A program made the position numbers and the translations under genes. From Chitinophaga oryzae (GTDB lineage Bacteria > Bacteroidota > Bacteroidia > Chitinophagales > Chitinophagaceae): 64,000 bases of DNA. A model generated the notes under the pieces. The model was not told where the DNA came from. It made no database searches and worked only from the letters and a program-made list of their open reading frames with translations. This document shows positions 1 through 64,000 of this stretch, one piece after another; positions within the stretch are counted from its first letter, which is position 1; each line of letters starts with the position of its first letter. The stretch covers positions 2,604,001 through 2,668,000 of the forward strand of contig NZ_CP051204.2 of the NCBI RefSeq assembly GCF_012516375.2. The letters run 5' to 3'.

Positions 1-219
1 GTGGAGGAACTGCCTAAATCCGCCATGGCCAAATACAATGAAGACGAGGGACTCTTCCAGTACCTGGTCCAGCAGCAGGATGGCCACATACAGCTGCGCT
101 CCCGGGTGAAACTGAATAAAGCCAACTTCGCCCCGGAAGATTATCCTTCGTTGCGTGAGTTCTTTGACCTGGTAGTGAAAAAACAGGCAGAACAGATTGT
201 ATTAAAAAAGAAAAAATAA
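1..219 (+). CDS. C-terminal end of a DUF3857/DUF3858 transglutaminase-like protein (5' truncated)
   Basis: This reading frame is open from the window edge and stops at 217-219, so only about the last 72 residues of a larger protein are present. The tail (LREFFDLVVKKQAEQIVLKK) matches the usual end of large Bacteroidota proteins with an N-terminal DUF3857, a transglutaminase core and a C-terminal DUF3858 domain. The next gene starts 3 nt later and is a paralogous DUF3857 protein, so the two are a tandem pair, probably cotranscribed. The substrate of these exported proteins is not established. The first codon in the window (GTG) should not be taken as the true start. Confidence 0.7.
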   Translation: MEELPKSAMAKYNEDEGLFQYLVQQQDGHIQLRSRVKLNKANFAPEDYPSLREFFDLVVKKQAEQIVLKKKK

Positions 220-222
220 CCC

Positions 223-2124
223 ATGAAATTATTGTCATCCCTTGCAGCCGCTTTATTCTGCTGTACCAGGCTGATGGCCGGCGACCCGGTGTATCCCGCA
301 AAGGCTATCCCGGACTCCATGCAGCAAAACGCCCACCTGGTGAAACGGTTTGAGGAAATTACCCAAACCATCTCCGGACCCAGGGAAGTGAACGTGGTAA
401 CCCGGTATGTGCTGACGGTACTGGACCAGGAAGGGGCCGATGCCACTATGCTCGTCAGAAGCTATAGTAAACAGGTCGATGTAAGGTCCATCAGCGGGGC
501 GTTGTATGACGCCGACGGTAAACTGATAAAAAAACTGAAACAGTCAGATATCAAAGACCTGAGCGTAGATGGCGACGGCAGCCTCATGACTGACACCCGC
601 TACAAAGTACACCGGTTCTATCATAACGTCTACCCCTATACGGTGGAGTATGAAGTGGAGGAGCGGCTACATAACACCTACAACCTCCGCTCATGGATGC
701 CGCAGGCAAAAAAAGACTGTACCGTAGAGTCTTCCCGCTTCACAGTGGTAACGCCGGCGGACTATCAGTTGCGTTACCTGGCTTCCGGTGTGGGCGACAA
801 ACCGGCGGTGACCGAGAAAGGGAAACTGGTGTACACCTGGGAAGTAAAGAACGTGCCTGCACTGGCAGACGAGCCTTATTCCAAAGAGTTCGTGGAACTG
901 AGCGCCAATGTGCTCATATCGCCCTCCGCTTTCAAAATTGATGATTACGAAGGCAACGGCGCCACCTGGGAAGGGCTGGGCAAATTCGGTTACACCATCA
1001 ATGCCGGACGCGACGAGCTGCCGGACAATATCAAACAGAAGGTGCATGAACTGATTGCCGGGCAGTCCTCCAAAGCACAGCAGATACAGACGCTCTATAA
1101 ATGGTTGCAGCAAAACTACCGTTACATCAGCATCCAGCTGGGAATCGGCGGACTACAGACCTTCGACGCCAAAACCGTGGCCGCCAAAGGTTATGGCGAT
1201 TGTAAGGCTTTGTCCAATTATATGATGGCGCTGCTGAAAGAAGCCGGTATTAAATCGTATTGCGCCTGGGTGAAAGCCGGGGATGGTGAGAAATATCTCA
1301 ACGAAAAATTCCCGGACGACGACTTCAACCACGTAATCCTGTGTGTGCCGGATAAAGACACTACCTGGCTGGAATGTACCAGCGGTACGCTCCCCGCAGG
1401 ATACCTCGGCGGCTTTACGTCAGACAGGGCCGTGCTGCTCCTCACGGAAGAAGGCGGAAAACTGGTGCATACCCCGGCGATGGGTATGCAGGACAACCGC
1501 CAGGTGCGTACGGTCAATGCCGTGATGCAGGACAACGGTAATTTGAAGGTTTCTTCCGTAACTCTGCGCAGCGGGGAAGAACAGGAAGACCTGCATCATA
1601 TCCTGCATGTGCTCAGTAAAGACAAGCAGCTGGAGGTAATGCGTAAATCCCTGGACCTGTCCAGTTATGATGTTGGTAAGTACGAATGCAGGGAGAAGCC
1701 TGCGCTCGTTCCCGAGATAGAAGAGCAGCTGGACCTTAGCTGTAACGCTTATGCAACGGTAACGGGTAAACGGATTTTTGTGGTGCCTAATATCCTGAAC
1801 CGGAGCATCCGTAAACTGGATGCCGATAGCAACAGGGTTTCCGACCTGGTGTTGAAATACGCGTTCATGCATACAGACTCTGTTACCATCACGGTGCCGG
1901 AAGGATATAGAGCAGAAGCGCTGCCCGCGCCGGTGGCGCTGCAGACCAAATTCGGCAGCTACAGCGCCGTGGCCACAATGAAGGGGAATACTATCACCTA
2001 CATCCGTAAACTGCAAAGGAAAGCCGGTACTTTTCCCAAGACAGACTATAATGAGTTCGCAAAGTTCTATACCACCATTTACCGGGCAGACCGCAACCGG
2101 ATGGTGCTGGTAAAACAGGAATAG
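223..2124 (+). CDS. Secreted DUF3857 and transglutaminase-domain protein
   Basis: A 633-residue protein with an N-terminal signal peptide (about residues 1-20, hydrophobic core after MKLLSS). Residues about 50-230 fit DUF3857. The transglutaminase-like core follows at about 270-400, with the catalytic cysteine in GYGDCKALSNYM and the histidine in FNHVILCV. The expected third acidic position lies in WLECTSG, a form common in this family. The C-terminal third is probably a beta-rich DUF3858-like domain. It would act in the periplasm or at the cell surface; whether it is a cross-linker or a protease is unknown. It begins 3 nt after a paralogue and ends at a long palindrome between convergent genes. 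Confidence 0.85.
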   Translation: MKLLSSLAAALFCCTRLMAGDPVYPAKAIPDSMQQNAHLVKRFEEITQTISGPREVNVVTRYVLTVLDQEGADATMLVRSYSKQVDVRSISGALYDADGKLIKKLKQSDIKDLSVDGDGSLMTDTRYKVHRFYHNVYPYTVEYEVEERLHNTYNLRSWMPQAKKDCTVESSRFTVVTPADYQLRYLASGVGDKPAVTEKGKLVYTWEVKNVPALADEPYSKEFVELSANVLISPSAFKIDDYEGNGATWEGLGKFGYTINAGRDELPDNIKQKVHELIAGQSSKAQQIQTLYKWLQQNYRYISIQLGIGGLQTFDAKTVAAKGYGDCKALSNYMMALLKEAGIKSYCAWVKAGDGEKYLNEKFPDDDFNHVILCVPDKDTTWLECTSGTLPAGYLGGFTSDRAVLLLTEEGGKLVHTPAMGMQDNRQVRTVNAVMQDNGNLKVSSVTLRSGEEQEDLHHILHVLSKDKQLEVMRKSLDLSSYDVGKYECREKPALVPEIEEQLDLSCNAYATVTGKRIFVVPNILNRSIRKLDADSNRVSDLVLKYAFMHTDSVTITVPEGYRAEALPAPVALQTKFGSYSAVATMKGNTITYIRKLQRKAGTFPKTDYNEFAKFYTTIYRADRNRMVLVKQE

Positions 2125-2126
2125 AC

Positions 2127-2229
2127 AATTACGAATTACGAATTACGAATTGAGGGCTGCTTTACAAAGCGGTTATTTAGTAACCGTCCTATAAAGCAGC
2201 CCTCAATTCGTAATTCGTAATTCGTAATT
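2127..2229. repeat. Heptad-armed intergenic palindrome, family A copy 1 (bidirectional terminator-like)
   Basis: Two perfectly complementary 38-nt arms lie at 2127-2164 and 2192-2229. The outer part of each arm is built from the tandem heptamer AATTACG (three units) and the inner part is GC-rich (GAGGGCTGCTTTA). The 27-nt centre holds a smaller hairpin, GGTTA-tttag-TAACC. It sits exactly between two convergent genes, and the stop codon of the minus-strand gene lies inside the right arm. A bidirectional terminator role is likely. Related copies occur at 14938-15038 and 41265-41359. Confidence 0.85.
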
Positions 2230-3514
2230 ATTTCTCCCGTACGCTCACGGAAATATGCCTGTCTTTTTTCCTTTCTTCATCAGGTGCGGTGGCGGCAGCT
2301 TTGGCGAACTGAGAACCATAGCCTTCTGCGCCGAGCAGCTGTTTCATATCAGCCTTTTCGTTTTTGAGCGCATTTTCCACCGCGGCGGCGCGTTCCTGTG
2401 ACAGTCTCAGGTTCTGCGTACTATCGCCGGTGCGGTCGGTATAACCACCGATTTTTATTTTGGATTTAGGGAAAGCTTTGAGAATCGCGGCGATGTTTTT
2501 TACCTGCGTCATACTTTCTTCTGTGATCACGGCGCTGCCGGTTTTGAAATTGAGGTTGTCAAAGTCAAACCAAACATCCTTGCCGGCGGGGCGGGTGTCG
2601 TCTTTCAGGAAAGTCACCAGCTGGTCTTCGATGCCGCCTTTGTAAGCCTGCAGTACAGTGCCGTCGGGCAGGGTCACCTGTATGCTTTCACGGGCAGAGT
2701 TCATCGGTTCTACGTTAGTGACATGTGTTGCTGCCGAATCAGCGAGCTGGCTGGTGGTGATACTATCAGTGACAGTAGTGCCTTCCGGGTTCTTGCCGCC
2801 GCAGCCTTTCATCAGATACCACAGCAGGATAATGGCGACCAGCAACAGGAGCAGTGACCATATCCAGCGGCCGCCACCGCTTTGTTTAACCGTGTTAACG
2901 GCCGCATTGGCAGCACCGATACCCACTCCGCCAATTCCGGCGGCGATGCCGCCCAGTTTTTTACCGAGATCGCCCAGGCTGGAAAGACCGAGGACACCGG
3001 CGAGGTTGAGGCCGCCCGGTACGGCGTTCAATATGCTGTCTTTCTGTGTGTTCAGGAAAGAGAGGAATGAATTGGGAGTAAGGTTGTTTTGTGCCGCATA
3101 TTGTCCCGCCGCGCCCAGCGTGGCAGGAGTGGCTGTTTGCAGCAGGGTGCTGGCAGATGATTCCTTGATGCCTGCAAAAGAAGATAACATGCCAGTAATG
3201 GAGCTGATCTTATCGCCAAAAAGGCTGCGCAGCAGATCGCCTCCTTTGGCCAGCAGGCCGCCGCCGCCACTTTGCAGGGCGCCCGCCACGGCAGATGGAT
3301 TGGCGTCGCCGGCTACCCCTTTGATCATATTCAGTAAACCACCGGCATCTCCACCAGAACCGGCTTTGTTCAGCAGCCCCGTTAATACAACCGGTATGAT
3401 CCCACTTAATGCTTTTTGAATGCCGCCTTCGCTCTCTCCCAGTTGTGAGGAAGCCTGACTAACGACACTACTGTTAAAAATACTTTTTGCACTTTCAAGT
3501 AAGTCAAATGACAT
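2228..3514 (-). CDS. DUF937 and OmpA-domain envelope protein
   Basis: I place the start at the ATG at 3514 (MSFDLLESAKSIF), the usual beginning of DUF937 proteins, giving 428 residues; an ATG 51 nt further upstream is possible. Residues 1 to about 140 are a DUF937 (YidB-like) helical domain rich in Ala, Gly and Leu. A Gly/Ala-rich linker and one transmembrane helix follow (WSLLLLLVAIILLWYLM, about 215-235). The C-terminal 125 residues are an OmpA-like peptidoglycan-binding domain with FDFDNLNFKTGS and GGYTDRTGDSTQNLRLSQER. The likely topology is a membrane-anchored protein with OmpA in the periplasm. Its physiological role is not known. It converges on the transglutaminase gene. Confidence 0.82.
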   Translation of the reverse strand: MSFDLLESAKSIFNSSVVSQASSQLGESEGGIQKALSGIIPVVLTGLLNKAGSGGDAGGLLNMIKGVAGDANPSAVAGALQSGGGGLLAKGGDLLRSLFGDKISSITGMLSSFAGIKESSASTLLQTATPATLGAAGQYAAQNNLTPNSFLSFLNTQKDSILNAVPGGLNLAGVLGLSSLGDLGKKLGGIAAGIGGVGIGAANAAVNTVKQSGGGRWIWSLLLLLVAIILLWYLMKGCGGKNPEGTTVTDSITTSQLADSAATHVTNVEPMNSARESIQVTLPDGTVLQAYKGGIEDQLVTFLKDDTRPAGKDVWFDFDNLNFKTGSAVITEESMTQVKNIAAILKAFPKSKIKIGGYTDRTGDSTQNLRLSQERAAAVENALKNEKADMKQLLGAEGYGSQFAKAAATAPDEERKKDRHISVSVREK

Positions 3515-3619
3515 AATTGTAGGGTTTAATGATGAAGAAATTTGCTGGAACAGATTGGAATTCAACTGCCCTTATAACAATCTCTTCTGCCGGGTTGTTT
3601 GATGTTTTTCAAAAAATGC

Positions 3620-3650
3620 TTGGCAACTGAGCCTTTTTTTCGTATTTTTG
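3620..3650 (+). promoter_or_regulatory. Bacteroidota-type promoter for the porin-proVWX operon
   Basis: A -33 element TTGG (3620-3623) is followed after 19 nt by TATTTTTG (3643-3650), which fits the Bacteroidota -7 consensus TAnnTTTG. Transcription would start near 3656 and leave an untranslated leader of about 205 nt before the porin ATG at 3862. Confidence 0.6.
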
Positions 3651-3655
3651 CAAAG

Positions 3656-3861
3656 CTTAACGCAAAATCCGACTGTTTAAAGTGCCTTCCGAGCACACCG
3701 CATTACGCTATAACGGTCAATATTTATTGGAAATTTGATCATTTGTCGGGCCGTTTCGCGCCCGGTTTTCCTTTTACGCTCGCTGTCAACAGTACAGTGG
3801 CATGCTCATAGGTCCCCTATGTCGCCCAGGAACAGATCAGCTTAAACATATTAAATAATTA
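3656..3861 (+). other. Long leader of the porin-proVWX operon
   Basis: About 205 nt between the predicted transcription start and the porin start. Two hairpins can be drawn. CGGGC (3747-3751) pairs with GCCCG (3760-3764) and is followed by a pyrimidine-rich stretch GTTTTCCTTTT, which resembles a weak terminator or attenuator. Further on, CATAGG-tcc-CCTATG forms a short stem near 3807-3821. No known riboswitch class was recognised. The 70-codon ORF here overlaps the promoter and is not considered a gene. Confidence 0.4.
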
Positions 3862-5016
3862 ATGGCTATGATGAGATCATTGCATTGGTTGTTGCTATGC
3901 TTATTGCTTCTCTTGCCTAGTTTGGTCATTGTTGCACAGGATAGTACGGATACCAGAAATACGGACAAACCCACTTTTCACATCGGCGGAGCGCTGCGCT
4001 TCAACTATAACCTCTCCTCGTGGAAAAAGGAACAGATGAAAAGAGGCGGTGACTTCGGCTTCGATATGTTCCGCGTCAACGCGGACGCCTCCTGGAAAAA
4101 ATTGTCCCTCCACGCGGAATACCGCTTCTACTCGAAAGATTTTGGCGGTAGCTTCCTCAAGGAAGGATATGTACGGTATAACTTCAACGATAGTACGCAT
4201 GTGGACATCGGTCTCACACAAGTACCCTTCGGCAATGTGACCTACAACTCCCACAGCTGGTTTTTTAACCTGCCATATTATGTGGGCAAGGAAGATGATT
4301 ATGATATGGGTATCAAGTTCCAACGCCGCGCCAACCGCTGGCTTTACCAGCTGGCGTTCTTTAAAAATGCGGAAGAACTCAATTTCGGCGATAAATCAGC
4401 CACCGACCCCGGCCGCTACTCCTACGACGCCGCAGGCCGTAACAAAGAAGTCAACCAGGGAAACGCCCGTGCGGAATATTTCCTGGACAGGGATAATAGT
4501 ATAGGCGCTTCCGTTATGCTGGGCGGATTGTACAACATCCCCTCAGGAAACATGGGAAGCCACTGGGCGGCCGCGGTACACGGTAATCTTAACAAAGGCC
4601 GCTGGAACCTCAAGTTGCAGTCCATGTACTACCGTTACAACGTTGCCGACTCCGCACAGCTGGCAGGATATGTTGACATGGCGGCCTATGGCGCGTCTTA
4701 CCAGGTAGCGTCAGAAGCATTCCTGCACACTGCCTCGCTGTCATATACACAACCCGTACACTGGGGCCCCGTCAGTGCACTGACGTTTTATAACGACTAC
4801 TCCTATATGCAGAAACAGGTCAAAGGCGCCCACGACTCCCGGATGAATGTACTGGGATGTATGATCACCGCCGGCCACGTCTTTACCTATGTCGACTGGG
4901 CCGCCGGTAAAAACCATCCCTGGCTGGGGCCTGTGTGGAATGAGGCTTTGGCCGCCGGCACACCCGATGCCCGCTGGCACAGCCGCCTGAACCTGAACAT
5001 CGGGTACTATTTCTAA
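3862..5016 (+). CDS. Outer-membrane beta-barrel porin
   Basis: A 384-residue protein with a signal peptide (leucine-rich core at about residues 8-22, cleavage near VAQ). The mature part has many alternating amphipathic aromatic strands and ends in NIGYYF; a terminal phenylalanine is the usual signal for outer-membrane barrel assembly. It resembles OprP/OprO-like porins by general character, but I cannot assign a substrate from sequence. It lies 14 nt before the osmoprotectant transporter genes on the same strand, so it is probably the outer-membrane channel of the same uptake operon. Family membership is moderately sure; the substrate is inference from context. Confidence 0.75.
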   Translation: MAMMRSLHWLLLCLLLLLPSLVIVAQDSTDTRNTDKPTFHIGGALRFNYNLSSWKKEQMKRGGDFGFDMFRVNADASWKKLSLHAEYRFYSKDFGGSFLKEGYVRYNFNDSTHVDIGLTQVPFGNVTYNSHSWFFNLPYYVGKEDDYDMGIKFQRRANRWLYQLAFFKNAEELNFGDKSATDPGRYSYDAAGRNKEVNQGNARAEYFLDRDNSIGASVMLGGLYNIPSGNMGSHWAAAVHGNLNKGRWNLKLQSMYYRYNVADSAQLAGYVDMAAYGASYQVASEAFLHTASLSYTQPVHWGPVSALTFYNDYSYMQKQVKGAHDSRMNVLGCMITAGHVFTYVDWAAGKNHPWLGPVWNEALAAGTPDARWHSRLNLNIGYYF

Positions 5017-5030
5017 ACGTTAAAATCACG

Positions 5031-6236
5031 ATGATGCCTAAACTTAAAATAGATAACCTTACGCTGATCTTCGGCCGCGAACAACAGGAAGCGCTGCAGC
5101 TGCTCCAACAGGGTAAGTCAAAAGCGGAAATACTGGAACGCACCGGCGCTACGGTGGGAGTGAAAAACGCTTCCTTCGAAATTGAAAAGGGAGAATTTTT
5201 TGTCATCATGGGGCTCTCCGGCAGCGGTAAATCCAGCCTGCTCCGTTGTCTCAACCGCCTCATAGAACCGAGCGCCGGCAAGGTGTTGCTCAACAACGTG
5301 GACATCACGGCCCTCCCGGACGCGGACCTGCAAAAGGTACGCCGTAAGGAAATTGCCATGGTATTCCAGAAGTTCGGCCTCCTGCCACACCGCTCTGTTC
5401 TGGAGAACGTGGCGTTCGGACTTGAACTGCAAGGCATGCCGGCGGCTGAACGGCTGGAGAAAGCACGTAACGTTATCGAACTGGTAGGCCTCAAAGGATA
5501 CGAAAATATGCTGCCGGCAGAACTGTCGGGTGGTATGCAGCAACGCGTGGGGCTGGCCCGTGCGCTGGCCAACGAGCCGGAAGTACTGCTCATGGACGAA
5601 GCCTTCTCGGCACTTGATCCGCTGATCCGCACACAGATGCAGGACGAACTGCTGGACCTCCAGGAGAAAATGCATAAGACCATTGTTTTTATCACCCATG
5701 ACCTGGATGAAGCCATCCGCCTGGGCGACCGTATCGCCATCATGAAAGACGGAGAAGTCATCCAGATCGGTACCCCGGAAGAAATCCTTACCGCGCCCGC
5801 TAACGAATACGTTAGCTCGTTCGTGGAAAAAGTGGACCGCAAGGCGATCATCACTGCCTCTTCCCTGATGGACACCAAGCCTACCACGGCGGTGTTCCGC
5901 AAAGACGGCCCGGAAGGCAGCCTGCGTAAGATGAGGGCCACCGGCCTGAAAATTCTGCCGGCGGTAACGGTTGATAAACACTTCCTCGGCTTCGTATACC
6001 TCCACGAAGTACTGGAAGTAAAACAACGGGGCGATAAAACAATTGAAGCGGTGATCCATCGGGATGTGCCGGTGGCGCATCCCGATACGACCGTGGAACA
6101 AATGCTGCCTTTCATTGCAGAAACAGATAAACCGGTAGCGGTGGTGAACCCCGCCAATAACAAGCTGCTGGGGCTGATATCCCAAACTTCCCTGATTATT
6201 GAAACCACGGGTAGCCAGGCTAACCCGCAAGCATAA
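5031..6236 (+). CDS. proV: Glycine betaine/proline ABC transporter, ATP-binding subunit
   Basis: A 401-residue ABC ATPase of the ProV/OpuAA type that powers osmoprotectant import. Visible motifs are Walker A GLSGSGKSS (residues 61-69), the signature LSGGMQQR, Walker B VLLMDEAFSALD and the switch histidine in FITHDLDEA. Residues about 270-395 form a tandem CBS pair, which in OpuA-type transporters senses ionic strength or nucleotides. The N-terminal 40 residues (helix around QALQLLQQGKSKAEI) are typical of ProV. It is followed 11 nt later by the permease and then by the binding protein, a standard proVWX order. Confidence 0.93.
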   Translation: MMPKLKIDNLTLIFGREQQEALQLLQQGKSKAEILERTGATVGVKNASFEIEKGEFFVIMGLSGSGKSSLLRCLNRLIEPSAGKVLLNNVDITALPDADLQKVRRKEIAMVFQKFGLLPHRSVLENVAFGLELQGMPAAERLEKARNVIELVGLKGYENMLPAELSGGMQQRVGLARALANEPEVLLMDEAFSALDPLIRTQMQDELLDLQEKMHKTIVFITHDLDEAIRLGDRIAIMKDGEVIQIGTPEEILTAPANEYVSSFVEKVDRKAIITASSLMDTKPTTAVFRKDGPEGSLRKMRATGLKILPAVTVDKHFLGFVYLHEVLEVKQRGDKTIEAVIHRDVPVAHPDTTVEQMLPFIAETDKPVAVVNPANNKLLGLISQTSLIIETTGSQANPQA

Positions 6237-6247
6237 ACGAATTTTGT

Positions 6248-7081
6248 ATGATTAGAATCGGAAAATATATTGAACAATTTATCAATTGGCTCACGCACAA
6301 TTTCAGCCCCTTCTTTAAGATGGTGAAAGCGGGCGTGGAAACAATGGTAGATGGCGTAGTTGGGTTGTTCACCATCCTGCCGTTCTACGTGGTGATCGCG
6401 CTGCTGGCCATTCTTGCCTGGAGAAGGGCCGGATGGGGCATTGGGGTGGTGACTTCGCTGGGCCTGACGCTCATCTACATGATGGGCTACTGGGCGCCTA
6501 CCATGGAAACGCTCTCCCTGATACTGGTGTCTGCTTTTATAGCCCTGATCATCGGCATCCCGCTGGGCATATGGGCGGCAAGAAGCAAAACAGCCGGCCG
6601 CGTTATGCGCCCGCTGCTCGACTTCATGCAGACTATGCCGGCTTTCGTATACCTCATCCCGGCAGTGCTCTTCTTCGGACTGGGGAAAGTGCCAGGCGTG
6701 TTCGCGACCATTATCTTTGCTATGCCGCCTGCAGTAAGACTGACTACCCTGGGTATCAGCCAGGTGCCGGAAGATATTGTGGAAGCTACCCGCTCTTTTG
6801 GCGCCACGCCACGGCAGCTGCTCTTTAAGGTGGAACTGCCTTTGGCGCTGCCTACCATCCTGGCGGGTGTTAACCAGACCATCATGATGTCACTGTCTAT
6901 GGTGGTGGTATCTGCAATGATCGCTGCCGGCGGTCTTGGGGAAATAGTGCTGAAAGGGATCACCCAGCTCAAGATAGGGCTCGGCTTCGAAGGCGGTATC
7001 GCCGTAGTGATACTGGCCATCATTCTCGACCGCATTACACAATCATTCGGTAAAAAGAAACAAAAGAAAAACGCTAAATAA
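6248..7081 (+). CDS. proW: Glycine betaine/proline ABC transporter, permease
   Basis: A 277-residue inner-membrane protein with about six to seven hydrophobic helices. The EAA loop that contacts the ATPase is visible as EATRSFGATPRQLLFKVELP near residues 180-200. The first 40 residues (EQFINWLTHNFSPFF) match the amphipathic start usual in ProW/OpuAB permeases. The C terminus ends in a lysine-rich tail. It sits between the ATPase and binding-protein genes with gaps of 11 and 8 nt, so translation is probably coupled. Confidence 0.93.
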   Translation: MIRIGKYIEQFINWLTHNFSPFFKMVKAGVETMVDGVVGLFTILPFYVVIALLAILAWRRAGWGIGVVTSLGLTLIYMMGYWAPTMETLSLILVSAFIALIIGIPLGIWAARSKTAGRVMRPLLDFMQTMPAFVYLIPAVLFFGLGKVPGVFATIIFAMPPAVRLTTLGISQVPEDIVEATRSFGATPRQLLFKVELPLALPTILAGVNQTIMMSLSMVVVSAMIAAGGLGEIVLKGITQLKIGLGFEGGIAVVILAIILDRITQSFGKKKQKKNAK

Positions 7082-7089
7082 ATATACGT

Positions 7090-7935
7090 ATGAAAAAGAT
7101 TTTCCTCGTTGCCCTGGCGGCGGTAACGCTGACCTTCGCTGCCTGCCAGCAGGGCGATAAAAAAAGCGGTAAGAAAATTACCATCGGATATGTCAACTGG
7201 GCGGAAGGTGTAGCCATGACCAACCTGGCCAAGGTGCTCCTGGAACAGCAAGGATACACGGTAACACTTAAAAATGCAGACGTGGCGCCCATCTTTGCGG
7301 CCGTAGCCGGCGGCGACGCAGACGTGTTCATGGACACCTGGATGCCCGTTACCCATAAAACTTATATGGAAACCTTCGGCGATAAAGTCACCGTGCTCGG
7401 TACCAGCTTCGACAGCGCCCGGATAGGCCTGGTAGTGCCTGACTACGTAGACGCCCGTACGATCGGGGACCTGGATAAATACAAGACGGCTTTTGACGGT
7501 AAAGTAGTCGGTATCGACGCCGGCGCCGGTATCATGGCCAAAGCAGAAGACGCCATCCGCGCGTACGGACTGGACTACGAGCTGCAATCCTCCTCCGAAG
7601 CCGCCATGATGGCCACACTGAAGAAAAATATCGATGAAAAAACGCCGGTGGTGGTTACCGGTTGGGCGCCCCACCATATGTTCGCCCGTTATAAGCTCCG
7701 TTTCCTGGAAGACCCTAAAATGGTGTTCGGTGAAATGGAGAAAATCATGACGATCGCTAACAACGAATTCACCGTAAAAGACACGGCAGCAGTCAACTTC
7801 TTCCGTAAATTCAAACTCAACAGCGAAGCGTTAAGCTCCCTCATGAATGCAATGGCGGATGCTGACGGCAGGGAAGAAATGGCCGTGAAACAATGGATCA
7901 GCGAACACGAAGCGCTGGTGAAAGAATGGATGTGA
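7090..7935 (+). CDS. proX: Glycine betaine ABC transporter, substrate-binding lipoprotein
   Basis: A 281-residue OpuAC-family binding protein. The signal peptide ends in a lipobox (FAAC, cysteine near residue 19), so it is a lipoprotein. Tryptophans in YVNWAEG, FMDTWMPVTH and TGWAPHHM are placed as expected for the aromatic cage that binds quaternary amines in OpuAC/ProX proteins. It captures glycine betaine or a related compatible solute and hands it to the permease. It is the last gene of the operon; a strong palindrome follows. Confidence 0.92.
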   Translation: MKKIFLVALAAVTLTFAACQQGDKKSGKKITIGYVNWAEGVAMTNLAKVLLEQQGYTVTLKNADVAPIFAAVAGGDADVFMDTWMPVTHKTYMETFGDKVTVLGTSFDSARIGLVVPDYVDARTIGDLDKYKTAFDGKVVGIDAGAGIMAKAEDAIRAYGLDYELQSSSEAAMMATLKKNIDEKTPVVVTGWAPHHMFARYKLRFLEDPKMVFGEMEKIMTIANNEFTVKDTAAVNFFRKFKLNSEALSSLMNAMADADGREEMAVKQWISEHEALVKEWM

Positions 7936-8083
7936 ATTTTTTGATTTAGGATTTTTTGATTTTGAGATTTTTGGAATAATAAAAGCGAAGAACAAAGCGT
8001 ATTAATTTACTCACTTTGTTCTTCGCTTTTATTATTCCAAAAATTCCAAAATACGTAAATCAAAAAATCTCAAAATCCCAAAA
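7936..8083. repeat. GATTTTG-type intergenic palindrome, family B copy 1
   Basis: The centre is a perfect 30-nt inverted repeat, 7968-7997 against 8014-8043, with a 16-nt loop. The outer flanks are low-complexity words such as TTGATTT and GATTTTGAG on the left, answered by AAATCAAAAAATCTCAAAATC on the right. It separates convergent genes and probably terminates transcription from both sides. The stop codon of the minus-strand gene (8070-8072) lies inside the right flank. Confidence 0.8.
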
Positions 8084-10426
8084 TGATTTGCCGCTGGTCC
8101 CTGAAAATAGTCAGTGTCGCGGGCTTATCACCTTCACGGGTATACGCTTTTAGAAGATCTTCCACATTTTTTACAACTGTATTTCCTGCTTTTAAGATAA
8201 CATCTCCCGCCTGTAGCCGGTAAGGAAAATTATCCGGTATGCTGATAAGATATACGCCGTTATTGTCCGGTAAGCCCGCTGCGGAGCGTTCTCCCAGTGT
8301 TTCGATGTTTTTGACGCGGGCGCCCAGCCAGGTGGTTTCGGAGGTGCCGATCAGGTGCTGTTGCTGTAGTACCGGCAACGGCGCTTTTTTCGCCAGCAAA
8401 CGCAGCGCAGGCGATACTACGCCGAAGCTGTCCATCGGGAAATTGTTGAATACCATCCGCAGGGCGGGAGACGCGGCTTTTACGCGGTAATCGCCACCTA
8501 TCGGGTTAACGAACCCGGGATCACCGGCAACGGAGTGCCGGTCCGTTTCCGCCGGAAGGGCGGCTTTGTCCGGGAAAAGATTAAAGTCCAGCTCATCGCC
8601 CCAGTAACGGATGCCGATGGGCTTGTAGGGCCCCGTTACGATATTATGCCGGAAGACATCATGGCTGTTTTTAAACCATACATGCGGGTGGAAGGAGTTG
8701 TTGAGGATGACATTGTTCTCCACGGTCCTGTAAAAACCTTCTCGCAGTTTAAGGCCGCCGTTGAGGCACACATTGTTGTAGATATAATAATTGGAGGACC
8801 CGTCGTCCAGGTCGATGTCCCAGCCATGATCGCAGCGGAAGCGGTTGTGATGCAGCCGCGTGGTGTGGACAGCGTCCAGCAGGATCAGTTCCGGATGGGC
8901 TTCTGTAAGGTCGTTCATGACGCTGCGGTCCGGATGCCAGTACCGGTCCCGCCCCAGGAATTAAAGGCGCCATGGTCGCCGGTTTCCAGCACGGTATTAA
9001 ATACATCGTTGTACGCAATATCGTGGCCGCCGAAAGTGCCTTCGCTCACGTTGATGCCTGCACGCGGTACGTCATAGATGCTATTGTGCAGCACGCTGAT
9101 GTTCATGGCCATAGACAGCTGAATGCCGGCGGTCTGCTTTTCGATGGTGCCGGTGCGGTAAATCAGGTTGTCATAGGCGGTACAGGAATCAGGATAGTGA
9201 CTGGTTTTGGGGCCGCGTACGGTGTCGATGGCTGCCAGGGGCTGCGATTCGTTGTATTCAAATAACGGGGAACGGACAGCGTCCGGGCTGCCGACAAAAC
9301 AGATGCCGCTGCCGCCGGCGTCGTGGATATGGCACCCGCTGATGGTAGCGTGACGGTTATAATTGCTCACGAATACGGCGTTACCGCCGTTATGGTCAAA
9401 TTCGCAATCCCGGACGGTGCAGTTTTCGGTGCCGTCCAGCAGGATAGTGCCGCCCCGGTAGATGGTCCAGTCGCTGCGCAGCAGCGGTTCGCGTGTATCC
9501 ATAAACGTGGGGGCGGTATGTGCAAGGCGCAGGCCCGCGATCGTCACATTCCGGACAGGGTTGTCGGCGGTGCCTTTCAGCGCGATGACCTGCGGCAGCC
9601 TGGACACCACCACGCTGGCCCCGGACAGCCGCGTGCCCGGCGCGGGTTTATAATACAGCGTTTGGGCCGGTTGGTCGTAGTACCATTCCCGTGCAGTGTC
9701 CAGTTCTTCGAAGATATTCTCCACGAAACGGCGGGAAGCATGCATTCCCATCGGCCGGTTGTTCTGGTAGCCGCCTTCCATTTGCAGGCTGTAGTCCGGG
9801 TTCACCCCGGTGATGCGGTAATGATAGCCGCCCCATTCTCCCTTGTGCAAGGCATGTACATAGCCGCCCTGCGGATGTTTCCACGTCTTTACCCTTTCGG
9901 GGCTGACAGCGTCGGCGGCGCTGCCGTTGTAATGCTGTGCGCTGCTGTCGTAGTTGGGATAACGGGCGCGTATCTGCTGTATGTCGTTGATATATAAGTG
10001 ATCAAACGTATAGGGCAGCGCCAGTTTGGCTTTATAGATGCCGTTTTTCCAGCGGCGCCATTTTACTTTAACAGGCTGGCCGCCACTCAGCGTAACCATG
10101 TCTCCCGGGTGGGCGGGCATGATCACCACCGCACCGTTACCGTTAGCCAGCTCCGGGGTAATGACCAGCGTGCTGTCGGGGTAATAGGCGCCGGGTTCCA
10201 TAAATACTACGGCCAGCGTTTTTCCGGGGTAACGTTGCCGGTTCTCCCGAAGAACGCCCTGCAACCGGGCTGCCGTGTATACGTTGCCGTACAGCTTCGT
10301 GCTGTGGCGGTTTTGGGTGCCTACCGGGATATAAACGGTGTCGTTAGACAGGCGTTCCTGTGCCGTGGCGCCCGGTGTGCCCGTCAGGGCCGCTAACAGA
10401 AGGACATAGAGGCGGATTACTTTCAT
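8070..10426 (-). pseudogene. Secreted right-handed beta-helix protein with C-terminal PDZ domain, frameshifted
   Basis: One gene is split into two frames. The 5' part (10426 to 8915) has a signal peptide (cleavage near ATAQ) and a beta-helix fold of the pectate-lyase-like type (NVTIAGLRLAHT, NCTVRDCEFDHNGG, SGCHIHDAGGSG). It runs out of frame after FNSWG. The 3' part (to 8070) continues with further beta-helix repeats and a PDZ domain (YRLQAGDVILKAG). The expected family sequence FNSWGRDRYWHPDRS is recovered if one base is restored at about 8950-8955, in a G-rich run of the coding strand. Total length would be about 785 residues. It may be a sequencing error, a recent pseudogene or, less likely, programmed frameshifting. 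The substrate, presumably a polysaccharide, is unknown. Confidence 0.75.
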
Positions 10427-10632
10427 CGCTCACATATTAGATAAACGCTAATATACGGCGTTGATTCGATGGCGTTAATGCTATTTTAGCAGTTAATAAC
10501 CTTATCTTCTGCTAAAAATGCAGAAAATTTATAGCTAATATGACATAATTTCCGGAAAACAACATTGGTGCAGGCTTTGTTAATACTACAGCACGTTTGT
10601 AAATCACTAAAAAAGGAGCAAAATATCAGTAT

Positions 10633-13233
10633 ATGAATCTGAATAATTTCACTATAAAATCGCAGGAAATACTGCAACATGCTCAGCAACTGGCATTCAA
10701 CAATCAAAACCAGGCGATCGAAACAGGGCACATCTTAAAAGCGCTGCTGGAAGATAATGACAGCCCGGTGGAATACCTGCTGAAAAAGAACGCTGTTAAT
10801 ACCACGTTGCTCAATACCAAACTCAATGAGCAACTGCAGAAATATCCCAAAATGGTAGGCGGTGAAGCCGGACAGGTACTGAGCCGCGACGCCAACAACG
10901 CATTACTGCGTGCCGGCGCTACCATCAAGGAATTCAAAGACGAGTTTGTAAGCGTGGAACATCTGCTGCTGGCCATCCTGGGCGGTAGCGATGATACTTC
11001 CAAACTGCTGAAAGACGCCGGTCTCACCGAGAAAGGCCTGAAAGCAGCCATCAAAGAATTACGAAAGGGCGAAACCGTGAGCTCCCAATCCGGCGGCACC
11101 CAATTCAACACCTTACAGAAATACGCCAAAAACCTGAACGAGCTGGCCCGCGAAGGCAAGCTGGACCCGGTGATCGGCCGCGATGAGGAAATCCGCAGAA
11201 CGCTGCACATCCTCTCCCGCAGGTCTAAAAACAACCCGATACTGGTAGGGGAGCCCGGCGTAGGTAAGACCGCTATCGTAGAAGGACTGGCACACCGCAT
11301 CCTCAATGGGGACGTGCCGGAAAACCTGAAATCAAAAACCATTTACGGCCTCGACATGGGCGCACTCATGGCCGGCGCCAAATACCGCGGTGAATTCGAA
11401 GAGCGACTGAAAGCAGTGGTAAAGGAAGTGACGGACAGCGACGGCGACATCATCCTCTTTATCGATGAGATCCATACCCTGATCGGCGCTGGCGCCATGG
11501 AAGGAGCAATGGACGCCGCCAACATCCTGAAACCGGCCCTGGCCCGCGGTGAACTCCGTGCCATCGGCGCTACCACGCTCAATGAATACCAGAAATATTT
11601 CGAGAAAGACAAGGCGCTGGAACGCCGCTTCCAGAAAGTACTGGTGGACGAGCCCAGCGTAGAAGACGCCATCTCCATCCTTCGCGGCCTGAAAGAAAGA
11701 TATGAAAGCCATCACCATGTGCTGATCAAAGACGAAGCGATCATCGCAGCCGTGGAACTGTCTCACCGTTATATCACCGACCGCTTCCTGCCCGACAAGG
11801 CCATTGACCTGATCGATGAGAGCGCAGCTAAACTGCGCCTGGAAATGAACTCCATGCCGGAAGAACTGGATGAACTGGAAAGAAGGATCCGTCAGCTGGA
11901 AATTGAAAAAGAAGCGATCAAAAGAGAAAATGATGAAGATAAACTCAGGGAACTGAGTGAAGAGATAGCCCGCCTCGGCGAAGAACGGAATACGTTCAAA
12001 GCCAAATGGCAGGCAGAAAAAGAAGTAGTGGACAAAATCCAGGCGGCTAAATCAGCGATCGAAAACCTGAAACTGGAAGCCGAACAGGCGGAACGTAACG
12101 GCGACTTCGGACGCGTGGCAGAGATACGCTACGGTAAAGTCAAAGAACAGGAGAAGCTGGTCCAGGACCTGACCGATGAACTGAGTAAAATATCCGAACA
12201 CAATAAACGTCTTCTTAAAGAGGAAGTAGATGCGGAAGACATCGCGGAAAATGTGGCCAAAGCTACAGGCATCCCGGTGGCGAAAATGATGCAGAGCGAA
12301 AAAGACAAACTGCTGCACCTCGAAGAAGAACTGCACCGCAGGGTGGTAGGACAGGAAGAAGCGATCATCGCCGTGTCCGACGCCATCCGCCGCAGCCGCG
12401 CCGGTCTGCAGGACCCGCGTCGTCCGATCGGCTCCTTTATCTTCCTGGGTACCACCGGTGTGGGTAAAACAGAGCTGGCCAAAGCACTGGCGGAATACCT
12501 GTTCGATGATGATCAGATGATGACCCGCATCGACATGAGCGAATACCAGGAGAAACATTCCGTAAGCCGCCTCGTGGGCGCGCCTCCGGGATATGTGGGA
12601 TACGATGAAGGCGGTCAGCTGACCGAAGCCGTACGCCGTAAACCCTACTCCGTAGTACTGCTCGATGAAATCGAAAAAGCACACCCGGATACCTTTAACA
12701 TTTTGTTACAGGTGCTCGATGATGGCCGTCTGACAGACAACAAAGGCCGCGTGGTGAACTTCAAGAACACCATCATCATTATGACCAGCAATATGGGCAG
12801 CCATATTATCCAGGAGAATTTTGAAAACATTAACGATTCCAACAGAGAGGAAGTAGTAGATAAAACCAAAGAAGAAGTAATGGCACTGCTGAGGACCACC
12901 ATACGGCCGGAATTCCTCAACAGGGTGGATGAAGTGATCATGTTTCAGCCACTGATGCGCGATGAAATTAAAGGAATAATTAACATTCAGTTACAACAAC
13001 TGAAAGACATGGTGGCAAAAAATGGCATGATATTGGAATTTTCTGACTATGCAATGGAATATCTTTCTGTACAGGGTTATGACCCGCAGTTCGGTGCAAG
13101 GCCGCTGAAAAGATTAATCCAGAAAGAAATCATCAACCTGCTCAGCAAAAAGATACTGGCAGGGGACATTGATAAATCCAAACCCGTACTGATCGATGTG
13201 TTCGACGGTGTGGTAGTGATCAGAAACAAATAA
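10633..13233 (+). CDS. clpB: ATP-dependent disaggregase ClpB
   Basis: An 866-residue Hsp100 chaperone that extracts polypeptides from aggregates together with DnaK. The Clp N-domain covers about residues 1-145. The first AAA+ module has Walker [14 protein letters not shown] (near 200) and Walker [11 protein letters not shown]. The long charged coiled-coil M domain at about 410-525 separates ClpB from ClpA and ClpC. The second AAA+ module has [13 protein letters not shown] (near 605), and the C-terminal domain contains [11 protein letters not shown]. The ATG at 10633 fits the normal N terminus. A purine-rich AAAGGAG lies about 15 nt upstream. A clear intrinsic terminator follows. Confidence 0.97.
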
Positions 13234-13274
13234 TACAAGCAATTCTAAATACGACGATACATAGTTAACGATAA

Positions 13275-13302
13275 ACCCCGCGATTCTTCGCGGGGTTTTT
13301 TT
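13275..13302 (+). terminator. Intrinsic terminator after clpB
   Basis: CCCCGCGA (13275-13282) pairs with TCGCGGGG (13287-13294) over a 4-nt loop and is followed by a run of eight T residues. Confidence 0.9.
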
Positions 13303-13317
13303 ATGCCTTCTTTTCGG

Positions 13318-13325
13318 TAAATTTG
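13318..13325 (+). promoter_or_regulatory. -7 promoter box of the guanine deaminase gene
   Basis: TAAATTTG matches the Bacteroidota TAnnTTTG box exactly. A start of transcription near 13331 would lie downstream of the ATG at 13327, which argues for translation from the ATG at 13348. The -33 region is only a T-rich stretch that belongs to the clpB terminator. Confidence 0.5.
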
Positions 13326-13347
13326 AATGAACCAATATTGTTGTCCT

Positions 13348-13827
13348 ATGATAGGGGAAAGAGAACGGAAATTCATGCAATACGCGGTGTCGTTATCCCG
13401 CAGGGGAATGGAGCAGGGCGACGGCGGCCCTTTCGGGTCTATCGTAGTAAAAGGAGAGGAGATCGTAGGAGAAGGATGGAACCAGGTGCTGTGCGAAAAT
13501 GATCCTACCGCCCACGCGGAAGTAATGGCTATCCGCAATGCCTGCAAAAAGTTAGGTACCTTCCAGCTCACAGACTGCGAAATCTACACTTCCTGCGAAC
13601 CTTGCCCGATGTGCCTGGGCGCGATCTACTGGGCGCGGCCTTCAAAAGTGTATTACGCCAATACCAAGGAAGACGCTGCCGCTATTAACTTCGACGACTC
13701 CTTCATTTACCGGGAAATCACCGTGCCGCATGATGAAAAAAAAATCCCGCTGATTGAACTGCGGGATCTTGATGCGCTGAAAGTATTTCAGGAATGGAAA
13801 GCGATGAATAATAAAACACTCTATTGA
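13348..13827 (+). CDS. guaD: Guanine deaminase (cytidine-deaminase fold)
   Basis: A 159-residue zinc enzyme that converts guanine to xanthine in purine salvage. The zinc site is seen as HAEVMAIRNAC (catalytic Glu) and SCEPCPMCLGAIYWARP. The FDDSFIYREI stretch and the aromatic C terminus ending NNKTLY match Bacillus subtilis GuaD as I recall it, and separate this protein from tRNA adenosine deaminase TadA. I chose the second methionine as start because the predicted transcription start lies between the two. It converges on the anti-sigma gene across a family B repeat. Confidence 0.88.
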   Translation: MIGERERKFMQYAVSLSRRGMEQGDGGPFGSIVVKGEEIVGEGWNQVLCENDPTAHAEVMAIRNACKKLGTFQLTDCEIYTSCEPCPMCLGAIYWARPSKVYYANTKEDAAAINFDDSFIYREITVPHDEKKIPLIELRDLDALKVFQEWKAMNNKTLY

Positions 13828-13937
13828 AATTTTGAGATTTCGGGATTTTGGGATTTTGAGATTTTTGATGTTGGAATCTATCCACTGTCATCACTCGCTG
13901 CATTTCAAATCTCTACATCCCTAAATCCAAAAATCCC
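13828..13937. repeat. GATTTTG-type intergenic repeat, family B copy 2
   Basis: The left half has GGGATTTTGGGATTTTGAG words and the right half has complementary AAATCCAAAAATCCC words, a looser palindrome than the other copies. The core TCACTCGCTGCATTTCA also appears in the terminator hairpin at 39500-39538. It lies between convergent genes. Confidence 0.6.
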
Positions 13938-14285
13938 TCAATGAGAAAAGTGGTAAGCCCAGAATAACGCCAGTACCAGGAAAATGATACAGAGAATGAT
14001 AACGGTAAGGGATATATAATTTTCTGTTTTCCGGCGGGTGCGGTATTTCTTCCGTAATTTTTTCAGGACTTCCCATCTCATTTCGCTGAGCCAGCCGGGA
14101 ATCTTTTCTTTGTCTTTGATATCAGACAGGCCTTCCAGTGCTTCACTGCAAAATTCACAATCCGTCAGGTGCATTTCCACCTCGTGCCGCTCTTCAGCAG
14201 ACAGCTTGCCCTGCACATAGTCCAGTAGCTGCTGTTGTGTAGGACAGCCCGTAGTGACAAAGATATCATTGAAATGCTCGTTCAT
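13938..14285 (-). CDS. Short zinc-finger anti-sigma factor
   Basis: A 115-residue protein. The N-terminal half has the zinc-binding anti-sigma (zf-HC2-like) pattern, with EVEMHLTDCEFCSEAL giving His-x3-Cys-x2-Cys. A basic linker follows (KKLRKKYRTRRKTEN) and one transmembrane helix closes the protein (YISLTVIILCIIFLVLALFW). It would hold its partner sigma factor at the inner membrane until a signal arrives. It begins 17 nt after the ECF sigma gene on the same strand, the usual cognate arrangement. Confidence 0.82.
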   Translation of the reverse strand: MNEHFNDIFVTTGCPTQQQLLDYVQGKLSAEERHEVEMHLTDCEFCSEALEGLSDIKDKEKIPGWLSEMRWEVLKKLRKKYRTRRKTENYISLTVIILCIIFLVLALFWAYHFSH

Positions 14286-14302
14286 ATCGCTATTGATGCA
14301 AA

Positions 14303-14884
14303 TTAACGCTTGTTTGCGCGTTGTTGTTTTTCCAGTATTAATTTAAGATTACGCTTGCCGTTCTGGATGTAGCTTTTTACCTGCAACAGGCTGAAGCTGG
14401 TCTGGTCAGCTATTTCCTGGTAGGATTTTTTTTGCAGGTAGAAGAGTTCTACACAGACTTTCTGTTCCGGGTTCAGGAAATTAAGGGCCTGCTCCATGCT
14501 GTTGAGCAGCACATCCTTTTCCTGGTGTGACCGCTGGTCTTCCGGATCAGCGGCTAGCTCCCCCGCATGTTTATCGGTAATCTCTTCCCGGTATTTCAGA
14601 TGCTGCTGCCGCAACTGCATCAGGCAATAGTTCTTGGCGACCTGGTATATCCAGGCGCGAAAAAACTGTATCTCATGTTTGTTGACGTCAGACAACACCT
14701 TGAGAAAGATCTGTTGCACGGCATCGCGCGCATCTTCTTCGTTTTTCAGGTATTTCATGCACATACCCAGTAATAACAGGGCATAGCGGTCAAAAAGCAC
14801 ACCTATCCATTCACTGTTCTGATCAGTTTTGAACCGTTGCAGTAACTCCTGGTCCGTCAGTTGTTGTATCGCTGAATTATTCAC
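14303..14884 (-). CDS. ECF-type RNA polymerase sigma factor (first pair)
   Basis: A 193-residue sigma-70 family protein. Region 2 is seen in LFDRYALLLLGMCMKYLKNEEDARDAVQQIF, with the core-binding pattern (quoted in pieces: LFDRYALLLLGMCMKYL, then EDARDAVQQIF). Region 4 is a helix-turn-helix around SYQEIADQTSFSLLQVKSYI. The start is a GTG at 14884; an in-frame TAG lies two codons upstream and no nearby ATG fits. The downstream zinc-finger anti-sigma gene is the likely partner. Target promoters are unknown. Confidence 0.88.
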   Translation of the reverse strand: MNNSAIQQLTDQELLQRFKTDQNSEWIGVLFDRYALLLLGMCMKYLKNEEDARDAVQQIFLKVLSDVNKHEIQFFRAWIYQVAKNYCLMQLRQQHLKYREEITDKHAGELAADPEDQRSHQEKDVLLNSMEQALNFLNPEQKVCVELFYLQKKSYQEIADQTSFSLLQVKSYIQNGKRNLKLILEKQQRANKR

Positions 14885-14898
14885 AGGCTAAAAAGAAT

Positions 14899-14921
14899 GC
14901 TGTCTGTAAGATGCAGACAGC
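14899..14921. terminator. Hairpin upstream of the first ECF sigma gene
   Basis: GCTGTCTG (14899-14906) and CAGACAGC (14914-14921) form a perfect 8-bp stem with a 7-nt loop. There is no T run on either side, so it could be an operator or a processing site rather than a terminator. Confidence 0.4.
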
Positions 14922-14937
14922 CATAAATTCCACAAAA

Positions 14938-15038
14938 TCAATTACGAATTACGAATTACGAATTACGTGAATTGCCAGGTTATCAGGCAACCAAGTTACT
15001 AAATAACCCCAAATTCGTAATTCGTAATTCGTAATTGA
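14938..15038. repeat. Heptad-armed intergenic palindrome, family A copy 2
   Basis: Arms of 27 nt at 14938-14964 and 15012-15038 are perfectly complementary and built from AATTACG units. The centre carries GGTTAT and ATAACC, the latter preceded by AGTTACTA, as in copy 1 (GGTTATTTAGTAACC). It lies between the TPR anti-sigma gene and the downstream sigma gene, both on the minus strand, so here it separates two same-strand units. Confidence 0.8.
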
Positions 15039-15040
15039 TT

Positions 15041-16159
15041 TTACATGCTGTCCAGTGCTTGTTGCGCGCTGTTTTTAAGGGAGCCGTCCATCCGGATGAC
15101 TTCGCGGAACATACGGCGGGCCCTGGCCATCTGGCCTTTACTGCGGTAGCAGATCGCCAGTTGATAGGTGGCCATTTCCGCGTATTTGCCGGAGCTGTTG
15201 GAGGCAATTCTTTTGTACCTGTCAATCGCCTCGCTGAGGTTGCCCTGTTGCTGATAGACCATGGCAGCTTTATAAAGGTATTCGTCGCTGTTGATGGGCT
15301 CGCCGGGCTGCTGGCTTTCTTTTTTCGGTTGGGGGGCCGGTTCTTTCGGCTCCTGTTTGGGGGCTGGCGCCGGTTCCGGTTTTTTATCGTTGTTTTCTTT
15401 TTCCTTTTCTTTCTCTTTTTTCAGAGAGTCCTGTTGTTTCTGTAGCGCTTGCGCTTTACGGATGCTGTCGGCGGCCAGCTTTTTCTGCTGCGCTTTCAGT
15501 GCAGCGGCTTTAGCTTTGGCGATGGAATCTGCTGTGGCGGCCGGTACCGGTACCGGCGTTGGTTTGGCCGACGCGAGGGTATTAGGTGTCGTGGTAGCTG
15601 CGGGCTTCGCGGAAACCGGTGTGGCGGCCGTTTGATGGCCGGGGGCCGGTGCGGGCTGTTCCGTGGTCACAATAGGCTGACTGGCCACTTCCCCGGCAGG
15701 GGCGGTGGCGGAATCGGCGGCCGGTGGCTGGGCAGACGCCAGCATGCGGGGTGGCGGCGGCGGCTGGTTGCGGAGGTGGCCGCGTAAAACATATACGCTG
15801 GCTACCCCGATCACGAGAAAGGCGACCAGCCAGAAATACACCAGCAGGCTTTCCTTGGTCTTTTCCTTTTTGGTGTATTGAGCTACCTTATGGACATGCG
15901 ATACCGGTTGTATACTATCCTGTATATAACGCTGAAGTTTTCCGGTCAGGTCCTGGTACTGCTCATTACCGGCTTCCTGTTCCAGTGCCTGCAAGGCGCC
16001 AAAGCACAGGTCGCAATCAGTAAGGTGCTGTTCCACGAGATGTTTTTCAACGTCTGTCAGTCTCCCTTCCATATAACGGGGCAACTGATCTTTGCTGAGA
16101 CAACGGATACCGGAAAATACCTTTAAAATTTTTTCATTGTTTGGCTTACTACTAAACAT
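15041..16159 (-). CDS. Zinc-finger anti-sigma factor fused to periplasmic TPR domain
   Basis: A 372-residue protein. The N-terminal 60 residues have the anti-sigma zinc-finger pattern (LVEQHLTDCDLCFGAL). One transmembrane helix follows at about 115-135 (LLVYFWLVAFLVIGVASVYV). Next is a long Pro/Ala/Thr-rich and then Lys/Glu-rich linker, about 140-285. The C terminus is a TPR unit (YKAAMVYQQQGNLSEAIDRY, then YQLAICYRSKGQMARARRMF). The predicted topology has the sigma-binding end in the cytoplasm and the TPR in the periplasm, suited to sensing a protein partner. The start overlaps the upstream sigma gene by 8 nt, so translation is coupled. Confidence 0.8.
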   Translation of the reverse strand: MFSSKPNNEKILKVFSGIRCLSKDQLPRYMEGRLTDVEKHLVEQHLTDCDLCFGALQALEQEAGNEQYQDLTGKLQRYIQDSIQPVSHVHKVAQYTKKEKTKESLLVYFWLVAFLVIGVASVYVLRGHLRNQPPPPPRMLASAQPPAADSATAPAGEVASQPIVTTEQPAPAPGHQTAATPVSAKPAATTTPNTLASAKPTPVPVPAATADSIAKAKAAALKAQQKKLAADSIRKAQALQKQQDSLKKEKEKEKENNDKKPEPAPAPKQEPKEPAPQPKKESQQPGEPINSDEYLYKAAMVYQQQGNLSEAIDRYKRIASNSSGKYAEMATYQLAICYRSKGQMARARRMFREVIRMDGSLKNSAQQALDSM

Positions 16160-16721
16160 AACCCTGATTCATATATAGCTTGGCAAGTTTCCCTTTGGCT
16201 GCTTTCAGCTGGTTCCTGAGTTTTTCACGTGTTAATCCCCTGGCAGCGGTCAGATCGGCAAAGCTTTTATTATCAATATAGAACTGCGTTATCAGATCAC
16301 GGTCGTCGGCATTCATGCGTCCGAGGGCCTGTTCGAGCCTTACGGCCAGGTCCTGGCGGTCGATGATGTTGGTACCTGCTTTTTCGACTTTGTTCTCAAT
16401 ATGCAACAGGTCCCTGCCATCCCGTGACGGGTAGAAGGGAATATTTTTGTCCGGACTATTGAAATATGTTTGCTGAATATGCAATATCCATTCGTTGGCT
16501 TTGTAGATCGTTTGGGTTTTAAGACTGGCGCTGAGCCGCTGCAACAGGGTGGGAAAGACTACGTTGGGGTCTGGCTTCGGGGCTTTATTCAGATAAGGCA
16601 GTGTAATGGCGACCAGTAAATGACTGTACCTGTCCATTAGTACACCTTCTGCTTCCCGGTCTTGTTTCCGGGCACGGGATATAAGTTCCTTATCTGATAA
16701 ATTGGTTAACTGTTGGTGCAT
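16152..16721 (-). CDS. Divergent ECF-type sigma factor (second pair)
   Basis: A 189-residue protein. Residues about 10-50 (LISRARKQDREAEGVLMDRY) resemble sigma region 2, and the C-terminal 65 residues (ALGRMNADDRDLITQFYID, then FADLTAARGLTREKLRNQL) resemble a region 4 helix-turn-helix. The central part differs from ordinary ECF factors. Its gene overlaps by 8 nt the start of a zinc-finger anti-sigma/TPR gene, which supports the assignment. It is divergent from the NlpC/P60 gene, with 91 nt between starts. Confidence 0.75.
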   Translation of the reverse strand: MHQQLTNLSDKELISRARKQDREAEGVLMDRYSHLLVAITLPYLNKAPKPDPNVVFPTLLQRLSASLKTQTIYKANEWILHIQQTYFNSPDKNIPFYPSRDGRDLLHIENKVEKAGTNIIDRQDLAVRLEQALGRMNADDRDLITQFYIDNKSFADLTAARGLTREKLRNQLKAAKGKLAKLYMNQGYV

Positions 16722-16812
16722 AAACTTATTACTCTATATTTACGTATAAAAGCGGAAAAAGTTCATTCAGACGCGAGAATATTGGATTATAAAACGGAAT
16801 TATACAATTAAT

Positions 16813-17589
16813 ATGCCATACGCGATCGTTGTGGTGCCTGTAGCGCCGCTCAGGGCTACCGCCGCACACAGAAGTGAGATGATTTCCCAGCTGCTCTGGG
16901 GCGAAGGAGTGGAAATCATCAACACCGCCCCCGACGGATGGGTGGAGGTGATAAACCAGTACGACGGCTATACCGGCTGGGCTTCTCTCTCTCACCTCGA
17001 AGAGGTATCCGAAGACATTTATCACGCGCCGGCTACTCACTACCTGCCGGAATGGAGCAATGAAATACTGCTCAACGGCCAACCTATGATCTTACCCTTT
17101 GGCTGCCTCCTGAAAGGGTATACCAACCTTTCCGCAAAATGGGGAAATGTACAGGTGACCTTACTGGAAAAACCCCATGTATTGCCCGCTGCAGGAAGTC
17201 CGGTAAATGCGAAACATCTGCTGGCAGATGCAATGAAATTTCTGAATACGGCTTATCTCTGGGGCGGCAGGAATGTCTTTGGGGTGGATTGCTCCGGGTT
17301 TGTACAAAATGTTTTCAAACTGTCGGGGATACCATTGCTCCGGGATGCATCACAACAAGCCACGCAAGGTACCACGGTCGACTTTCTGCAGGAAGCACGG
17401 CTGGGGGATCTCGCATTTTTCGATAACCCCGAAGGAAGGATCACCCACGTGGGCCTGTTGCTCAACGATCACGAAATCCTCCATTCTTCCGGCAAGGTAC
17501 GCATAGATCCGATCGATAACCAGGGCATCATTAACGCCGATACCCACATCAGAACGCATCAGCTGCGGATTATAAAAAGATTCTTCTAA
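16813..17589 (+). CDS. C40-family peptidase (NlpC/P60) with SH3 domain
   Basis: A 258-residue predicted cell-wall hydrolase that would cleave peptide stems of peptidoglycan, like gamma-D-glutamyl-diamino acid endopeptidases. The N-terminal 60 residues are an SH3-like domain (VNQYDGYTGWASLSHLE is close to the motif, written VINQYDGYTGWASL). The NlpC/P60 core has the catalytic cysteine in GVDCSGFVQ, the histidine in RITHVGLLL and a further histidine in ILHSSGK. No signal peptide is obvious, which is common in this Bacteroidota group. It stops just before a perfect family B palindrome. Confidence 0.88.
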   Translation: MPYAIVVVPVAPLRATAAHRSEMISQLLWGEGVEIINTAPDGWVEVINQYDGYTGWASLSHLEEVSEDIYHAPATHYLPEWSNEILLNGQPMILPFGCLLKGYTNLSAKWGNVQVTLLEKPHVLPAAGSPVNAKHLLADAMKFLNTAYLWGGRNVFGVDCSGFVQNVFKLSGIPLLRDASQQATQGTTVDFLQEARLGDLAFFDNPEGRITHVGLLLNDHEILHSSGKVRIDPIDNQGIINADTHIRTHQLRIIKRFF

Positions 17590-17591
17590 AA

Positions 17592-17676
17592 TTTTCTGAT
17601 TTTCGATTTTTTGATTTTGGAATTTGGAGGAGACATCCGGCAAAATCTCAAAATCAAAAAATCGAAAATCAGAAAA
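17592..17676. repeat. GATTTTG-type intergenic palindrome, family B copy 3
   Basis: Perfect 28-nt arms at 17592-17619 and 17649-17676, made of TTTTCTGATTTTCGA and TTTTTTGATTTTG words, around a 29-nt centre. It lies between the convergent peptidase and pyrophosphatase genes and is a good candidate for a bidirectional terminator. Confidence 0.82.
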
Positions 17677-17684
17677 TGATTTAT

Positions 17685-18224
17685 TTAGCTCTGTTTAAAG
17701 ATCTTTCTGTAGTCTTCAAAGCTCTGGATAATGATCTTTTCAGCTTTTTCCTTGTTCTGGAACTCTTCCACGATCACTGATTTCTTTTCCAGTCTTTTGT
17801 ACTCTTCGAAAAAGTGTCTCATTTCGTCGATAAAATGAGGGGGCAGTTCGGAGATATCGTTGATGTGGTTTACGCTCATATCATTGGCTGCCACCGCGAT
17901 GATTTTGTCATCCGCTTCGCCGCCGTCAACCATCTGCATCACACCGATCACTTTCGCTTCGATGATACACATAGGTACGCACTCCACCTGAGACAGCACC
18001 AGGATGTCCAGCGGATCATGGTCGTCGCAATAAGACTGTGGAATGAAACCGTAGTTGGCAGGATAATATACAGAGGAATATAAAACGCGGTCCAGTTTCA
18101 GCAGGCCGCTCTCTTTGTCCAGTTCATATTTGGCACGGCATCCCTTTGGAATCTCGATAATGGCATTTACAATGTGTGGCACCTCTGATCCGGGACTCAC
18201 ACTGTGCCAGGGATTTGTCATCAT
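17685..18224 (-). CDS. ppa: Inorganic pyrophosphatase (family I)
   Basis: A 179-residue soluble enzyme that hydrolyses pyrophosphate to phosphate and pulls biosynthetic reactions forward. The family I metal-site signature [11 protein letters not shown] is present, together with KYELDKESG and [10 protein letters not shown] near the N terminus. Two adjacent ATG codons (18224 and 18221) are equally possible starts. Upstream, a TAAATTTG box on this strand at 18382-18389 would give a leader of about 150 nt containing an inverted repeat near 18280-18310. Confidence 0.95.
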
Positions 18225-18459
18225 AATAATCTACTTTTCTGCTTTTAAGGTTTATTGTTCAATATTGTATTAGTGTTAGAAAAGTGAATGCCTTATTCAC
18301 TTCACTTTTCATGAAGATATGGTCAGCGGTTTCCGTTGTTGGCCTTTGGAAATCAATCACCCCTGCCCATTCTTGCATCGGCAAATTTAAGGCAACTGAT
18401 GATCAATAGCTAAAAATTATCCCTTTACTGCACAAAAAAGCGCAGTGAAGCGGCAAAAA
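18225..18459 (-). other. Leader region upstream of ppa
   Basis: No gene is seen. It holds an imperfect hairpin made of AAAAGTGAATGCC and its complement near 18277-18311, and a TAAATTTG -7 box on the minus strand (18382-18389) without a good -33 element. It also lies 3' of the DUF4878 gene, for which no T-run terminator was found. Confidence 0.35.
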
Positions 18460-18939
18460 TCATTTAACTGCAGGAACTGCCACGCCGCCGGCAGTAGTGT
18501 CCGGCGTTAGTACAGTAGTGGAGTCCAGGCCCTGGCTGGCCGGCGGAATATAGTTAGGTATGATACTTTCAAATGTCAGTGAAATCTTCCATTGACCGCC
18601 TTCTTTCACCAGTTGCAACACCTCCTGCTGGTTGGCGGAAGAGTTCTGGATGGTCACGGAAGCTTTGTTGTCGTTTTCTTCCACCGCGACAACCTTTATT
18701 TGGGCTTTACGGATCTTATCCCGTTCCGCATCGCTGCGGCGCCCGTCAAAAATAGAGTAAATCTGTATTACCTGCTGAGACTCTTTGGTGGCATAGTCCC
18801 TTGCCTGGTCGAAGTTCGAATCCTGTATAGCGTGCATAAATGCCAGCGCTACCTCTTGAGGGGTGGCCCGTTTCTTACAGCTGCTCAGCAGCAGCATTCC
18901 CATCACTGCCAGTGTCAGAATTCGACGATAATTGGTCAT
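18460..18939 (-). CDS. DUF4878-like small lipoprotein
   Basis: A 159-residue protein with a lipoprotein signal (MLLLSSCKKR, cysteine near residue 21). The mature part begins ATPQEVALAFMHAIQDSNFD and continues with a cone-shaped NTF2-like pattern typical of DUF4878 proteins, ending in a disordered Thr/Val/Pro tail. Function is unknown; relatives are often fused to or found near envelope proteins. A good promoter lies about 20 nt upstream. Confidence 0.7.
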   Translation of the reverse strand: MTNYRRILTLAVMGMLLLSSCKKRATPQEVALAFMHAIQDSNFDQARDYATKESQQVIQIYSIFDGRRSDAERDKIRKAQIKVVAVEENDNKASVTIQNSSANQQEVLQLVKEGGQWKISLTFESIIPNYIPPASQGLDSTTVLTPDTTAGGVAVPAVK

Positions 18940-18964
18940 GCGGTCGATAATTATTATATCACAA

Positions 18965-18996
18965 CAAAAATAGGGTTAAACATTCAAATCTGCAAA
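18965..18996 (-). promoter_or_regulatory. Promoter of the DUF4878 lipoprotein gene
   Basis: On the minus strand, TTTG (18996-18993) is followed after 20 nt by TATTTTTG (18972-18965), a full match to TAnnTTTG. Transcription would start near 18958, about 18 nt before the ATG. Confidence 0.6.
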
Positions 18997-19103
18997 GTAC
19001 TATCACCGCAATGCTGTATCACAGGCTTCCGGACTGAATTATCCCCTTGAAAAAACAGGTAACTTACTGCAAAGACCGTTAAAAAAGCGTTAATATTAAA
19101 ATA

Positions 19104-19177
19104 TTTTTTGATTTTCGATTTAGGGATTTGATGATTTTGTGTTCAAATCAAAAAATCCCTAAATCAAAAAATCGTAA
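19104..19177. repeat. GATTTTG-type intergenic palindrome, family B copy 4
   Basis: Left arm 19104-19139 and right arm 19144-19177 share the complementary core GATTTAGGGATTT with flanking GATTTTG words; a few mismatches interrupt the stem. It follows phoH and precedes the DUF4878 gene on the minus strand, so it probably ends the phoH transcript. Confidence 0.7.
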
Positions 19178-19182
19178 ATTTT

Positions 19183-20142
19183 TTAATCTCTTTCTTTATC
19201 CGCATCATATGCCCGGATAATGGCTTTCACCAGGCGGTGACGCACCACATCCTCTTCATCCAGCTCCACAGAGCCAATGCCGTCGATATTACGCAGGATG
19301 CGGTTGGCTTTTTCAAGGCCCGACTTCTGGTTTTTCGGCAGGTCGATCTGTGTAAGGTCGCCGGTGATGATGGCTTTGGCAGAAGCGCCAATACGGGTCA
19401 GGAACATTTTGAGCTGCAGGTCAGTGGCGTTCTGCGCTTCGTCGAGGATAATAAAGGAATTATCCAGCGTACGTCCGCGCATATAAGCCAGCGGCGCTAT
19501 TTCTATGATGCGGTTGGTCATATAATAACTTAGCTTCTCCGCAGGGATCATATCATCCAGCGCATCGTACAATGGCCGCAGATAGGGATCGATCTTCTCT
19601 TTCAGATCGCCGGGAAGGAAGCCCAGGCTTTCACCTGCCTCCACCGCCGGACGGGTGAGGATGATTTTCTTCACAGCTTTGTTTTTTAATGCACGTACCG
19701 CCAATGCTACCGCCGTATAGGTTTTACCCGTACCCGCCGGACCGATCGCAAATACAATGTCATTTTTGTCCGCCAGCGCTACCATCTTTTTTTGGTTGGC
19801 AGTACGGGCCCGTACCGTACGGGCGTTCGGACCAAATACCAGTACCTCGTTGGGATTACGGTCGCTGAAATGATCTACCGCCGTTCCCTCTTCATCCCCA
19901 AGAATCTGCTCAAAGTAATTCTCTGTCAGATTACCATTACGTTCGAGATATTTTACGATTTGACTGATTTTTTCCTCCGCAGTGGCCACTTCTTCCGGTG
20001 CCCCACTCAATTTTAACTGGGTACCCCTGGACAGGATCTTCAACAGCGGGAATTTTTTCTTCAGCAAATCCAGTTTTCCGTTGTTAACGCCGAAAAACTC
20101 AATGGGATTAATACTATCTAAATTAATGATGGATTCAGTCAA
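19183..20142 (-). CDS. phoH: PhoH-family ATPase
   Basis: A 319-residue protein with an N-terminal KH-like segment and a C-terminal P-loop domain: Walker A GPAGTGKTYTAVALAV at about 135-150 and Walker B FIILDEAQNAT. PhoH proteins are RNA-associated ATPases or helicases of uncertain exact role in RNA metabolism. The start is TTG at 20142 (TTG ACT GAA TCC), because a TAA lies five codons upstream and no ATG fits. It is upstream of the DUF4878 gene and downstream of purE on the same strand. Confidence 0.92.
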   Translation of the reverse strand: MTESIINLDSINPIEFFGVNNGKLDLLKKKFPLLKILSRGTQLKLSGAPEEVATAEEKISQIVKYLERNGNLTENYFEQILGDEEGTAVDHFSDRNPNEVLVFGPNARTVRARTANQKKMVALADKNDIVFAIGPAGTGKTYTAVALAVRALKNKAVKKIILTRPAVEAGESLGFLPGDLKEKIDPYLRPLYDALDDMIPAEKLSYYMTNRIIEIAPLAYMRGRTLDNSFIILDEAQNATDLQLKMFLTRIGASAKAIITGDLTQIDLPKNQKSGLEKANRILRNIDGIGSVELDEEDVVRHRLVKAIIRAYDADKERD

Positions 20143-20237
20143 TGATTCAATGATTTAAAGTCCAGGAAAATTCTGAATTCTCACTCCGAATATATGAATT
20201 TAACCACAACCTGGAGAGCAGTATTGTTAAGCAATCA

Positions 20238-20693
20238 CTAAATTCTGTAGCCATTCTGTTTGAAGGCTTCCACTTTGGCGGCAATCGCGTCGTTGGTCAG
20301 TGCAAACATACGCGCTGCCAGCACCGCAGCATTACGCGCACCTGCTTTGCCTACGGCCAAAGTGCCTACCGGTACGCCTGACGGCATCTGAACAATGGAA
20401 TACAGTGCATCAATGCCTCCGGGCAAACCCCCTTCCAAAGGTACCCCCAATACGGGTAAAGAAGTGAACGCAGATACTACGCCGGGTAAATGAGCCGCCA
20501 TACCAGCTGCCGCAATCACCACGCCAAAACCTTTCTCCTTCGCAGTTATACACAACTCACGTACCTGCTCAGGGTGACGGTGCGCAGATGCTACAACCAT
20601 TTCCCCTTCAATGCCAAAGTATTGAAGATATTTTTGTGATTCTTCCATTATTGGTTTGTCACTCTCGGATCCCATGATAATCAGAACCTTCAT
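20238..20693 (-). CDS. purE: N5-carboxyaminoimidazole ribonucleotide mutase
   Basis: A 151-residue enzyme of de novo purine synthesis that moves the carboxyl group of N5-CAIR to give CAIR. The class I start VLIIMGSESDKPIM and the conserved SAHRHPE loop, with the catalytic histidine, are visible, as is the core GMAAHLPGV. No purK lies beside it in this window. Confidence 0.95.
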   Translation of the reverse strand: MKVLIIMGSESDKPIMEESQKYLQYFGIEGEMVVASAHRHPEQVRELCITAKEKGFGVVIAAAGMAAHLPGVVSAFTSLPVLGVPLEGGLPGGIDALYSIVQMPSGVPVGTLAVGKAGARNAAVLAARMFALTNDAIAAKVEAFKQNGYRI

Positions 20694-20979
20694 TAATTGA
20701 TGTTTTATTTTTATTTGAAAATTTGTTTATTTGTGGCCCTGCTCTACCGGGAAATGAACGCGAAGATATTGATCAATCAACAAAATCAGAAAACTGAAAA
20801 TCCACAATGGGTGGATAATTCCCTGGAGAACAAACACTACCGAAAGATAAATCGGTTTAAAAAAGGAAAAATAAAGCCGGAAATCGTACCTTTTACTACT
20901 GTAATGGCGCTTTTTTGTCATATAATGCCTATTTTGAGCTTATTAAATACACAACGATCTTAGAATCCCGCTAGTAATA

Positions 20980-23628
20980 ATGAAGGATGTTATGCTGGAA
21001 CAGCATTACCGGCATCTGCAGCATCTGGAGGCTGCCATCAATGCCTGCGCATTGTCTGTGAATCTGGATGCCGCTGAATGCATTACTACCCTGAACCCGC
21101 GAATGGCCAACGCCCTACAGCAACCGCCGGAACTCGTCTCCGGACGCTACTTCAGGGAACTACTCCTGCCCGCCGACGAAGCACAGTGGGCCCGCATCTG
21201 GCAACAGCTGCGGACCGGCCAGTCCATACAGGAACAAATCTGTTTTCTGCTGCACGGAAATACCCAGCTGTGGCTGGAATCAGCTATCCATCCGGTCATG
21301 GACAACGACGGTCACCTCACCGAATGCCTCCTCATCGGCATCGATATCACCGACCGTAAACTGCCCGAACTCCGGCTCATGGAAGATGAACAATATTTCC
21401 GCCAGATACTCGAAAACCTCCCTATCGGCCTGCAACAGTTCACACCCGAAGGCATCAGCGTGGAAATGAACAGTCGCCAGCGACAGATATGGGGCGCCCA
21501 GCACGCCTTCCTCGGCAATACGGAATATAAATGGCTGCAAGACCCGTTCTACCGGCTCAACGGCCTCGCCCGCATGTTCGAAGAAGCCCGCGATACCGGC
21601 AAAACACTGAAACGGGAAATACTGCTTAACTACGCGGAAAAAAACTACGGCAACGTCACCCGCCTTTTCCCGCTGTACTATGAAGCCACCATCTTCCCCG
21701 TGACAGACCGCCACAGCAGAATGGCCAACTACTTCCTGATCCTCGACGATATCACCGAAAAGAAAGTGGCGGAAATAAGCCTCCAGAAAAGCGAAAGACT
21801 GCTCGACAATATCATCGAAAACCTGCCCATCGGCTACATCCAGTTTGATAACTTCGGCTTTATCCGCCGCATCAATCAAACACAACGTTTCTTCTTCAAC
21901 TCCCCGCATCCCGCTGCCCGCCGGAATTTCAACGTGATGAACGATGAACTGGCCACCCGCTTCGAACTGGACAAACTGTTCCTCCGGGCACTCGAAGAAG
22001 GCAACCCGCTGCGCGTGGAAAAGAAAATAGACTTCAGCCAGGATGAACGCTGGACCACCGTCGGCCGCGAAGTATACCTCGACCTCACCATCTTTCCCGT
22101 TATTGAACCGGTGGACAAAGAGATGATCGTAGTAGCCCTCGTGAACGATATCACCGATAAAAAAATGCAGGAACTGGAAAATGTCAAAAACCAGGAATTC
22201 CTCCTGCAAACAGGAGATATCGGGAAAATCGGCGGATGGGAGATGGACCTCGAAACAGAAAGGGTCCGCTGGTCTTACCAGTCCTATAAAATACATGACT
22301 GTGAACCGGATACGCCCATCAATTACGAAATAGCCATGCGCTTTTTCTCCCCGGAATCAAAACCCGTGCTGGAAGGACTGGTCAAACAATGCATTGAGAA
22401 CGGTAAAACATTCGATGCACAGCTGACACTGATCTCCGCCAAACAACAAACCAAAAGAGTGCGTTGTATTGGCCAGCCGGGATATGTCAACGGCAAACGG
22501 ACGCGCATCTTCGGCGTGGTACAGGATGTGACGGAACAATCGGCCATCGAGGAAGCGCTTACCCGCAACACGGAACTGATGCGCCTCTTCTTCGATACGG
22601 TGGACATGGGCTATGCAGCCATGGAAAAAGACGGCAAACTCAATTTTCTCAACCAGAAAGCGGAGAAAATGATCGGCCAGAAAGTGGAAATGGGCAGCAA
22701 TATTTTCGAAGTGTTCCCCCGGCTGTCAGGTACCGTTTTCTATGCCAGGCTGCAGGAGTGCATACAGCAGCGGCAGTCACAGTCTTTCGGTATCTATTTC
22801 TCCAAACCGGACAAATGGTACGACTTCCTGCTCACACCCATGCAGGACGGCGGTATCTCGGTCTTCATGCGCGACATCACGGAAAGCCGTAAAATGCAGA
22901 AGGAGCTGCGCAAAGCAAATGACCAGCTGTCTAACCTGAACAAAAACCTGGTCAACCAGAACAAACAGCTGGAAGATTTCGCCCACATCACTTCCCACAA
23001 CCTGCGGGCGCCCATCGCCAACCTGCGCGCGCTGATGCAGATGCATAACGAGGCGTCGTCCCAGCAGGAGCGGGAACTGTACCTGGGCATGCTGCATGAG
23101 GTGATCAAAAAGATAGATGAAACCCTCAACGATCTCGTGGAAGTGGTACAGATACGGAAAGACGTGAATGTGGAAAAAGAAAAGCTGCTCTTTGCCGAAC
23201 GGGTACAAAAGGTGAAGGATATCCTGCTGGTAGATATAGAAACCAGTAATATCAAAATTACCTATGATTTTGAACAGGCGCCGCAAATAGAGTATCCGCG
23301 GGTATATCTCGACAGTATCCTCCAGAATTTTATCACCAATGCGATCCGCTACCGTTCACCGGAAAGGGAGCCGGAACTGCATTTACAGACATGGCGAGAA
23401 AACGACAACATTGTACTTACGGTGCAGGACAACGGCATCGGTATTGATATGGAACGCTTCGGTAACAAGCTGTTCGGTTTCCGGAAAACATTTCACCGTA
23501 ACAAAGATGCGAAAGGTATCGGGTTGTTTATCACCAAAACTCAGGTGGAAGCAATGGGTGGAAGTATCAGGGCTGAAAGCAGGCCGGGGCAGGGTACCAA
23601 ATTTATTATTACATTTAGGCCGGAATAA
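20980..23628 (+). CDS. Soluble multi-PAS sensor histidine kinase
   Basis: An 882-residue kinase without signal peptide or membrane helices, so it senses inside the cell. Five PAS-like units can be placed at about 10-130, 140-270, 275-395, 400-515 (PAS_3-like, GWEMDLETERVRWS) and 520-635; several end in a typical PAC stretch such as DITDRK or DITEKKVAE. The HisKA helix has DFAHITSHNLRAPIANL with the phospho-acceptor histidine, and the ATPase domain has N and G boxes (NFITNAIRYR, DNGIGID, GKGIGLF is read here as AKGIGLFITK). A receiver-only regulator follows 8 nt later and is the likely partner. Confidence 0.9.
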   Translation: MKDVMLEQHYRHLQHLEAAINACALSVNLDAAECITTLNPRMANALQQPPELVSGRYFRELLLPADEAQWARIWQQLRTGQSIQEQICFLLHGNTQLWLESAIHPVMDNDGHLTECLLIGIDITDRKLPELRLMEDEQYFRQILENLPIGLQQFTPEGISVEMNSRQRQIWGAQHAFLGNTEYKWLQDPFYRLNGLARMFEEARDTGKTLKREILLNYAEKNYGNVTRLFPLYYEATIFPVTDRHSRMANYFLILDDITEKKVAEISLQKSERLLDNIIENLPIGYIQFDNFGFIRRINQTQRFFFNSPHPAARRNFNVMNDELATRFELDKLFLRALEEGNPLRVEKKIDFSQDERWTTVGREVYLDLTIFPVIEPVDKEMIVVALVNDITDKKMQELENVKNQEFLLQTGDIGKIGGWEMDLETERVRWSYQSYKIHDCEPDTPINYEIAMRFFSPESKPVLEGLVKQCIENGKTFDAQLTLISAKQQTKRVRCIGQPGYVNGKRTRIFGVVQDVTEQSAIEEALTRNTELMRLFFDTVDMGYAAMEKDGKLNFLNQKAEKMIGQKVEMGSNIFEVFPRLSGTVFYARLQECIQQRQSQSFGIYFSKPDKWYDFLLTPMQDGGISVFMRDITESRKMQKELRKANDQLSNLNKNLVNQNKQLEDFAHITSHNLRAPIANLRALMQMHNEASSQQERELYLGMLHEVIKKIDETLNDLVEVVQIRKDVNVEKEKLLFAERVQKVKDILLVDIETSNIKITYDFEQAPQIEYPRVYLDSILQNFITNAIRYRSPEREPELHLQTWRENDNIVLTVQDNGIGIDMERFGNKLFGFRKTFHRNKDAKGIGLFITKTQVEAMGGSIRAESRPGQGTKFIITFRPE

Positions 23629-23636
23629 TCCCTTTT

Positions 23637-24026
23637 ATGAAGCTGATCAATATGATTTTTATAGTTGACGACGACCCAATTCACCAGCAAATTGCTAAAA
23701 TCATGATAGAACGGCAGGGGATATGCACCAATATTAGGGTGTTCTCAGATGCGCAGGATGTATTGGACCATATCCGGCAGCATGCAGACAAGGTGGACGA
23801 ACTGCCCGACCTTATTCTGCTGGACCTCAATATGCCGATTATGGATGGCTGGGAGTTTTTGGATGAATACAGCGTCTTTCACGACCAGCTGCCCAAGCAG
23901 ATCCGCATCTTCGTGCTGACTTCTTCTATCGATGAGAAAGACAAAGAGCGTGTCCGTCACTACCCGGTGGTAAATGGCTATCTTACCAAACCCCTGTCCA
24001 AAGAGATCATAGAGAACCTCGCTTAA
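23637..24026 (+). CDS. Single-domain response regulator (CheY-like)
   Basis: A 129-residue receiver domain with no output domain. The acidic pair is in FIVDDDP, the phospho-acceptor Asp in LILLDLNMPIMDGWEF, the conserved Thr/Ser in VLTSS and the Lys in YLTKPLS. It probably relays phosphate from the preceding kinase to a downstream protein, or acts by protein contact. Its last 20 nt overlap the end of the convergent rpe gene. Confidence 0.9.
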   Translation: MKLINMIFIVDDDPIHQQIAKIMIERQGICTNIRVFSDAQDVLDHIRQHADKVDELPDLILLDLNMPIMDGWEFLDEYSVFHDQLPKQIRIFVLTSSIDEKDKERVRHYPVVNGYLTKPLSKEIIENLA

Positions 24027-24654
24027 GAGCGGCAATTGTTTTCTCGGGATCTGCTGAAGCAAAGATGGAGCTGCCTGCCACCAGCACATTCGCGCCTGCC
24101 TGCACCAGCTGGCCGGCATTTTCTGCACTGATACCGCCATCTACTTCTATCAGGGCGCTCGCCTGGTTGTCTTTGATCAGCTGACGCACCTGTCTTATTT
24201 TCTGGTAAGTTTGTTCTATGAAGGTCTGTCCGCCAAACCCCGGGTTGACGCTCATTACCAGTACCACATCGATATCACGGATCACGTTTTCCAGCACTAC
24301 CACCGGGGTATGCGGATTGAGCGCTACGCCGGCTTTCATGCCCAGGCTTTTAATTTGCTGAATGTTGCGGTGCAGGTGCACACACGCTTCTGCATGTACG
24401 GTGAGGATATCGGCGCCGGCTTTTTTAAAGTCTGCTGCATATTTCTCCGGTTCCTCTATCATCAGGTGTACGTCACAGGGTTTACGGGCCAGCTTTTTGA
24501 TCTGCGCGATCACCGGCAGGCCATAGCTGATATTGGGCACAAAACGGCCGTCCATCACATCCAGGTGAAACCAGTCAGCTTCGCTGCGGTTTACCATTTC
24601 CACTTCTTTCCCCAGTTCAAGGAAATTGGCCGCCAGTAAGGACGGCGCTATCAT
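24007..24654 (-). CDS. rpe: Ribulose-phosphate 3-epimerase
   Basis: A 215-residue TIM-barrel enzyme that interconverts ribulose 5-phosphate and xylulose 5-phosphate in the pentose phosphate pathway. The start MIAPSLLAANF, the metal-site regions HLDVMDGRFVPN and DVHLMIEEP, and the phosphate-binding end VDGGISAENAGQL are all present. I chose the ATG at 24654; extension to a TTG at 24672 would add six residues. Its 3' end overlaps the response regulator gene by 20 nt on the opposite strand. Confidence 0.95.
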   Translation of the reverse strand: MIAPSLLAANFLELGKEVEMVNRSEADWFHLDVMDGRFVPNISYGLPVIAQIKKLARKPCDVHLMIEEPEKYAADFKKAGADILTVHAEACVHLHRNIQQIKSLGMKAGVALNPHTPVVVLENVIRDIDVVLVMSVNPGFGGQTFIEQTYQKIRQVRQLIKDNQASALIEVDGGISAENAGQLVQAGANVLVAGSSIFASADPEKTIAALKRGSL

Positions 24655-24733
24655 TACAGGAGCGTTTTCCAATAGTAATCAGTTTTATGTATTAAAAGTA
24701 AGCAATGCGGTTGATATAAACACGGGCAGCGCT

Positions 24734-25741
24734 TTAGCGGCTCAACCGTTGCATGGCTTCCTTTGCTTCTTTATAGTCTTTTCTGAAAGAGGCGGCTTTG
24801 GCGTAGTCGGCTATCGCCTCTTTTTTATTGCCCAGCTGTTCCTGCGCCCTGCCGCGCTGGAAATAGGCCAGTGCATCGGTGGGAGCGGCTTTGGCGGCAA
24901 GATTGTAGAAGTTGTACGCCTCCTGCCACTGGCGCCGGCTGCTGTGGATGTTGCCCAGCGCCATATAGGCCGGCTCAAACCCGGGATCGGCCACGATGCA
25001 CTTCCGGTAGGTGTTCATGGCGGCGTTAATATCGCCCAGTTCTTCCTGTACCTGTCCCGCGTCATAGAGAGGCGCGGCGTTGAGCGAGTCCTGGTGCCAT
25101 GCGGCCGTATAATAGCGGACGGCTTCCGGTGCTTTGCGGGCGCGCAGCAGGTCGGCCAGTTCCATGACGGCTTCGTATTCAGCGTGCGGACCGGCAGCGG
25201 CAACGGCCGTTTTCAGATGTTCAATGGCTGCGGCGGTATCCAGTCGGTCTTCCGCCATGCGCGCCTTCAGGTAAAATGCTTTATCACGTCCGTCGGCGGT
25301 GGCGGCCAGCACATTGGCGAGGCTGTCTGCCTGTGCGGTATGTTTGTTCTCCAGCATGGCGGTGGCCAGTTTGTACTGCAGGTACGTATAGGTGGGAGCG
25401 TTAGCCAGCGCTTTGCTGAAATAAAGCTCCGCTTCGTTGTAACGGCTGTCTACCAGCGCGGCTTCACCGGCGCCGGCCCAATAGTCGGGGTTGGCCGGCT
25501 TCAGGCTGGCGGCTTTTTCAAAATCCTGCTGCGCGAGGCGGGGATTGGTATTGAAGAGCAACAGCGCCCGGCGATAGTACAGCGCGTCCTGGTCCGGATA
25601 CTGCTGGATAGAGTCTGTGACCGGCCGTATGATATCGCTGTACAGCGCGGAATCAGCGCCGTTCTGCCGGCCGGGCTTTTTATGGTCATTGTTGCAGGCC
25701 ACGACACCTGCCATGGCCACCAGGATAGGTAAATATTTCAT
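24734..25741 (-). CDS. TPR-repeat lipoprotein
   Basis: A 335-residue lipoprotein (lipobox VVAC, cysteine near residue 16) followed by about seven tetratricopeptide repeats, seen in helical pairs such as YNEAELYFSKALANAPTY, WQEAYNFYNLAAKAAPTD and KKEAIADYAKAASF. TPR scaffolds bind proteins; here the partner is unknown. It lies 24 nt downstream of thrC on the same strand and may be transcribed with the thr operon, although no functional link is known. Confidence 0.82.
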   Translation of the reverse strand: MKYLPILVAMAGVVACNNDHKKPGRQNGADSALYSDIIRPVTDSIQQYPDQDALYYRRALLLFNTNPRLAQQDFEKAASLKPANPDYWAGAGEAALVDSRYNEAELYFSKALANAPTYTYLQYKLATAMLENKHTAQADSLANVLAATADGRDKAFYLKARMAEDRLDTAAAIEHLKTAVAAAGPHAEYEAVMELADLLRARKAPEAVRYYTAAWHQDSLNAAPLYDAGQVQEELGDINAAMNTYRKCIVADPGFEPAYMALGNIHSSRRQWQEAYNFYNLAAKAAPTDALAYFQRGRAQEQLGNKKEAIADYAKAASFRKDYKEAKEAMQRLSR

Positions 25742-25764
25742 ACGCCGCCAAAACTAAGCAATCC

Positions 25765-27060
25765 TTATCGCATTAACCAGTTTTTGAACGCATCATAATC
25801 TGCCGGCAGCAGCGTAGCGTCTTTTTCTTTACCGTAGAGCGACATGACGCGGGGCGGCGTGTGAATGGCATCGCGTACGCTTTTGGGGGCGGTGTCTTCA
25901 AACTTCACGGGGTGGGCGGTTTCCAGGAATACGCCGGTCAGATCGGGCGCTTCGGCGAGGAACTGCTGCAGTCCGAGATAGCCTACCGCTCCGTGCGGGT
26001 CCAGCATATAGTGATGTTCTTTCCATACCTGTTCCATCGTGCGCGCGGTGTCCTTGTCCGTATAGGCGTAGGCGGTAAATTTCTCTTTCAGTGCCGGCAG
26101 GCTGTTGCCGAATAACTGTAACACCCGTACGAAGTTGCTGGGGTCGGCCACGTCCATGGCGTTGGACAGGGTAGGCACCGCTTTGCCCGGTTCGTATTTG
26201 CCGTTTTGCATGAAGCGAGGCACGGTGTCGTTGACATTGGTGGCGGCCACAAAATGTGCTACGGGCAAGCCAATGGCAGCAGCCATCATACCGGCGCAGA
26301 TGTTGCCGAAATTGCCGCTGGGCACGGCAAACACCAGCTTTGGATGAGCGGCCTTCATCTGTTTGTAGGCGAGGAAATAATAAAACATCTGCGGCAGCCA
26401 GCGGGCCACGTTGATGGAATTGGCGGAGGTAAGCTGCCGGCGTGATTGTATCTCGGCGTCGAGGAAGGCGCTTTTTACCATACGCTGACAGTCGTCGAAC
26501 GTGCCCTGTACCTCCAGCGCGCGGATATTGCCGCCGAGGGTGGTCAGCTGTTTTTCCTGTAAGGTGCTCACCTTTTGGGAAGGGTAGAGAATCACGACGT
26601 CTACGCCGGGAACGTTATAAAAGCCGCTGGCCACGGCGCCGCCGGTATCGCCGGAGGTGGCCACCAGCACGGTTACCGGCCGGTCGCTGTTGCGCCGGAA
26701 ATAACCGAGGCATCCGGCCATGAAACGGGCGCCCACGTCTTTAAAGGCGAGGGTGGGGCCGTGGAAGAGCTCCAGCGCATAGGTGTGACCGGTGACTTTC
26801 TGTATCGGAAAAGGGAAATGCAGCGTATCGTTTACGATCTTTTGCAAAGCGGCTGCCGGGATCTCATCACCGATAAAGGGACGGATCACCTCATAGCCGA
26901 TCTCCTGGTCTGAATAGTTGTGCAGGTGTGCGATAAAATCAGGGTCGAGGGACGGGATCTGCTCCGGGAAGTACAGGCCCCTGTCCGGCGCGATACCTTG
27001 TATGACGGCGGTTTCAAAAGATGTTTTATGCTGTGGATCTTGTAAACTGTAGTACTGCAT
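25765..27060 (-). CDS. thrC: Threonine synthase
   Basis: A 431-residue PLP enzyme that converts O-phosphohomoserine to threonine. The PLP lysine lies in HGPTLAFKDVGARF, and the phosphate loop is in VATSGDTGGAVASG. I use the ATG at 27060 (MQYYSLQDPQH), the family's normal start; the longer frame upstream overlaps thrB. It follows thrB by 19 nt and is the third gene of a thrABC operon. Confidence 0.95.
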   Translation of the reverse strand: MQYYSLQDPQHKTSFETAVIQGIAPDRGLYFPEQIPSLDPDFIAHLHNYSDQEIGYEVIRPFIGDEIPAAALQKIVNDTLHFPFPIQKVTGHTYALELFHGPTLAFKDVGARFMAGCLGYFRRNSDRPVTVLVATSGDTGGAVASGFYNVPGVDVVILYPSQKVSTLQEKQLTTLGGNIRALEVQGTFDDCQRMVKSAFLDAEIQSRRQLTSANSINVARWLPQMFYYFLAYKQMKAAHPKLVFAVPSGNFGNICAGMMAAAIGLPVAHFVAATNVNDTVPRFMQNGKYEPGKAVPTLSNAMDVADPSNFVRVLQLFGNSLPALKEKFTAYAYTDKDTARTMEQVWKEHHYMLDPHGAVGYLGLQQFLAEAPDLTGVFLETAHPVKFEDTAPKSVRDAIHTPPRVMSLYGKEKDATLLPADYDAFKNWLMR

Positions 27061-27079
27061 GCGGATGGATTGGTAAAAA

Positions 27080-28006
27080 TTAGTCAATGATTTTAACGCC
27101 TTCGGTGTTAACGCGGGACACGTATATTTTATAGTCCACTCCCAGTGGCGCATATACGCTGTTCATGGTTTCAGCGACTTTGCGGGCGTTCGTTTCGCCT
27201 TTACTGAGCATGAATACAGACGGGCCGGAGCCGGAGATGCCGCCGCCGAGAGCGCCGGCCTCTTTGCATCTGAGCTTCAGTTCCTGGAAGGCGGGGATGA
27301 GGATGGAACGTATCGGTTCCACGATCACGTCTTCCAGTGAGCGGCTGATCAGGTCATAGTCCTCCTGGTAGAGCGCGGCCACCATGGCGCCTACATTGCC
27401 CCACTGGCGGATGGCGTCGGTCATCAGCACTTTCTGTTTCAGTATCTCGCGGGCGTCGGATGTTTTGACTTCTATCTGCGGATGGATAACGGTCACCCAC
27501 AGTTCTGCCGGCGTATGCAGCGTGGTGATGTCCAGCGGGCGATAGCTGCGCACCAGCGTGAAGCCTCCGAGGATGGCGGGCGCCACGTTGTCGGCATGTG
27601 CCGACCCGCAGGCCAGTCTTTCTCCTTCCATGGCGAAGCGGACCAGTTGTTTTTTGGTGAAGGGTTCGCCCAGCAGGTGGTTGACCGCTACCACGGCGCC
27701 GGCACTGCTGGCGGCGCTGGAACCGATGCCGCTGCCGGGGTGGATATGTTTGAAGATCTCTATCTCGATGCCGGTATCGGGCTGGTCGTATTTCTGCAAC
27801 AGCGCCTGCACCGCCACGCTGGCCACGTTCCTGGCGGGGTCGGTGGGCAGGTCGGCGCCGTGGATGGCTTTGATACGGATGCCGGGCTGGCTGGTGCGGC
27901 GTACGACCATTTCATCGCCGGGCGCGTTCATGGCGAGGCCGATAACGTCAAAACCACAGGCTACGTTGGCAACAGTGCCGGGGGCGAATACTTTTATGCT
28001 GTCCAT
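27080..28006 (-). CDS. thrB: Homoserine kinase
   Basis: A 308-residue GHMP-family kinase that phosphorylates L-homoserine. The ATP loop HPGSGIGSSAASSAGAVV and the C-terminal glycine-rich GGGISGSGPSVFML are visible. It lies between thrA (76 nt upstream) and thrC (19 nt downstream) on the same strand. Confidence 0.95.
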   Translation of the reverse strand: MDSIKVFAPGTVANVACGFDVIGLAMNAPGDEMVVRRTSQPGIRIKAIHGADLPTDPARNVASVAVQALLQKYDQPDTGIEIEIFKHIHPGSGIGSSAASSAGAVVAVNHLLGEPFTKKQLVRFAMEGERLACGSAHADNVAPAILGGFTLVRSYRPLDITTLHTPAELWVTVIHPQIEVKTSDAREILKQKVLMTDAIRQWGNVGAMVAALYQEDYDLISRSLEDVIVEPIRSILIPAFQELKLRCKEAGALGGGISGSGPSVFMLSKGETNARKVAETMNSVYAPLGVDYKIYVSRVNTEGVKIID

Positions 28007-28082
28007 ACTGGAAGGGTTATGTTCATTAATTTAATCATTTGGTGTCGTCTCCGCAACGAGGTTACAAGGATTTAACAGCCGG

Positions 28083-30527
28083 TCATAAACGGGCTGACCG
28101 GATAATGTCGGCGAAAATGCCGGAGGCGGTCACGTCTGCGCCGGCTCCGGCTCCTTTTACGATCAGCGGTTGCTCCTGGTACCTGTTGGTGGTATAAAGC
28201 ACGATGTTGTCTTTGCCTTCCAGCTGGTAGAAAGGATGGTCCGGCGCTACGCACTGCAGGCCTACAGAGGCCTGGCCATCTGCGTAGCGGGCCACGAACT
28301 TCAGTCTCTTGCCGGCGCTGGCCGCCTCCTGGTACAGCTGCTGGAAATGGCCGGCATGTTCATCCAGCGTTTCGTAGAAATCGGCCACGGAGGGTGCATT
28401 CAGACAGGCTTCCGGCAGGAAGGAGTGGTTGGTGATGTCGTTCATTTCGATAGCGGCGCCGCTTTCACGGGCCAGGATCAGGATTTTACGCATCACGTCT
28501 TTGCCGCTGAGGTCAATACGCGGGTCCGGTTCGGTGTAACCTTCGTCCTGCGCGGCCTGGACCACGCTGCGGAAACTGTTGCCGTTCACAAAATGATTGA
28601 ACACAAAGTTCAGGCTGCCGGAAAGTACCGCCTCGATGCTCTGTACCCTGTCGCCGCTCCTGACAAGGTCATTGAGGGTATTGATGACCGGCAGTCCGGC
28701 GCCTACATTGGTTTCAAAAAGGAAAGAGGCGTTGTATTTACGGGCCAGGTCTTTTAATTGTTTGTAGTAGGCATAGTCAGATGAACAGGCGATTTTATTA
28801 CAGGTCACCACCGAAATGCCATGCTGCAGGAACTCATGGTAAACGGCGGCCACTTCGCTGCTGGCGGTATTGTCCACGAATACGCTGTTGCGCAGGTTTA
28901 AGGATTTGATGTTGTCCACGAAAGCCGGCAGGTCCATCGCGTCGCCCTGCGCCAGTTGGTTTTTCCAGTCGTGCAGACCGATGCCGTAGGGGCTGAACAG
29001 GGCGTTTTTACTGTTGGCCAGGCCGGCTACCCTTATCTGCAGTCCCAGTTCTTCCTGCAGGTAGGTTTGCTGTTGCTGCAGCTGTTCCAGCAGTTTGCCG
29101 CCTACGTTGCCTACGCCGGCAATGAACAGGTTGACCTGTTTCAGCGGCGCTTCAAAAAAGGTTTCGTGTATCAGGTTGAGCGCCTTTTTCAGGTCGGCTT
29201 TATTAATCACGGCGGAAATGTTTTTCTCCGTAGAGCCTTGTGCGATGGCCCTCACATTGACGCCGTTGCGGCCGAGGGTGCCGAACAGTTTGCCGCTGGT
29301 GCCGTGGTGGTTTTTCATTTTGTCGCCCACAACAGCCACAATGCAGAGGTCTTTCTCCACCTGCAGGGGGTCGATGCGTTTCTCCTGTATCTCCTGTGCA
29401 AACTCACTGTCGACCGCCGTTTTGGCTTTCAGCATGTCTGCTTCGTGGATGCCGACGGTGATAGAGTGTTCCGAAGAGCTCTGGGTGATGAAAATAACGT
29501 TGATGCGTTCCTGTAAGAGCGATTCAAACAGTCTTTTGGAGAAGCCGGGGATGCCTACCATGCCGCTTCCTTCGAGAGTGAGCAGGGATATATGCTGGAT
29601 GCCGGAGATGCCGGTCACCGGGAAAGCGCGTTCCACGCTGTCCTGTATGAGGGTGCCGTAATCATCCGGGGCAAAAGTGTTTTTGATCCAGATGGGGATG
29701 CGTTTATCCATGACCGGTTGTATGGTAGGTGGATAAATGACTTTGGCGCCGAAGTGGGACAGTTCCATCGCTTCTTCATAAGAGATGTGGGCGATGGGAA
29801 TGGCCTGGGACACCAGGCGGGGATCGGCGGTCATCATGCCGCTTACGTCCGTCCATATATCGAGCAGCTCCGCGTGTACGGCGGCGGCGATGATGGCGGC
29901 AGTGTAGTCCGAGCCGCCACGCCCGAGGGTGGTGGTGTCGCCGTTGGGAGCGGCCGCCACAAAGCCGGGCAGCACCACGTAATCCGCCGGATGCTGTGCG
30001 AAATATTCTGTAATAAGGTGGTTGGTGGCCTGAAAGTTAACAGTCGCATGGCCGTAGTTATTGTCGGTCACAATCAGTTCCCGGCTGTCTTTGCAGGTGG
30101 CGAAGAAACCCAGTTGTTTGAGCTTTTCCGCAACGATAACGCAGGAGATCAGTTCACCATAGCTCATGATTTTATCGAGCGAGCGGGCGCTCAGTTCTCC
30201 TACCTGAAAGATGCCGTCACACAGGTTTTCGAGGGCGTTGAGTTTTTTCTTCAGCTGGCTGATCATGCTGCTTTGCGCAGTGATAGGGAATAATTCGCGG
30301 ATAGTGTCCAGGTGTCTGTTTTCTATTTCCTGTAGTACGGACTTGTATTGTTCCTGGCCTTCGCCGGCCAGTTGACCGCAACGTATAAGCTTGTCCGTAG
30401 TGCCGCCGAGCGCTGATACAATGATGGCATAACGGCCGGCTGGTTTATTGTTTTTGAGGATTTGACAAACCTGTTCTATGGCTTTGGCGCTTCCGACAGA
30501 AGTGCCGCCAAACTTAAGTACTTGCAT
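28083..30527 (-). CDS. thrA: Bifunctional aspartate kinase/homoserine dehydrogenase
   Basis: An 814-residue two-domain enzyme that performs the first and third steps from aspartate to threonine. The N-terminal kinase (about 1-300) starts MQVLKFGGTSVGSA and has TTTLGRGGSDYTAA. ACT regulatory domains (about 310-450) follow. The homoserine dehydrogenase has its NAD(P) site in FIAGVGNVGGKLLEQL near 465 and catalytic-region sequence such as DLSGKDVMRKILILARE. It heads thrABC. Upstream lies a leader with a run of Thr and Ile codons, so expression is probably tuned by charged tRNA levels; feedback by threonine through the ACT domains is typical of the family. Confidence 0.96.
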   Translation of the reverse strand: MQVLKFGGTSVGSAKAIEQVCQILKNNKPAGRYAIIVSALGGTTDKLIRCGQLAGEGQEQYKSVLQEIENRHLDTIRELFPITAQSSMISQLKKKLNALENLCDGIFQVGELSARSLDKIMSYGELISCVIVAEKLKQLGFFATCKDSRELIVTDNNYGHATVNFQATNHLITEYFAQHPADYVVLPGFVAAAPNGDTTTLGRGGSDYTAAIIAAAVHAELLDIWTDVSGMMTADPRLVSQAIPIAHISYEEAMELSHFGAKVIYPPTIQPVMDKRIPIWIKNTFAPDDYGTLIQDSVERAFPVTGISGIQHISLLTLEGSGMVGIPGFSKRLFESLLQERINVIFITQSSSEHSITVGIHEADMLKAKTAVDSEFAQEIQEKRIDPLQVEKDLCIVAVVGDKMKNHHGTSGKLFGTLGRNGVNVRAIAQGSTEKNISAVINKADLKKALNLIHETFFEAPLKQVNLFIAGVGNVGGKLLEQLQQQQTYLQEELGLQIRVAGLANSKNALFSPYGIGLHDWKNQLAQGDAMDLPAFVDNIKSLNLRNSVFVDNTASSEVAAVYHEFLQHGISVVTCNKIACSSDYAYYKQLKDLARKYNASFLFETNVGAGLPVINTLNDLVRSGDRVQSIEAVLSGSLNFVFNHFVNGNSFRSVVQAAQDEGYTEPDPRIDLSGKDVMRKILILARESGAAIEMNDITNHSFLPEACLNAPSVADFYETLDEHAGHFQQLYQEAASAGKRLKFVARYADGQASVGLQCVAPDHPFYQLEGKDNIVLYTTNRYQEQPLIVKGAGAGADVTASGIFADIIRSARL

Positions 30528-30607
30528 AGTGAATAATGTTTATACGAATGGATGTTCCGGGTTCCCGGTGGTTACCACGGCTGTGGTCGCTGGATGATAT
30601 GTGTATA

Positions 30608-30718
30608 CTAACCCCGCAGTGGGGTTGTAATGGTGGTGGTCGTAATAATAGTGCTCAGGCATTTCCCCTGGAAGGAGGAAGTGGAGGAGGAGAGATGATA
30701 TGTAGCTACTGCTTGCAC
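30608..30718 (-). CDS. Probable thr operon leader peptide (thrL-like)
   Basis: On the minus strand, a 36-codon frame from GTG (30718) to TAG (30608-30610) contains ACT ATT ATT ACG ACC ACC, then ACC ATT ACA ACC: seven Thr and three Ile codons in ten positions. It ends about 80 nt before thrA. Escherichia coli thrL has the same type of run. The stop overlaps a hairpin, AACCCC-actg-CGGGGTT (30607-30624 region). An upstream GGGG can pair with the same CCCC, and the ACC-rich run can pair with a later GTGGT, so alternative structures exist. No T run follows, so the exact attenuation mechanism is unclear. The start codon is uncertain; an ATG in another frame (30662) gives a His/Tyr-rich peptide. Confidence 0.6.
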   Translation of the reverse strand: MQAVATYHLSSSTSSFQGKCLSTIITTTTITTPLRG

Positions 30719-31158
30719 TATTGTTTTATGACGATTGTGTAACAAAAGTCTGGATTTCTGCCGGTAAATAAAAGCCTGAGGTGGATATTTTCAAATAATT
30801 TAATAAATGTTGTTTGTTTTTGAAAATGTCTAACAATCATTGTTTTTATTAAAATTATGATTGGTTTACTGCGATTTTCTTTGATGTGGATGACGGTGTT
30901 GCAGCATTCTGGTTTTAATAAAAAACTATTTTTAAAGACATTTTCATGACAAAAAGATGTCAAAAAGCGGCAAAACAAGGCAAATGGATTGTCATGAAAC
31001 TAATGACAAATAACGGGCTCCCGGAGTGTTATTACCAATGGGAACATAGCAGCCTGGATAACATCATGGCACGGGCCGTATGCCCCGGGAGGTATCCCGG
31101 GAGGATGGATGATGTTGCTTCCGGGAGGATGAAATACTAACGCCGGGATGAATACGGA
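30719..31158. other. Intergenic region upstream of the thr leader
   Basis: No convincing gene. The part next to the leader is AT-rich and has a weak minus-strand -7 candidate, GACTTTTG (30750-30743). The distal part has three copies of CCGGGAGG (31085, 31097 and 31121). A 64-codon plus-strand frame here is probably not coding. Confidence 0.4.
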
Positions 31159-31818
31159 TCAATAATAGATTGTCTCCTTGCAACCTGGGATCTTCAGGCT
31201 GTTCTCCCCGAATTTCAGTTGGTCTAACAGGGGAAGGGTGGTAAACGTATGTTTGTATTGCCGGCGGCTTTTGGCCGGTTGCGGGTTATCCTCTCCGTCA
31301 CAACCGCCATCAGGCTCGAACGCAACGACCACATCTCCCGTGGAAAAGTTGACTTCGGAGATCTGCGCACCATAGCAGTTGGTGTTCAGCGAGGTTTTTG
31401 AACCGATCAGGTACCAGTCATTTTGCTGGAAACGGAAAATATGAGTGTACAATGTCAGGTTCCGGCCGCCGGGAAATTCTTCCTGTTTGAGTATAATACA
31501 ATTGCGTCTGATCTTCAGGTCTTGCAGCCTGGTGTATTGGGGCATGGAATGGGCAGGCAGAACGGACAACACTTTTTTACGCCAGAGGCCCGGTTTTCCG
31601 TCCGTATACCGGCAGATATAAAGAATCCTCTCAAAGTCATCATTCTTATCAGGTTCGGTGTCGTAAACCAATACCAGCTCGTCTTTTCCGTCTTTGTCAA
31701 GATCGCCGGCGGCTTCGGCTATTTTTTGATAGCCGGCCGGAATGAACGGCGGCCGGGTGTCTGCAGTCTGTGCATGAACAGCGATGGGTAACAAAATCAA
31801 TAGCAGCAGATATTTCAT
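31159..31818 (-). CDS. Secreted hypothetical protein with FG-GAP/EF-hand-like motif
   Basis: A 219-residue protein with a signal peptide (about 1-16, ending VHAQ). Near residue 38 it has AGDLDKDGKDELVLV, a calcium-binding loop as in FG-GAP/VCBS repeats; the rest is beta-rich (LTLYTHIFRFQQNDWYLIG) without a family I recognise. It would be periplasmic or exported. It is a single minus-strand gene between the thr operon and the divergent hmgA region. A TATCTTAG box lies about 25 nt upstream of the ATG. Confidence 0.65.
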   Translation of the reverse strand: MKYLLLLILLPIAVHAQTADTRPPFIPAGYQKIAEAAGDLDKDGKDELVLVYDTEPDKNDDFERILYICRYTDGKPGLWRKKVLSVLPAHSMPQYTRLQDLKIRRNCIILKQEEFPGGRNLTLYTHIFRFQQNDWYLIGSKTSLNTNCYGAQISEVNFSTGDVVVAFEPDGGCDGEDNPQPAKSRRQYKHTFTTLPLLDQLKFGENSLKIPGCKETIYY

Positions 31819-32298
31819 AGTATATATATGTTGCCGCTAAGATAGTTTTTTTGGGATAACTGCCGTTAAAATGCCGTATACGGTTTCAGGTCCCTATATT
31901 TTCCTGCTAAAACAATAATTTGCTTGGAAGGAAACAAAATATCCTTAACTTTAGCTGACTAAATTATTTGCCACTTGTCCGTTTCACTGAAATATACAAG
32001 CAACAGTCAGCTTAACTACTACTTTCTCATGGCTACCCTCGCCATGGATTCGGCTTTGGCATAACCCTTCCGAAACAGCCCCTTCCGGCTGCTTTTCCTG
32101 TTTATATCGCGTAACTTTGTAATGGCATTTCTTTATCGCTATTGCTGCATGTGCGCACTTCGTTTTACCGGCAATTTGTCTTTTAGCATCAGCCTTCAAT
32201 TGCGCTGCGTGATAATTTCCAATACAGCAAATTTTTTGCAGGATCATACACCAATTCAGCTTACATACACCAAAACAATCTTTTAATTCATACGCGTT
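31819..32298. other. Intergenic region upstream of hmgA
   Basis: It contains two candidate plus-strand promoters, one at about 31924-31953 (TTGG, 18 nt, TAACTTTA) and one at 32112-32119. A 110-codon minus-strand frame (31984-32316) overlaps the hmgA start and has no recognisable protein features, so it is not called. No repeat was found. Confidence 0.4.
32112..32119 (+). promoter_or_regulatory. -7 promoter box upstream of hmgA
   Basis: TAACTTTG is a full match to TAnnTTTG. The -33 position is weak (T-rich CTTTTCC). The leader to hmgA would be about 175 nt. Confidence 0.45.
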
Positions 32299-33456
32299 AT
32301 GCCACATTATCATCAACTAGGACAAATCCCGCATAAACGACATACCCAGTTCCGCAAACCGGACGGGGGACTGTATTCGGAACAATTGTTTTCCACCGAA
32401 GGGTTTTCTTCTCATTCCAGCCTCCTGTACCACTGTCACCCGCCAACCGAAATCGTAAAAGTGGATGAACCGTACTCCGTGGCCCCCAAAGTGGCGGAAG
32501 AAAAAATGCTGAAACACCGCAGCTTTCAGGGGTTTAACATCCAGCCGGAAGATGATTTTCTGAAAAGCCGTAAAGCAGTGCTGGTCAACAGCGACCTGCA
32601 TATCGTGCTGGCCGCGCCGCGTAAAAGCATGGAGACCTACTTCTACAAAAATGCAGACGCTGATGAGATGATCTTTGTGCATGAAGGCAGCGGCTTGCTC
32701 AGAACACAATACGGGCAACTGGAATTCGGTTACGGCGACTATCTCGTGATTCCCCGTGGTACCATTTACCAGATCGCTTTCACAACGGAAAATAACCGCC
32801 TCTTTATCGTAGAATCTTTCAGCCCGCTCCGGTACCCAAAAAGATACCTGAGCAAATACGGGCAACTGCTGGAACACGCGCCTTATTGCGAACGCGATAT
32901 CCGCCAGCCGAAAAACCTGGAGACCATCGACCAGGAGGGGGATTTCGTGATCAACGCAAAAAAGAAAGGGGTAATTTACCCGCTTCATTATAAACACCAC
33001 CCGTTTGATGTGATCGGATGGGATGGCTGCGAATATCCTTTCGCTTTCTCCATCCACGATTTTGAGCCTATTACCGGTCGCGTACACCAGCCACCGCCGG
33101 TGCACCAGACCTTTGAAGGCAACAATTTCGTCGTGTGCTCCTTCTGCCCGCGGTTATTCGACTATCACCCGCTGGCGATCCCGGCGCCTTATAACCACAG
33201 CAATATCGACAGCGATGAAGTGCTTTATTATGTGGATGGCGACTTTATGAGCCGTAAGCATGTTACCCGCGGCATGATCACCCTGCATCCGGCCGGTATC
33301 CCGCATGGCCCGCATCCCGGAGCCGTGGAAAAAAGCATTGGCGCCAAGGAAACCAAAGAGCTGGCTGTGATGGTGGACACTTTCCATCCGCTGCAGATCA
33401 CCGAAGCAGCACTGGGCATCGAAGATGAAGGATATGTGATGAGCTGGGCAGAATAA
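32299..33456 (+). CDS. hmgA: Homogentisate 1,2-dioxygenase
   Basis: A 385-residue cupin-fold non-heme iron enzyme that opens the ring of homogentisate to maleylacetoacetate in tyrosine and phenylalanine breakdown. The iron-site region is visible as YNHSNIDSDEVLYYVDG followed by TLHPAGIPHGPHPG, where the family keeps its His and Glu ligands. The length is shorter than the animal enzyme but usual for Bacteroidota. Hpd, the preceding enzyme of the pathway, follows 73 nt downstream on the same strand. Confidence 0.93.
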   Translation: MPHYHQLGQIPHKRHTQFRKPDGGLYSEQLFSTEGFSSHSSLLYHCHPPTEIVKVDEPYSVAPKVAEEKMLKHRSFQGFNIQPEDDFLKSRKAVLVNSDLHIVLAAPRKSMETYFYKNADADEMIFVHEGSGLLRTQYGQLEFGYGDYLVIPRGTIYQIAFTTENNRLFIVESFSPLRYPKRYLSKYGQLLEHAPYCERDIRQPKNLETIDQEGDFVINAKKKGVIYPLHYKHHPFDVIGWDGCEYPFAFSIHDFEPITGRVHQPPPVHQTFEGNNFVVCSFCPRLFDYHPLAIPAPYNHSNIDSDEVLYYVDGDFMSRKHVTRGMITLHPAGIPHGPHPGAVEKSIGAKETKELAVMVDTFHPLQITEAALGIEDEGYVMSWAE

Positions 33457-33529
33457 ACAATGTACAATAGAACAATCAACAGATAAACACCAAAACAACT
33501 TAAACAACAAAAATCTAAAACACTGAATT

Positions 33530-34657
33530 ATGGAAACCGCAGTAGTAAACGCTTCCAACCTGACCGGTCAGGACTTTCTGCCATTGAATGGTACCGATTA
33601 TGTTGAGTTTTATGTGGGCAACGCAAAACAGGCGGCCCACTATTACAAGACCGCTTTTGGTTTTCAGTCAGTGGCCTACGCCGGCCCTGAAACCGGCGTA
33701 AAAGACCGGGCTTCCTACGTGCTGGTACAGAACAAACTGCGCTTCGTACTTACCACCTCCCTGTTGCCCGATACCGACATCGCGCGTCACGTAGCCAAAC
33801 ACGGCGATGGCGTAAAAGTGCTGGCGCTCTGGGTAGACGACGCCCGCTCTGCGTTCGAGGAAACCGTTAAACGTGGCGCCACTCCTTACCTGGAGCCCGT
33901 AGTGGAAAAAGATGAATTCGGTGAAGTGGTACGCAGCGGTATCCGGACGTATGGCGATACCGTGCACCTTTTCATTGAACGCAAAAACTATAACGGTCCG
34001 TTCCTGCCCGGCTATAAAGAATGGAAAACCGTCTATAACCCGGCAGATACCGGTTTGCAATATGTGGACCACTGCGTGGGCAATGTAGGCTGGAACGAAA
34101 TGAATACCTGGGTATCTTTCTATGAGCGCACCATGGGCTTTAAAAACCTTATCTCGTTCGACGACAGCGATATCTCCACCGAATATTCGGCACTCATGAG
34201 TAAAGTTATGAGTAACGGTAACGGCCGTGTGAAATTTCCGATCAACGAACCGGCAGAAGGAAAGAAAAAATCCCAGATCGAAGAATACCTGGATTTCTAC
34301 GGTGGCCCGGGCGTACAGCACGTAGCCATCGCTACCAACGATATTATCCAGACCGTTTCTGATTTACAGGCCCGCGGCGTTGAGTTCCTGACAGTACCTG
34401 GTTCTTACTACGACACGCTGCTGGAAAGGGTAGGAAAGATCGACGAATCTATTGAACCCCTGCGCAAGCTCGGTATCCTGGTAGACCGTGACGACGAAGG
34501 ATATCTGTTGCAGATTTTCACCAAGCCTATCCAGGACAGGCCTACCGTATTTTTTGAAATTATCCAGCGTAAAGGCGCCCAGTCTTTCGGTAAAGGCAAT
34601 TTCAAAGCCTTGTTTGAATCTATCGAAAGAGAACAGGCCCTGCGCGGAAATTTATAA
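33530..34657 (+). CDS. hpd: 4-hydroxyphenylpyruvate dioxygenase
   Basis: A 375-residue VOC-fold iron(II) enzyme converting 4-hydroxyphenylpyruvate to homogentisate. The metal ligands are visible in order: His in YVDHCVGNVGW, His in GPGVQHVAIATNDI and Glu in TVFFEIIQRKG, which fit the C-terminal half of the family. It is cotranscribed with hmgA, the next step. A strong terminator lies about 100 nt downstream. Confidence 0.95.
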   Translation: METAVVNASNLTGQDFLPLNGTDYVEFYVGNAKQAAHYYKTAFGFQSVAYAGPETGVKDRASYVLVQNKLRFVLTTSLLPDTDIARHVAKHGDGVKVLALWVDDARSAFEETVKRGATPYLEPVVEKDEFGEVVRSGIRTYGDTVHLFIERKNYNGPFLPGYKEWKTVYNPADTGLQYVDHCVGNVGWNEMNTWVSFYERTMGFKNLISFDDSDISTEYSALMSKVMSNGNGRVKFPINEPAEGKKKSQIEEYLDFYGGPGVQHVAIATNDIIQTVSDLQARGVEFLTVPGSYYDTLLERVGKIDESIEPLRKLGILVDRDDEGYLLQIFTKPIQDRPTVFFEIIQRKGAQSFGKGNFKALFESIEREQALRGNL

Positions 34658-34754
34658 GTTCTAAAGGGCTCGGCCCACTTGCCCGGCTTTGGTTACAACC
34701 CGCTATGGAGCACTGTTAAATTGCTGAAAGCAACAACACATTCAGCCACCTGTA

Positions 34755-34786
34755 CCGCACCGCGTTTTTCGCGGTGCGGTTTTTTT
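34755..34786 (+). terminator. Intrinsic terminator of hmgA-hpd
   Basis: CCGCACCGCG (34755-34764) pairs perfectly with CGCGGTGCGG (34770-34779) across a T5 loop and is followed by seven T residues. Confidence 0.92.
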
Positions 34787-35066
34787 ATGGCCCCTGGTGA
34801 ACACAGCAGAGCTATTCCTTTTTGTTAACCTATTAATAATATTTTGTTTACCTGCCGCTTCTGGCGGTTTTGAAAAATTAAACCAACGGCTGTTGTCGAG
34901 TGGTTTCCCATTCCTATAAATAGATGGTTGTGTATTGGATTATACAATGTTATTCTTTATTACCTTAAAACATATATAATATTTAATTATTTATTTTATT
35001 TTTAATGTGAATTACTGATTCCATGAAAAATAAATTATTAATTTTTATTATGTAAATATATAGACA
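34787..35066. other. AT-rich intergenic region
   Basis: After the hpd terminator the sequence becomes very AT-rich, above all at 34970-35060, just before the next gene. It probably contains that gene's promoter, but no single box stands out. There is no gene and no repeat family member. Confidence 0.35.
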
Positions 35067-35885
35067 ATGATACAGTATGTAAAAACACAAATGACCACCT
35101 GCGCCTTACTGGTTGCATCAGTAGTGCTGGCCTCCGCTTTCCGGGCAGATAAAGACATCCCGGGCGGTACTTATCTCTCTAAGATATCCTCTCCGGCGGG
35201 CAAAACCACGCTGGAATACAATTCGGACAAAACGCTCCGTAAAATCACGCAGGTACACCAGTCAGGAGGGGAATCCTGGCTGAGCATACAACTGCCGGTA
35301 TATGAAAACGGCCGTCTTGTTAAAACGCTCTCCACGGATGATGCTACTGCGCAGACAGGCGACCTGGACGCTACCTACAGTTATGCTCCCGGCGGTAATC
35401 AGCTGCAACTGATTCACTATTACCGCAACAACGCGGTGTACACGACCGATTCCATAGTATACAGTGCGGAAGGAAAGATCACCGCCCGGTACCACCAGAC
35501 AGTCAACCCTGTAAAAAGACAGCTGGAAACCAGCGGCTATCAGCTGTATACATGGGATAATGAGGGAAATGTGACACAAATGGAGAACTATGGTAAAGTA
35601 CCGGGATACGGCAGCTTCCGGCTGACCTCTGCCGTCACCTACACCTATGACCGCCGGCAGAACCCGCAACAGCTTTGCCCGGACCTGGCCTACCTGATGG
35701 ACATCACCCCGGCGAACCTGTCCGCCCACAACGTGCTGTCCGAAACCATCAGCACAACAAACGCGTCCCGCAGCTATACCCATACCTATACCTACGCCTA
35801 CAACGCCAGCAAGTATCCGGTACGGGGCACCTTCCGCAACGGAATGGACGAAGGAACTGTTAAACTGGAATGGACGAAGCTCTGA
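35067..35885 (+). CDS. Secreted hypothetical protein with YD-repeat-like pattern
   Basis: A 272-residue protein with an N-terminal signal segment (TTCALLVASVVLASAFRA). The mature part has repeated beta units of the form GNVTQMENYGK and SYAPGGNQLQLIHYYRNN, similar to DUF4595 or RHS/YD-like surface proteins of Bacteroidota. No enzyme motif was seen. The ATG at 35091 (MTTCALL) is an alternative start. The role is unknown. Confidence 0.6.
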   Translation: MIQYVKTQMTTCALLVASVVLASAFRADKDIPGGTYLSKISSPAGKTTLEYNSDKTLRKITQVHQSGGESWLSIQLPVYENGRLVKTLSTDDATAQTGDLDATYSYAPGGNQLQLIHYYRNNAVYTTDSIVYSAEGKITARYHQTVNPVKRQLETSGYQLYTWDNEGNVTQMENYGKVPGYGSFRLTSAVTYTYDRRQNPQQLCPDLAYLMDITPANLSAHNVLSETISTTNASRSYTHTYTYAYNASKYPVRGTFRNGMDEGTVKLEWTKL

Positions 35886-35945
35886 GGATAACAATATTCG
35901 CGTAACTTTACGGGAACAATATTCTTATTAACTGTTTCGTTTTTT

Positions 35946-36134
35946 ATGAGCATACAAACGCTGTTTGGCATACTGTTTCTATTGGGTGGGATTTTTCAGG
36001 CATTCACGGCCATATTGATTTACCAGGGACATAAGCACTATATACTGAAGATCGCCAACAGGAAAATAAGCATAGTGATATATTTCATTTTATCGCTCTT
36101 ATTGTTTTATCTTGCCTATATAAATCTGGTGTAA
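35946..36134 (+). CDS. Small two-helix membrane protein
   Basis: A 62-residue ORF with two hydrophobic helices (LFGILFLLGGIFQAFTAILI and SIVIYFILSLLLFYLAYI) joined by a basic loop (HKHYILKIANRK), as expected for a real small membrane protein with the loop in the cytoplasm. A TAACTTTA box at 35903-35910 lies 36 nt upstream. No family was recognised. Confidence 0.5.
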   Translation: MSIQTLFGILFLLGGIFQAFTAILIYQGHKHYILKIANRKISIVIYFILSLLLFYLAYINLV

Positions 36135-36159
36135 TTCTTAAAATTTTGTGAAATCTGAT

Positions 36160-36909
36160 ATGAAGAGACTTGTTGTTTTGGCTATGTTGTTGCTGGGGGC
36201 AGGTACCCTCTCTGCGCAACAGTCTTTCCTGGATAATCAGAAAATGTTCCCCAAAGTAGGGGAGGCTTACCGGGAAAAAGAAGAATTGCTGAAAAAGGAG
36301 TTTGAGAAAAAAGGACTCACTTATCCCGCCAAATACATTTTTGTCCGTTCTTTCAAGCTGGACAGTGAAATGGAAGTCTGGGTGAAAAACAGTGTGACCG
36401 ATACCTTCCGCCTGTTTAAATCGTACCGGGTATGTACCCTGTCCGGGAAAATGGGACCTAAGAGAAAAGAGGGCGACCGCCAGGTGCCGGAAGGGTTCTA
36501 TTATATCAACGACTTTAACCCGAACAGCAATTATCACCTGTCGCTCGGTATCAACTACCCTAACTTTTCCGACCGCATCCTGAGCGATCCGAAGAAGCCG
36601 GGTGGCGAAATCTATATCCATGGCGACTGTATCACGGTAGGGTGTATACCGCTGACCAACGAATTTATCGATGAAGTGTACATCCTGGCCGTAAATGCCA
36701 AAAATGCAGGGCAGGACTTTATACCTGTACACGTATTCCCCGTAAAATTCGGCAACAACCGGTCTATGGAGTACCTCGGCAACTTCTCCCTGACAGATAA
36801 CTCCTCCAAACAGTTCTGGACGGAGCTGAAAACAGCGTACGACTATTTTGAGCGGCACCACCGTCTGCCCGTAGTAATGGTAGACGACAGAGGCAAATAT
36901 ATTATGTAG
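36160..36909 (+). CDS. L,D-transpeptidase family protein (YafK-like)
   Basis: A 249-residue exported protein; the ATG at 36160 gives a proper signal peptide (MKRLVVLAMLLLGAGTLSAQ), whereas the upstream GTG does not. The YkuD-type catalytic motif is IHGDCITVGCIPLTN near residue 155, with the nucleophilic cysteine in GC. Such enzymes form or cut 3-3 cross-links in peptidoglycan or attach proteins to it. The C-terminal third is specific to the YafK-like group. A very strong terminator follows. Confidence 0.88.
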   Translation: MKRLVVLAMLLLGAGTLSAQQSFLDNQKMFPKVGEAYREKEELLKKEFEKKGLTYPAKYIFVRSFKLDSEMEVWVKNSVTDTFRLFKSYRVCTLSGKMGPKRKEGDRQVPEGFYYINDFNPNSNYHLSLGINYPNFSDRILSDPKKPGGEIYIHGDCITVGCIPLTNEFIDEVYILAVNAKNAGQDFIPVHVFPVKFGNNRSMEYLGNFSLTDNSSKQFWTELKTAYDYFERHHRLPVVMVDDRGKYIM

Positions 36910-36940
36910 GCCGGGAAGCTATCCTGACCATTGATCCATA

Positions 36941-36988
36941 AAACGAAGATCCGGGCATATAATAAATTGCCCGGATCTTCGTTTTTTT
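36941..36988 (+). terminator. Intrinsic terminator after the L,D-transpeptidase gene
   Basis: AAACGAAGATCCGGGCA (36941-36957) pairs perfectly with TGCCCGGATCTTCGTTT (36968-36984) across a 10-nt loop, and the 3' arm runs into seven T residues. Confidence 0.92.
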
Positions 36989-37089
36989 CAACGATCCGCT
37001 ATCTGTCACGCGTATTTCATCATTATTCTATTTGTTTTTTAGATTTTTTTTTTGAAACTTGTCCGAAGGTCAAATCAATATACTATTTT

Positions 37090-37665
37090 ATGCACAGAAG
37101 AGACGCAATCAGGAATGTGGCGATTTTGTTGGGGACTGCCATTTCCGCTTCCACGTTATCAGCATTAGAAAGCTGCACCGGTTCCGCACCGAAAAACTAT
37201 GATTTGCACAAGCCTGAAACGAAAGCGTTACTGGCTGAAATAGCGGAAACCATTATACCCACTACCAGTACTCCTGGTGCCAAAGCCGCCAAGGTCGACG
37301 AATTCATTGTGGTCATGATGAATGACTGCTACAAGAAAAGCGACCAGGACGTATTCCTGGATGGCCTGAAGAAAATCGATGCCGCCAGCCAGAAACAGTT
37401 CAAAAAGAACTTTATGGACATCACCCCTGAGCAGCGCACCGAATTACTGACCCAGATCGACAAGGAGCGGGTGGAGTACAACAAACGGAAAGACAAGAAA
37501 GAAGGCGATCCTACCCATTATTTCCAGTACCTGAAGGAGCTGACCCTGCTGGGTTACTTTACTTCCAAAGAAGGCGCTACACAGGCATTGCGCTATGTGC
37601 CGGTACCCGGTAAATATGAAGGCTGCATCCCCTATAAAAAAGGCGACAAAGCCTGGGCCGTTTAA
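37090..37665 (+). CDS. Gluconate 2-dehydrogenase subunit 3 family protein
   Basis: A 191-residue small subunit. The ATG at 37090 begins MHRRDAIRNVAILLGTAIS, a twin-arginine-type signal, followed by a possible lipobox (LESC). In FAD-dependent gluconate and glucose dehydrogenases this gamma subunit helps export the cofactor-loaded catalytic subunit through Tat. Two GMC oxidoreductases follow 76 nt downstream. The reading frame is open further upstream, but that extension lacks family similarity. Confidence 0.85.
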   Translation: MHRRDAIRNVAILLGTAISASTLSALESCTGSAPKNYDLHKPETKALLAEIAETIIPTTSTPGAKAAKVDEFIVVMMNDCYKKSDQDVFLDGLKKIDAASQKQFKKNFMDITPEQRTELLTQIDKERVEYNKRKDKKEGDPTHYFQYLKELTLLGYFTSKEGATQALRYVPVPGKYEGCIPYKKGDKAWAV

Positions 37666-37741
37666 GCGACGGTTGCAGACAAACGGAATGGCTGGCAGGT
37701 GCCGGCCTGTATCTTTCTTTTCAAACCCATAACGATTTACC

Positions 37742-39439
37742 ATGAACTTAAATATCAAAGCACAGGAGCAGAACACCTACGATGCTATCGTCATCGGCTC
37801 CGGTGTAAGCGGTGGCTGGGCTGCCAAAGAGCTGACAGAAAAAGGACTGAAGGTATTGATGCTGGACCGTGGCAAGAAACTGGAACACGTGAAGGACTAT
37901 GAAACGGCCACTAAAGATCCCTGGGAATTTACCCACCGGGGCCGCATTACCGTAGACCAGCGCGAAACCCATCCCAAACTCAGCCGCGATTACCCTTATA
38001 GCGAACACAACGAAAAATACTGGATCAACGATTCCCAAAGTCCGTACAACGAGGTAAAACGCTTCGACTGGTACCGTCCGGACATCGTAGGCGGTAAATC
38101 CATCATGTGGGGCCGTCAGTCCTATCGCCTGAGCGACATCGACTTTGAAGCCAACCTGAAAGACGGCATCGCTGTCGACTGGCCGATCCGTTATAAAGAG
38201 ATTGCCCCCTGGTACGACTATGTAGAGAAATTCGCTGGTATCAGCGGTACGAAAGAAGGGCTGCCCCAGCTGCCCGACGGCCAGTTCATGCCCGCCATGG
38301 AAATGAACTGCGTGGAAAAAGACGTGAAAGCGGCCGTTGAAAGCAAATACAAAGGCCGTATCATCACTATGGGCCGTGTGGCCAACATCACCAAGCCGCT
38401 GCCCGGCCGCGAAAGCTGCCAGTTCCGTAACCTGTGCAGCCGCGGATGTCCGTTCGGCGCTTACTTCAGCACCCAGTCGTCAACTTTGCCGGCTGCCATG
38501 GCTACCGGTAACCTGACGCTTCGTCCTGATTCGATCGTCAACTCCGTGATCTACGACGAAAAACAAGGCAAAGCCACCGGCGTAAGAGTGATCGACAAAC
38601 ACACCAAAGAAATGGTGGAATACTACGCGAAGATCATCTTCATCAACGGTTCTACCCTCGGTTCCACCTTTGTGATGCTCAACTCCACCTCTTCCCGCTT
38701 CCCGAACGGACTCGGCAACGACAGTGGCGTACTGGGCAAATACCTGATGGACCATCACTTCCGTACAGGCGCCTCCGGTACCGCGGAAGGCTACGAAGAC
38801 AAATACTTCTTCGGCCGCCGCGCCAACGGTATCTATGTGCCCCGCTACCGCAACATCGGTAACGACAAACGCGACTATCTCCGCGGTTTCGGTTACCAGG
38901 GCGGCGCCGGCCGTGGCGGATGGAGCCGTGGCATCGCCGAAATGGGCGTGGGTAAAGACTTCAAGGAAATGCTCACCGAACCGGGCCAATGGAGCATGGG
39001 ACTCGGAGGCTTCGGCGAATGTCTGCCATACGAAGACAACGTAGTGACCCTCGATACCTCCGTGAAAGACGCATGGGGACAACCAGTCTTGAAATTCGAT
39101 GCCGAATTCAAGGAAAACGAAAAGAAAATGCGCGTGGACATGATGAACGACGCTGCCGAAATGCTGGAAGCGGCCGGTCTCAAAAACGTGAAAACATACG
39201 ATAACGGCTCTTATCCGGGTATGGCTATCCATGAAATGGGCACCGCCCGTATGGGTCACGATCCGAAAACTTCCGTGCTCAATGGCTTCAACCAGATGCA
39301 CGCAGTGAAAAACGTGTTCGTAACAGACGGCTCCTGCATGACCTCTGCGGCCTGCGTAAACCCGTCCCTCACTTACATGGCGCTCACCGCCCGTGCTGCT
39401 GACTATGCCGTAAAAGAACTGAAGAAAGGCAACATCTAG
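37742..39439 (+). CDS. GMC oxidoreductase, gluconate/glucose dehydrogenase-like catalytic subunit (copy 1)
   Basis: A 565-residue FAD enzyme. The dinucleotide-binding motif is VIGSGVSGGWAAKEL at residues 17-31. The C terminus has the GMC signature region GTARMGHDP, then DGSCMTSAACVNPSLTYM. Cysteines at 226, 232 and 236 (CQFRNLCSRGC) have the C-x5-C-x3-C spacing of the [3Fe-4S] ligands in bacterial FAD-glucose dehydrogenase. It would oxidise a sugar or sugar acid, probably in the periplasm with the subunit 3 partner. The actual substrate and electron acceptor are unknown; no cytochrome subunit gene lies beside it. Confidence 0.85.
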   Translation: MNLNIKAQEQNTYDAIVIGSGVSGGWAAKELTEKGLKVLMLDRGKKLEHVKDYETATKDPWEFTHRGRITVDQRETHPKLSRDYPYSEHNEKYWINDSQSPYNEVKRFDWYRPDIVGGKSIMWGRQSYRLSDIDFEANLKDGIAVDWPIRYKEIAPWYDYVEKFAGISGTKEGLPQLPDGQFMPAMEMNCVEKDVKAAVESKYKGRIITMGRVANITKPLPGRESCQFRNLCSRGCPFGAYFSTQSSTLPAAMATGNLTLRPDSIVNSVIYDEKQGKATGVRVIDKHTKEMVEYYAKIIFINGSTLGSTFVMLNSTSSRFPNGLGNDSGVLGKYLMDHHFRTGASGTAEGYEDKYFFGRRANGIYVPRYRNIGNDKRDYLRGFGYQGGAGRGGWSRGIAEMGVGKDFKEMLTEPGQWSMGLGGFGECLPYEDNVVTLDTSVKDAWGQPVLKFDAEFKENEKKMRVDMMNDAAEMLEAAGLKNVKTYDNGSYPGMAIHEMGTARMGHDPKTSVLNGFNQMHAVKNVFVTDGSCMTSAACVNPSLTYMALTARAADYAVKELKKGNI

Positions 39440-39499
39440 GAACCATTTAGTTATTTAGATATTTGGTTATTTTTTGATTTAGTAAAATTTAGGGAAAAT

Positions 39500-39538
39500 T
39501 GAAATGCAGCGGTGTCACTCGCTGCATTTCAGTTTTTA
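39500..39538 (+). terminator. Terminator between the two GMC genes
   Basis: TGAAATGCAGCG (39500-39511) pairs with CGCTGCATTTCA (39520-39531) over an 8-nt loop, followed by GTTTTT. It is preceded by low-complexity TTTAGTTATTTAGAT and GATTTAG words. The core TCACTCGCTGCATTTCA is shared with the family B repeat near 13888. It may reduce transcription into copy 2. Confidence 0.75.
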
Positions 39539-39563
39539 ATTCCGTACTACACCCAACATTATC

Positions 39564-41261
39564 ATGAATCTCAATATTAAAGCGACAAAGGAAAATACCT
39601 ACGATGCCATCGTGGTAGGCTCCGGCATCAGCGGTGGCTGGGCCGCCAAAGAGCTCACTGAGAAAGGCCTAAAGACGCTGGTGCTGGAAAGAGGCCGCAA
39701 CGTGGAGCATATCAAGGATTACACCACCGCTACCATGGACCCCTGGGAATTTAAACACCACCTGCAGACCAGCAACGAGATGCGGGAAAACCACCCGATC
39801 CAAAGCCGGTGTTATGCATTTGACGAAGCTACCCAGCAATTCTGGGTGAACGATAAAGAAAATCCGTACAACGAGGTAAAGCCGTTCAACTGGCTGCGCG
39901 GTTACCACGTAGGAGGCCGCTCCATCATGTGGGGCCGCCAGGTATACCGCTGGAGCGATCTTGATTTTGAAGCCAATGCCAAAGACGGTCACGGCGTCGA
40001 CTGGCCGATCCGCTACAAAGACATCGCTCCCTGGTACAGCTACGTAGAGAAATACATCGGCGTAAGCGGACAGGCGGAAGGCCTGCCGCAACTGCCCGAC
40101 GGCGTTTTCCTGCCTCCCATGGAGATGAACTGCCTGGAAAAACACGTAGCCGCCCGTATCAAAGAGAAATATAACGACCGCATCATGACCATCGGTCGTG
40201 CCGCCCACCTCACCAAAGGGCTGAATAACCGCGGCCCCTGCCAGTACCGCAGCATGTGCGCCCGCGGATGCCCTTTTACCGGCTACTTCAGCAGCAACGG
40301 CGTTACCCTGCCGGCTGCCGCCGCTACCGGCAACCTTACCCTGCGCCCGGACTCCATCGTACTGGAAGTGCTGTACGATAAGGACAAAAGCAAAGCGACC
40401 GGTGTAAGGGTCATGGACGCCCATACATTGCAAACAGTGGAATACTACGCTAATATCATCTTCCTGAACGCTTCTACGCTGGGTACCACCTGGGTCATGC
40501 TCAACTCCGTCTCCGACCGCTTCCCGAACGGTTTCGGCAACGACAGCGGACAACTGGGCCACAACCTGATGGACCACCACTTCGGTGTAGGCGCCGGTGG
40601 TGAATTCGACGGCTTCGAAGACCAATACCATGGCGCCGGCCGCAGACCCAACGGTATTTATATCCCCCGCTTCCGTAACGTAAACGAGCAAACGAAGCAG
40701 AAAGACTATGTCCGCGGTTTCGGTTACCAGGGCGGCGCCGGCAGAGGCAGAGGCGAAAGCTTCGAGGGCATCGGCGTGGCACTGAAGGAAGCACAGACAG
40801 GCCTCGGCAAATGGAGTATGGGCATCGGTTCCTGGGGCGAACACCTGCCTTATTTCGAAAACAAAGTATCGCTCAATAAAGAGAAAAAAGATAAATACGG
40901 TCTGGCTACCCTCGATATCGACTGCGAATTCAAAGAGAACGAAAAAGCTATGCGTAAAGACATGCAGGAGAGCGCCAAAGAAATGCTGGAAGCAGCCGGA
41001 CTGAAAAATGTTCACGGCTACGACTCGGCACCGCCCCCGGGCCACTGTATCCACGAAATGGGCACCGCCAGGATGGGGAAAGACCCTAAAACGTCCGTGC
41101 TCAATGGTTTTAACCAGGTACATGCCGCCAAAAATGTGTTCATCTCCGATGGCGCCTGTATGGCATCCTCTTCCTGTGTAAACCCGTCCATCACCTACAT
41201 GGCGCTGACAGCAAGAGCCTGCGACCATGCGGTGAGTGAACTGAAGAAAGGAAATATTTAA
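39564..41261 (+). CDS. GMC oxidoreductase, gluconate/glucose dehydrogenase-like catalytic subunit (copy 2)
   Basis: A 565-residue paralogue of the preceding gene, of exactly the same length, with FAD motif VVGSGISGGWAAKEL and the same cysteine triad at 226, 232 and 236 (CQYRSMCARGC). Both end in ELKKGNI. Differences are concentrated around residues 65-110 and 230-250, which suggests a different substrate rather than a simple copy. It is separated from copy 1 by 124 nt containing a terminator-like hairpin and is followed by a family A palindrome. Confidence 0.85.
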   Translation: MNLNIKATKENTYDAIVVGSGISGGWAAKELTEKGLKTLVLERGRNVEHIKDYTTATMDPWEFKHHLQTSNEMRENHPIQSRCYAFDEATQQFWVNDKENPYNEVKPFNWLRGYHVGGRSIMWGRQVYRWSDLDFEANAKDGHGVDWPIRYKDIAPWYSYVEKYIGVSGQAEGLPQLPDGVFLPPMEMNCLEKHVAARIKEKYNDRIMTIGRAAHLTKGLNNRGPCQYRSMCARGCPFTGYFSSNGVTLPAAAATGNLTLRPDSIVLEVLYDKDKSKATGVRVMDAHTLQTVEYYANIIFLNASTLGTTWVMLNSVSDRFPNGFGNDSGQLGHNLMDHHFGVGAGGEFDGFEDQYHGAGRRPNGIYIPRFRNVNEQTKQKDYVRGFGYQGGAGRGRGESFEGIGVALKEAQTGLGKWSMGIGSWGEHLPYFENKVSLNKEKKDKYGLATLDIDCEFKENEKAMRKDMQESAKEMLEAAGLKNVHGYDSAPPPGHCIHEMGTARMGKDPKTSVLNGFNQVHAAKNVFISDGACMASSSCVNPSITYMALTARACDHAVSELKKGNI

Positions 41262-41264
41262 TAG

Positions 41265-41359
41265 AATTACGAATTACGAATTACGAATTACGAATTACGA
41301 GGTTACTAGTATGCCAGGCAGCGAATTAACTCCCAATTCGTAATTCGTAATTCGTAATT
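41265..41359. repeat. Heptad-armed intergenic palindrome, family A copy 3
   Basis: The left arm has five tandem AATTACG units (41265-41299); the right arm has a little over three complementary units (41335-41359). The 25 nt nearest each end are perfectly complementary. The centre contains GGTTACTAGTATGCCAGGCAG, related to the centres of copies 1 and 2. It lies between two plus-strand genes. Confidence 0.8.
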
Positions 41360-41373
41360 GATATAAGTGAACC

Positions 41374-43182
41374 ATGAAAAAAACAATACTTGCACTCGCT
41401 TTGTCCTGTTGCATAGGACAGGCCGTTTCAGCACAACAAAAACACACTTTTGCGCTCAGCAAATCGGAATTCCTCCTCGATGGTAAACCCTATCAGATGA
41501 TCAGCGGGGAGATGCATCCGGCACGTATCCCGCAGGAATACTGGCGTCATCGCATTAAAATGACCAAAGCGATGGGCTGTAATACTATTGCCGCCTATGT
41601 GTTCTGGAACTACCATGAGCCGGTAAAAGGGCAGTTCGATTTCAGTAGCGGCAATCACAACATTGCTGAATTTATCCGTATCGCGCAGCAGGAAGGGATG
41701 TGGGTGATCCTGCGCCCCGGTCCGTACGTATGTGCGGAGTGGGAATTCGGCGGGCTGCCGCCGTATCTGCTGCAGACGCCCGATATCAAAGTACGGTGCA
41801 TGGACCCGCGCTATATGGAAGCGGTGGACCGGTATGTGACGCGCCTTGCCGCCGAAGTGAAGCCGTTGCTCGTAACACAGGGCGGCCCGGTGGTGATGAT
41901 GCAGATTGAGAACGAATACGGCAGCTATGGTAACGACAAAAACTACCTGAACGCACTTAAAGATCTGTGGGTAAAGAATGGCATCGATATCCCCTTTTAT
42001 ACGGCTGACGGTCCTACCGCTTACATGCTGGAAGCCGGCACCGTAGACGGCGCCGCTATAGGCCTGGACTCCGGCGGCTCGGAAGCTGACTTTGCGGCGG
42101 CCAGGAAACAAAATCCGGACGTACCGGCCTTCAGCAGCGAATCTTATCCCGGCTGGCTGACGCACTGGGGCGAAGGCTGGCAGCGCCCGGGGACGGAAGG
42201 TATTGTGAAAGAGGTGAAGTTCCTGATGGACACCAAACGGTCCTTTAACCTCTACGTGATCCATGGGGGGACCAATTTCGGTTACACCGCCGGCGCCAAT
42301 TCCGGTGGCAAAGGATATGAACCGGACGTGACCAGTTACGATTATGATGCGCCCATCAACGAGCAGGGGAGGGCCACCCCCAAATACGAAGCATTGCGCC
42401 AGCTGCTGGCGTCTTATCTCCCGAAGGGAAAAAAATTACCTCCTGTGCCGGCCCCCATTCCGGCGATCAGTTTCCCGGAAGTGACTTTAACGCCCTTTAC
42501 CAGCGTGTGGGACCATCTTCCGCAGGCGGTACATGACGTACAGCCCCGTCCTTTCGAGGCTTATGGCCAGGACTATGGCTTTATGCTGTATAAAACCACC
42601 CTCATCGGCCATAAAAGCGGAAAACTCTTGATCAGGGACCTGCATGACTATGCCACGGTGTTCCTCAACGGTCAGTACGTTGGTAAAATAGACCGCAGGC
42701 TGGGGGAGAAGTCCATTGATCTGCCCAAAACCAGCGTGGCCAATCCGGTACTGGAAGTGCTGGTGGAAGGCATGGGCCGTATCAATTTTGCCGACGGTAT
42801 TATTGACCGGAAAGGCATTACAGAAAGGGTGACGCTCAACGGTATGACGCTGATGAACTGGGACGTGTACGGGCTGCCGCTGACCGAAAAGGACATAGCC
42901 GGGCTTACCGCCTCGTCCGGCAATACCGGCAAAGCCGGACAGTTTTTTAAAGGCACCTTCTCCCTGGACCAAACCGGCGACACGTACATTGACGTATCCG
43001 CCTGGAAAAAAGGGCTCGTATGGGTGAACGGGCATAACCTGGGCCGTTATTGGGAAATAGGCCCTCAGCACCGCCTCTATTGCCCGGCTTCCTGGCTGAA
43101 GAAAGGGAATAATGAGATTGTGGTGATGGACCTGCACCAGGATAAACCAGCAATAGTAAAAGGGCTGGAAACACTATATTAA
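41374..43182 (+). CDS. Beta-galactosidase (GH35), secreted
   Basis: A 602-residue glycosidase with a signal peptide (about 1-20, ending VSAQ). Family 35 features are visible: the acid/base glutamate in MQIENEYGSYG, the likely nucleophile in FSSESYPGWLTHWGEGW, plus GEMHPARIPQEYWRHR and IHGGTNFGYTAGA. C-terminal beta-sandwich domains follow (GLVWVNGHNLGRYWEIGPQ). It would remove terminal beta-galactose from polysaccharides or glycans in the periplasm or outside. It stands alone, not in a polysaccharide-utilisation locus with susCD genes. Confidence 0.93.
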   Translation: MKKTILALALSCCIGQAVSAQQKHTFALSKSEFLLDGKPYQMISGEMHPARIPQEYWRHRIKMTKAMGCNTIAAYVFWNYHEPVKGQFDFSSGNHNIAEFIRIAQQEGMWVILRPGPYVCAEWEFGGLPPYLLQTPDIKVRCMDPRYMEAVDRYVTRLAAEVKPLLVTQGGPVVMMQIENEYGSYGNDKNYLNALKDLWVKNGIDIPFYTADGPTAYMLEAGTVDGAAIGLDSGGSEADFAAARKQNPDVPAFSSESYPGWLTHWGEGWQRPGTEGIVKEVKFLMDTKRSFNLYVIHGGTNFGYTAGANSGGKGYEPDVTSYDYDAPINEQGRATPKYEALRQLLASYLPKGKKLPPVPAPIPAISFPEVTLTPFTSVWDHLPQAVHDVQPRPFEAYGQDYGFMLYKTTLIGHKSGKLLIRDLHDYATVFLNGQYVGKIDRRLGEKSIDLPKTSVANPVLEVLVEGMGRINFADGIIDRKGITERVTLNGMTLMNWDVYGLPLTEKDIAGLTASSGNTGKAGQFFKGTFSLDQTGDTYIDVSAWKKGLVWVNGHNLGRYWEIGPQHRLYCPASWLKKGNNEIVVMDLHQDKPAIVKGLETLY

Positions 43183-43480
43183 CAATATACCGAATGGTTG
43201 TAGCAAGGCCCGGGCTATTTTATGGTCCGGGCCTTGCCATGAAACATTCACGCCTCCATTCCTCTGAAAAAACAAACATACCTCCATTTCCCTTTTCCCC
43301 AAAAACAGCCTGAATAACATCGTTGCCCCGGGCGTGAGCCCGGGGAACCCTGGAATGCTGGAAAGAACCCTTTGGACCCTTTGCCCCCCGGAAAGCGCTA
43401 CCCCCTTTGCCCCCGAGAGCGCAGGCATATTTCATCCTTTCGGCTGCAATCCGGTACTACGGCCCTGTGAGAATTCTCCC
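43183..43480. other. Intergenic region with hairpins after the beta-galactosidase gene
   Basis: A perfect 11-bp stem, GCAAGGCCCGG (43203-43213) with CCGGGCCTTGC (43227-43237), lies 20 nt after the stop; it lacks a T run. A REP-like hairpin CCCCGGGC-gtga-GCCCGGGG occupies 43326-43345. Three CCCTTTG words follow at 43368, 43377 and 43403. ORFs on both strands here have no protein-like features. Confidence 0.55.
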
Positions 43481-43511
43481 TTGATTTTACCGGTTAAATT
43501 GCTTAACTTAG
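43481..43511 (+). promoter_or_regulatory. Promoter of the CBS-domain gene
   Basis: TTG (43481-43483), then 20 nt, then TAACTTAG (43504-43511), one mismatch from TAnnTTTG. The start codon lies about 48 nt downstream. Confidence 0.45.
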
Positions 43512-43558
43512 GTAAAGTTGGTTTTTCACATTTTCTAACTTTCTAAATTAGGCTTGCC

Positions 43559-44002
43559 ATGGGAAAAGTACGCAATATCCTGCAGGGCAAGGGTCATGCA
43601 GTTTACTCCATCCGACCAGACAACACTGTTTTTGAAGCCCTGCAGATGCTGGTTGACCGTAACGTAGGCGCACTCACCGTAGTAGATGAAGATGACAGGT
43701 TCCTGGGGATTTTTTCTGAAAGGGATTATGCCCGCAGGGTGATTTTAAAAGGTCGCGCTTCCAAGGAAACACTGATCCGTGAAATCATGACGGAACGCCC
43801 GATCACTGTTACAGAAGAAGATTCCATCGAAGACTGTATGGTGAAGATGACAGACAAACGTATCCGTCACCTGCCTGTTACCGATGCGCAGGGAAGACTG
43901 ATCGGCCTTATTTCTATTGGAGACGTGGTGAAATTTATTATAGACGATCAGCGCCATATCATCACCAGTCTTGAATGTTATATTACCGGCACACATACAT
44001 GA
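43559..44002 (+). CDS. Tandem CBS-domain protein
   Basis: A 147-residue protein made only of two CBS domains, about residues 8-62 (IRPDNTVFEALQMLVDRN, GIFSERDYARRV) and 75-130 (ITVTEEDSIEDCMVKMTDKR, GLISIGDVVKFII). Such stand-alone pairs bind adenine nucleotides and regulate partner proteins. It has its own promoter and lies 225 nt before the nuo operon, with no clear functional tie. Confidence 0.88.
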   Translation: MGKVRNILQGKGHAVYSIRPDNTVFEALQMLVDRNVGALTVVDEDDRFLGIFSERDYARRVILKGRASKETLIREIMTERPITVTEEDSIEDCMVKMTDKRIRHLPVTDAQGRLIGLISIGDVVKFIIDDQRHIITSLECYITGTHT

Positions 44003-44227
44003 TCAGGCAAAATCATTTTTGTTTTATTGCCGGATTGTTTGTAATTTCAGATAAACATATAGCCTATACCGTTATGAGGTTTCTGACGTTATGATAACTA
44101 ACTATGAAACAATATTTTCTTCCTGCCCCAAAACGGTTTTGATTAAAGACACAATTCTTCAGAAGCAGACTCAAAAGATTGGTAATAAACGGAACTTTAA
44201 AGTCAATCGCTCGGGAGGGCGAACACC
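44003..44227 (+). other. Region upstream of the nuo operon
   Basis: It probably contains the nuo promoter, but no box fits well. A 13-nt palindrome CAAAACGGTTTTG near 44131 could be an operator. Just before nuoA is GGGAGG (44213-44218), a strong Shine-Dalgarno sequence, unusual in this phylum. A 60-codon ORF overlapping nuoA is not considered real. Confidence 0.4.
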
Positions 44228-44704
44228 TTGCAAAGCGCTGTTAATGATACCATCCCTGTTTGGCCATTTGTAGCATATGGCGGCATAGTATTGATACTGG
44301 TAAGTCTCATACTGGCATTGTCGTATGTGCTTGGACAACGTCATAAAGACCGTGCTACCGGTGAAGCATATGAATCCGGTATCGTTTCCACGGGCTCCGC
44401 ACGACTTCGCTTCCCCTCTCAATTCTACCTGATAGCCATGCTGTTTGTCATTTTTGACATTGAAACAGTATTGATCATTTCCTGGGCCATCGCCTACCAG
44501 GAAGTGGGATGGGTAGGCTTCGCAGGCGTATCTGTATTTATGCTCATCCTACTGGCCGTGTTGATATACGAGTGGCGGAATGGTGCGCTGGACTTCGGTC
44601 CGGATGGCCGGAAAATTTTACGCGCATACAAGAAACGCAAAAAGGAAAGCCAGGCACACAACGATGCTTTTACGCCGCTCCAACAGCAACAGGCCATGAC
44701 CTAA
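44228..44704 (+). CDS. nuoA: NADH-quinone oxidoreductase subunit A
   Basis: A 158-residue membrane subunit of complex I with three helices. The conserved loop YESGIVSTGSARLRFPSQFY and the second helix MLFVIFDIE are visible. The start is a TTG at 44228, supported by GGGAGG nine nt upstream and by an in-frame TAA at 44198. The sequence around SGIxSxGSARLR and GWVGF resembles Escherichia coli NuoA more than I would expect for a Bacteroidota homologue. First gene of a 13-gene operon. Confidence 0.93.
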   Translation: MQSAVNDTIPVWPFVAYGGIVLILVSLILALSYVLGQRHKDRATGEAYESGIVSTGSARLRFPSQFYLIAMLFVIFDIETVLIISWAIAYQEVGWVGFAGVSVFMLILLAVLIYEWRNGALDFGPDGRKILRAYKKRKKESQAHNDAFTPLQQQQAMT

Positions 44705-44750
44705 CACCGTATGCTCCGTGCTCATTGTTCAACAGTAACACCTGCATGAT

Positions 44751-45389
44751 ATGAAATGGTGGTTAACAAAAGCCGGGGACCCCGCTGGAAAAGTAGCTGG
44801 TAACACCTCCATGGAAGACGTGGTGCAGCAAAGCGTAGTATTTACCAGTGTAGAACGCCTCCTCGGCTGGGGACGGCAAAATTCCATGTGGCCCTTTCAC
44901 TTCGGATTATCCTGTTGTTTTGTGGAGATGGCCACCGCCATGACACCCAAATACGACCTCGCCCGCTTCGGCGCGGAAGTGATCCGCGGTACCCCCCGCG
45001 AAGCGGACGTTATGATCATTGCAGGCACCGTATTCATCAAAATGGCGCCCGTTATCAAACGCCTTTATGAACAAATGATGGAACCCCGCTGGGTCATCTC
45101 TATGGGCTCCTGCGCCAACTCCGGCGGTATGTACGATATCTACAGCGTAGTGCAGGGCGTGGATAAATTCCTGCCGGTAGATGTGTATGTGCCCGGATGC
45201 CCGCCAAGGCCGGACGCTTTCATGCAGGGCCTGCTCCTGCTGCGCGACAGTGTAGGCAAAGAACAACGGCCGCTCAGCTGGGTCATCGGCGACCAGGGCG
45301 TGATACGCCCGGAAAAAACATCTCAACGGGAACGGCTGCACGATCAAAGACAACAAATGACACAATTTAAAACACCTGACGAAATATAA
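44751..45389 (+). CDS. nuoB: NADH-quinone oxidoreductase subunit B
   Basis: A 212-residue subunit carrying iron-sulfur cluster N2. Cluster residues are seen in [22 protein letters not shown] and [10 protein letters not shown]. The C terminus runs past the usual end and closes in TPDEI, as in Escherichia coli NuoB. It lies 46 nt after nuoA and 92 nt before nuoCD. Confidence 0.96.
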
Positions 45390-45481
45390 AATCTATTTAC
45401 TAACAGTAACGGATATATGAATAATACTTAAAGTAACGGATCAATAATCACCTGTCCCCTCACAGTCAAACTTAATACGCC

Positions 45482-47227
45482 ATGCCAGAGAGCATTGTAG
45501 CGGAATTAAGCTCCCGTTTCGGCGAAGATACCATCAAGCCGCTAACCACACGGGATGAGACGCCCACCCTCAGGACGCCACAGGAGAAGATTGTGGCCAT
45601 ACTACAATACCTTAAGTCGGAAATAAAAATGCCTTTTCGTATGCTCTATGACCTTACGGCCATCGATGAGCGTGCGTACAAAAAAGAGCAGAACGGCCAC
45701 AAGCCCTACGATTTCACACTGGTATACACGCTCTTCTCCTTCGACAGAAATCAGTTTCTGCGCCTGAAAGTCGGCCTCCACGGCGAATTCCCTTCCCAGG
45801 ACACCATCACCCACCTATGGCCTGCCGCCAACTGGTATGAAAGGGAAGTGTACGACATGTTTGGCATCCGGTTCAATGGCCATCCCCATCTGCAACGTAT
45901 CCTGATGCCCCGCACCTGGCAGGGCCACCCCCTCCGCAAAGAGCATCCCGCCCGTGCTACCGAAATGGGACCTTTCAAACTTTTCGATGAAAAAGTGGAC
46001 CAGGAACAGCACGCACTGCAGTTCAGCCCCGAAGAATGGGGACTGAAGCGGCACAGCGACGACGCCGACTTTATGTTCCTCAATATCGGCCCTCAGCACC
46101 CCGGCACACATGGCGTATTACGTATCATCCTGCAGCTGGACGGTGAAAATATCATCGACGCGGTACCCGATATCGGCTTCCACCACCGCGGCGCCGAAAA
46201 AATGGGCGAACGGCAGTCCTGGCATACCTATATCCCTTATACCGACCGTATTGACTATCTCGGCGGGGTCAACAACAACCTCGCTTACCTGCTGGCCGTG
46301 GAAAAACTCGCCGGCATCGAAGTGCCGCTGCGCGCCCAGGTGATCCGTATTATGCTCTGCGAACTGTTCCGTATCGCCAGCCACCTTGTATGGTATGGCA
46401 CCTTTGCCCAGGACCTCGGCCAGCTGTCGCCTGTATTCTACATGTTCACCGACAGGGAACGGGTATTCGAGATCATCGAAGCCATTTGCGGCGGCCGCAT
46501 GCATCCCAACTGGTTCCGCATAGGAGGCGTAGCACAGGACCTGCCCAAAGGCTGGGACACGCTGGTCAGAAATTTTGTGGACTACTTCCCGCGCAAACTG
46601 CGGGAGTACGACAAAATGGTCATGAAAAACTACCTGTTTAAAGTACGCACTAAAGGTATTGGTATCTATACGCTCGAAGAAGCCATAGAGTGGGGCGTTA
46701 CAGGACCGGGGCTGCGCGCCTGCGGCCTCGAATGGGACCTGCGCAAGAAAAGACCCTATGGCGGCTACGAAAACTTCGCTTTCGAGATCCCGGTCGCTCA
46801 CAATGGTGATTGTTACGACCGCGCGGTAGTACGGGTGGAAGAAATGAGGCAGAGCCTCCGCATTGTACAGCAGTGCCTGGAATATATGCCTGCCGGCGAT
46901 TTTAAATCGCACCACCCGTTGGCTACCCCGCCGGTGAAACAACATACCATGCACGACATCGAAACACTCATACACCATTTCCTCAACGTCAGCTGGGGAC
47001 CGGTCATCCCGCCGGGCGAAGCCATGGTATGCACCGAAGCCACCAAAGGCTGGAACAGCTATTATCTCGTCAGCGACGGAAATACCGGTTCCTACCGCAC
47101 CCGTATCCGCACGCCGTCATTCCCTCATATGCAGATGATACCGCTCATCAGTAAAGGGTATACCGTGGCCGACCTGCTGTCGATACTGGGAGGGATGGAC
47201 TATGTGCTGGCGGATATAGACCGGTGA
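45482..47227 (+). CDS. nuoCD: NADH-quinone oxidoreductase, fused subunits C and D
   Basis: A 581-residue fusion. Residues about 1-175 are NuoC (30 kDa subunit, [19 protein letters not shown]) and about 190-581 are NuoD (49 kDa, [16 protein letters not shown]), which lines the quinone site; the NuoD C terminus DYVLADIDR is intact. The C-D fusion is typical of enterobacteria and some other lineages. Downstream, a 190-nt gap with a repeat interrupts the operon before nuoE. Confidence 0.96.
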
Positions 47228-47417
47228 GATTTAGAGATTTTGGGATTTTGGAATTTTGGGATTTTGGAATTTTGGGATTTGGGGGAGCGGGACTTGGCGA
47301 TGAAGCTATCTGCTTACCGGAATATGACTGTTCGGCTATAGAAATATTGTATTAGAACTACAAAATGCACACGCAATAAAATATCAAAATAACAAAATTT
47401 CAAAATCCGTAAATGAT
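47228..47417. repeat. GATTTTG-type repeat inside the nuo operon, family B copy 5
   Basis: The left part has GATTTTGGGATTTTGGAATTTT words (given in pieces: GATTTTGG and GGAATTTTGG, repeated), and the right part near 47372-47413 has complementary AAAATATCAAAATAACAAAA and TTTCAAAATCC words. About 90 nt of ordinary sequence separates them. It lies between two genes of one complex, so it cannot be a full terminator. Confidence 0.65.
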
Positions 47418-47882
47418 ATGTTGTCCGCCATCGAAATAGAGAAAATCTCACACGAGCTCCGGCATGTACCGGTGAAGAAGGCTGCCTGCATCGAAGCGCT
47501 CAAAATAGTGCAGCAGGAGCGGCGCTGGGTATCTGACGAAAGTGTGGCCGATATCGCTGCGATGCTGGAGATGAGCGCCGCGGAGGTGGACAGCGTGGCG
47601 ACTTTTTACAATCTCATCTTCCGCAAACCGGTAGGCCGGCACATCATCCTGCTGTGCGACAGTATCAGCTGCTACGTGATGGGATATACGGCGCTACGGC
47701 AGCGGTTGCACGAAATACTGCTGATCGGCTACGGACAGACAACGGCCGACGAACGGTTTACCCTGCTGCCCAACGCCTGCCTCGGCACCTGCGATCACGC
47801 GCCGGCACTGATGATAGACGAAGACTTATACCGGGACCTCCAACCGGAAGATCTCGAACAAATACTGGAAAAATATCATTAA
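47418..47882 (+). CDS. nuoE: NADH-quinone oxidoreductase subunit E
   Basis: A 154-residue thioredoxin-fold subunit of the NADH-oxidising module with one [2Fe-2S] cluster. The four ligands fit CDSISC and CLGTC. It begins directly after the family B repeat and is 17 nt upstream of nuoF. Confidence 0.94.
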   Translation: MLSAIEIEKISHELRHVPVKKAACIEALKIVQQERRWVSDESVADIAAMLEMSAAEVDSVATFYNLIFRKPVGRHIILLCDSISCYVMGYTALRQRLHEILLIGYGQTTADERFTLLPNACLGTCDHAPALMIDEDLYRDLQPEDLEQILEKYH

Positions 47883-47899
47883 AACCAATCTGGTATACA

Positions 47900-49180
47900 A
47901 TGGAAAGACCACTCACACAACATATTCCTGATAACGGCGCTGCCCTGCATCTCCGGGAGTACGAAGCCGTGGGTGGTTATTCCGCCCTGCGTAAAGCATT
48001 GCGGGATATGGAACCGGCGCAGGTCAGCACGCTGGTCAAAGAGGCCAACCTCAAAGGCCGCGGCGGCGCCGGTTTTGCTACCGGGATGAAATGGAGCTTT
48101 GTGCCCATGAATGTGCCCGGCCCGAAATACCTGATCGCCAACGCAGACGAAATGGAGCCAGGTACCTTTAAAGACCGCTGGCTGCTGGAGGGCAACCCCC
48201 ACCAGCTGCTGGAAGGCATGATCCTGGCATCTTATGCCATCCAGGCTACCGACGCTTTCGTTTTCCTCCGCTGGGCTTATAAAGATGCAGCCCGCGAAAT
48301 GCGCCGGGCTATCGCCGACGCCTATACGGCAGGGTACCTGGGAAAAAATATCCTCGGCAGCGCTTTCAGCCTCGAGATGCAGCTGCACACCGGTGTGGGC
48401 AGATATATGTGCGGTGAAGAAACCGCCCTGCTCAACTCACTGGAAGGCAAACGCGCCACCCCCCGCGCCAAGCCGCCGTTTCCGCAGGTAAGCGGACTGT
48501 TTGGAAAACCTACCATCGTCAACAATGTTGAAACCCTCAGCTGGATTTCCCACATCGTCAATAACGGCGAAGCGTGGTTTAAATCCCTGAGTTATACCGC
48601 CGACGGGGGTACGAAAATTTATGGCGTCAGTGGCAGGGTCAATAAGCCCGGTGCATGGGAGCTGCCAATGGGTATTACTATGCGCGAACTGTTGGAAGAA
48701 CATGCAGGCGGTATGCGGAACGGCTACCGCTTCCGTGGGGCCCTGCCCGGTGGCGCATCCACTGATTTTCTGACGGATGCCCATCTGGATGTGAAAATGG
48801 ATTTCGCCGGCGTGGCTGCCGCAGGCAGCAGGCTGGGTACCGGCACGATGGTCGTGCTCGACGATCGCACGTGCCCCGTCGGCTTTGTACATAACCTCGA
48901 ACATTTTTTCGCACAGGAGTCGTGCGGCTTCTGTACACCTTGCCGGGAGGGACTGCCCTGGACGGAAAAAATATTATGGTCGCTGGAAAACGGTACCGGT
49001 GAGCCATCGGATCTGGAACTGCTGGAAAGGCATGCCAGACTGCTGGGGCCCGGCAACACCTTCTGCGCCCTTGCGCCGGGGGCCATGGAGCCCCTGCAGA
49101 GTGCCCTGAAGTACTTCAGGGAGGATTTCGAACAACATATCAAAGAAAAAAAATGCCCGTATGCCCATCATCAACATTGA
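47900..49180 (+). CDS. nuoF: NADH-quinone oxidoreductase subunit F
   Basis: A 426-residue subunit that binds NADH and FMN. FMN/NADH loops are GRGGAGFATGMKW and MCGEETALLNSLEG, and the [4Fe-4S] ligands are in ESCGFCTPCREG. The open frame extends back into nuoE, but the ATG at 47900 begins the normal NuoF sequence. The last 20 nt overlap nuoG. Confidence 0.96.
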   Translation: MERPLTQHIPDNGAALHLREYEAVGGYSALRKALRDMEPAQVSTLVKEANLKGRGGAGFATGMKWSFVPMNVPGPKYLIANADEMEPGTFKDRWLLEGNPHQLLEGMILASYAIQATDAFVFLRWAYKDAAREMRRAIADAYTAGYLGKNILGSAFSLEMQLHTGVGRYMCGEETALLNSLEGKRATPRAKPPFPQVSGLFGKPTIVNNVETLSWISHIVNNGEAWFKSLSYTADGGTKIYGVSGRVNKPGAWELPMGITMRELLEEHAGGMRNGYRFRGALPGGASTDFLTDAHLDVKMDFAGVAAAGSRLGTGTMVVLDDRTCPVGFVHNLEHFFAQESCGFCTPCREGLPWTEKILWSLENGTGEPSDLELLERHARLLGPGNTFCALAPGAMEPLQSALKYFREDFEQHIKEKKCPYAHHQH

Positions 49181-51854
49181 TAATATCCCATATGAGGTGA
49201 AGGAAGGCAAAAACCTGCTGGAAGCATGTTTGTCGCTCGGCCTCAACCTGCCGTACTTCTGCTGGCACCCGGCCCTCGGATCGGTAGGGGCCTGCCGCCA
49301 GTGCGCTGTCAAAATCTTTAAAGATGAACAGGATACCCGTGGCAGGCTGATGATGGCCTGCATGGAGCCGGTGAGAGAGGGTATGCGTTTATCCGTCAAC
49401 GATAGTGACGCGGTCGCTTTCCGGGGTCATGTGATCGGCTGGCTCATGACCAACCATCCGCATGACTGCGCCGTATGCGACGAAGGTGGCTCCTGTCACC
49501 TGCAGGATATGACGGTAATGACCGGCCACGTATACCGTGACTACCATTTCTCCAAAAGGACGTACCGCAATCAGCAACTGGGACCTTTTATCAACCACGA
49601 AATGAACCGCTGCATCCAGTGCTATCGCTGCGTACGGTTCTATAAGGACTTTGCCGGCGGTAAAGACCTTGATGTTTTTGCTGCGCATAACCACGTTTAT
49701 TTTGGCCGTCAGCAGGACGGTACGCTGGAAAGTGAGTTCAGCGGCAACCTGGTGGAAGTATGCCCTACCGGCGTATTCACCGATAAAACACTCAAACAGC
49801 ATTATACCCGCAAGTGGGACCTGACCACGGCGCCATCCATCTGCCAGGGATGCGGCCTTGGTTGCAATATCATTGCGGGCGAACGTTACGGCTCCCTGCG
49901 GCAGATCACCAACCGCTACAACGGGGCGGTGAACGGTTATTTCCTTTGTGACCGTGGCCGTTATGGTTATGAGTTCGTCAACAGTAAAGACCGTATCCGT
50001 GAGCCGCTGGTGGTTCATTCACCGGACGACAGGGCCAACGGGCTGCCGGTGCTGCAACATGTGCGGAACCGAATGAAGCCGGGTAAGGTGATCGGCATCG
50101 GTTCCCCGCGGGCCTCTGTGGAATCCAACTATGTGCTGAAGGAACTGGTAGGAGCGGACAATTTTTATATCGGTATCGGGGAGACGGAACATGAGCTGGT
50201 CCGCCTGATGCTGGAACTGCTGCAGGAAGGCCCGGTACGGTCAGCCTCCATGCAGGAAGCCGCTGCCGCTGACGCGGTGGTGATCCTGGGCGAAGACCTC
50301 ACCAATACGGCCCCTATGCTGGCGCTCTCTGTACGCCAGGCCATCCGGCGTATGCCGGTGGACCATGCCATCAGCAATATCCATATGCCTGCCTGGCAGG
50401 ATGCGGCCGTGCGGGAGGCGGTACAGGACGACAAAGGGCCGCTCTTTATCCTGAACGTGGTGGAAACCAAACTGGACGAACTGGCTACCGGCGCCTATCA
50501 TACCGCGCCTGATAATATTGCGCGTATAGCCTTTGCTGTTAGTCATCTGTTGGACGGTACCTTACCGGAAGTAACCGGCATGTCGGAAGAAGGGAGACAG
50601 GCGGCTGCTACCATCGCTGCTGCGCTCAGGGGGGCGAAGCGGCCGCTGGTAATAGCCGGCTATGGGGGCGGTAGCGAACAGGTGATCAGGGCTGCGGCCA
50701 ACCTGGCCTGGGCCCTGAAACAGCAAGGCGCTGACGCCATGCTCTCTTTTACCGTACCGGAATGCAACAGCATGGGCCTCGAAATGCTGGGCGGCCATCG
50801 CCTGGAATCAGCGGTAGATGCAGTACTCAACGGTAACGCAGAGACAGTGCTGATACTGGAAAATGACCTGTACCGCCGGCTGGACCTGCATACGGCCAAC
50901 CAGTTCTTCAACCACTGCAGAGAAGTGATCGTGCTCGATCATCTGCATAATCCTACTACCGAAAGAGCCAATATCGTACTGCCCGCCGGTACTTTTGCAG
51001 AGGCGGACGGCACGCTGGTCAACAATGAAGGCCGTGCACAGCGCTTCCTGCAGGTGTTTAACCCGCAGGGCGCCATACAGGAAAGCTGGCGCTGGCTGTT
51101 GCAGCTGGCGGACGTGTGCGGGCATACCTTCCTTCGCTCCCTGCTGCACTATGACGATCTGCTTAGGGCCATCGCAGCCCGATATCCGGTATTTTCCGGC
51201 ATCGATACCATCACGCCGCCGGCAGATTTCCGCATCGCCGGTCAGAAGATACCCAGGGAGCCGCACCGTTACAGCGGGCGTACCGCCATGCTGGCCAATG
51301 TGAACGTCAGCGAACCCAAACCCGCGGAAGATGCTGACACCGCCCTGTCTTTCACCATGGAAGGATACCGGGGCGAACCACCTTCCTCCGTGATCCCCTT
51401 CTTCTGGGCGCCGGGCTGGAACTCGGTGCAGTCGGTCAACAAATACCAGGTAGAAACAGGCGGCCCCCTGCACGGCGGCAACCCCGGCAAACGCCTGCTG
51501 GAACCTAACGTAAACGGTCAAACGAAATTTTATACCAACATACCCGATCCTTTCATCCCGGTAGGGGGCCATCTGCTGCTGGTGCCGCTCTACCACATTT
51601 TCGGATCGGAAGAACTGAGCATTCATACGCCGGGCATCGCCCAGCGGATGCCTGCTCCCTATATTATGCTGCACAGCGAAGACGCGCATCGTTTTCAGGT
51701 GGCGGCAGGACATCTGCTTTATTTTATGGATAACGGACACCAGTACGCGCTGCCGGTCGTGATCAACGACACCCTGCAGAAAGGAGCCGCCGGCATCCCG
51801 GTAGGGCTGCCGCATATGCAGGTGGCGGAAGCGCCGCAGCTGGTTAAAATTTAA
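49161..51854 (+). CDS. nuoG: NADH-quinone oxidoreductase subunit G
   Basis: An 897-residue iron-sulfur subunit, close in length to Escherichia coli NuoG. Ligand regions are YFCWHPALGSVGACRQC (2Fe-2S), CDEGGSCHLQDM, RCIQCYRCVRF with VCPTGVF (4Fe-4S clusters), and SICQGCGLGCNI at the start of the molybdopterin-oxidoreductase-like domain (extra cluster N7 type). The C-terminal domain is degenerate for molybdopterin binding, as is usual. Confidence 0.94.
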   Translation: MPIINIDNIPYEVKEGKNLLEACLSLGLNLPYFCWHPALGSVGACRQCAVKIFKDEQDTRGRLMMACMEPVREGMRLSVNDSDAVAFRGHVIGWLMTNHPHDCAVCDEGGSCHLQDMTVMTGHVYRDYHFSKRTYRNQQLGPFINHEMNRCIQCYRCVRFYKDFAGGKDLDVFAAHNHVYFGRQQDGTLESEFSGNLVEVCPTGVFTDKTLKQHYTRKWDLTTAPSICQGCGLGCNIIAGERYGSLRQITNRYNGAVNGYFLCDRGRYGYEFVNSKDRIREPLVVHSPDDRANGLPVLQHVRNRMKPGKVIGIGSPRASVESNYVLKELVGADNFYIGIGETEHELVRLMLELLQEGPVRSASMQEAAAADAVVILGEDLTNTAPMLALSVRQAIRRMPVDHAISNIHMPAWQDAAVREAVQDDKGPLFILNVVETKLDELATGAYHTAPDNIARIAFAVSHLLDGTLPEVTGMSEEGRQAAATIAAALRGAKRPLVIAGYGGGSEQVIRAAANLAWALKQQGADAMLSFTVPECNSMGLEMLGGHRLESAVDAVLNGNAETVLILENDLYRRLDLHTANQFFNHCREVIVLDHLHNPTTERANIVLPAGTFAEADGTLVNNEGRAQRFLQVFNPQGAIQESWRWLLQLADVCGHTFLRSLLHYDDLLRAIAARYPVFSGIDTITPPADFRIAGQKIPREPHRYSGRTAMLANVNVSEPKPAEDADTALSFTMEGYRGEPPSSVIPFFWAPGWNSVQSVNKYQVETGGPLHGGNPGKRLLEPNVNGQTKFYTNIPDPFIPVGGHLLLVPLYHIFGSEELSIHTPGIAQRMPAPYIMLHSEDAHRFQVAAGHLLYFMDNGHQYALPVVINDTLQKGAAGIPVGLPHMQVAEAPQLVKI

Positions 51855-51858
51855 AGCT

Positions 51859-52812
51859 ATGATAAACGCCTGGTGGATTATCGGAGGAGTACTCTTCGTA
51901 CTGTTAAATACAGCCGCAGGACTGATATGGCTGGAACGCAGGATGCTGGCCCTGTGGCAGGACCGCTACGGCCCTAACAGGGCGGGGCCCTTCGGCCTGT
52001 TTATCGTATTGGCAGACACGCTGAAGCTGTTCTTTAAAGAAGACTGGATCCCTCCGTTTGCCGATAAAGTGGTGTTTGTATTTGCGCCGGCCGTAGTGGT
52101 GGCCAGTGTATTGATGAGTTTTGTGATCGTGCCGTTTGCCCCCAATATTGTGGTGGCGGACCTTAATATCGGCATTCTCTTTTTCCTCGCCATGTCGTCG
52201 CTAGGCGTGTACAGCATCGTGCTGGGCGGCTGGGCTTCCAACAACAAATACGCCCTGCTGGGCGCCATGCGTGGCGCTTCGCAGATGATCAGCTATGAAG
52301 TGTTCATGGGACTGGCGCTCATGGGCGTAGTGGTGCTCAGCGGCAGTTTTAACCTGCAGCAGATCGTGGAGGCGCAGCGTACGGTATGGTTCATCGTCCC
52401 GCAACTGCTGGGGTTCCTCATTTTTATGGTAGCGGGTATTGCCGAAACACACCGGCTGCCGTTTGATATTCCCGAAGCGGAAAGTGAGCTGGTGGCGGGC
52501 TTTCACTCAGAATATTCCGGGATGAAATTCGGGATGTTTTTCATCGGTGAATACCTGGGCGTGACACTTATCTCCGCCATGGTGGTAACGCTCTACTTCG
52601 GAGGCTGGCTCGGCCCCGCCTTCCTGCCGCCAGTGGTGTGGTTTGCCATTAAAACGTTTGCTTTCATCTCCCTGTTCATCCTGCTGCGGGCATCCATGCC
52701 ACGGCCGCGGTATGACCAGCTGATGGAATACGGATGGAAAGTGTTGTTTCCGTTATCGTTGCTCAACCTGTGGGTGACGGCAGCGATCAAGCTCTGGTTA
52801 ATATCCAAATAA
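51859..52812 (+). CDS. nuoH: NADH-quinone oxidoreductase subunit H
   Basis: A 317-residue membrane subunit forming part of the quinone chamber, with about eight helices. The signature loop ETHRLPFDIPEAESELVAGF and EYSGMKFGMFF are present. It starts 4 nt after nuoG. Confidence 0.96.
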   Translation: MINAWWIIGGVLFVLLNTAAGLIWLERRMLALWQDRYGPNRAGPFGLFIVLADTLKLFFKEDWIPPFADKVVFVFAPAVVVASVLMSFVIVPFAPNIVVADLNIGILFFLAMSSLGVYSIVLGGWASNNKYALLGAMRGASQMISYEVFMGLALMGVVVLSGSFNLQQIVEAQRTVWFIVPQLLGFLIFMVAGIAETHRLPFDIPEAESELVAGFHSEYSGMKFGMFFIGEYLGVTLISAMVVTLYFGGWLGPAFLPPVVWFAIKTFAFISLFILLRASMPRPRYDQLMEYGWKVLFPLSLLNLWVTAAIKLWLISK

Positions 52813-52836
52813 TTAAATAACTAAATATCAAAATAT

Positions 52837-53352
52837 ATGTTTAGTCTATTGCGCAGTATGTGGCTCGTGTTTCTGCATATGTTCCATAAGCGGGACACTT
52901 ACCAGTATCCCGAACAGAAGGCGCCGCTGCCGGCGCGGTGGAGAGGGCGTATCGCTCTCACACGGGACCCTGACGGTGAAGAACGTTGTGTTGGCTGTTA
53001 TCTCTGCGCAGCCGCCTGTCCGGTGGACTGCATCTCTTTACAAGCCACGGAAGATGAACACGGGCGCCGCTACCCGGAATTTTTCCGGATCAATTTTTCC
53101 CGCTGCATCTTCTGCGGGTTCTGTGAAGAGGCTTGCCCTACCTACGCTATACAGCTGCTACCTGATTTTGAAATGGCGGAATATAATCGTCAGAACCTGG
53201 TATATGAAAAGCATGACCTGCTGATACCGGGCCAGGGCAAGTACCCTGGATACAACTATTACAAGGTCGCCGGTTTGGCTATTAAGAACAAAGACAAAGG
53301 AGAAGCGGAACAGGAAGAACCACCGGTAGATATCAAAAGCCTGTTACCATAA
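52837..53352 (+). CDS. nuoI: NADH-quinone oxidoreductase subunit I
   Basis: A 171-residue subunit with two [4Fe-4S] motifs, [16 protein letters not shown] and [16 protein letters not shown], that pass electrons toward cluster N2. The C-terminal tail is acidic and probably flexible. The 24-nt gap before it is AT-rich (AATTAAATAACTAAATATC), similar in wording to the family B flanks. Confidence 0.95.
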
Positions 53353-53364
53353 AACAGCAATATC

Positions 53365-53895
53365 ATGGACATCGCATTTATCGTAGCGGCATTAATAGCC
53401 GTGGCGGCTACGGTGAGGGTCGTCACCTGCTATAATATCATGCACGCGTTGTTATATCTCGTGGTATCGCTGCTGGCGGTGTCGGTGGTATTATATACGT
53501 ATGGTGCGCCGTTTATGGCAGTGCTGGAGATCATCATTTATGCCGGCGCTATCATGGTGCTCATTATCTTTTTTGTAATGATGCTGAACCTCGGGCTGGA
53601 AACCGCCGAGCACGAGAAAGCCTGGCTACGGCCACGGATATGGATTGTGCCGGGGGTGTTTTGCCTCGTGCTGCTGGGGGAACTGCTGTACCTGATCGTG
53701 CAGAACAAACAGCCAGCCGCAGGTATACAGGTGGTGCCACCCAAACAGGTAGGCATGGCCTTGTTCGGCCCTTACCTGATAGCTGTGGAACTGACGGGCA
53801 TTCTGTTGATGGCCGGCATAGTGGGAGCTTATCATCTCGGACGGCAACATAAGAAAACCTTACATCGATTTCTTGAAAATAATCTGAACACATGA
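53365..53895 (+). CDS. nuoJ: NADH-quinone oxidoreductase subunit J
   Basis: A 176-residue membrane subunit with five helices. The conserved [19 protein letters not shown] helix with the key Glu and the pi-bulge region is clear. It overlaps nuoK by 4 nt. Confidence 0.94.
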
Positions 53896-54200
53896 ACCTG
53901 CATCCTACAACAGCGGGCCTGTTACTGGCCGGTATCCTGTTTGTGCTGGGGCTGATCAGCGTATTGATCCGGCGCAATATCATCTTTATGTTGCTGTCAG
54001 TGGAGATCATGCTCAACGCAGCCGGACTCGCTTTTGTGGTGGCCGCTTCCCACTGGGGGCAGGCCGACGGGCAGGTGATGTTTATGTTCATCCTCGCGAT
54101 GGCTGCTGCGGAAGTGTCGGTGGGGCTGGCGCTGATATTACAGTTATATCATCAGCTCCGCACGCTGGATAGTGACGAAGCCAGCAGGATGAACGGTTAA
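53892..54200 (+). CDS. nuoK: NADH-quinone oxidoreductase subunit K
   Basis: A 102-residue, three-helix subunit. The conserved [13 protein letters not shown] helix and [12 protein letters not shown] with their proton-channel glutamates are visible. The start ATG overlaps the nuoJ stop, indicating translational coupling. Confidence 0.95.
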
Positions 54201-54231
54201 TTAATCCTTATCACCATTAAAACTTTGCCAG

Positions 54232-56127
54232 ATGCTGCCTGCACTCATACCTGCCATTCCTTTTCTCGGCGCATGTATACTCATGCTTTGCTGGAAACGT
54301 GTAAGCCGTACTGCCGTTACCGTGATCGGCTGCGGCAGCGTGGCGCTGTCGGCGTTAGTAGCGCTGGCAGTGGCGGCGGCGGTGGCTGCTGCCGGCAAAG
54401 AGCCGGTGGTGCAGCATGTATGGCAGTGGGTACAGGTGCCGGGCTTCGCTGCGGGCATCGATTTCCGCATGGATGCTTTGTCGGTGGTGTTTGTACTGGT
54501 GATTACCATTGTTGGCTTTTTAATTCATGTATATGCTACCGGTTACATGCAGGATGATGAAGACTATGGCCGTTTTTTCGCCTGCATGAACCTGTTTGTC
54601 GGCTCCATGCTGGTACTGGTGATGGCAGACAATCTCCTGTTATTATACCTCGGCTGGGAAGGCGTGGGGCTCTGCAGTTACCTGCTGATCGGCTTCTGGT
54701 ATAAAGACCCTGCCAATAACTACGCGGCGCGCAAAGCCTTTATTGTGACCAGAGTAGGGGATACGGCGATGGCCATCGCCCTGTTCCTGCTGTTTGAGCA
54801 CATGGGCACGCTCAATATACAGCGGCTGTTACAGGAGGCGCCGGTATTGTGGGCGAAGGGTGATCCGATGGTGACGCTGATCGCGTTGCTGTTGCTTGGC
54901 GGCGCCGTGGGCAAGTCGGCACAGCTGCCGCTGCAAACATGGCTGCCCGATGCCATGGCAGGCCCCACACCGGTGAGCGCACTGATACATGCCGCTACCA
55001 TGGTGACGGCCGGCGTATACCTGATCGCACGTATGCATGTGGTCTTTGAACTGTCTCCCGCCGCACAAACGGCGACGGCGGTGATAGGCGCCCTCACGCT
55101 GCTGATGGCGGGCGTCAGCGCGCTGGTGCAGACAGACATCAAACGAGTGCTGGCTTATTCCACCATCAGCCAGATAGGATATATGTTCCTCGCACTGGGA
55201 TGCGGCGCCTGGTCGGCCGCCATCTTCCATTTTGTGACGCATGCGTTTTTCAAAGCGTTGTTGTTCATGGGAGCGGGCGCGGTGATTGTGGCATTGCATC
55301 ATGAGCAGGACATGTTTAAAATGGGCGGACTGAAAAAGCTGCTGCCCGGTGTTTTCTGGGTGTTCCTTATCGGTTGCGCATCGCTGACAGCCGTCCCTTT
55401 TGTTACGGCAGGTTTTTACAGCAAAGACCAGATCATCTGGCTGTCACTCGCGGCAGCCGGCGGGCATAAAGCCTATTGGCTGGCGGGTATGCTGGGGGCT
55501 TTGCTGACAGGCATGTACACTTTCCGTATGTTTTTCCTGGTCTTCTACGGGGAAGCCAAAACGAAAGTACATCATATACCCGGCCCCGTGATGATGGTGC
55601 CATTGTATATCCTCGCGGTATTGTCTACCGTTGCCGGGTTTATAGAACTGCCGCACACGCTGGGGCATGTGGCCCTGTTCAGCCACTGGTTGCTGCCGGT
55701 GTTGCCGGCGGTGCAGCTGGCAACAGACAGCGTGGCCCTGGAATGGATGTCGCAGCTAATATCGGCTGTGCTGGCGCTGGGGGGTATCTGGCTGGCTTAT
55801 ATGTGGGTGATCAGAAGGCCGCAGGGTATGGTGGACTTCCTCAGCATGCCGGGGCAGGTATGGCTGCAGGGCTGCTGGCGGCGCGGCTGGGACATGGACG
55901 CGCTGTATGACGCGCTGATCGTGCAACCATTTGTTTATCTCTCTAATGTCAATCGAAAAGACCTGATCGATAAAATATATACCGGAACGGCGCAACTGAT
56001 GGAGGCTTGTCATAACCTGATGGCGCGTACGCAAAGCGGTATTCTCCGCTGGTATATCATGGGCGTGGTATTGGGCGCGGTAGCCATCCTGTCGGTATTG
56101 ATATGGCGGCTGCATATGGTCTCCTAA
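54232..56127 (+). CDS. nuoL: NADH-quinone oxidoreductase subunit L
   Basis: A 631-residue antiporter-like proton-pumping subunit. The quinone-reductase signature FGWEGVG is seen as YLGWEGVGLCSYLLIGFWY, and the channel lysine region is GKSAQLPLQTWLPDAMAGP. The long C-terminal lateral helix (about 530-631) is present. Confidence 0.96.
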   Translation: MLPALIPAIPFLGACILMLCWKRVSRTAVTVIGCGSVALSALVALAVAAAVAAAGKEPVVQHVWQWVQVPGFAAGIDFRMDALSVVFVLVITIVGFLIHVYATGYMQDDEDYGRFFACMNLFVGSMLVLVMADNLLLLYLGWEGVGLCSYLLIGFWYKDPANNYAARKAFIVTRVGDTAMAIALFLLFEHMGTLNIQRLLQEAPVLWAKGDPMVTLIALLLLGGAVGKSAQLPLQTWLPDAMAGPTPVSALIHAATMVTAGVYLIARMHVVFELSPAAQTATAVIGALTLLMAGVSALVQTDIKRVLAYSTISQIGYMFLALGCGAWSAAIFHFVTHAFFKALLFMGAGAVIVALHHEQDMFKMGGLKKLLPGVFWVFLIGCASLTAVPFVTAGFYSKDQIIWLSLAAAGGHKAYWLAGMLGALLTGMYTFRMFFLVFYGEAKTKVHHIPGPVMMVPLYILAVLSTVAGFIELPHTLGHVALFSHWLLPVLPAVQLATDSVALEWMSQLISAVLALGGIWLAYMWVIRRPQGMVDFLSMPGQVWLQGCWRRGWDMDALYDALIVQPFVYLSNVNRKDLIDKIYTGTAQLMEACHNLMARTQSGILRWYIMGVVLGAVAILSVLIWRLHMVS

Positions 56128-56152
56128 CGTTAACGGTTAAATGTAGAAACAA

Positions 56153-57604
56153 ATGATTCTCCTGTTACTGATCATCATCCCGTTGGCCGGAGGGCTGCTG
56201 TCCTGGATAGCGGCGGCACGGAACACGTTGTGGCCGAGATATATAGCGCTGGCCTGCCTGCTGGCGGACCTGGCGGTAACGGCGCAGATATGGGCTACCT
56301 ATCCTGCATCCGGCGGCCAGTGGTTGTACCAGTACAAAACGGATTGGGTGCCGCATTTTGGCATCAGCCTGAACCTGGCCATGGATGGCCTGTCTTTGCT
56401 GATGCTGGTGCTCACCTTTTTTCTCGGGGCGCTGGCCGTGCTGATCTCCTGGAAAGAAATCAACCAGCGGGTAGGTTTCTTTCATTTTAATCTGCTGTTT
56501 GTGCTGGCAGGTATCACCGGTGTGTTTCTTACCATGGATCTTTTTCTCTTTTATTTTTTCTGGGAGATGATGCTGATACCGATGTATTTCCTGATCGGTA
56601 TCTGGGGACATGAGAACAGGGAATATGCGGCCAATAAGTTCTTCATTTTTACACAGGCCGGCGGCTTGTTGATGTTGCTGGCTATCCTGGCGCTGTATTT
56701 TATTCACGGTGCTAACACCGGCGTATATACGTACGATTATTTCTCCCTGCTGAACACACCTATGCAGCAGGAAACGGCCCGCTGGCTGATGTTGGGCTTC
56801 CTCATCGCTTTTATGGTGAAGCTGCCGGCCGTTCCTTTTCATACCTGGCTGCCGGATGCACACACCGAGGCGCCTACGGCCGGCAGCGTAATTCTGGCGG
56901 GGCTGCTGCTAAAGACAGGGGCCTATGGTATCCTGCGGCTGGTATTGCCGCTGTTCCCGGAAGCATCGGCCTACTTTGCGCCGTGGATCATGTTCCTCGG
57001 GGTGCTGGGCATCATTTACGGCGGTATGCTGGCTTATGCGCAGACAGACCTGAAGCGGCTCATCGCCTATACGAGCGTGAGCCACATGGGGTTTGTACTG
57101 GTAGGGGCATTTTCTTTTAATGCGCTGGCTTACGAAGGGGTGGTGATGCAGATGATCGCGCACGGTATAAGCACCGGCGCCTTGTTTATCATCGCCGGCG
57201 CGCTGTATGAGCGTATCCATACCCGCAACATCCTGGAGATGGGCGGACTATGGTCCAAAATGCCGGTAATGGGCAGCGCGACAATGATCTTCGTGATGGC
57301 GTCGCTGGGGCTGCCGGGGCTGGGCAATTTTGTGGCGGAATTCCTTATCCTAATGGGCAGCTGGCAGGCCAACCGCTGGATCACGGTGTTTGCGGCCATC
57401 GGCCTCGTGGTGGCCACTGCCTATTCACTGCGCATCATGCAGAAAGTATTCTTCGGACAGGGAACCCGGCAGTACACTTTGTCCGATCTCAACAAACGGG
57501 AGCTGGTGATCATCGTAGCACTGGTGATGGCCATTCTTTTACTGGGATTACATCCGCAACCGGTTTTGAAAACTTCACAAAAAACAGATTATGTCGTTCG
57601 CTGA
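56153..57604 (+). CDS. nuoM: NADH-quinone oxidoreductase subunit M
   Basis: A 483-residue antiporter-like subunit. Conserved elements are FFWEMMLIPMYFLIGIWG and KLPAVPFHTWLPDAHTEAP, with the channel lysine. Its 3' end overlaps nuoN by 14 nt. Confidence 0.96.
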   Translation: MILLLLIIIPLAGGLLSWIAAARNTLWPRYIALACLLADLAVTAQIWATYPASGGQWLYQYKTDWVPHFGISLNLAMDGLSLLMLVLTFFLGALAVLISWKEINQRVGFFHFNLLFVLAGITGVFLTMDLFLFYFFWEMMLIPMYFLIGIWGHENREYAANKFFIFTQAGGLLMLLAILALYFIHGANTGVYTYDYFSLLNTPMQQETARWLMLGFLIAFMVKLPAVPFHTWLPDAHTEAPTAGSVILAGLLLKTGAYGILRLVLPLFPEASAYFAPWIMFLGVLGIIYGGMLAYAQTDLKRLIAYTSVSHMGFVLVGAFSFNALAYEGVVMQMIAHGISTGALFIIAGALYERIHTRNILEMGGLWSKMPVMGSATMIFVMASLGLPGLGNFVAEFLILMGSWQANRWITVFAAIGLVVATAYSLRIMQKVFFGQGTRQYTLSDLNKRELVIIVALVMAILLLGLHPQPVLKTSQKTDYVVR

Positions 57605-59030
57605 TTTCATAAGCCTTGGGCCATTGATCACCCTGTTCACGGCAGTGGTGATCTCCATGCTGCTGATCGCCATTAAACGTAATCACCGCATCACGTATGC
57701 CTTTTCCTTGCTGGCCTACCTGATGGCGCTGACGGCTATCATCCCGGCGGCGTTGTATATCCCGCATACCGTGCCGCCGCTGCTGGTTGTGGACGAGTTT
57801 TCACTCTTTAATACCGGGCTGGGGCTCACGTCGGGTTTCATCATCCTGCTGTTATCCTACAATTATTTTGAAGAAAGGGAAGAACGCAAGGAGGAGTATT
57901 ATCTCCTGTTGCCGCTGGCCACCACCGGGGCTTTGGTATTGGTGGTAAGCCGGCATTTTATGTCACTGTTCCTGGGCCTGGAAATACTCAGTATCAGCCT
58001 GTATGGACTGATCGCATATCTCCGGGCCCGCGAACGCTCAGATGAGGCAGGCATCAAATATCTTATCCTGGCGGCATTGTCCTCTGCTTTCCTGTTATTT
58101 GGTATGGCGCTCGTGTATGCGTTCACGGGGCATATGGATTTTCCGGGTATCGGCGCTGCGCTGCGGCAGGCAGGATATATACCGGTGACTGTGCTGGCGG
58201 GCTTCGGCATGATGCTGATCGGCATCGGCTTCAAACTGGGCGTAGTGCCGTTCCACATGTGGGCGCCGGATATCTACGAAGGCGCGCCGCTGCCGGTATC
58301 GGCCTTTATCGCTACTATTTCAAAGGGGGGAATGCTGGTGGTGCTGATCCGTTTTTATGTGGATATTCACGGCAACGACTACTCGATGATATGGTGGATG
58401 CTGGCTATTGTGGCGGTGGCTTCCATGTTTGCGGGCAACTGGCTGGCGCTGACGCAGCAGAATATCAAACGTATCCTGGCTTATTCTTCTATCGCCCATA
58501 TGGGCTACATTCTGGTTGCTTTTCTTTCAGGTGTGCAAACGGGGCTGGAAGCGATTTCTTTCTACCTGGTGGCCTATTTTATTACCAGCATCGGCGCCTT
58601 CGGAGTGCTGATCGTAATGAGCAGCAGCGTACAGGACGCGGAAACGCTGGACGATTACCGTGGTATGTTCTGGCGCTATCCCTGGGTGGCGACGGTATTT
58701 ACCGCAATGTTGCTGTCGCTGGCGGGCATACCGCTGACGGCGGGCTTTATCGGCAAGTTCTATATCGTGATGGCCGGGGTGAACGGGCACATGTGGTTCC
58801 TGTTGTTTATGCTGGTCATCAACAGTGTGATCGGCCTGTATTATTATATCCGCATTATTGCCATGATGTTTAAAGCACCGGCTACAGGGGAGGTGACGTA
58901 TATCAAGCCCTCGCTGCCTGTAGCCGGTAATATCACGCTGATGTTGCTGACGCTGGTACTGATAGGATTGGGGGTATATCCCACCGCGATGATGCAACTG
59001 ATCCAGCAGATGATGAAAATGATCGTTTAA
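57591..59030 (+). CDS. nuoN: NADH-quinone oxidoreductase subunit N
   Basis: A 479-residue antiporter-like subunit, last of the operon. GLEILSISLYGLIAY and GVVPFHMWAPDIYEGAP are typical. The stop codon overlaps the end of the convergent outer-membrane protein gene by 4 nt; no terminator was found between them. Confidence 0.95.
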   Translation: MSFADFISLGPLITLFTAVVISMLLIAIKRNHRITYAFSLLAYLMALTAIIPAALYIPHTVPPLLVVDEFSLFNTGLGLTSGFIILLLSYNYFEEREERKEEYYLLLPLATTGALVLVVSRHFMSLFLGLEILSISLYGLIAYLRARERSDEAGIKYLILAALSSAFLLFGMALVYAFTGHMDFPGIGAALRQAGYIPVTVLAGFGMMLIGIGFKLGVVPFHMWAPDIYEGAPLPVSAFIATISKGGMLVVLIRFYVDIHGNDYSMIWWMLAIVAVASMFAGNWLALTQQNIKRILAYSSIAHMGYILVAFLSGVQTGLEAISFYLVAYFITSIGAFGVLIVMSSSVQDAETLDDYRGMFWRYPWVATVFTAMLLSLAGIPLTAGFIGKFYIVMAGVNGHMWFLLFMLVINSVIGLYYYIRIIAMMFKAPATGEVTYIKPSLPVAGNITLMLLTLVLIGLGVYPTAMMQLIQQMMKMIV

Positions 59031-61465
59031 CCTGCCCTTTTCTGTTCGTCGCTGGTACCGGTTTTCCTTTCGCGGGCTGCTTTAATGCTGCTGTTGCCGA
59101 AGCGGTAGCTGAAGTAGATGCTGGCGGTCCTGAACTGCCACGTGTTAAAGATGTGCAGTGCCAGGTTGCTGTATTGTGCAATACCCCTGTAGGATTCATT
59201 CCGAAGGATATTGTTGTAGTTGAATTTAATGGTGGCTTTTTTGTCCCAGAATGTTTTCTGTATGCCCAGGTTCAGGTTGTACTCATTATAACCTTTAAAG
59301 ATGGCGTACACAAAAGGGGAGTTATAATACCCGGCCACCTCCAGCTTAAAGTCTTTCGGCAGCGTAATGGTGTTGGTGCTGTTGAAGCTGTAAGTGAAGC
59401 TGCTGGTCATCTCCGGCTGGTTCTTGTTATTGGTGAAGTAGTAATCGTTGTAAGCGGCGTTCAGGTTGTTGTCGCTCATCCACCACTTGGTGACCTGGAA
59501 AGGCAATGTTACGGCGAGGCTGTACACGTGGCTTTTCTTGTAGTTCATCAGCGTGCTGGTGGATGTTTTGGCGCTGTCGTCCTGGTACAGGAACTCGTTG
59601 ATCACGTCGGTGGTGCGGTTGTATCCCAGCGTAGCGATGTATTTGTCTTTGAAGGTATATGCCAGTTCTACGTTGTTGGTGTACTGCGGTTGCAGGTAGG
59701 GGTTGCCCCTGAAAAACGTGTACCGGTCGAGATAGAACATGAACGGGTTCAGCTGCCCGTATTCCGGGCGTTCGATACGGCGGGAGTAGGCGAGGCTGAT
59801 TTTGTTGTTGTCGTTCAGCTTCTGATCGATGGTAAGGTTGGGAAAGAAGTCGGTATAATGGCGCTTTACCTGGCTTTTCAGGGTTACGGAGTAACCGTCC
59901 GATTGTGTGTTTTCCACTCGTAAGCCTGCCTGGATGCCGGTTTTTGGCGTCAGTTGTTTTTTATAGCTGGCGTAGGCGGCGTACACGTCTTCCTGGTATT
60001 TGAATTCATTGCTCTGGCTGGGCGCGAAGATATATTCGCCGTTTTTGAGGGAATCATAGGCCAGTCTGTTGGCAGTGGTCACCAGGCTGGCTTTTACGCC
60101 GGCTTCCACTTTCCCGTTTTTGCCCAGCGGCCAGGCGAAATCGCCTTTCAGGCTTTTGATGGTGATCTGCGTGCCGCCCTGGTTGCGGATGCCGTTTGGA
60201 TTGCGTACCCGCTGGCTTTTTACATCCAGCATACTGTCATTCAGCACCAGTGCCCTTTCGGAGTTAAAGCGCGCATAATCTGCGTCTACGCTGTATTCCC
60301 GGCCTGCGGTGTCCAGCACGGCTTTATAGTTCAGGTTGATGGCGATATTATTGAAGCGGTTGTTGTTGGTCGTGTAGGAGTTCACCAGGGAATCAGCCGG
60401 GGCGCCCGGTTTGTTCATAAAATAGGTGTTGCTGTAGATCTGGTTGCTGAAGCGGTTTTTAAACCCGTTCACGATGAAGCCTACGGTATGTTTGTCGTTG
60501 AGGAAATAATCAAAACCGATTTTGGCGGCGTTGCGCTGAAAACGGTTGCGTTGAAAGATATCCTGTGTTTGTTCGGTCACCACTCCTTTATCGTTGAAGG
60601 CCCTGCTGTATTTGCGGGTGATCTGGAAGGGGCGGTCTGTGCGGCCGAGATCGCCGAACAGGTTGAATTTGGTGGTGCGCCAGTTGAAGGTGCCATTGGC
60701 GCTGTAGGTACCGTAGCGGGACTGGGAAAGGGTGGCATTCACGGTACCGTTGATACCGGTGAGTTTGCCTTTTTTTGTTTTTATGTTGATAATACCGCCG
60801 TTACCGGAGGCATCGTACTTAGCGGAGGGGCTGGTGAGAATTTCTATCTGGGAGATCGATTCGCCGGGAGTGTTTTTCAGGAGGTTGGTCAGGTCTTCCC
60901 CGCTGAGGTAGGTAAGTTTTCCGTCAATCATCACGGTGACGGTCTGCCCTTTCATTTTCACATTTTCATTATTGTCGATCTGCACGCCTGGGGCTCTTTT
61001 CAGGATGTCGAGGGCGCTGTTGCCGACGGCGGTCACGCTGCTTTCCACGTTGAGCACCGTTTTGCCGGCGCTTTTCTCTATGAAGGGCCGGGTGGCGGTC
61101 ACATTCACCGTTTGCAGGCTTTTAGACAGCGGCTGCAGGGCGATGGCCGGTACGGCTATGTTGGTATGGGAGGCGTCTATGGTAAAATTGGCGGCATATT
61201 GTGTGGTAAAACCCATCTGGGATACCTGCAGGAAGTACTGGCCGAAAGCTATTTTCTCGAAACGGCCTTCGCCTGATTCGGAAGACATCTCGCCTTTCAC
61301 CTGCGCAGAGTCCTGCGTTTTACGCAAAAGTACGCTGGCAAAGGGAAGCGGCTTGCCGGCGGCGTCTGTTATTTTAAAGGAAATGGTGCCGGTAGGGTTT
61401 TTTTGTGCAAAAGCGTACATGACAGCGGACATAAGTATCCCCAGCACGATGATGAATTTTTTCAT
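59027..61465 (-). CDS. TonB-receptor-like outer-membrane beta-barrel protein
   Basis: An 812-residue protein with a signal peptide (about 1-20). Residues about 25-110 form a carboxypeptidase-regulatory-like beta sandwich (GKPLPFASVLLRKT). A plug-like domain follows (SALDILKRAPGVQIDNN, GNGGIINIKTKKG). The remaining 550 residues are a barrel of the OMP_b-brl_3 type (SYRFG near the end). It probably imports or exports an unknown ligand. There is no adjacent SusD partner. It lies 62 nt after a small secreted protein gene on the same strand and may share its promoter. Confidence 0.88.
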   Translation of the reverse strand: MKKFIIVLGILMSAVMYAFAQKNPTGTISFKITDAAGKPLPFASVLLRKTQDSAQVKGEMSSESGEGRFEKIAFGQYFLQVSQMGFTTQYAANFTIDASHTNIAVPAIALQPLSKSLQTVNVTATRPFIEKSAGKTVLNVESSVTAVGNSALDILKRAPGVQIDNNENVKMKGQTVTVMIDGKLTYLSGEDLTNLLKNTPGESISQIEILTSPSAKYDASGNGGIINIKTKKGKLTGINGTVNATLSQSRYGTYSANGTFNWRTTKFNLFGDLGRTDRPFQITRKYSRAFNDKGVVTEQTQDIFQRNRFQRNAAKIGFDYFLNDKHTVGFIVNGFKNRFSNQIYSNTYFMNKPGAPADSLVNSYTTNNNRFNNIAINLNYKAVLDTAGREYSVDADYARFNSERALVLNDSMLDVKSQRVRNPNGIRNQGGTQITIKSLKGDFAWPLGKNGKVEAGVKASLVTTANRLAYDSLKNGEYIFAPSQSNEFKYQEDVYAAYASYKKQLTPKTGIQAGLRVENTQSDGYSVTLKSQVKRHYTDFFPNLTIDQKLNDNNKISLAYSRRIERPEYGQLNPFMFYLDRYTFFRGNPYLQPQYTNNVELAYTFKDKYIATLGYNRTTDVINEFLYQDDSAKTSTSTLMNYKKSHVYSLAVTLPFQVTKWWMSDNNLNAAYNDYYFTNNKNQPEMTSSFTYSFNSTNTITLPKDFKLEVAGYYNSPFVYAIFKGYNEYNLNLGIQKTFWDKKATIKFNYNNILRNESYRGIAQYSNLALHIFNTWQFRTASIYFSYRFGNSSIKAARERKTGTSDEQKRAG

Positions 61466-61527
61466 ACGACCGTTTAGATTTTCTCAGAAGCGATTCCAAT
61501 AAGTTGATTAGGAGGACAGTCTATTGA

Positions 61528-61806
61528 TTACTGCCGGATCTGGTTTTGTGAATGGTATATATCGACAATAGTTTTTACAGCGTCCTGAATAGGTTTCGGC
61601 CGCAACTGCGCGTTATCGGGGTTAACATCGGCATCAGCCTGGCGGGTGGGTAATGCGCCGGGCCAATTGGCATCTGTTATCACAAATAAAGGCAGTATAT
61701 CCGGAGAACTGCTCTGCATCGGGGCCATATCTTTCAGCAGGCCTTTGGAGGCGAGAACTAACGCGATACAGCTGGTAACTATCAGTAACAGGGCGGCTTT
61801 TTTCAT
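61528..61806 (-). CDS. Small exported hypothetical protein
   Basis: A 92-residue protein when started at the ATG at 61806 (MKKAALLLIVTSCIALVLAS, a signal peptide or anchor). The mature part, with SSPDILPLFVITDANWPGAL and a C-terminal helix, has no family I recognise. The longer frame upstream crosses the promoter and is rejected. It is followed 62 nt later by the outer-membrane barrel gene. Confidence 0.6.
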   Translation of the reverse strand: MKKAALLLIVTSCIALVLASKGLLKDMAPMQSSSPDILPLFVITDANWPGALPTRQADADVNPDNAQLRPKPIQDAVKTIVDIYHSQNQIRQ

Positions 61807-61827
61807 CTTATAGTACTTTTTACATCT

Positions 61828-61856
61828 TAAAGACGACCCTTCTGAAAAAAGGTTGC
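61828..61856 (-). promoter_or_regulatory. Possible ECF-type promoter
   Basis: On the minus strand GCAACC (61856-61851) precedes CGTCTTTA (61835-61828) by 15 nt. An AAC-type -35 and a CGTC-type -10 at this distance are characteristic of ECF sigma promoters. The small secreted protein starts about 20 nt downstream. The responsible sigma factor is unknown. Confidence 0.4.
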
Positions 61857-62003
61857 ACCTCCGGTCAAAAAAAAATTTCCATTTGGGGCAGGAGGGCGCC
61901 TGTTCCGATCTCAAAGCAGTGGAAACCAATGTAAAATTAAGCCGGGAATTGATTTAAAAACGGGGAATGGTATGGTTGTTAAAATCCGGGGATAAGCGGT
62001 TTT

Positions 62004-62208
62004 TTCTCGCAAAGCTTGCTAAGGTTTTAAGGAAGAGCGCAAAGAGCGATTGATCGCCGAAACAACTATTGGGAAAACCCGATCATGCACCAACCCGGTT
62101 AAGTAAATCGGTTGATAATATAATACAGTTGGCAAAAGGTGACCTTCCGGTCTTTGCGCTCTTAATTACCTGAAAACGCGGGCAAAACCTTAGCGCGCTT
62201 TGCGAGAA
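62004..62208. repeat. Nested inverted repeat between lysC and the small secreted protein gene
   Basis: Outer arms of 25 nt (62004-62028 and 62184-62208) match except at two positions around TTCTCGCAAAGC and GCTAAGGTTTT. Inner arms AAGAGCGCAAAGA (62033-62045) and TCTTTGCGCTCTT (62151-62163) match perfectly. The centre of 105 nt has no gene. The element ends one base before the lysC stop codon region, so it may help end lysC transcription. I call it family C; it is a different sequence from families A and B. Confidence 0.7.
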
Positions 62209-62209
62209 G

Positions 62210-63478
62210 CTACTTTTTGAGCAGCCTTTGCACGGTCACTTTGGAACGTTGTTCCAGCAGCACCGTATGGTGGTTGCTGAGGTCCTCGAGGAGGCCGTCC
62301 TGGTAGTAGCGTACGGTCAGCAGTTCCAGCGCTTCGTTATAGGAAATTTTAAAGTCATTATGCAGCGCCTTGATCAGCAGCTCAATCTTTTCCGGGTTGT
62401 GGTCGATGCAGCAGGAGAAGGTGATGGCCCCGTTCTGCATCAGGTTGATCTTTACTTTCAGGCGATGGAACGTTTCGTAGATGTCGCTGATCTTATCTTC
62501 TGTGATAAACGCATAGTCTTTGGACGTCAGCGTCAGCAGTACCTGGTTTCTTTTCAGTACGATGATGGGCGGCAGCTGGCGGACGTCTGCCTGTTCCCTG
62601 ATGACGGTGCCGGGCAGGTTTTTGTCGAGAAAACATTTCACCAGCAGCGGGATCTGTTTGTTCTGCAGTGGTTTGATGGTTTTCGGGTGGATCACCTGCG
62701 CACCGTAGTAAGCCATTTCAATCACTTCTCCGTAGCTGATCTCCGGAATATTGACCGTATTGGGGAACAGTTTCGGGTCGGCGTTTTTCAGGCCTTCCAC
62801 GTCTTTCCAGATGGTCTGGCTTTCGGCGTCGAGCATATTGGCGAATACGGCGGCGGAATAGTCGGAGCCTTCCCGGCCCAGCGTCACGCTCTCGTTCTGG
62901 TCGGTACTGCCAATGAAGCCCTGTGCAATGACGATATTGGTCTGGTTAAACAGCGGCACTACCTTTTCCGTTACCTGTTTCTGGGTAAACGCCCAGTCGA
63001 TATTGGCGTCCCGGAAGTTATCGTCTGTGCGGAACACGTCCCGGACATCCACCCAGGTATTGGATAAGCCGATGGTGTTAAAGAAGGCGCTGACGATGGC
63101 GGTGCTGAGCAATTCGCCCATGCTTACCAGCTGATCGTAATAGTAGTCATACGCCCGCAGCGGTTTTTCGCCCAGCGTCCATTCCGCTTCGGTAAAGAAC
63201 TGCTGCAGCTGCTGAAAGAGCGGATGCTCACGGTTGCCCAGCAGGGACTCGGCCACCTGGATATGCTGCTGTTCCACATTGTACAACAACTGGGCGGCTA
63301 TTTCCCTTTTACGCATGTAAAAGTTCTGCGCCACCTTTTCCAGTTCATTGGTCGTTTTTCCCATGGCAGAGATAACGATCAGGAGTTTGTCGTCCGGAAA
63401 TGACTGGACGATCTGTGCTACTTGCTTAATGCGTTCAACACTTTCTAAACTTGCGCCGCCAAACTTGAAAACCTTCAT
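62210..63478 (-). CDS. lysC: Aspartate kinase (monofunctional)
   Basis: A 422-residue kinase that phosphorylates aspartate at the head of the lysine/threonine/methionine pathway. The start MKVFKFGGASLESVERI and the loop ESVTLGREGSDYSAAVF are diagnostic; residues about 300-400 form an ACT-type regulatory end. It is a second aspartokinase in this window beside thrA, probably under separate control by lysine. It is divergent from fbp, with 143 nt between the starts. Confidence 0.93.
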   Translation of the reverse strand: MKVFKFGGASLESVERIKQVAQIVQSFPDDKLLIVISAMGKTTNELEKVAQNFYMRKREIAAQLLYNVEQQHIQVAESLLGNREHPLFQQLQQFFTEAEWTLGEKPLRAYDYYYDQLVSMGELLSTAIVSAFFNTIGLSNTWVDVRDVFRTDDNFRDANIDWAFTQKQVTEKVVPLFNQTNIVIAQGFIGSTDQNESVTLGREGSDYSAAVFANMLDAESQTIWKDVEGLKNADPKLFPNTVNIPEISYGEVIEMAYYGAQVIHPKTIKPLQNKQIPLLVKCFLDKNLPGTVIREQADVRQLPPIIVLKRNQVLLTLTSKDYAFITEDKISDIYETFHRLKVKINLMQNGAITFSCCIDHNPEKIELLIKALHNDFKISYNEALELLTVRYYQDGLLEDLSNHHTVLLEQRSKVTVQRLLKK

Positions 63479-63621
63479 ATGATAGTTTGTCCTTTTAAAA
63501 ATTATTTGGCAAAGTAAGGCAAGTTTAGAATTGTTTTAAAATCTGTTTACAGAGAAATGACATTTCCTTTAAAATAAGCGCTTATTCCGTTAATTTCGTC
63601 CCGGAAAACTGAAATAACGTT

Positions 63622-64000
63622 ATGAATCACAAGCAAAAGGTAATGACCCTGGATGAATTCACCATCCAGGAATTACGTAACTATCCCGGTGCCACCGGCC
63701 AGTTGTCAGGTTTACTGCGTGATATCGGTCTGGCGGCTAAAAGGGTAAATGTGGAGGTAAACAAGGCCGGTATCGCCGATATCCTGGGCGAAGCCGGAAA
63801 AACCAATGTTCAGGGGGAATCCGTAAAGAAACTCGACGAATTTGCCAACGAACAGTTTATCAACTCACTGCGCACCAGTATTTACTGCTGCGGTGTTGCT
63901 TCTGAAGAGGAAGAACACTTTATCGCCTTTAACGACGAACACTCCAAAAAATCCAAATATGTTGTATTGCTCGATCCGTTGGACGGCTCCAGCAATATTG
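63622..64000 (+). CDS. fbp: Fructose-1,6-bisphosphatase class I (3' truncated by window end)
   Basis: The first 126 codons are present, starting MNHKQKVMTLDEFTIQEL. The protein continues to VVLLDPLDGSSNI, the metal-binding motif of class I FBPases, at the window edge. The enzyme removes the 1-phosphate from fructose 1,6-bisphosphate in gluconeogenesis. A TTAATTTCG stretch near 63590 may be its -7 box. Confidence 0.93.
   Translation, partial: MNHKQKVMTLDEFTIQELRNYPGATGQLSGLLRDIGLAAKRVNVEVNKAGIADILGEAGKTNVQGESVKKLDEFANEQFINSLRTSIYCCGVASEEEEHFIAFNDEHSKKSKYVVLLDPLDGSSNI

Follow-up and report, generated by a model that had tools for sequence, protein, structure and literature searches.

A predicted Thr/Ile leader-peptide element of thrABC in Chitinophaga, with a conserved hairpin module and no recognised intrinsic terminator

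How could a leader peptide rich in threonine and isoleucine codons control the thrABC operon of Chitinophaga oryzae when no intrinsic terminator is recognised behind it? We analysed this locus within a window of 64 kb, the whole stretch of DNA under study, from a genome of 8.36 Mb in a single contig. All coordinates refer to the window, and all features of the locus lie on its reverse strand. Pfam searches showed the order thrA, thrB, thrC downstream of the leader. The thrA gene (28083-30527) encodes a fused aspartokinase/homoserine dehydrogenase (AA_kinase and Homoserine_dh), thrB (27080-28006) a GHMP-type kinase with GHMP kinase domains, named homoserine kinase by gene order, and thrC (25765-27153) threonine synthase (Thr_synth_N and PALP). 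The listed thrC frame opens inside thrB (overlap 27080-27153); Thr_synth_N begins at its residue 33, so the true thrC start probably lies downstream, near that residue. A 219-aa ORF upstream of the leader (31159-31818) had no Pfam match at E 0.001. The closest named relatives of ThrA were nearly all from Chitinophaga.

The original prediction had described a frame with seven Thr and three Ile codons, on the same strand as thrABC and ending in TAG about 80 nt before thrA, and the sequence and the Pfam assignments confirmed it. The ten successive codons at 30652-30623 (ACT ATT ATT ACG ACC ACC ACC ATT ACA ACC) encode T I I T T T T I T T and are followed directly by CCA CTG CGG GGT TAG, the TAG (30610-30608) lying 80 nt upstream of the thrA ATG at 30527. 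A search of all six frames of the window for Thr/Ile runs of six or more codons returned this run as the sole example. When the 400 nt upstream were shuffled with dinucleotides preserved, none of 5000 shuffles contained a run of ten, the longest being eight.

The start codon, for which GTG at 30718 had been suggested, was assessed in 84 sequences, five of them from other genera and the rest from 78 genomes of the genus, one of which contributed two copies. In all 76 that carry ATAGTG (eight lack it), the GTG of this motif is in frame with the run, and the resulting ORF measures 84-111 nt, every length a multiple of three. The last 99 nt were free of in-frame stops in 83 of the 84, and in one other genus (L079) ATG replaces GTG at the same place. 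Since the ORF length changes only in threes, GTG at 30718 is supported as the leader start, as far as comparison can show; the leader ORF (30608-30718) would then have 36 codons and the predicted peptide MQAVATYHLSSSTSSFQGKCLSTIITTTTITTPLRG. Two alternatives were rejected. A +1-frame ORF from ATG CCT GAG CAC occurs in some close relatives, is lost in others and ignores the codon-position signal; starts nearer the run (CTG, ATG or ATT before or in it) rest on a codon that is not conserved, with ATG there in a minority only. The codon-position signal in Chitinophaga amounts to entropies of 0.29, 0.67 and 1.27 bits at positions 1, 2 and 3, the third varying most. All four Thr codons are in use over the last 16 codons of 83 sequences (ACT 91, ACG 42, ACC 194, ACA 175). 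Sensing through Thr/Ile codons is thus, from sequence comparison, a nearly certain property of the leader. Upstream of the ORF, GACTTTTG at 30743-30750 is a putative sigma-ABfr-type -7 box, matching five of the six specified bases of TAnnTTTG and conserved by eye in the alignment; from this box we infer a transcription start at about 30735-30740. The TAnnTTTG consensus for Bacteroidota promoters is given in a passage of PMC7366714.

The original prediction had also proposed, as a test, that the region upstream of thrA be aligned among relatives and searched for the Thr/Ile codons and for covarying stems. Seventy-nine genomes of the genus were fetched, one of which (G050, with thrA at a contig end) was unreadable. 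The Thr/Ile run was present in all 78 readable genomes, its frame ending at, inside or at the end of the hairpin P1 described below. Among other genera of the family, a leader was accepted in 5 of 6 loci (L078-L083) and in 56 of 60 (L203-L262), the misses in the larger set being L209 (cut short), L232, L253 and L257. These 60 loci were drawn from 289 matching genomes, all among about 149 listed strong fused-ThrA matches, and the sample leaves out genomes with only a distant aspartokinase. A leader was also accepted in 32 of the 41 named loci L162-L202, a single Chitinophaga among these 32; carriers include Niastella, Segetibacter, Flavitalea, Ferruginibacter, Cnuella, Longitalea and Solitalea, and no leader was accepted in five Blattabacterium, Hymenobacter and three further named MAGs. 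None was accepted in the 23 loci from other families of the order (L084-L105 and L108, the last mostly N), and the leader was absent from two family loci with a fused thrA (L083 and L295). This patchy distribution counts against the reading that we favour below.

From 208 sequences (L107 left out), 171 were kept for counting, 79 from Chitinophaga and 92 from elsewhere, after the exclusion of 12 by name and of 25 with fewer than five Thr/Ile codons in nine. The 79 comprise all 76 from the genus set plus L106, L109 and the named L173; among them, one genome appears twice because it has two thrA copies, and another because a named copy of it was kept as well. Loci L123-L161, which are named Chitinophaga loci and largely repeat genus genomes, were left out. 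One genome (G039:C7) carries two inverted thrA copies about 19 kb apart, at 50376-52817 and 72000-74441 (L010 and L109), whose leader peptides are identical. Two of the 92 are Solitalea sequences. Near-duplicates are present among the 171, and the distinct segments aligned numbered 75 and 90. Shuffles for the hairpin, repeat and terminator counts kept base composition only.

In this comparison both the Thr/Ile run and a hairpin at its end proved to be conserved in relatives, so that the prediction survived its own refuting condition. A hairpin over the end of the leader had been predicted, and it was recovered as P1 (30626-30610), with arms AACCCC (30626-30621) and GGGGTT (30615-30610) and the loop ACTGC, overlapping the last codons and the first base of the stop. 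P1 reached the score in 73 of 79 Chitinophaga sequences and 80 of 92 others, against 2 and 3 in the shuffles. It is nearly invariant within the genus. In the family alignment the top-scoring column pair lies in P1 and shows a compensatory change from C-G to T-A in other genera (C-G 72, T-A 16, T-G 2 of 90). In an alignment of 28 sequences P1 pairs in 98.2% of cells, with compensatory change in one of its six pairs. A spacer of mostly 8-9 nt and one conserved element further on, a second hairpin, P2 (ACCAC-AGCC-GTGGT, 30587-30574), contains the top-scoring column pair of the Chitinophaga alignment (C-G 50, G-C 19 of 75 distinct sequences). The scan behind both results is crude, in that 185 pairs in Chitinophaga and 63 in the others passed its thresholds and its score ignores relatedness. 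Outside Chitinophaga, P2 takes the form GGCN..N'GCY: among 87 sequences searched, its 3' arm was found in 69 of the 75 with GGGC, versus 12 expected, and an inner pair of several types is added in 40 sequences, versus 4.6 expected. GGGC was not found in the remaining 12 of the 87, in several because the search was anchored on an earlier CATAT-like match. A third hairpin, P3 (CCGG-GAAC-CCGG, 30568-30557), was recognised, by eye, in some members of the genus and not in others. Structural z-scores for the module were moderate, at -1.84 (27 of the 79 Chitinophaga sequences) and -2.25 (31 of the 92 others). A C-rich stretch at about 30690-30655, upstream of the run, had a mean z of -1.85 in 27 Chitinophaga sequences and may hint at a further hairpin.

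Between P1 and P2 lies a near-invariant element, R2 (ACATATCATCC, 30602-30592). Its CATAT-like core occurred in 79 of 79 Chitinophaga sequences and in 87 of 92 others, against 7.5 and 11.6 expected from shuffles; both sets had been preselected with a similar CATAT pattern, which cost no Chitinophaga sequence, and because the acceptance filter required a CATAT-like core after the stop, the counts outside the genus are slightly biased. One locus (L232) has the run and P1 yet was excluded, its CATAT-like core being missing. R2 stands mostly at one distance from P1. In Chitinophaga the spacer has 8 nt in 65 of the 79 sequences; elsewhere its usual length is 9 nt, found in 60 of the 79 that were measured out of 92. 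A second copy, R1 (ACATATCATC, 30703-30694), lies inside the leader ORF. Its core CATA(T/C) was found at the fixed offsets of 16 or 18 nt 3' of the GTG in all 74 Chitinophaga sequences with ATAGTG (the other 5 of the 79 lack that motif), against a shuffled expectation of 4.5%. R1 falls into two reading frames, in 55 and 19 sequences, which argues that it is conserved as nucleic acid and not as peptide. A looser R1-like match was present in 73 of the 92 sequences outside the genus, a count made without shuffle control. No conserved cis partner for R1 or R2 was found in the loci searched; the nearest recurrent candidate, the 3' arm of P2, could pair with R2 in many Chitinophaga but not outside the genus, and it was rejected.

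The module also occurs beyond the family. From 28 sequences of other genera we built a covariance model, which gave a single listed match in the genome under study, at 30567-30643 and weak (20 bits, E 4.0). Run with strict filters over 395 genomes of the class, the same model returned at least eight matches, of which the family accounts for five, and families f75 and f43 together for the other three; this tally is a lower bound, as these filters miss even the genome carrying the window. Each of the f75 and f43 matches precedes an aspartokinase-like start, and a similar ORF, P1 and an ACATAT element were recognised there by eye. In a class sample of 40 thrA upstream regions from 57 matching genomes (one, L295, in the family), the same module was recognised by eye in three of four f75 loci, one of four f33 loci and the single f34 locus. 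R2 in other families of the class reads ACATATAATCC or ACATATCATCC.

As the original prediction had stated, the leader has no U-run terminator. No terminator-like site was found in 30400-31100, and a uniform terminator test was passed by only 5 of the 171 upstream regions (2 of 79 Chitinophaga and 3 of 92 others, against 0.0 and 0.2 in shuffles). The alternative pairings that it had proposed for the CCCC and the ACC-rich run fared differently: no conserved mutually exclusive or antiterminator pairing was seen, and the crude column-pair scan pointed to P1 and P2. Because no mutually exclusive structure was found, the effect of a formed P1 is left unexplained. The resemblance to the E. coli thrL logic ends with sensing, since neither a terminator nor, in this crude scan, an antiterminator pairing was found.

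We consider the locus to be a ribosome-mediated leader-peptide control element of thrABC, with an output through Rho or pausing preferred, and put a rough probability of 0.55 on this reading. Leader translation, the selection of Thr/Ile codons, P1, R2 and P2 are supported by the comparison; we infer pausing and the action of Rho. In amino-acid leaders, a ribosome stalls when the cognate tRNA is uncharged. As ribosomes translate the 36 codons of the leader, a shortage of charged Thr- or Ile-tRNA would stall them in the ten-codon run and leave P1 free; with plentiful charged tRNA, they would reach the stop at P1, covering the hairpin, and leave. RNA polymerase may pause around R2, behind P1. Under normal translation the C-rich, G-poor leader RNA would be left bare and Rho would terminate transcription, while a ribosome stalled on the Thr/Ile codons would block Rho and protect the polymerase, so that thrABC would be expressed. 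The lack of an intrinsic terminator, together with the near-fixed order of P1, spacer, R2 and P2 after the stop at a variable distance to thrA, suggests that the element probably acts on transcription elongation. A hairpin with a fixed sequence at a short fixed distance is the layout of hairpin-stabilised pauses, as in the his and trp leaders. Rho, for its part, requires bare, C-rich RNA, and the rho gene is encoded in the same genome. The RNA from 90 to 10 nt before the stop has C 0.36 and G 0.12 in Chitinophaga and C 0.27 and G 0.12 in the others; since Thr codons (ACN) alone make RNA C-rich, this excess of C over G is weak evidence for Rho. Taking the possible outputs separately, elongation control by Rho and/or pausing has close to an even chance. 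It is a serious possibility, which we hold somewhat under even odds, that the element governs how well thrA is translated or how stable its mRNA is, or that some factor binds R1/R2; intrinsic termination is improbable.

One rival account, which we regard as rather unlikely, is that stalling, by refolding or protecting the RNA, raises the translation of thrA or slows the decay of its mRNA and leaves transcription unaffected. Leader ORFs in other systems can act through translation or mRNA stability, and R1 and R2, conserved outside the predicted hairpins, could be cleavage or protein sites. Against this account, the mean unpaired probability of the thrA start (-20 to +10) was the same with P1 free as with a ribosome on the stop, at 0.572 versus 0.575 in the 79 Chitinophaga sequences and 0.590 versus 0.589 in the 92 from other genera. 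Occlusion of the thrA start by P1 was accordingly rejected. The distance from the stop to thrA, moreover, is variable outside the genus, ranging from 63 to 240 nt.

A second account, which is unlikely, has a protein or RNA acting in trans bind R1 and R2 as a pair of sites, with the leader peptide supplying a separate, second input. This would fit the presence in the genus of two conserved copies of one core, which stand in different frames and show a near-fixed geometry, as well as the looser, uncontrolled R1-like matches outside it, the extension of R2 to other families of the class and the failure to find a cis partner in the loci searched. A common operator was rejected: ACATATCRTCC occurs at 13 places in the genome versus 7 for the reversed control, and with so little enrichment the factor would have to be dedicated to a few operons.

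A third account, very unlikely in our view, is classical attenuation as in E. coli thrL, in which P1 or P3 would be an unrecognised intrinsic terminator and a competing pairing the antiterminator. The few upstream regions that pass the terminator test exceed the 0.2 expected, and TTTT stands within 10 nt 3' of P1 in 39 of 79 Chitinophaga sequences and 8 of 84 others. The same genome offers a further argument. Upstream of its hisG, a his leader (L265, G000:C1 near 7203894-7204358, reverse strand) encodes the putative peptide MISNVHIHHHHHSYRTGRLG with the run HIHHHHH, behind which an 11-pair stem with a T-rich tail stands directly before hisG, and it passes the same terminator test; the classical arrangement thus exists in this cell but was not seen for thr. 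In family f61 all six thr loci have a Thr/Ile run, and five of the six a classical terminator. These points are set against the failure of 166 of the 171 upstream regions in the terminator test, against the lack of any terminator-like site at 30400-31100 in the window, and against the finding of six or more T in the 8 nt 3' of P1 in just 1 of 79 Chitinophaga sequences and 1 of 84 others. A terminator at P1 would also act in the wrong direction, since stalling early in the run would keep this hairpin free to form. Two neighbouring observations concern other leaders: by eye, the G+A-rich codons at the ORF end of the f61 leaders look complementary to the terminator arm, and neither of two ilvD-type upstream regions in the genome under study showed a leader. 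Finally, that the run is a low-complexity ACN/ATT tract arisen by chance, or a non-translated repeat with no coding role, has nothing beyond its simple composition in its favour and is refuted by the comparison, the run being unique in the window and its frame and multiple-of-three lengths being kept genus-wide.

The element resembles known systems in part. Like E. coli thrL (Thr_leader, RF00506), it has a Thr/Ile-rich leader ORF upstream of thrABC and a hairpin at the ORF end; unlike it, it lacks a terminator, and the Chitinophaga leader scores only 17.4 bits (E 0.98) against a gathering score of 55. We know of no counterpart of R2 and P2 in E. coli. No Rfam family matched the window at threshold. 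The his leader of the same genome shares the principle of a peptide run of the operon's own amino acid but ends in a strong intrinsic terminator just before hisG. The f61 thr leaders (L290, L291, L294, L298, L303 and L306) likewise place a Thr/Ile run upstream of a fused thrA and differ from Chitinophaga in the terminator that five of the six carry and in showing no R2 by eye. In family f36 (L297, L299 and L305), a Thr/Ile-rich ORF upstream of thrA ends in ACGGGGT or similar, and no R2 was recognised by eye; two of the three, L297 and L299, did not pass the terminator test, and f36 may hold a third form. The tnaC and mgtL leaders are Rho-dependent attenuators that sense free Trp and Mg2+/proline, respectively. 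They share with the Chitinophaga leader an ORF, the lack of an intrinsic terminator and, presumably for Chitinophaga, a decision by ribosome position; the Chitinophaga signal would differ in being charged Thr/Ile-tRNA, and its dependence on Rho is presumed.

Vitreschak and colleagues reportedly predicted amino-acid attenuators in 2004, in work whose abstract is said to mention Bacteroidetes/Chlorobi. Those attenuators are of the same general kind and possibly of the same operon, and some thr leaders of the phylum may already be in print there. Among the literature matches listed, none reported a thr leader in Bacteroidota, and little concerned leader-peptide control of amino-acid operons in that phylum. 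A passage of PMC7366714 describes some long 5' UTRs of Bacteroides thetaiotaomicron that hold short ORFs reminiscent of leader peptides. Bacteroid-trp (RF01692) is listed as cis-regulatory in Bacteroidetes in a table of PMC2864571; it is likewise a candidate cis-regulatory RNA of that group, of the trp operon by its name, but it had no match in the window at the Rfam threshold or in the genome at E <= 1. Leader peptides of this kind are known; what looks new is the module, with its repeated element and no terminator.

We tentatively propose, at less than even odds, a class of switches in Chitinophagaceae, f75, f43, probably Solitalea, f33 and f34, in which ribosome position would read the charging of Thr/Ile-tRNA and a module absent from Rfam would report it, consisting of a stop-codon hairpin, an 8-9 nt spacer, a near-invariant stretch of about 11 bases with a further copy close to the start of the ORF, and another hairpin. 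If this is true, the terminator would be replaced by a polymerase pause that a hairpin stabilises, or by a site for a factor; the geometry of the module would suit either. A thr leader that occurs in most Chitinophagaceae loci examined and lacks a terminator, next to a terminator-bearing his leader in one cell, makes a paired system for studying how a stalled ribosome is read out without intrinsic termination in this phylum, and for asking what the repeated CATAT element binds.
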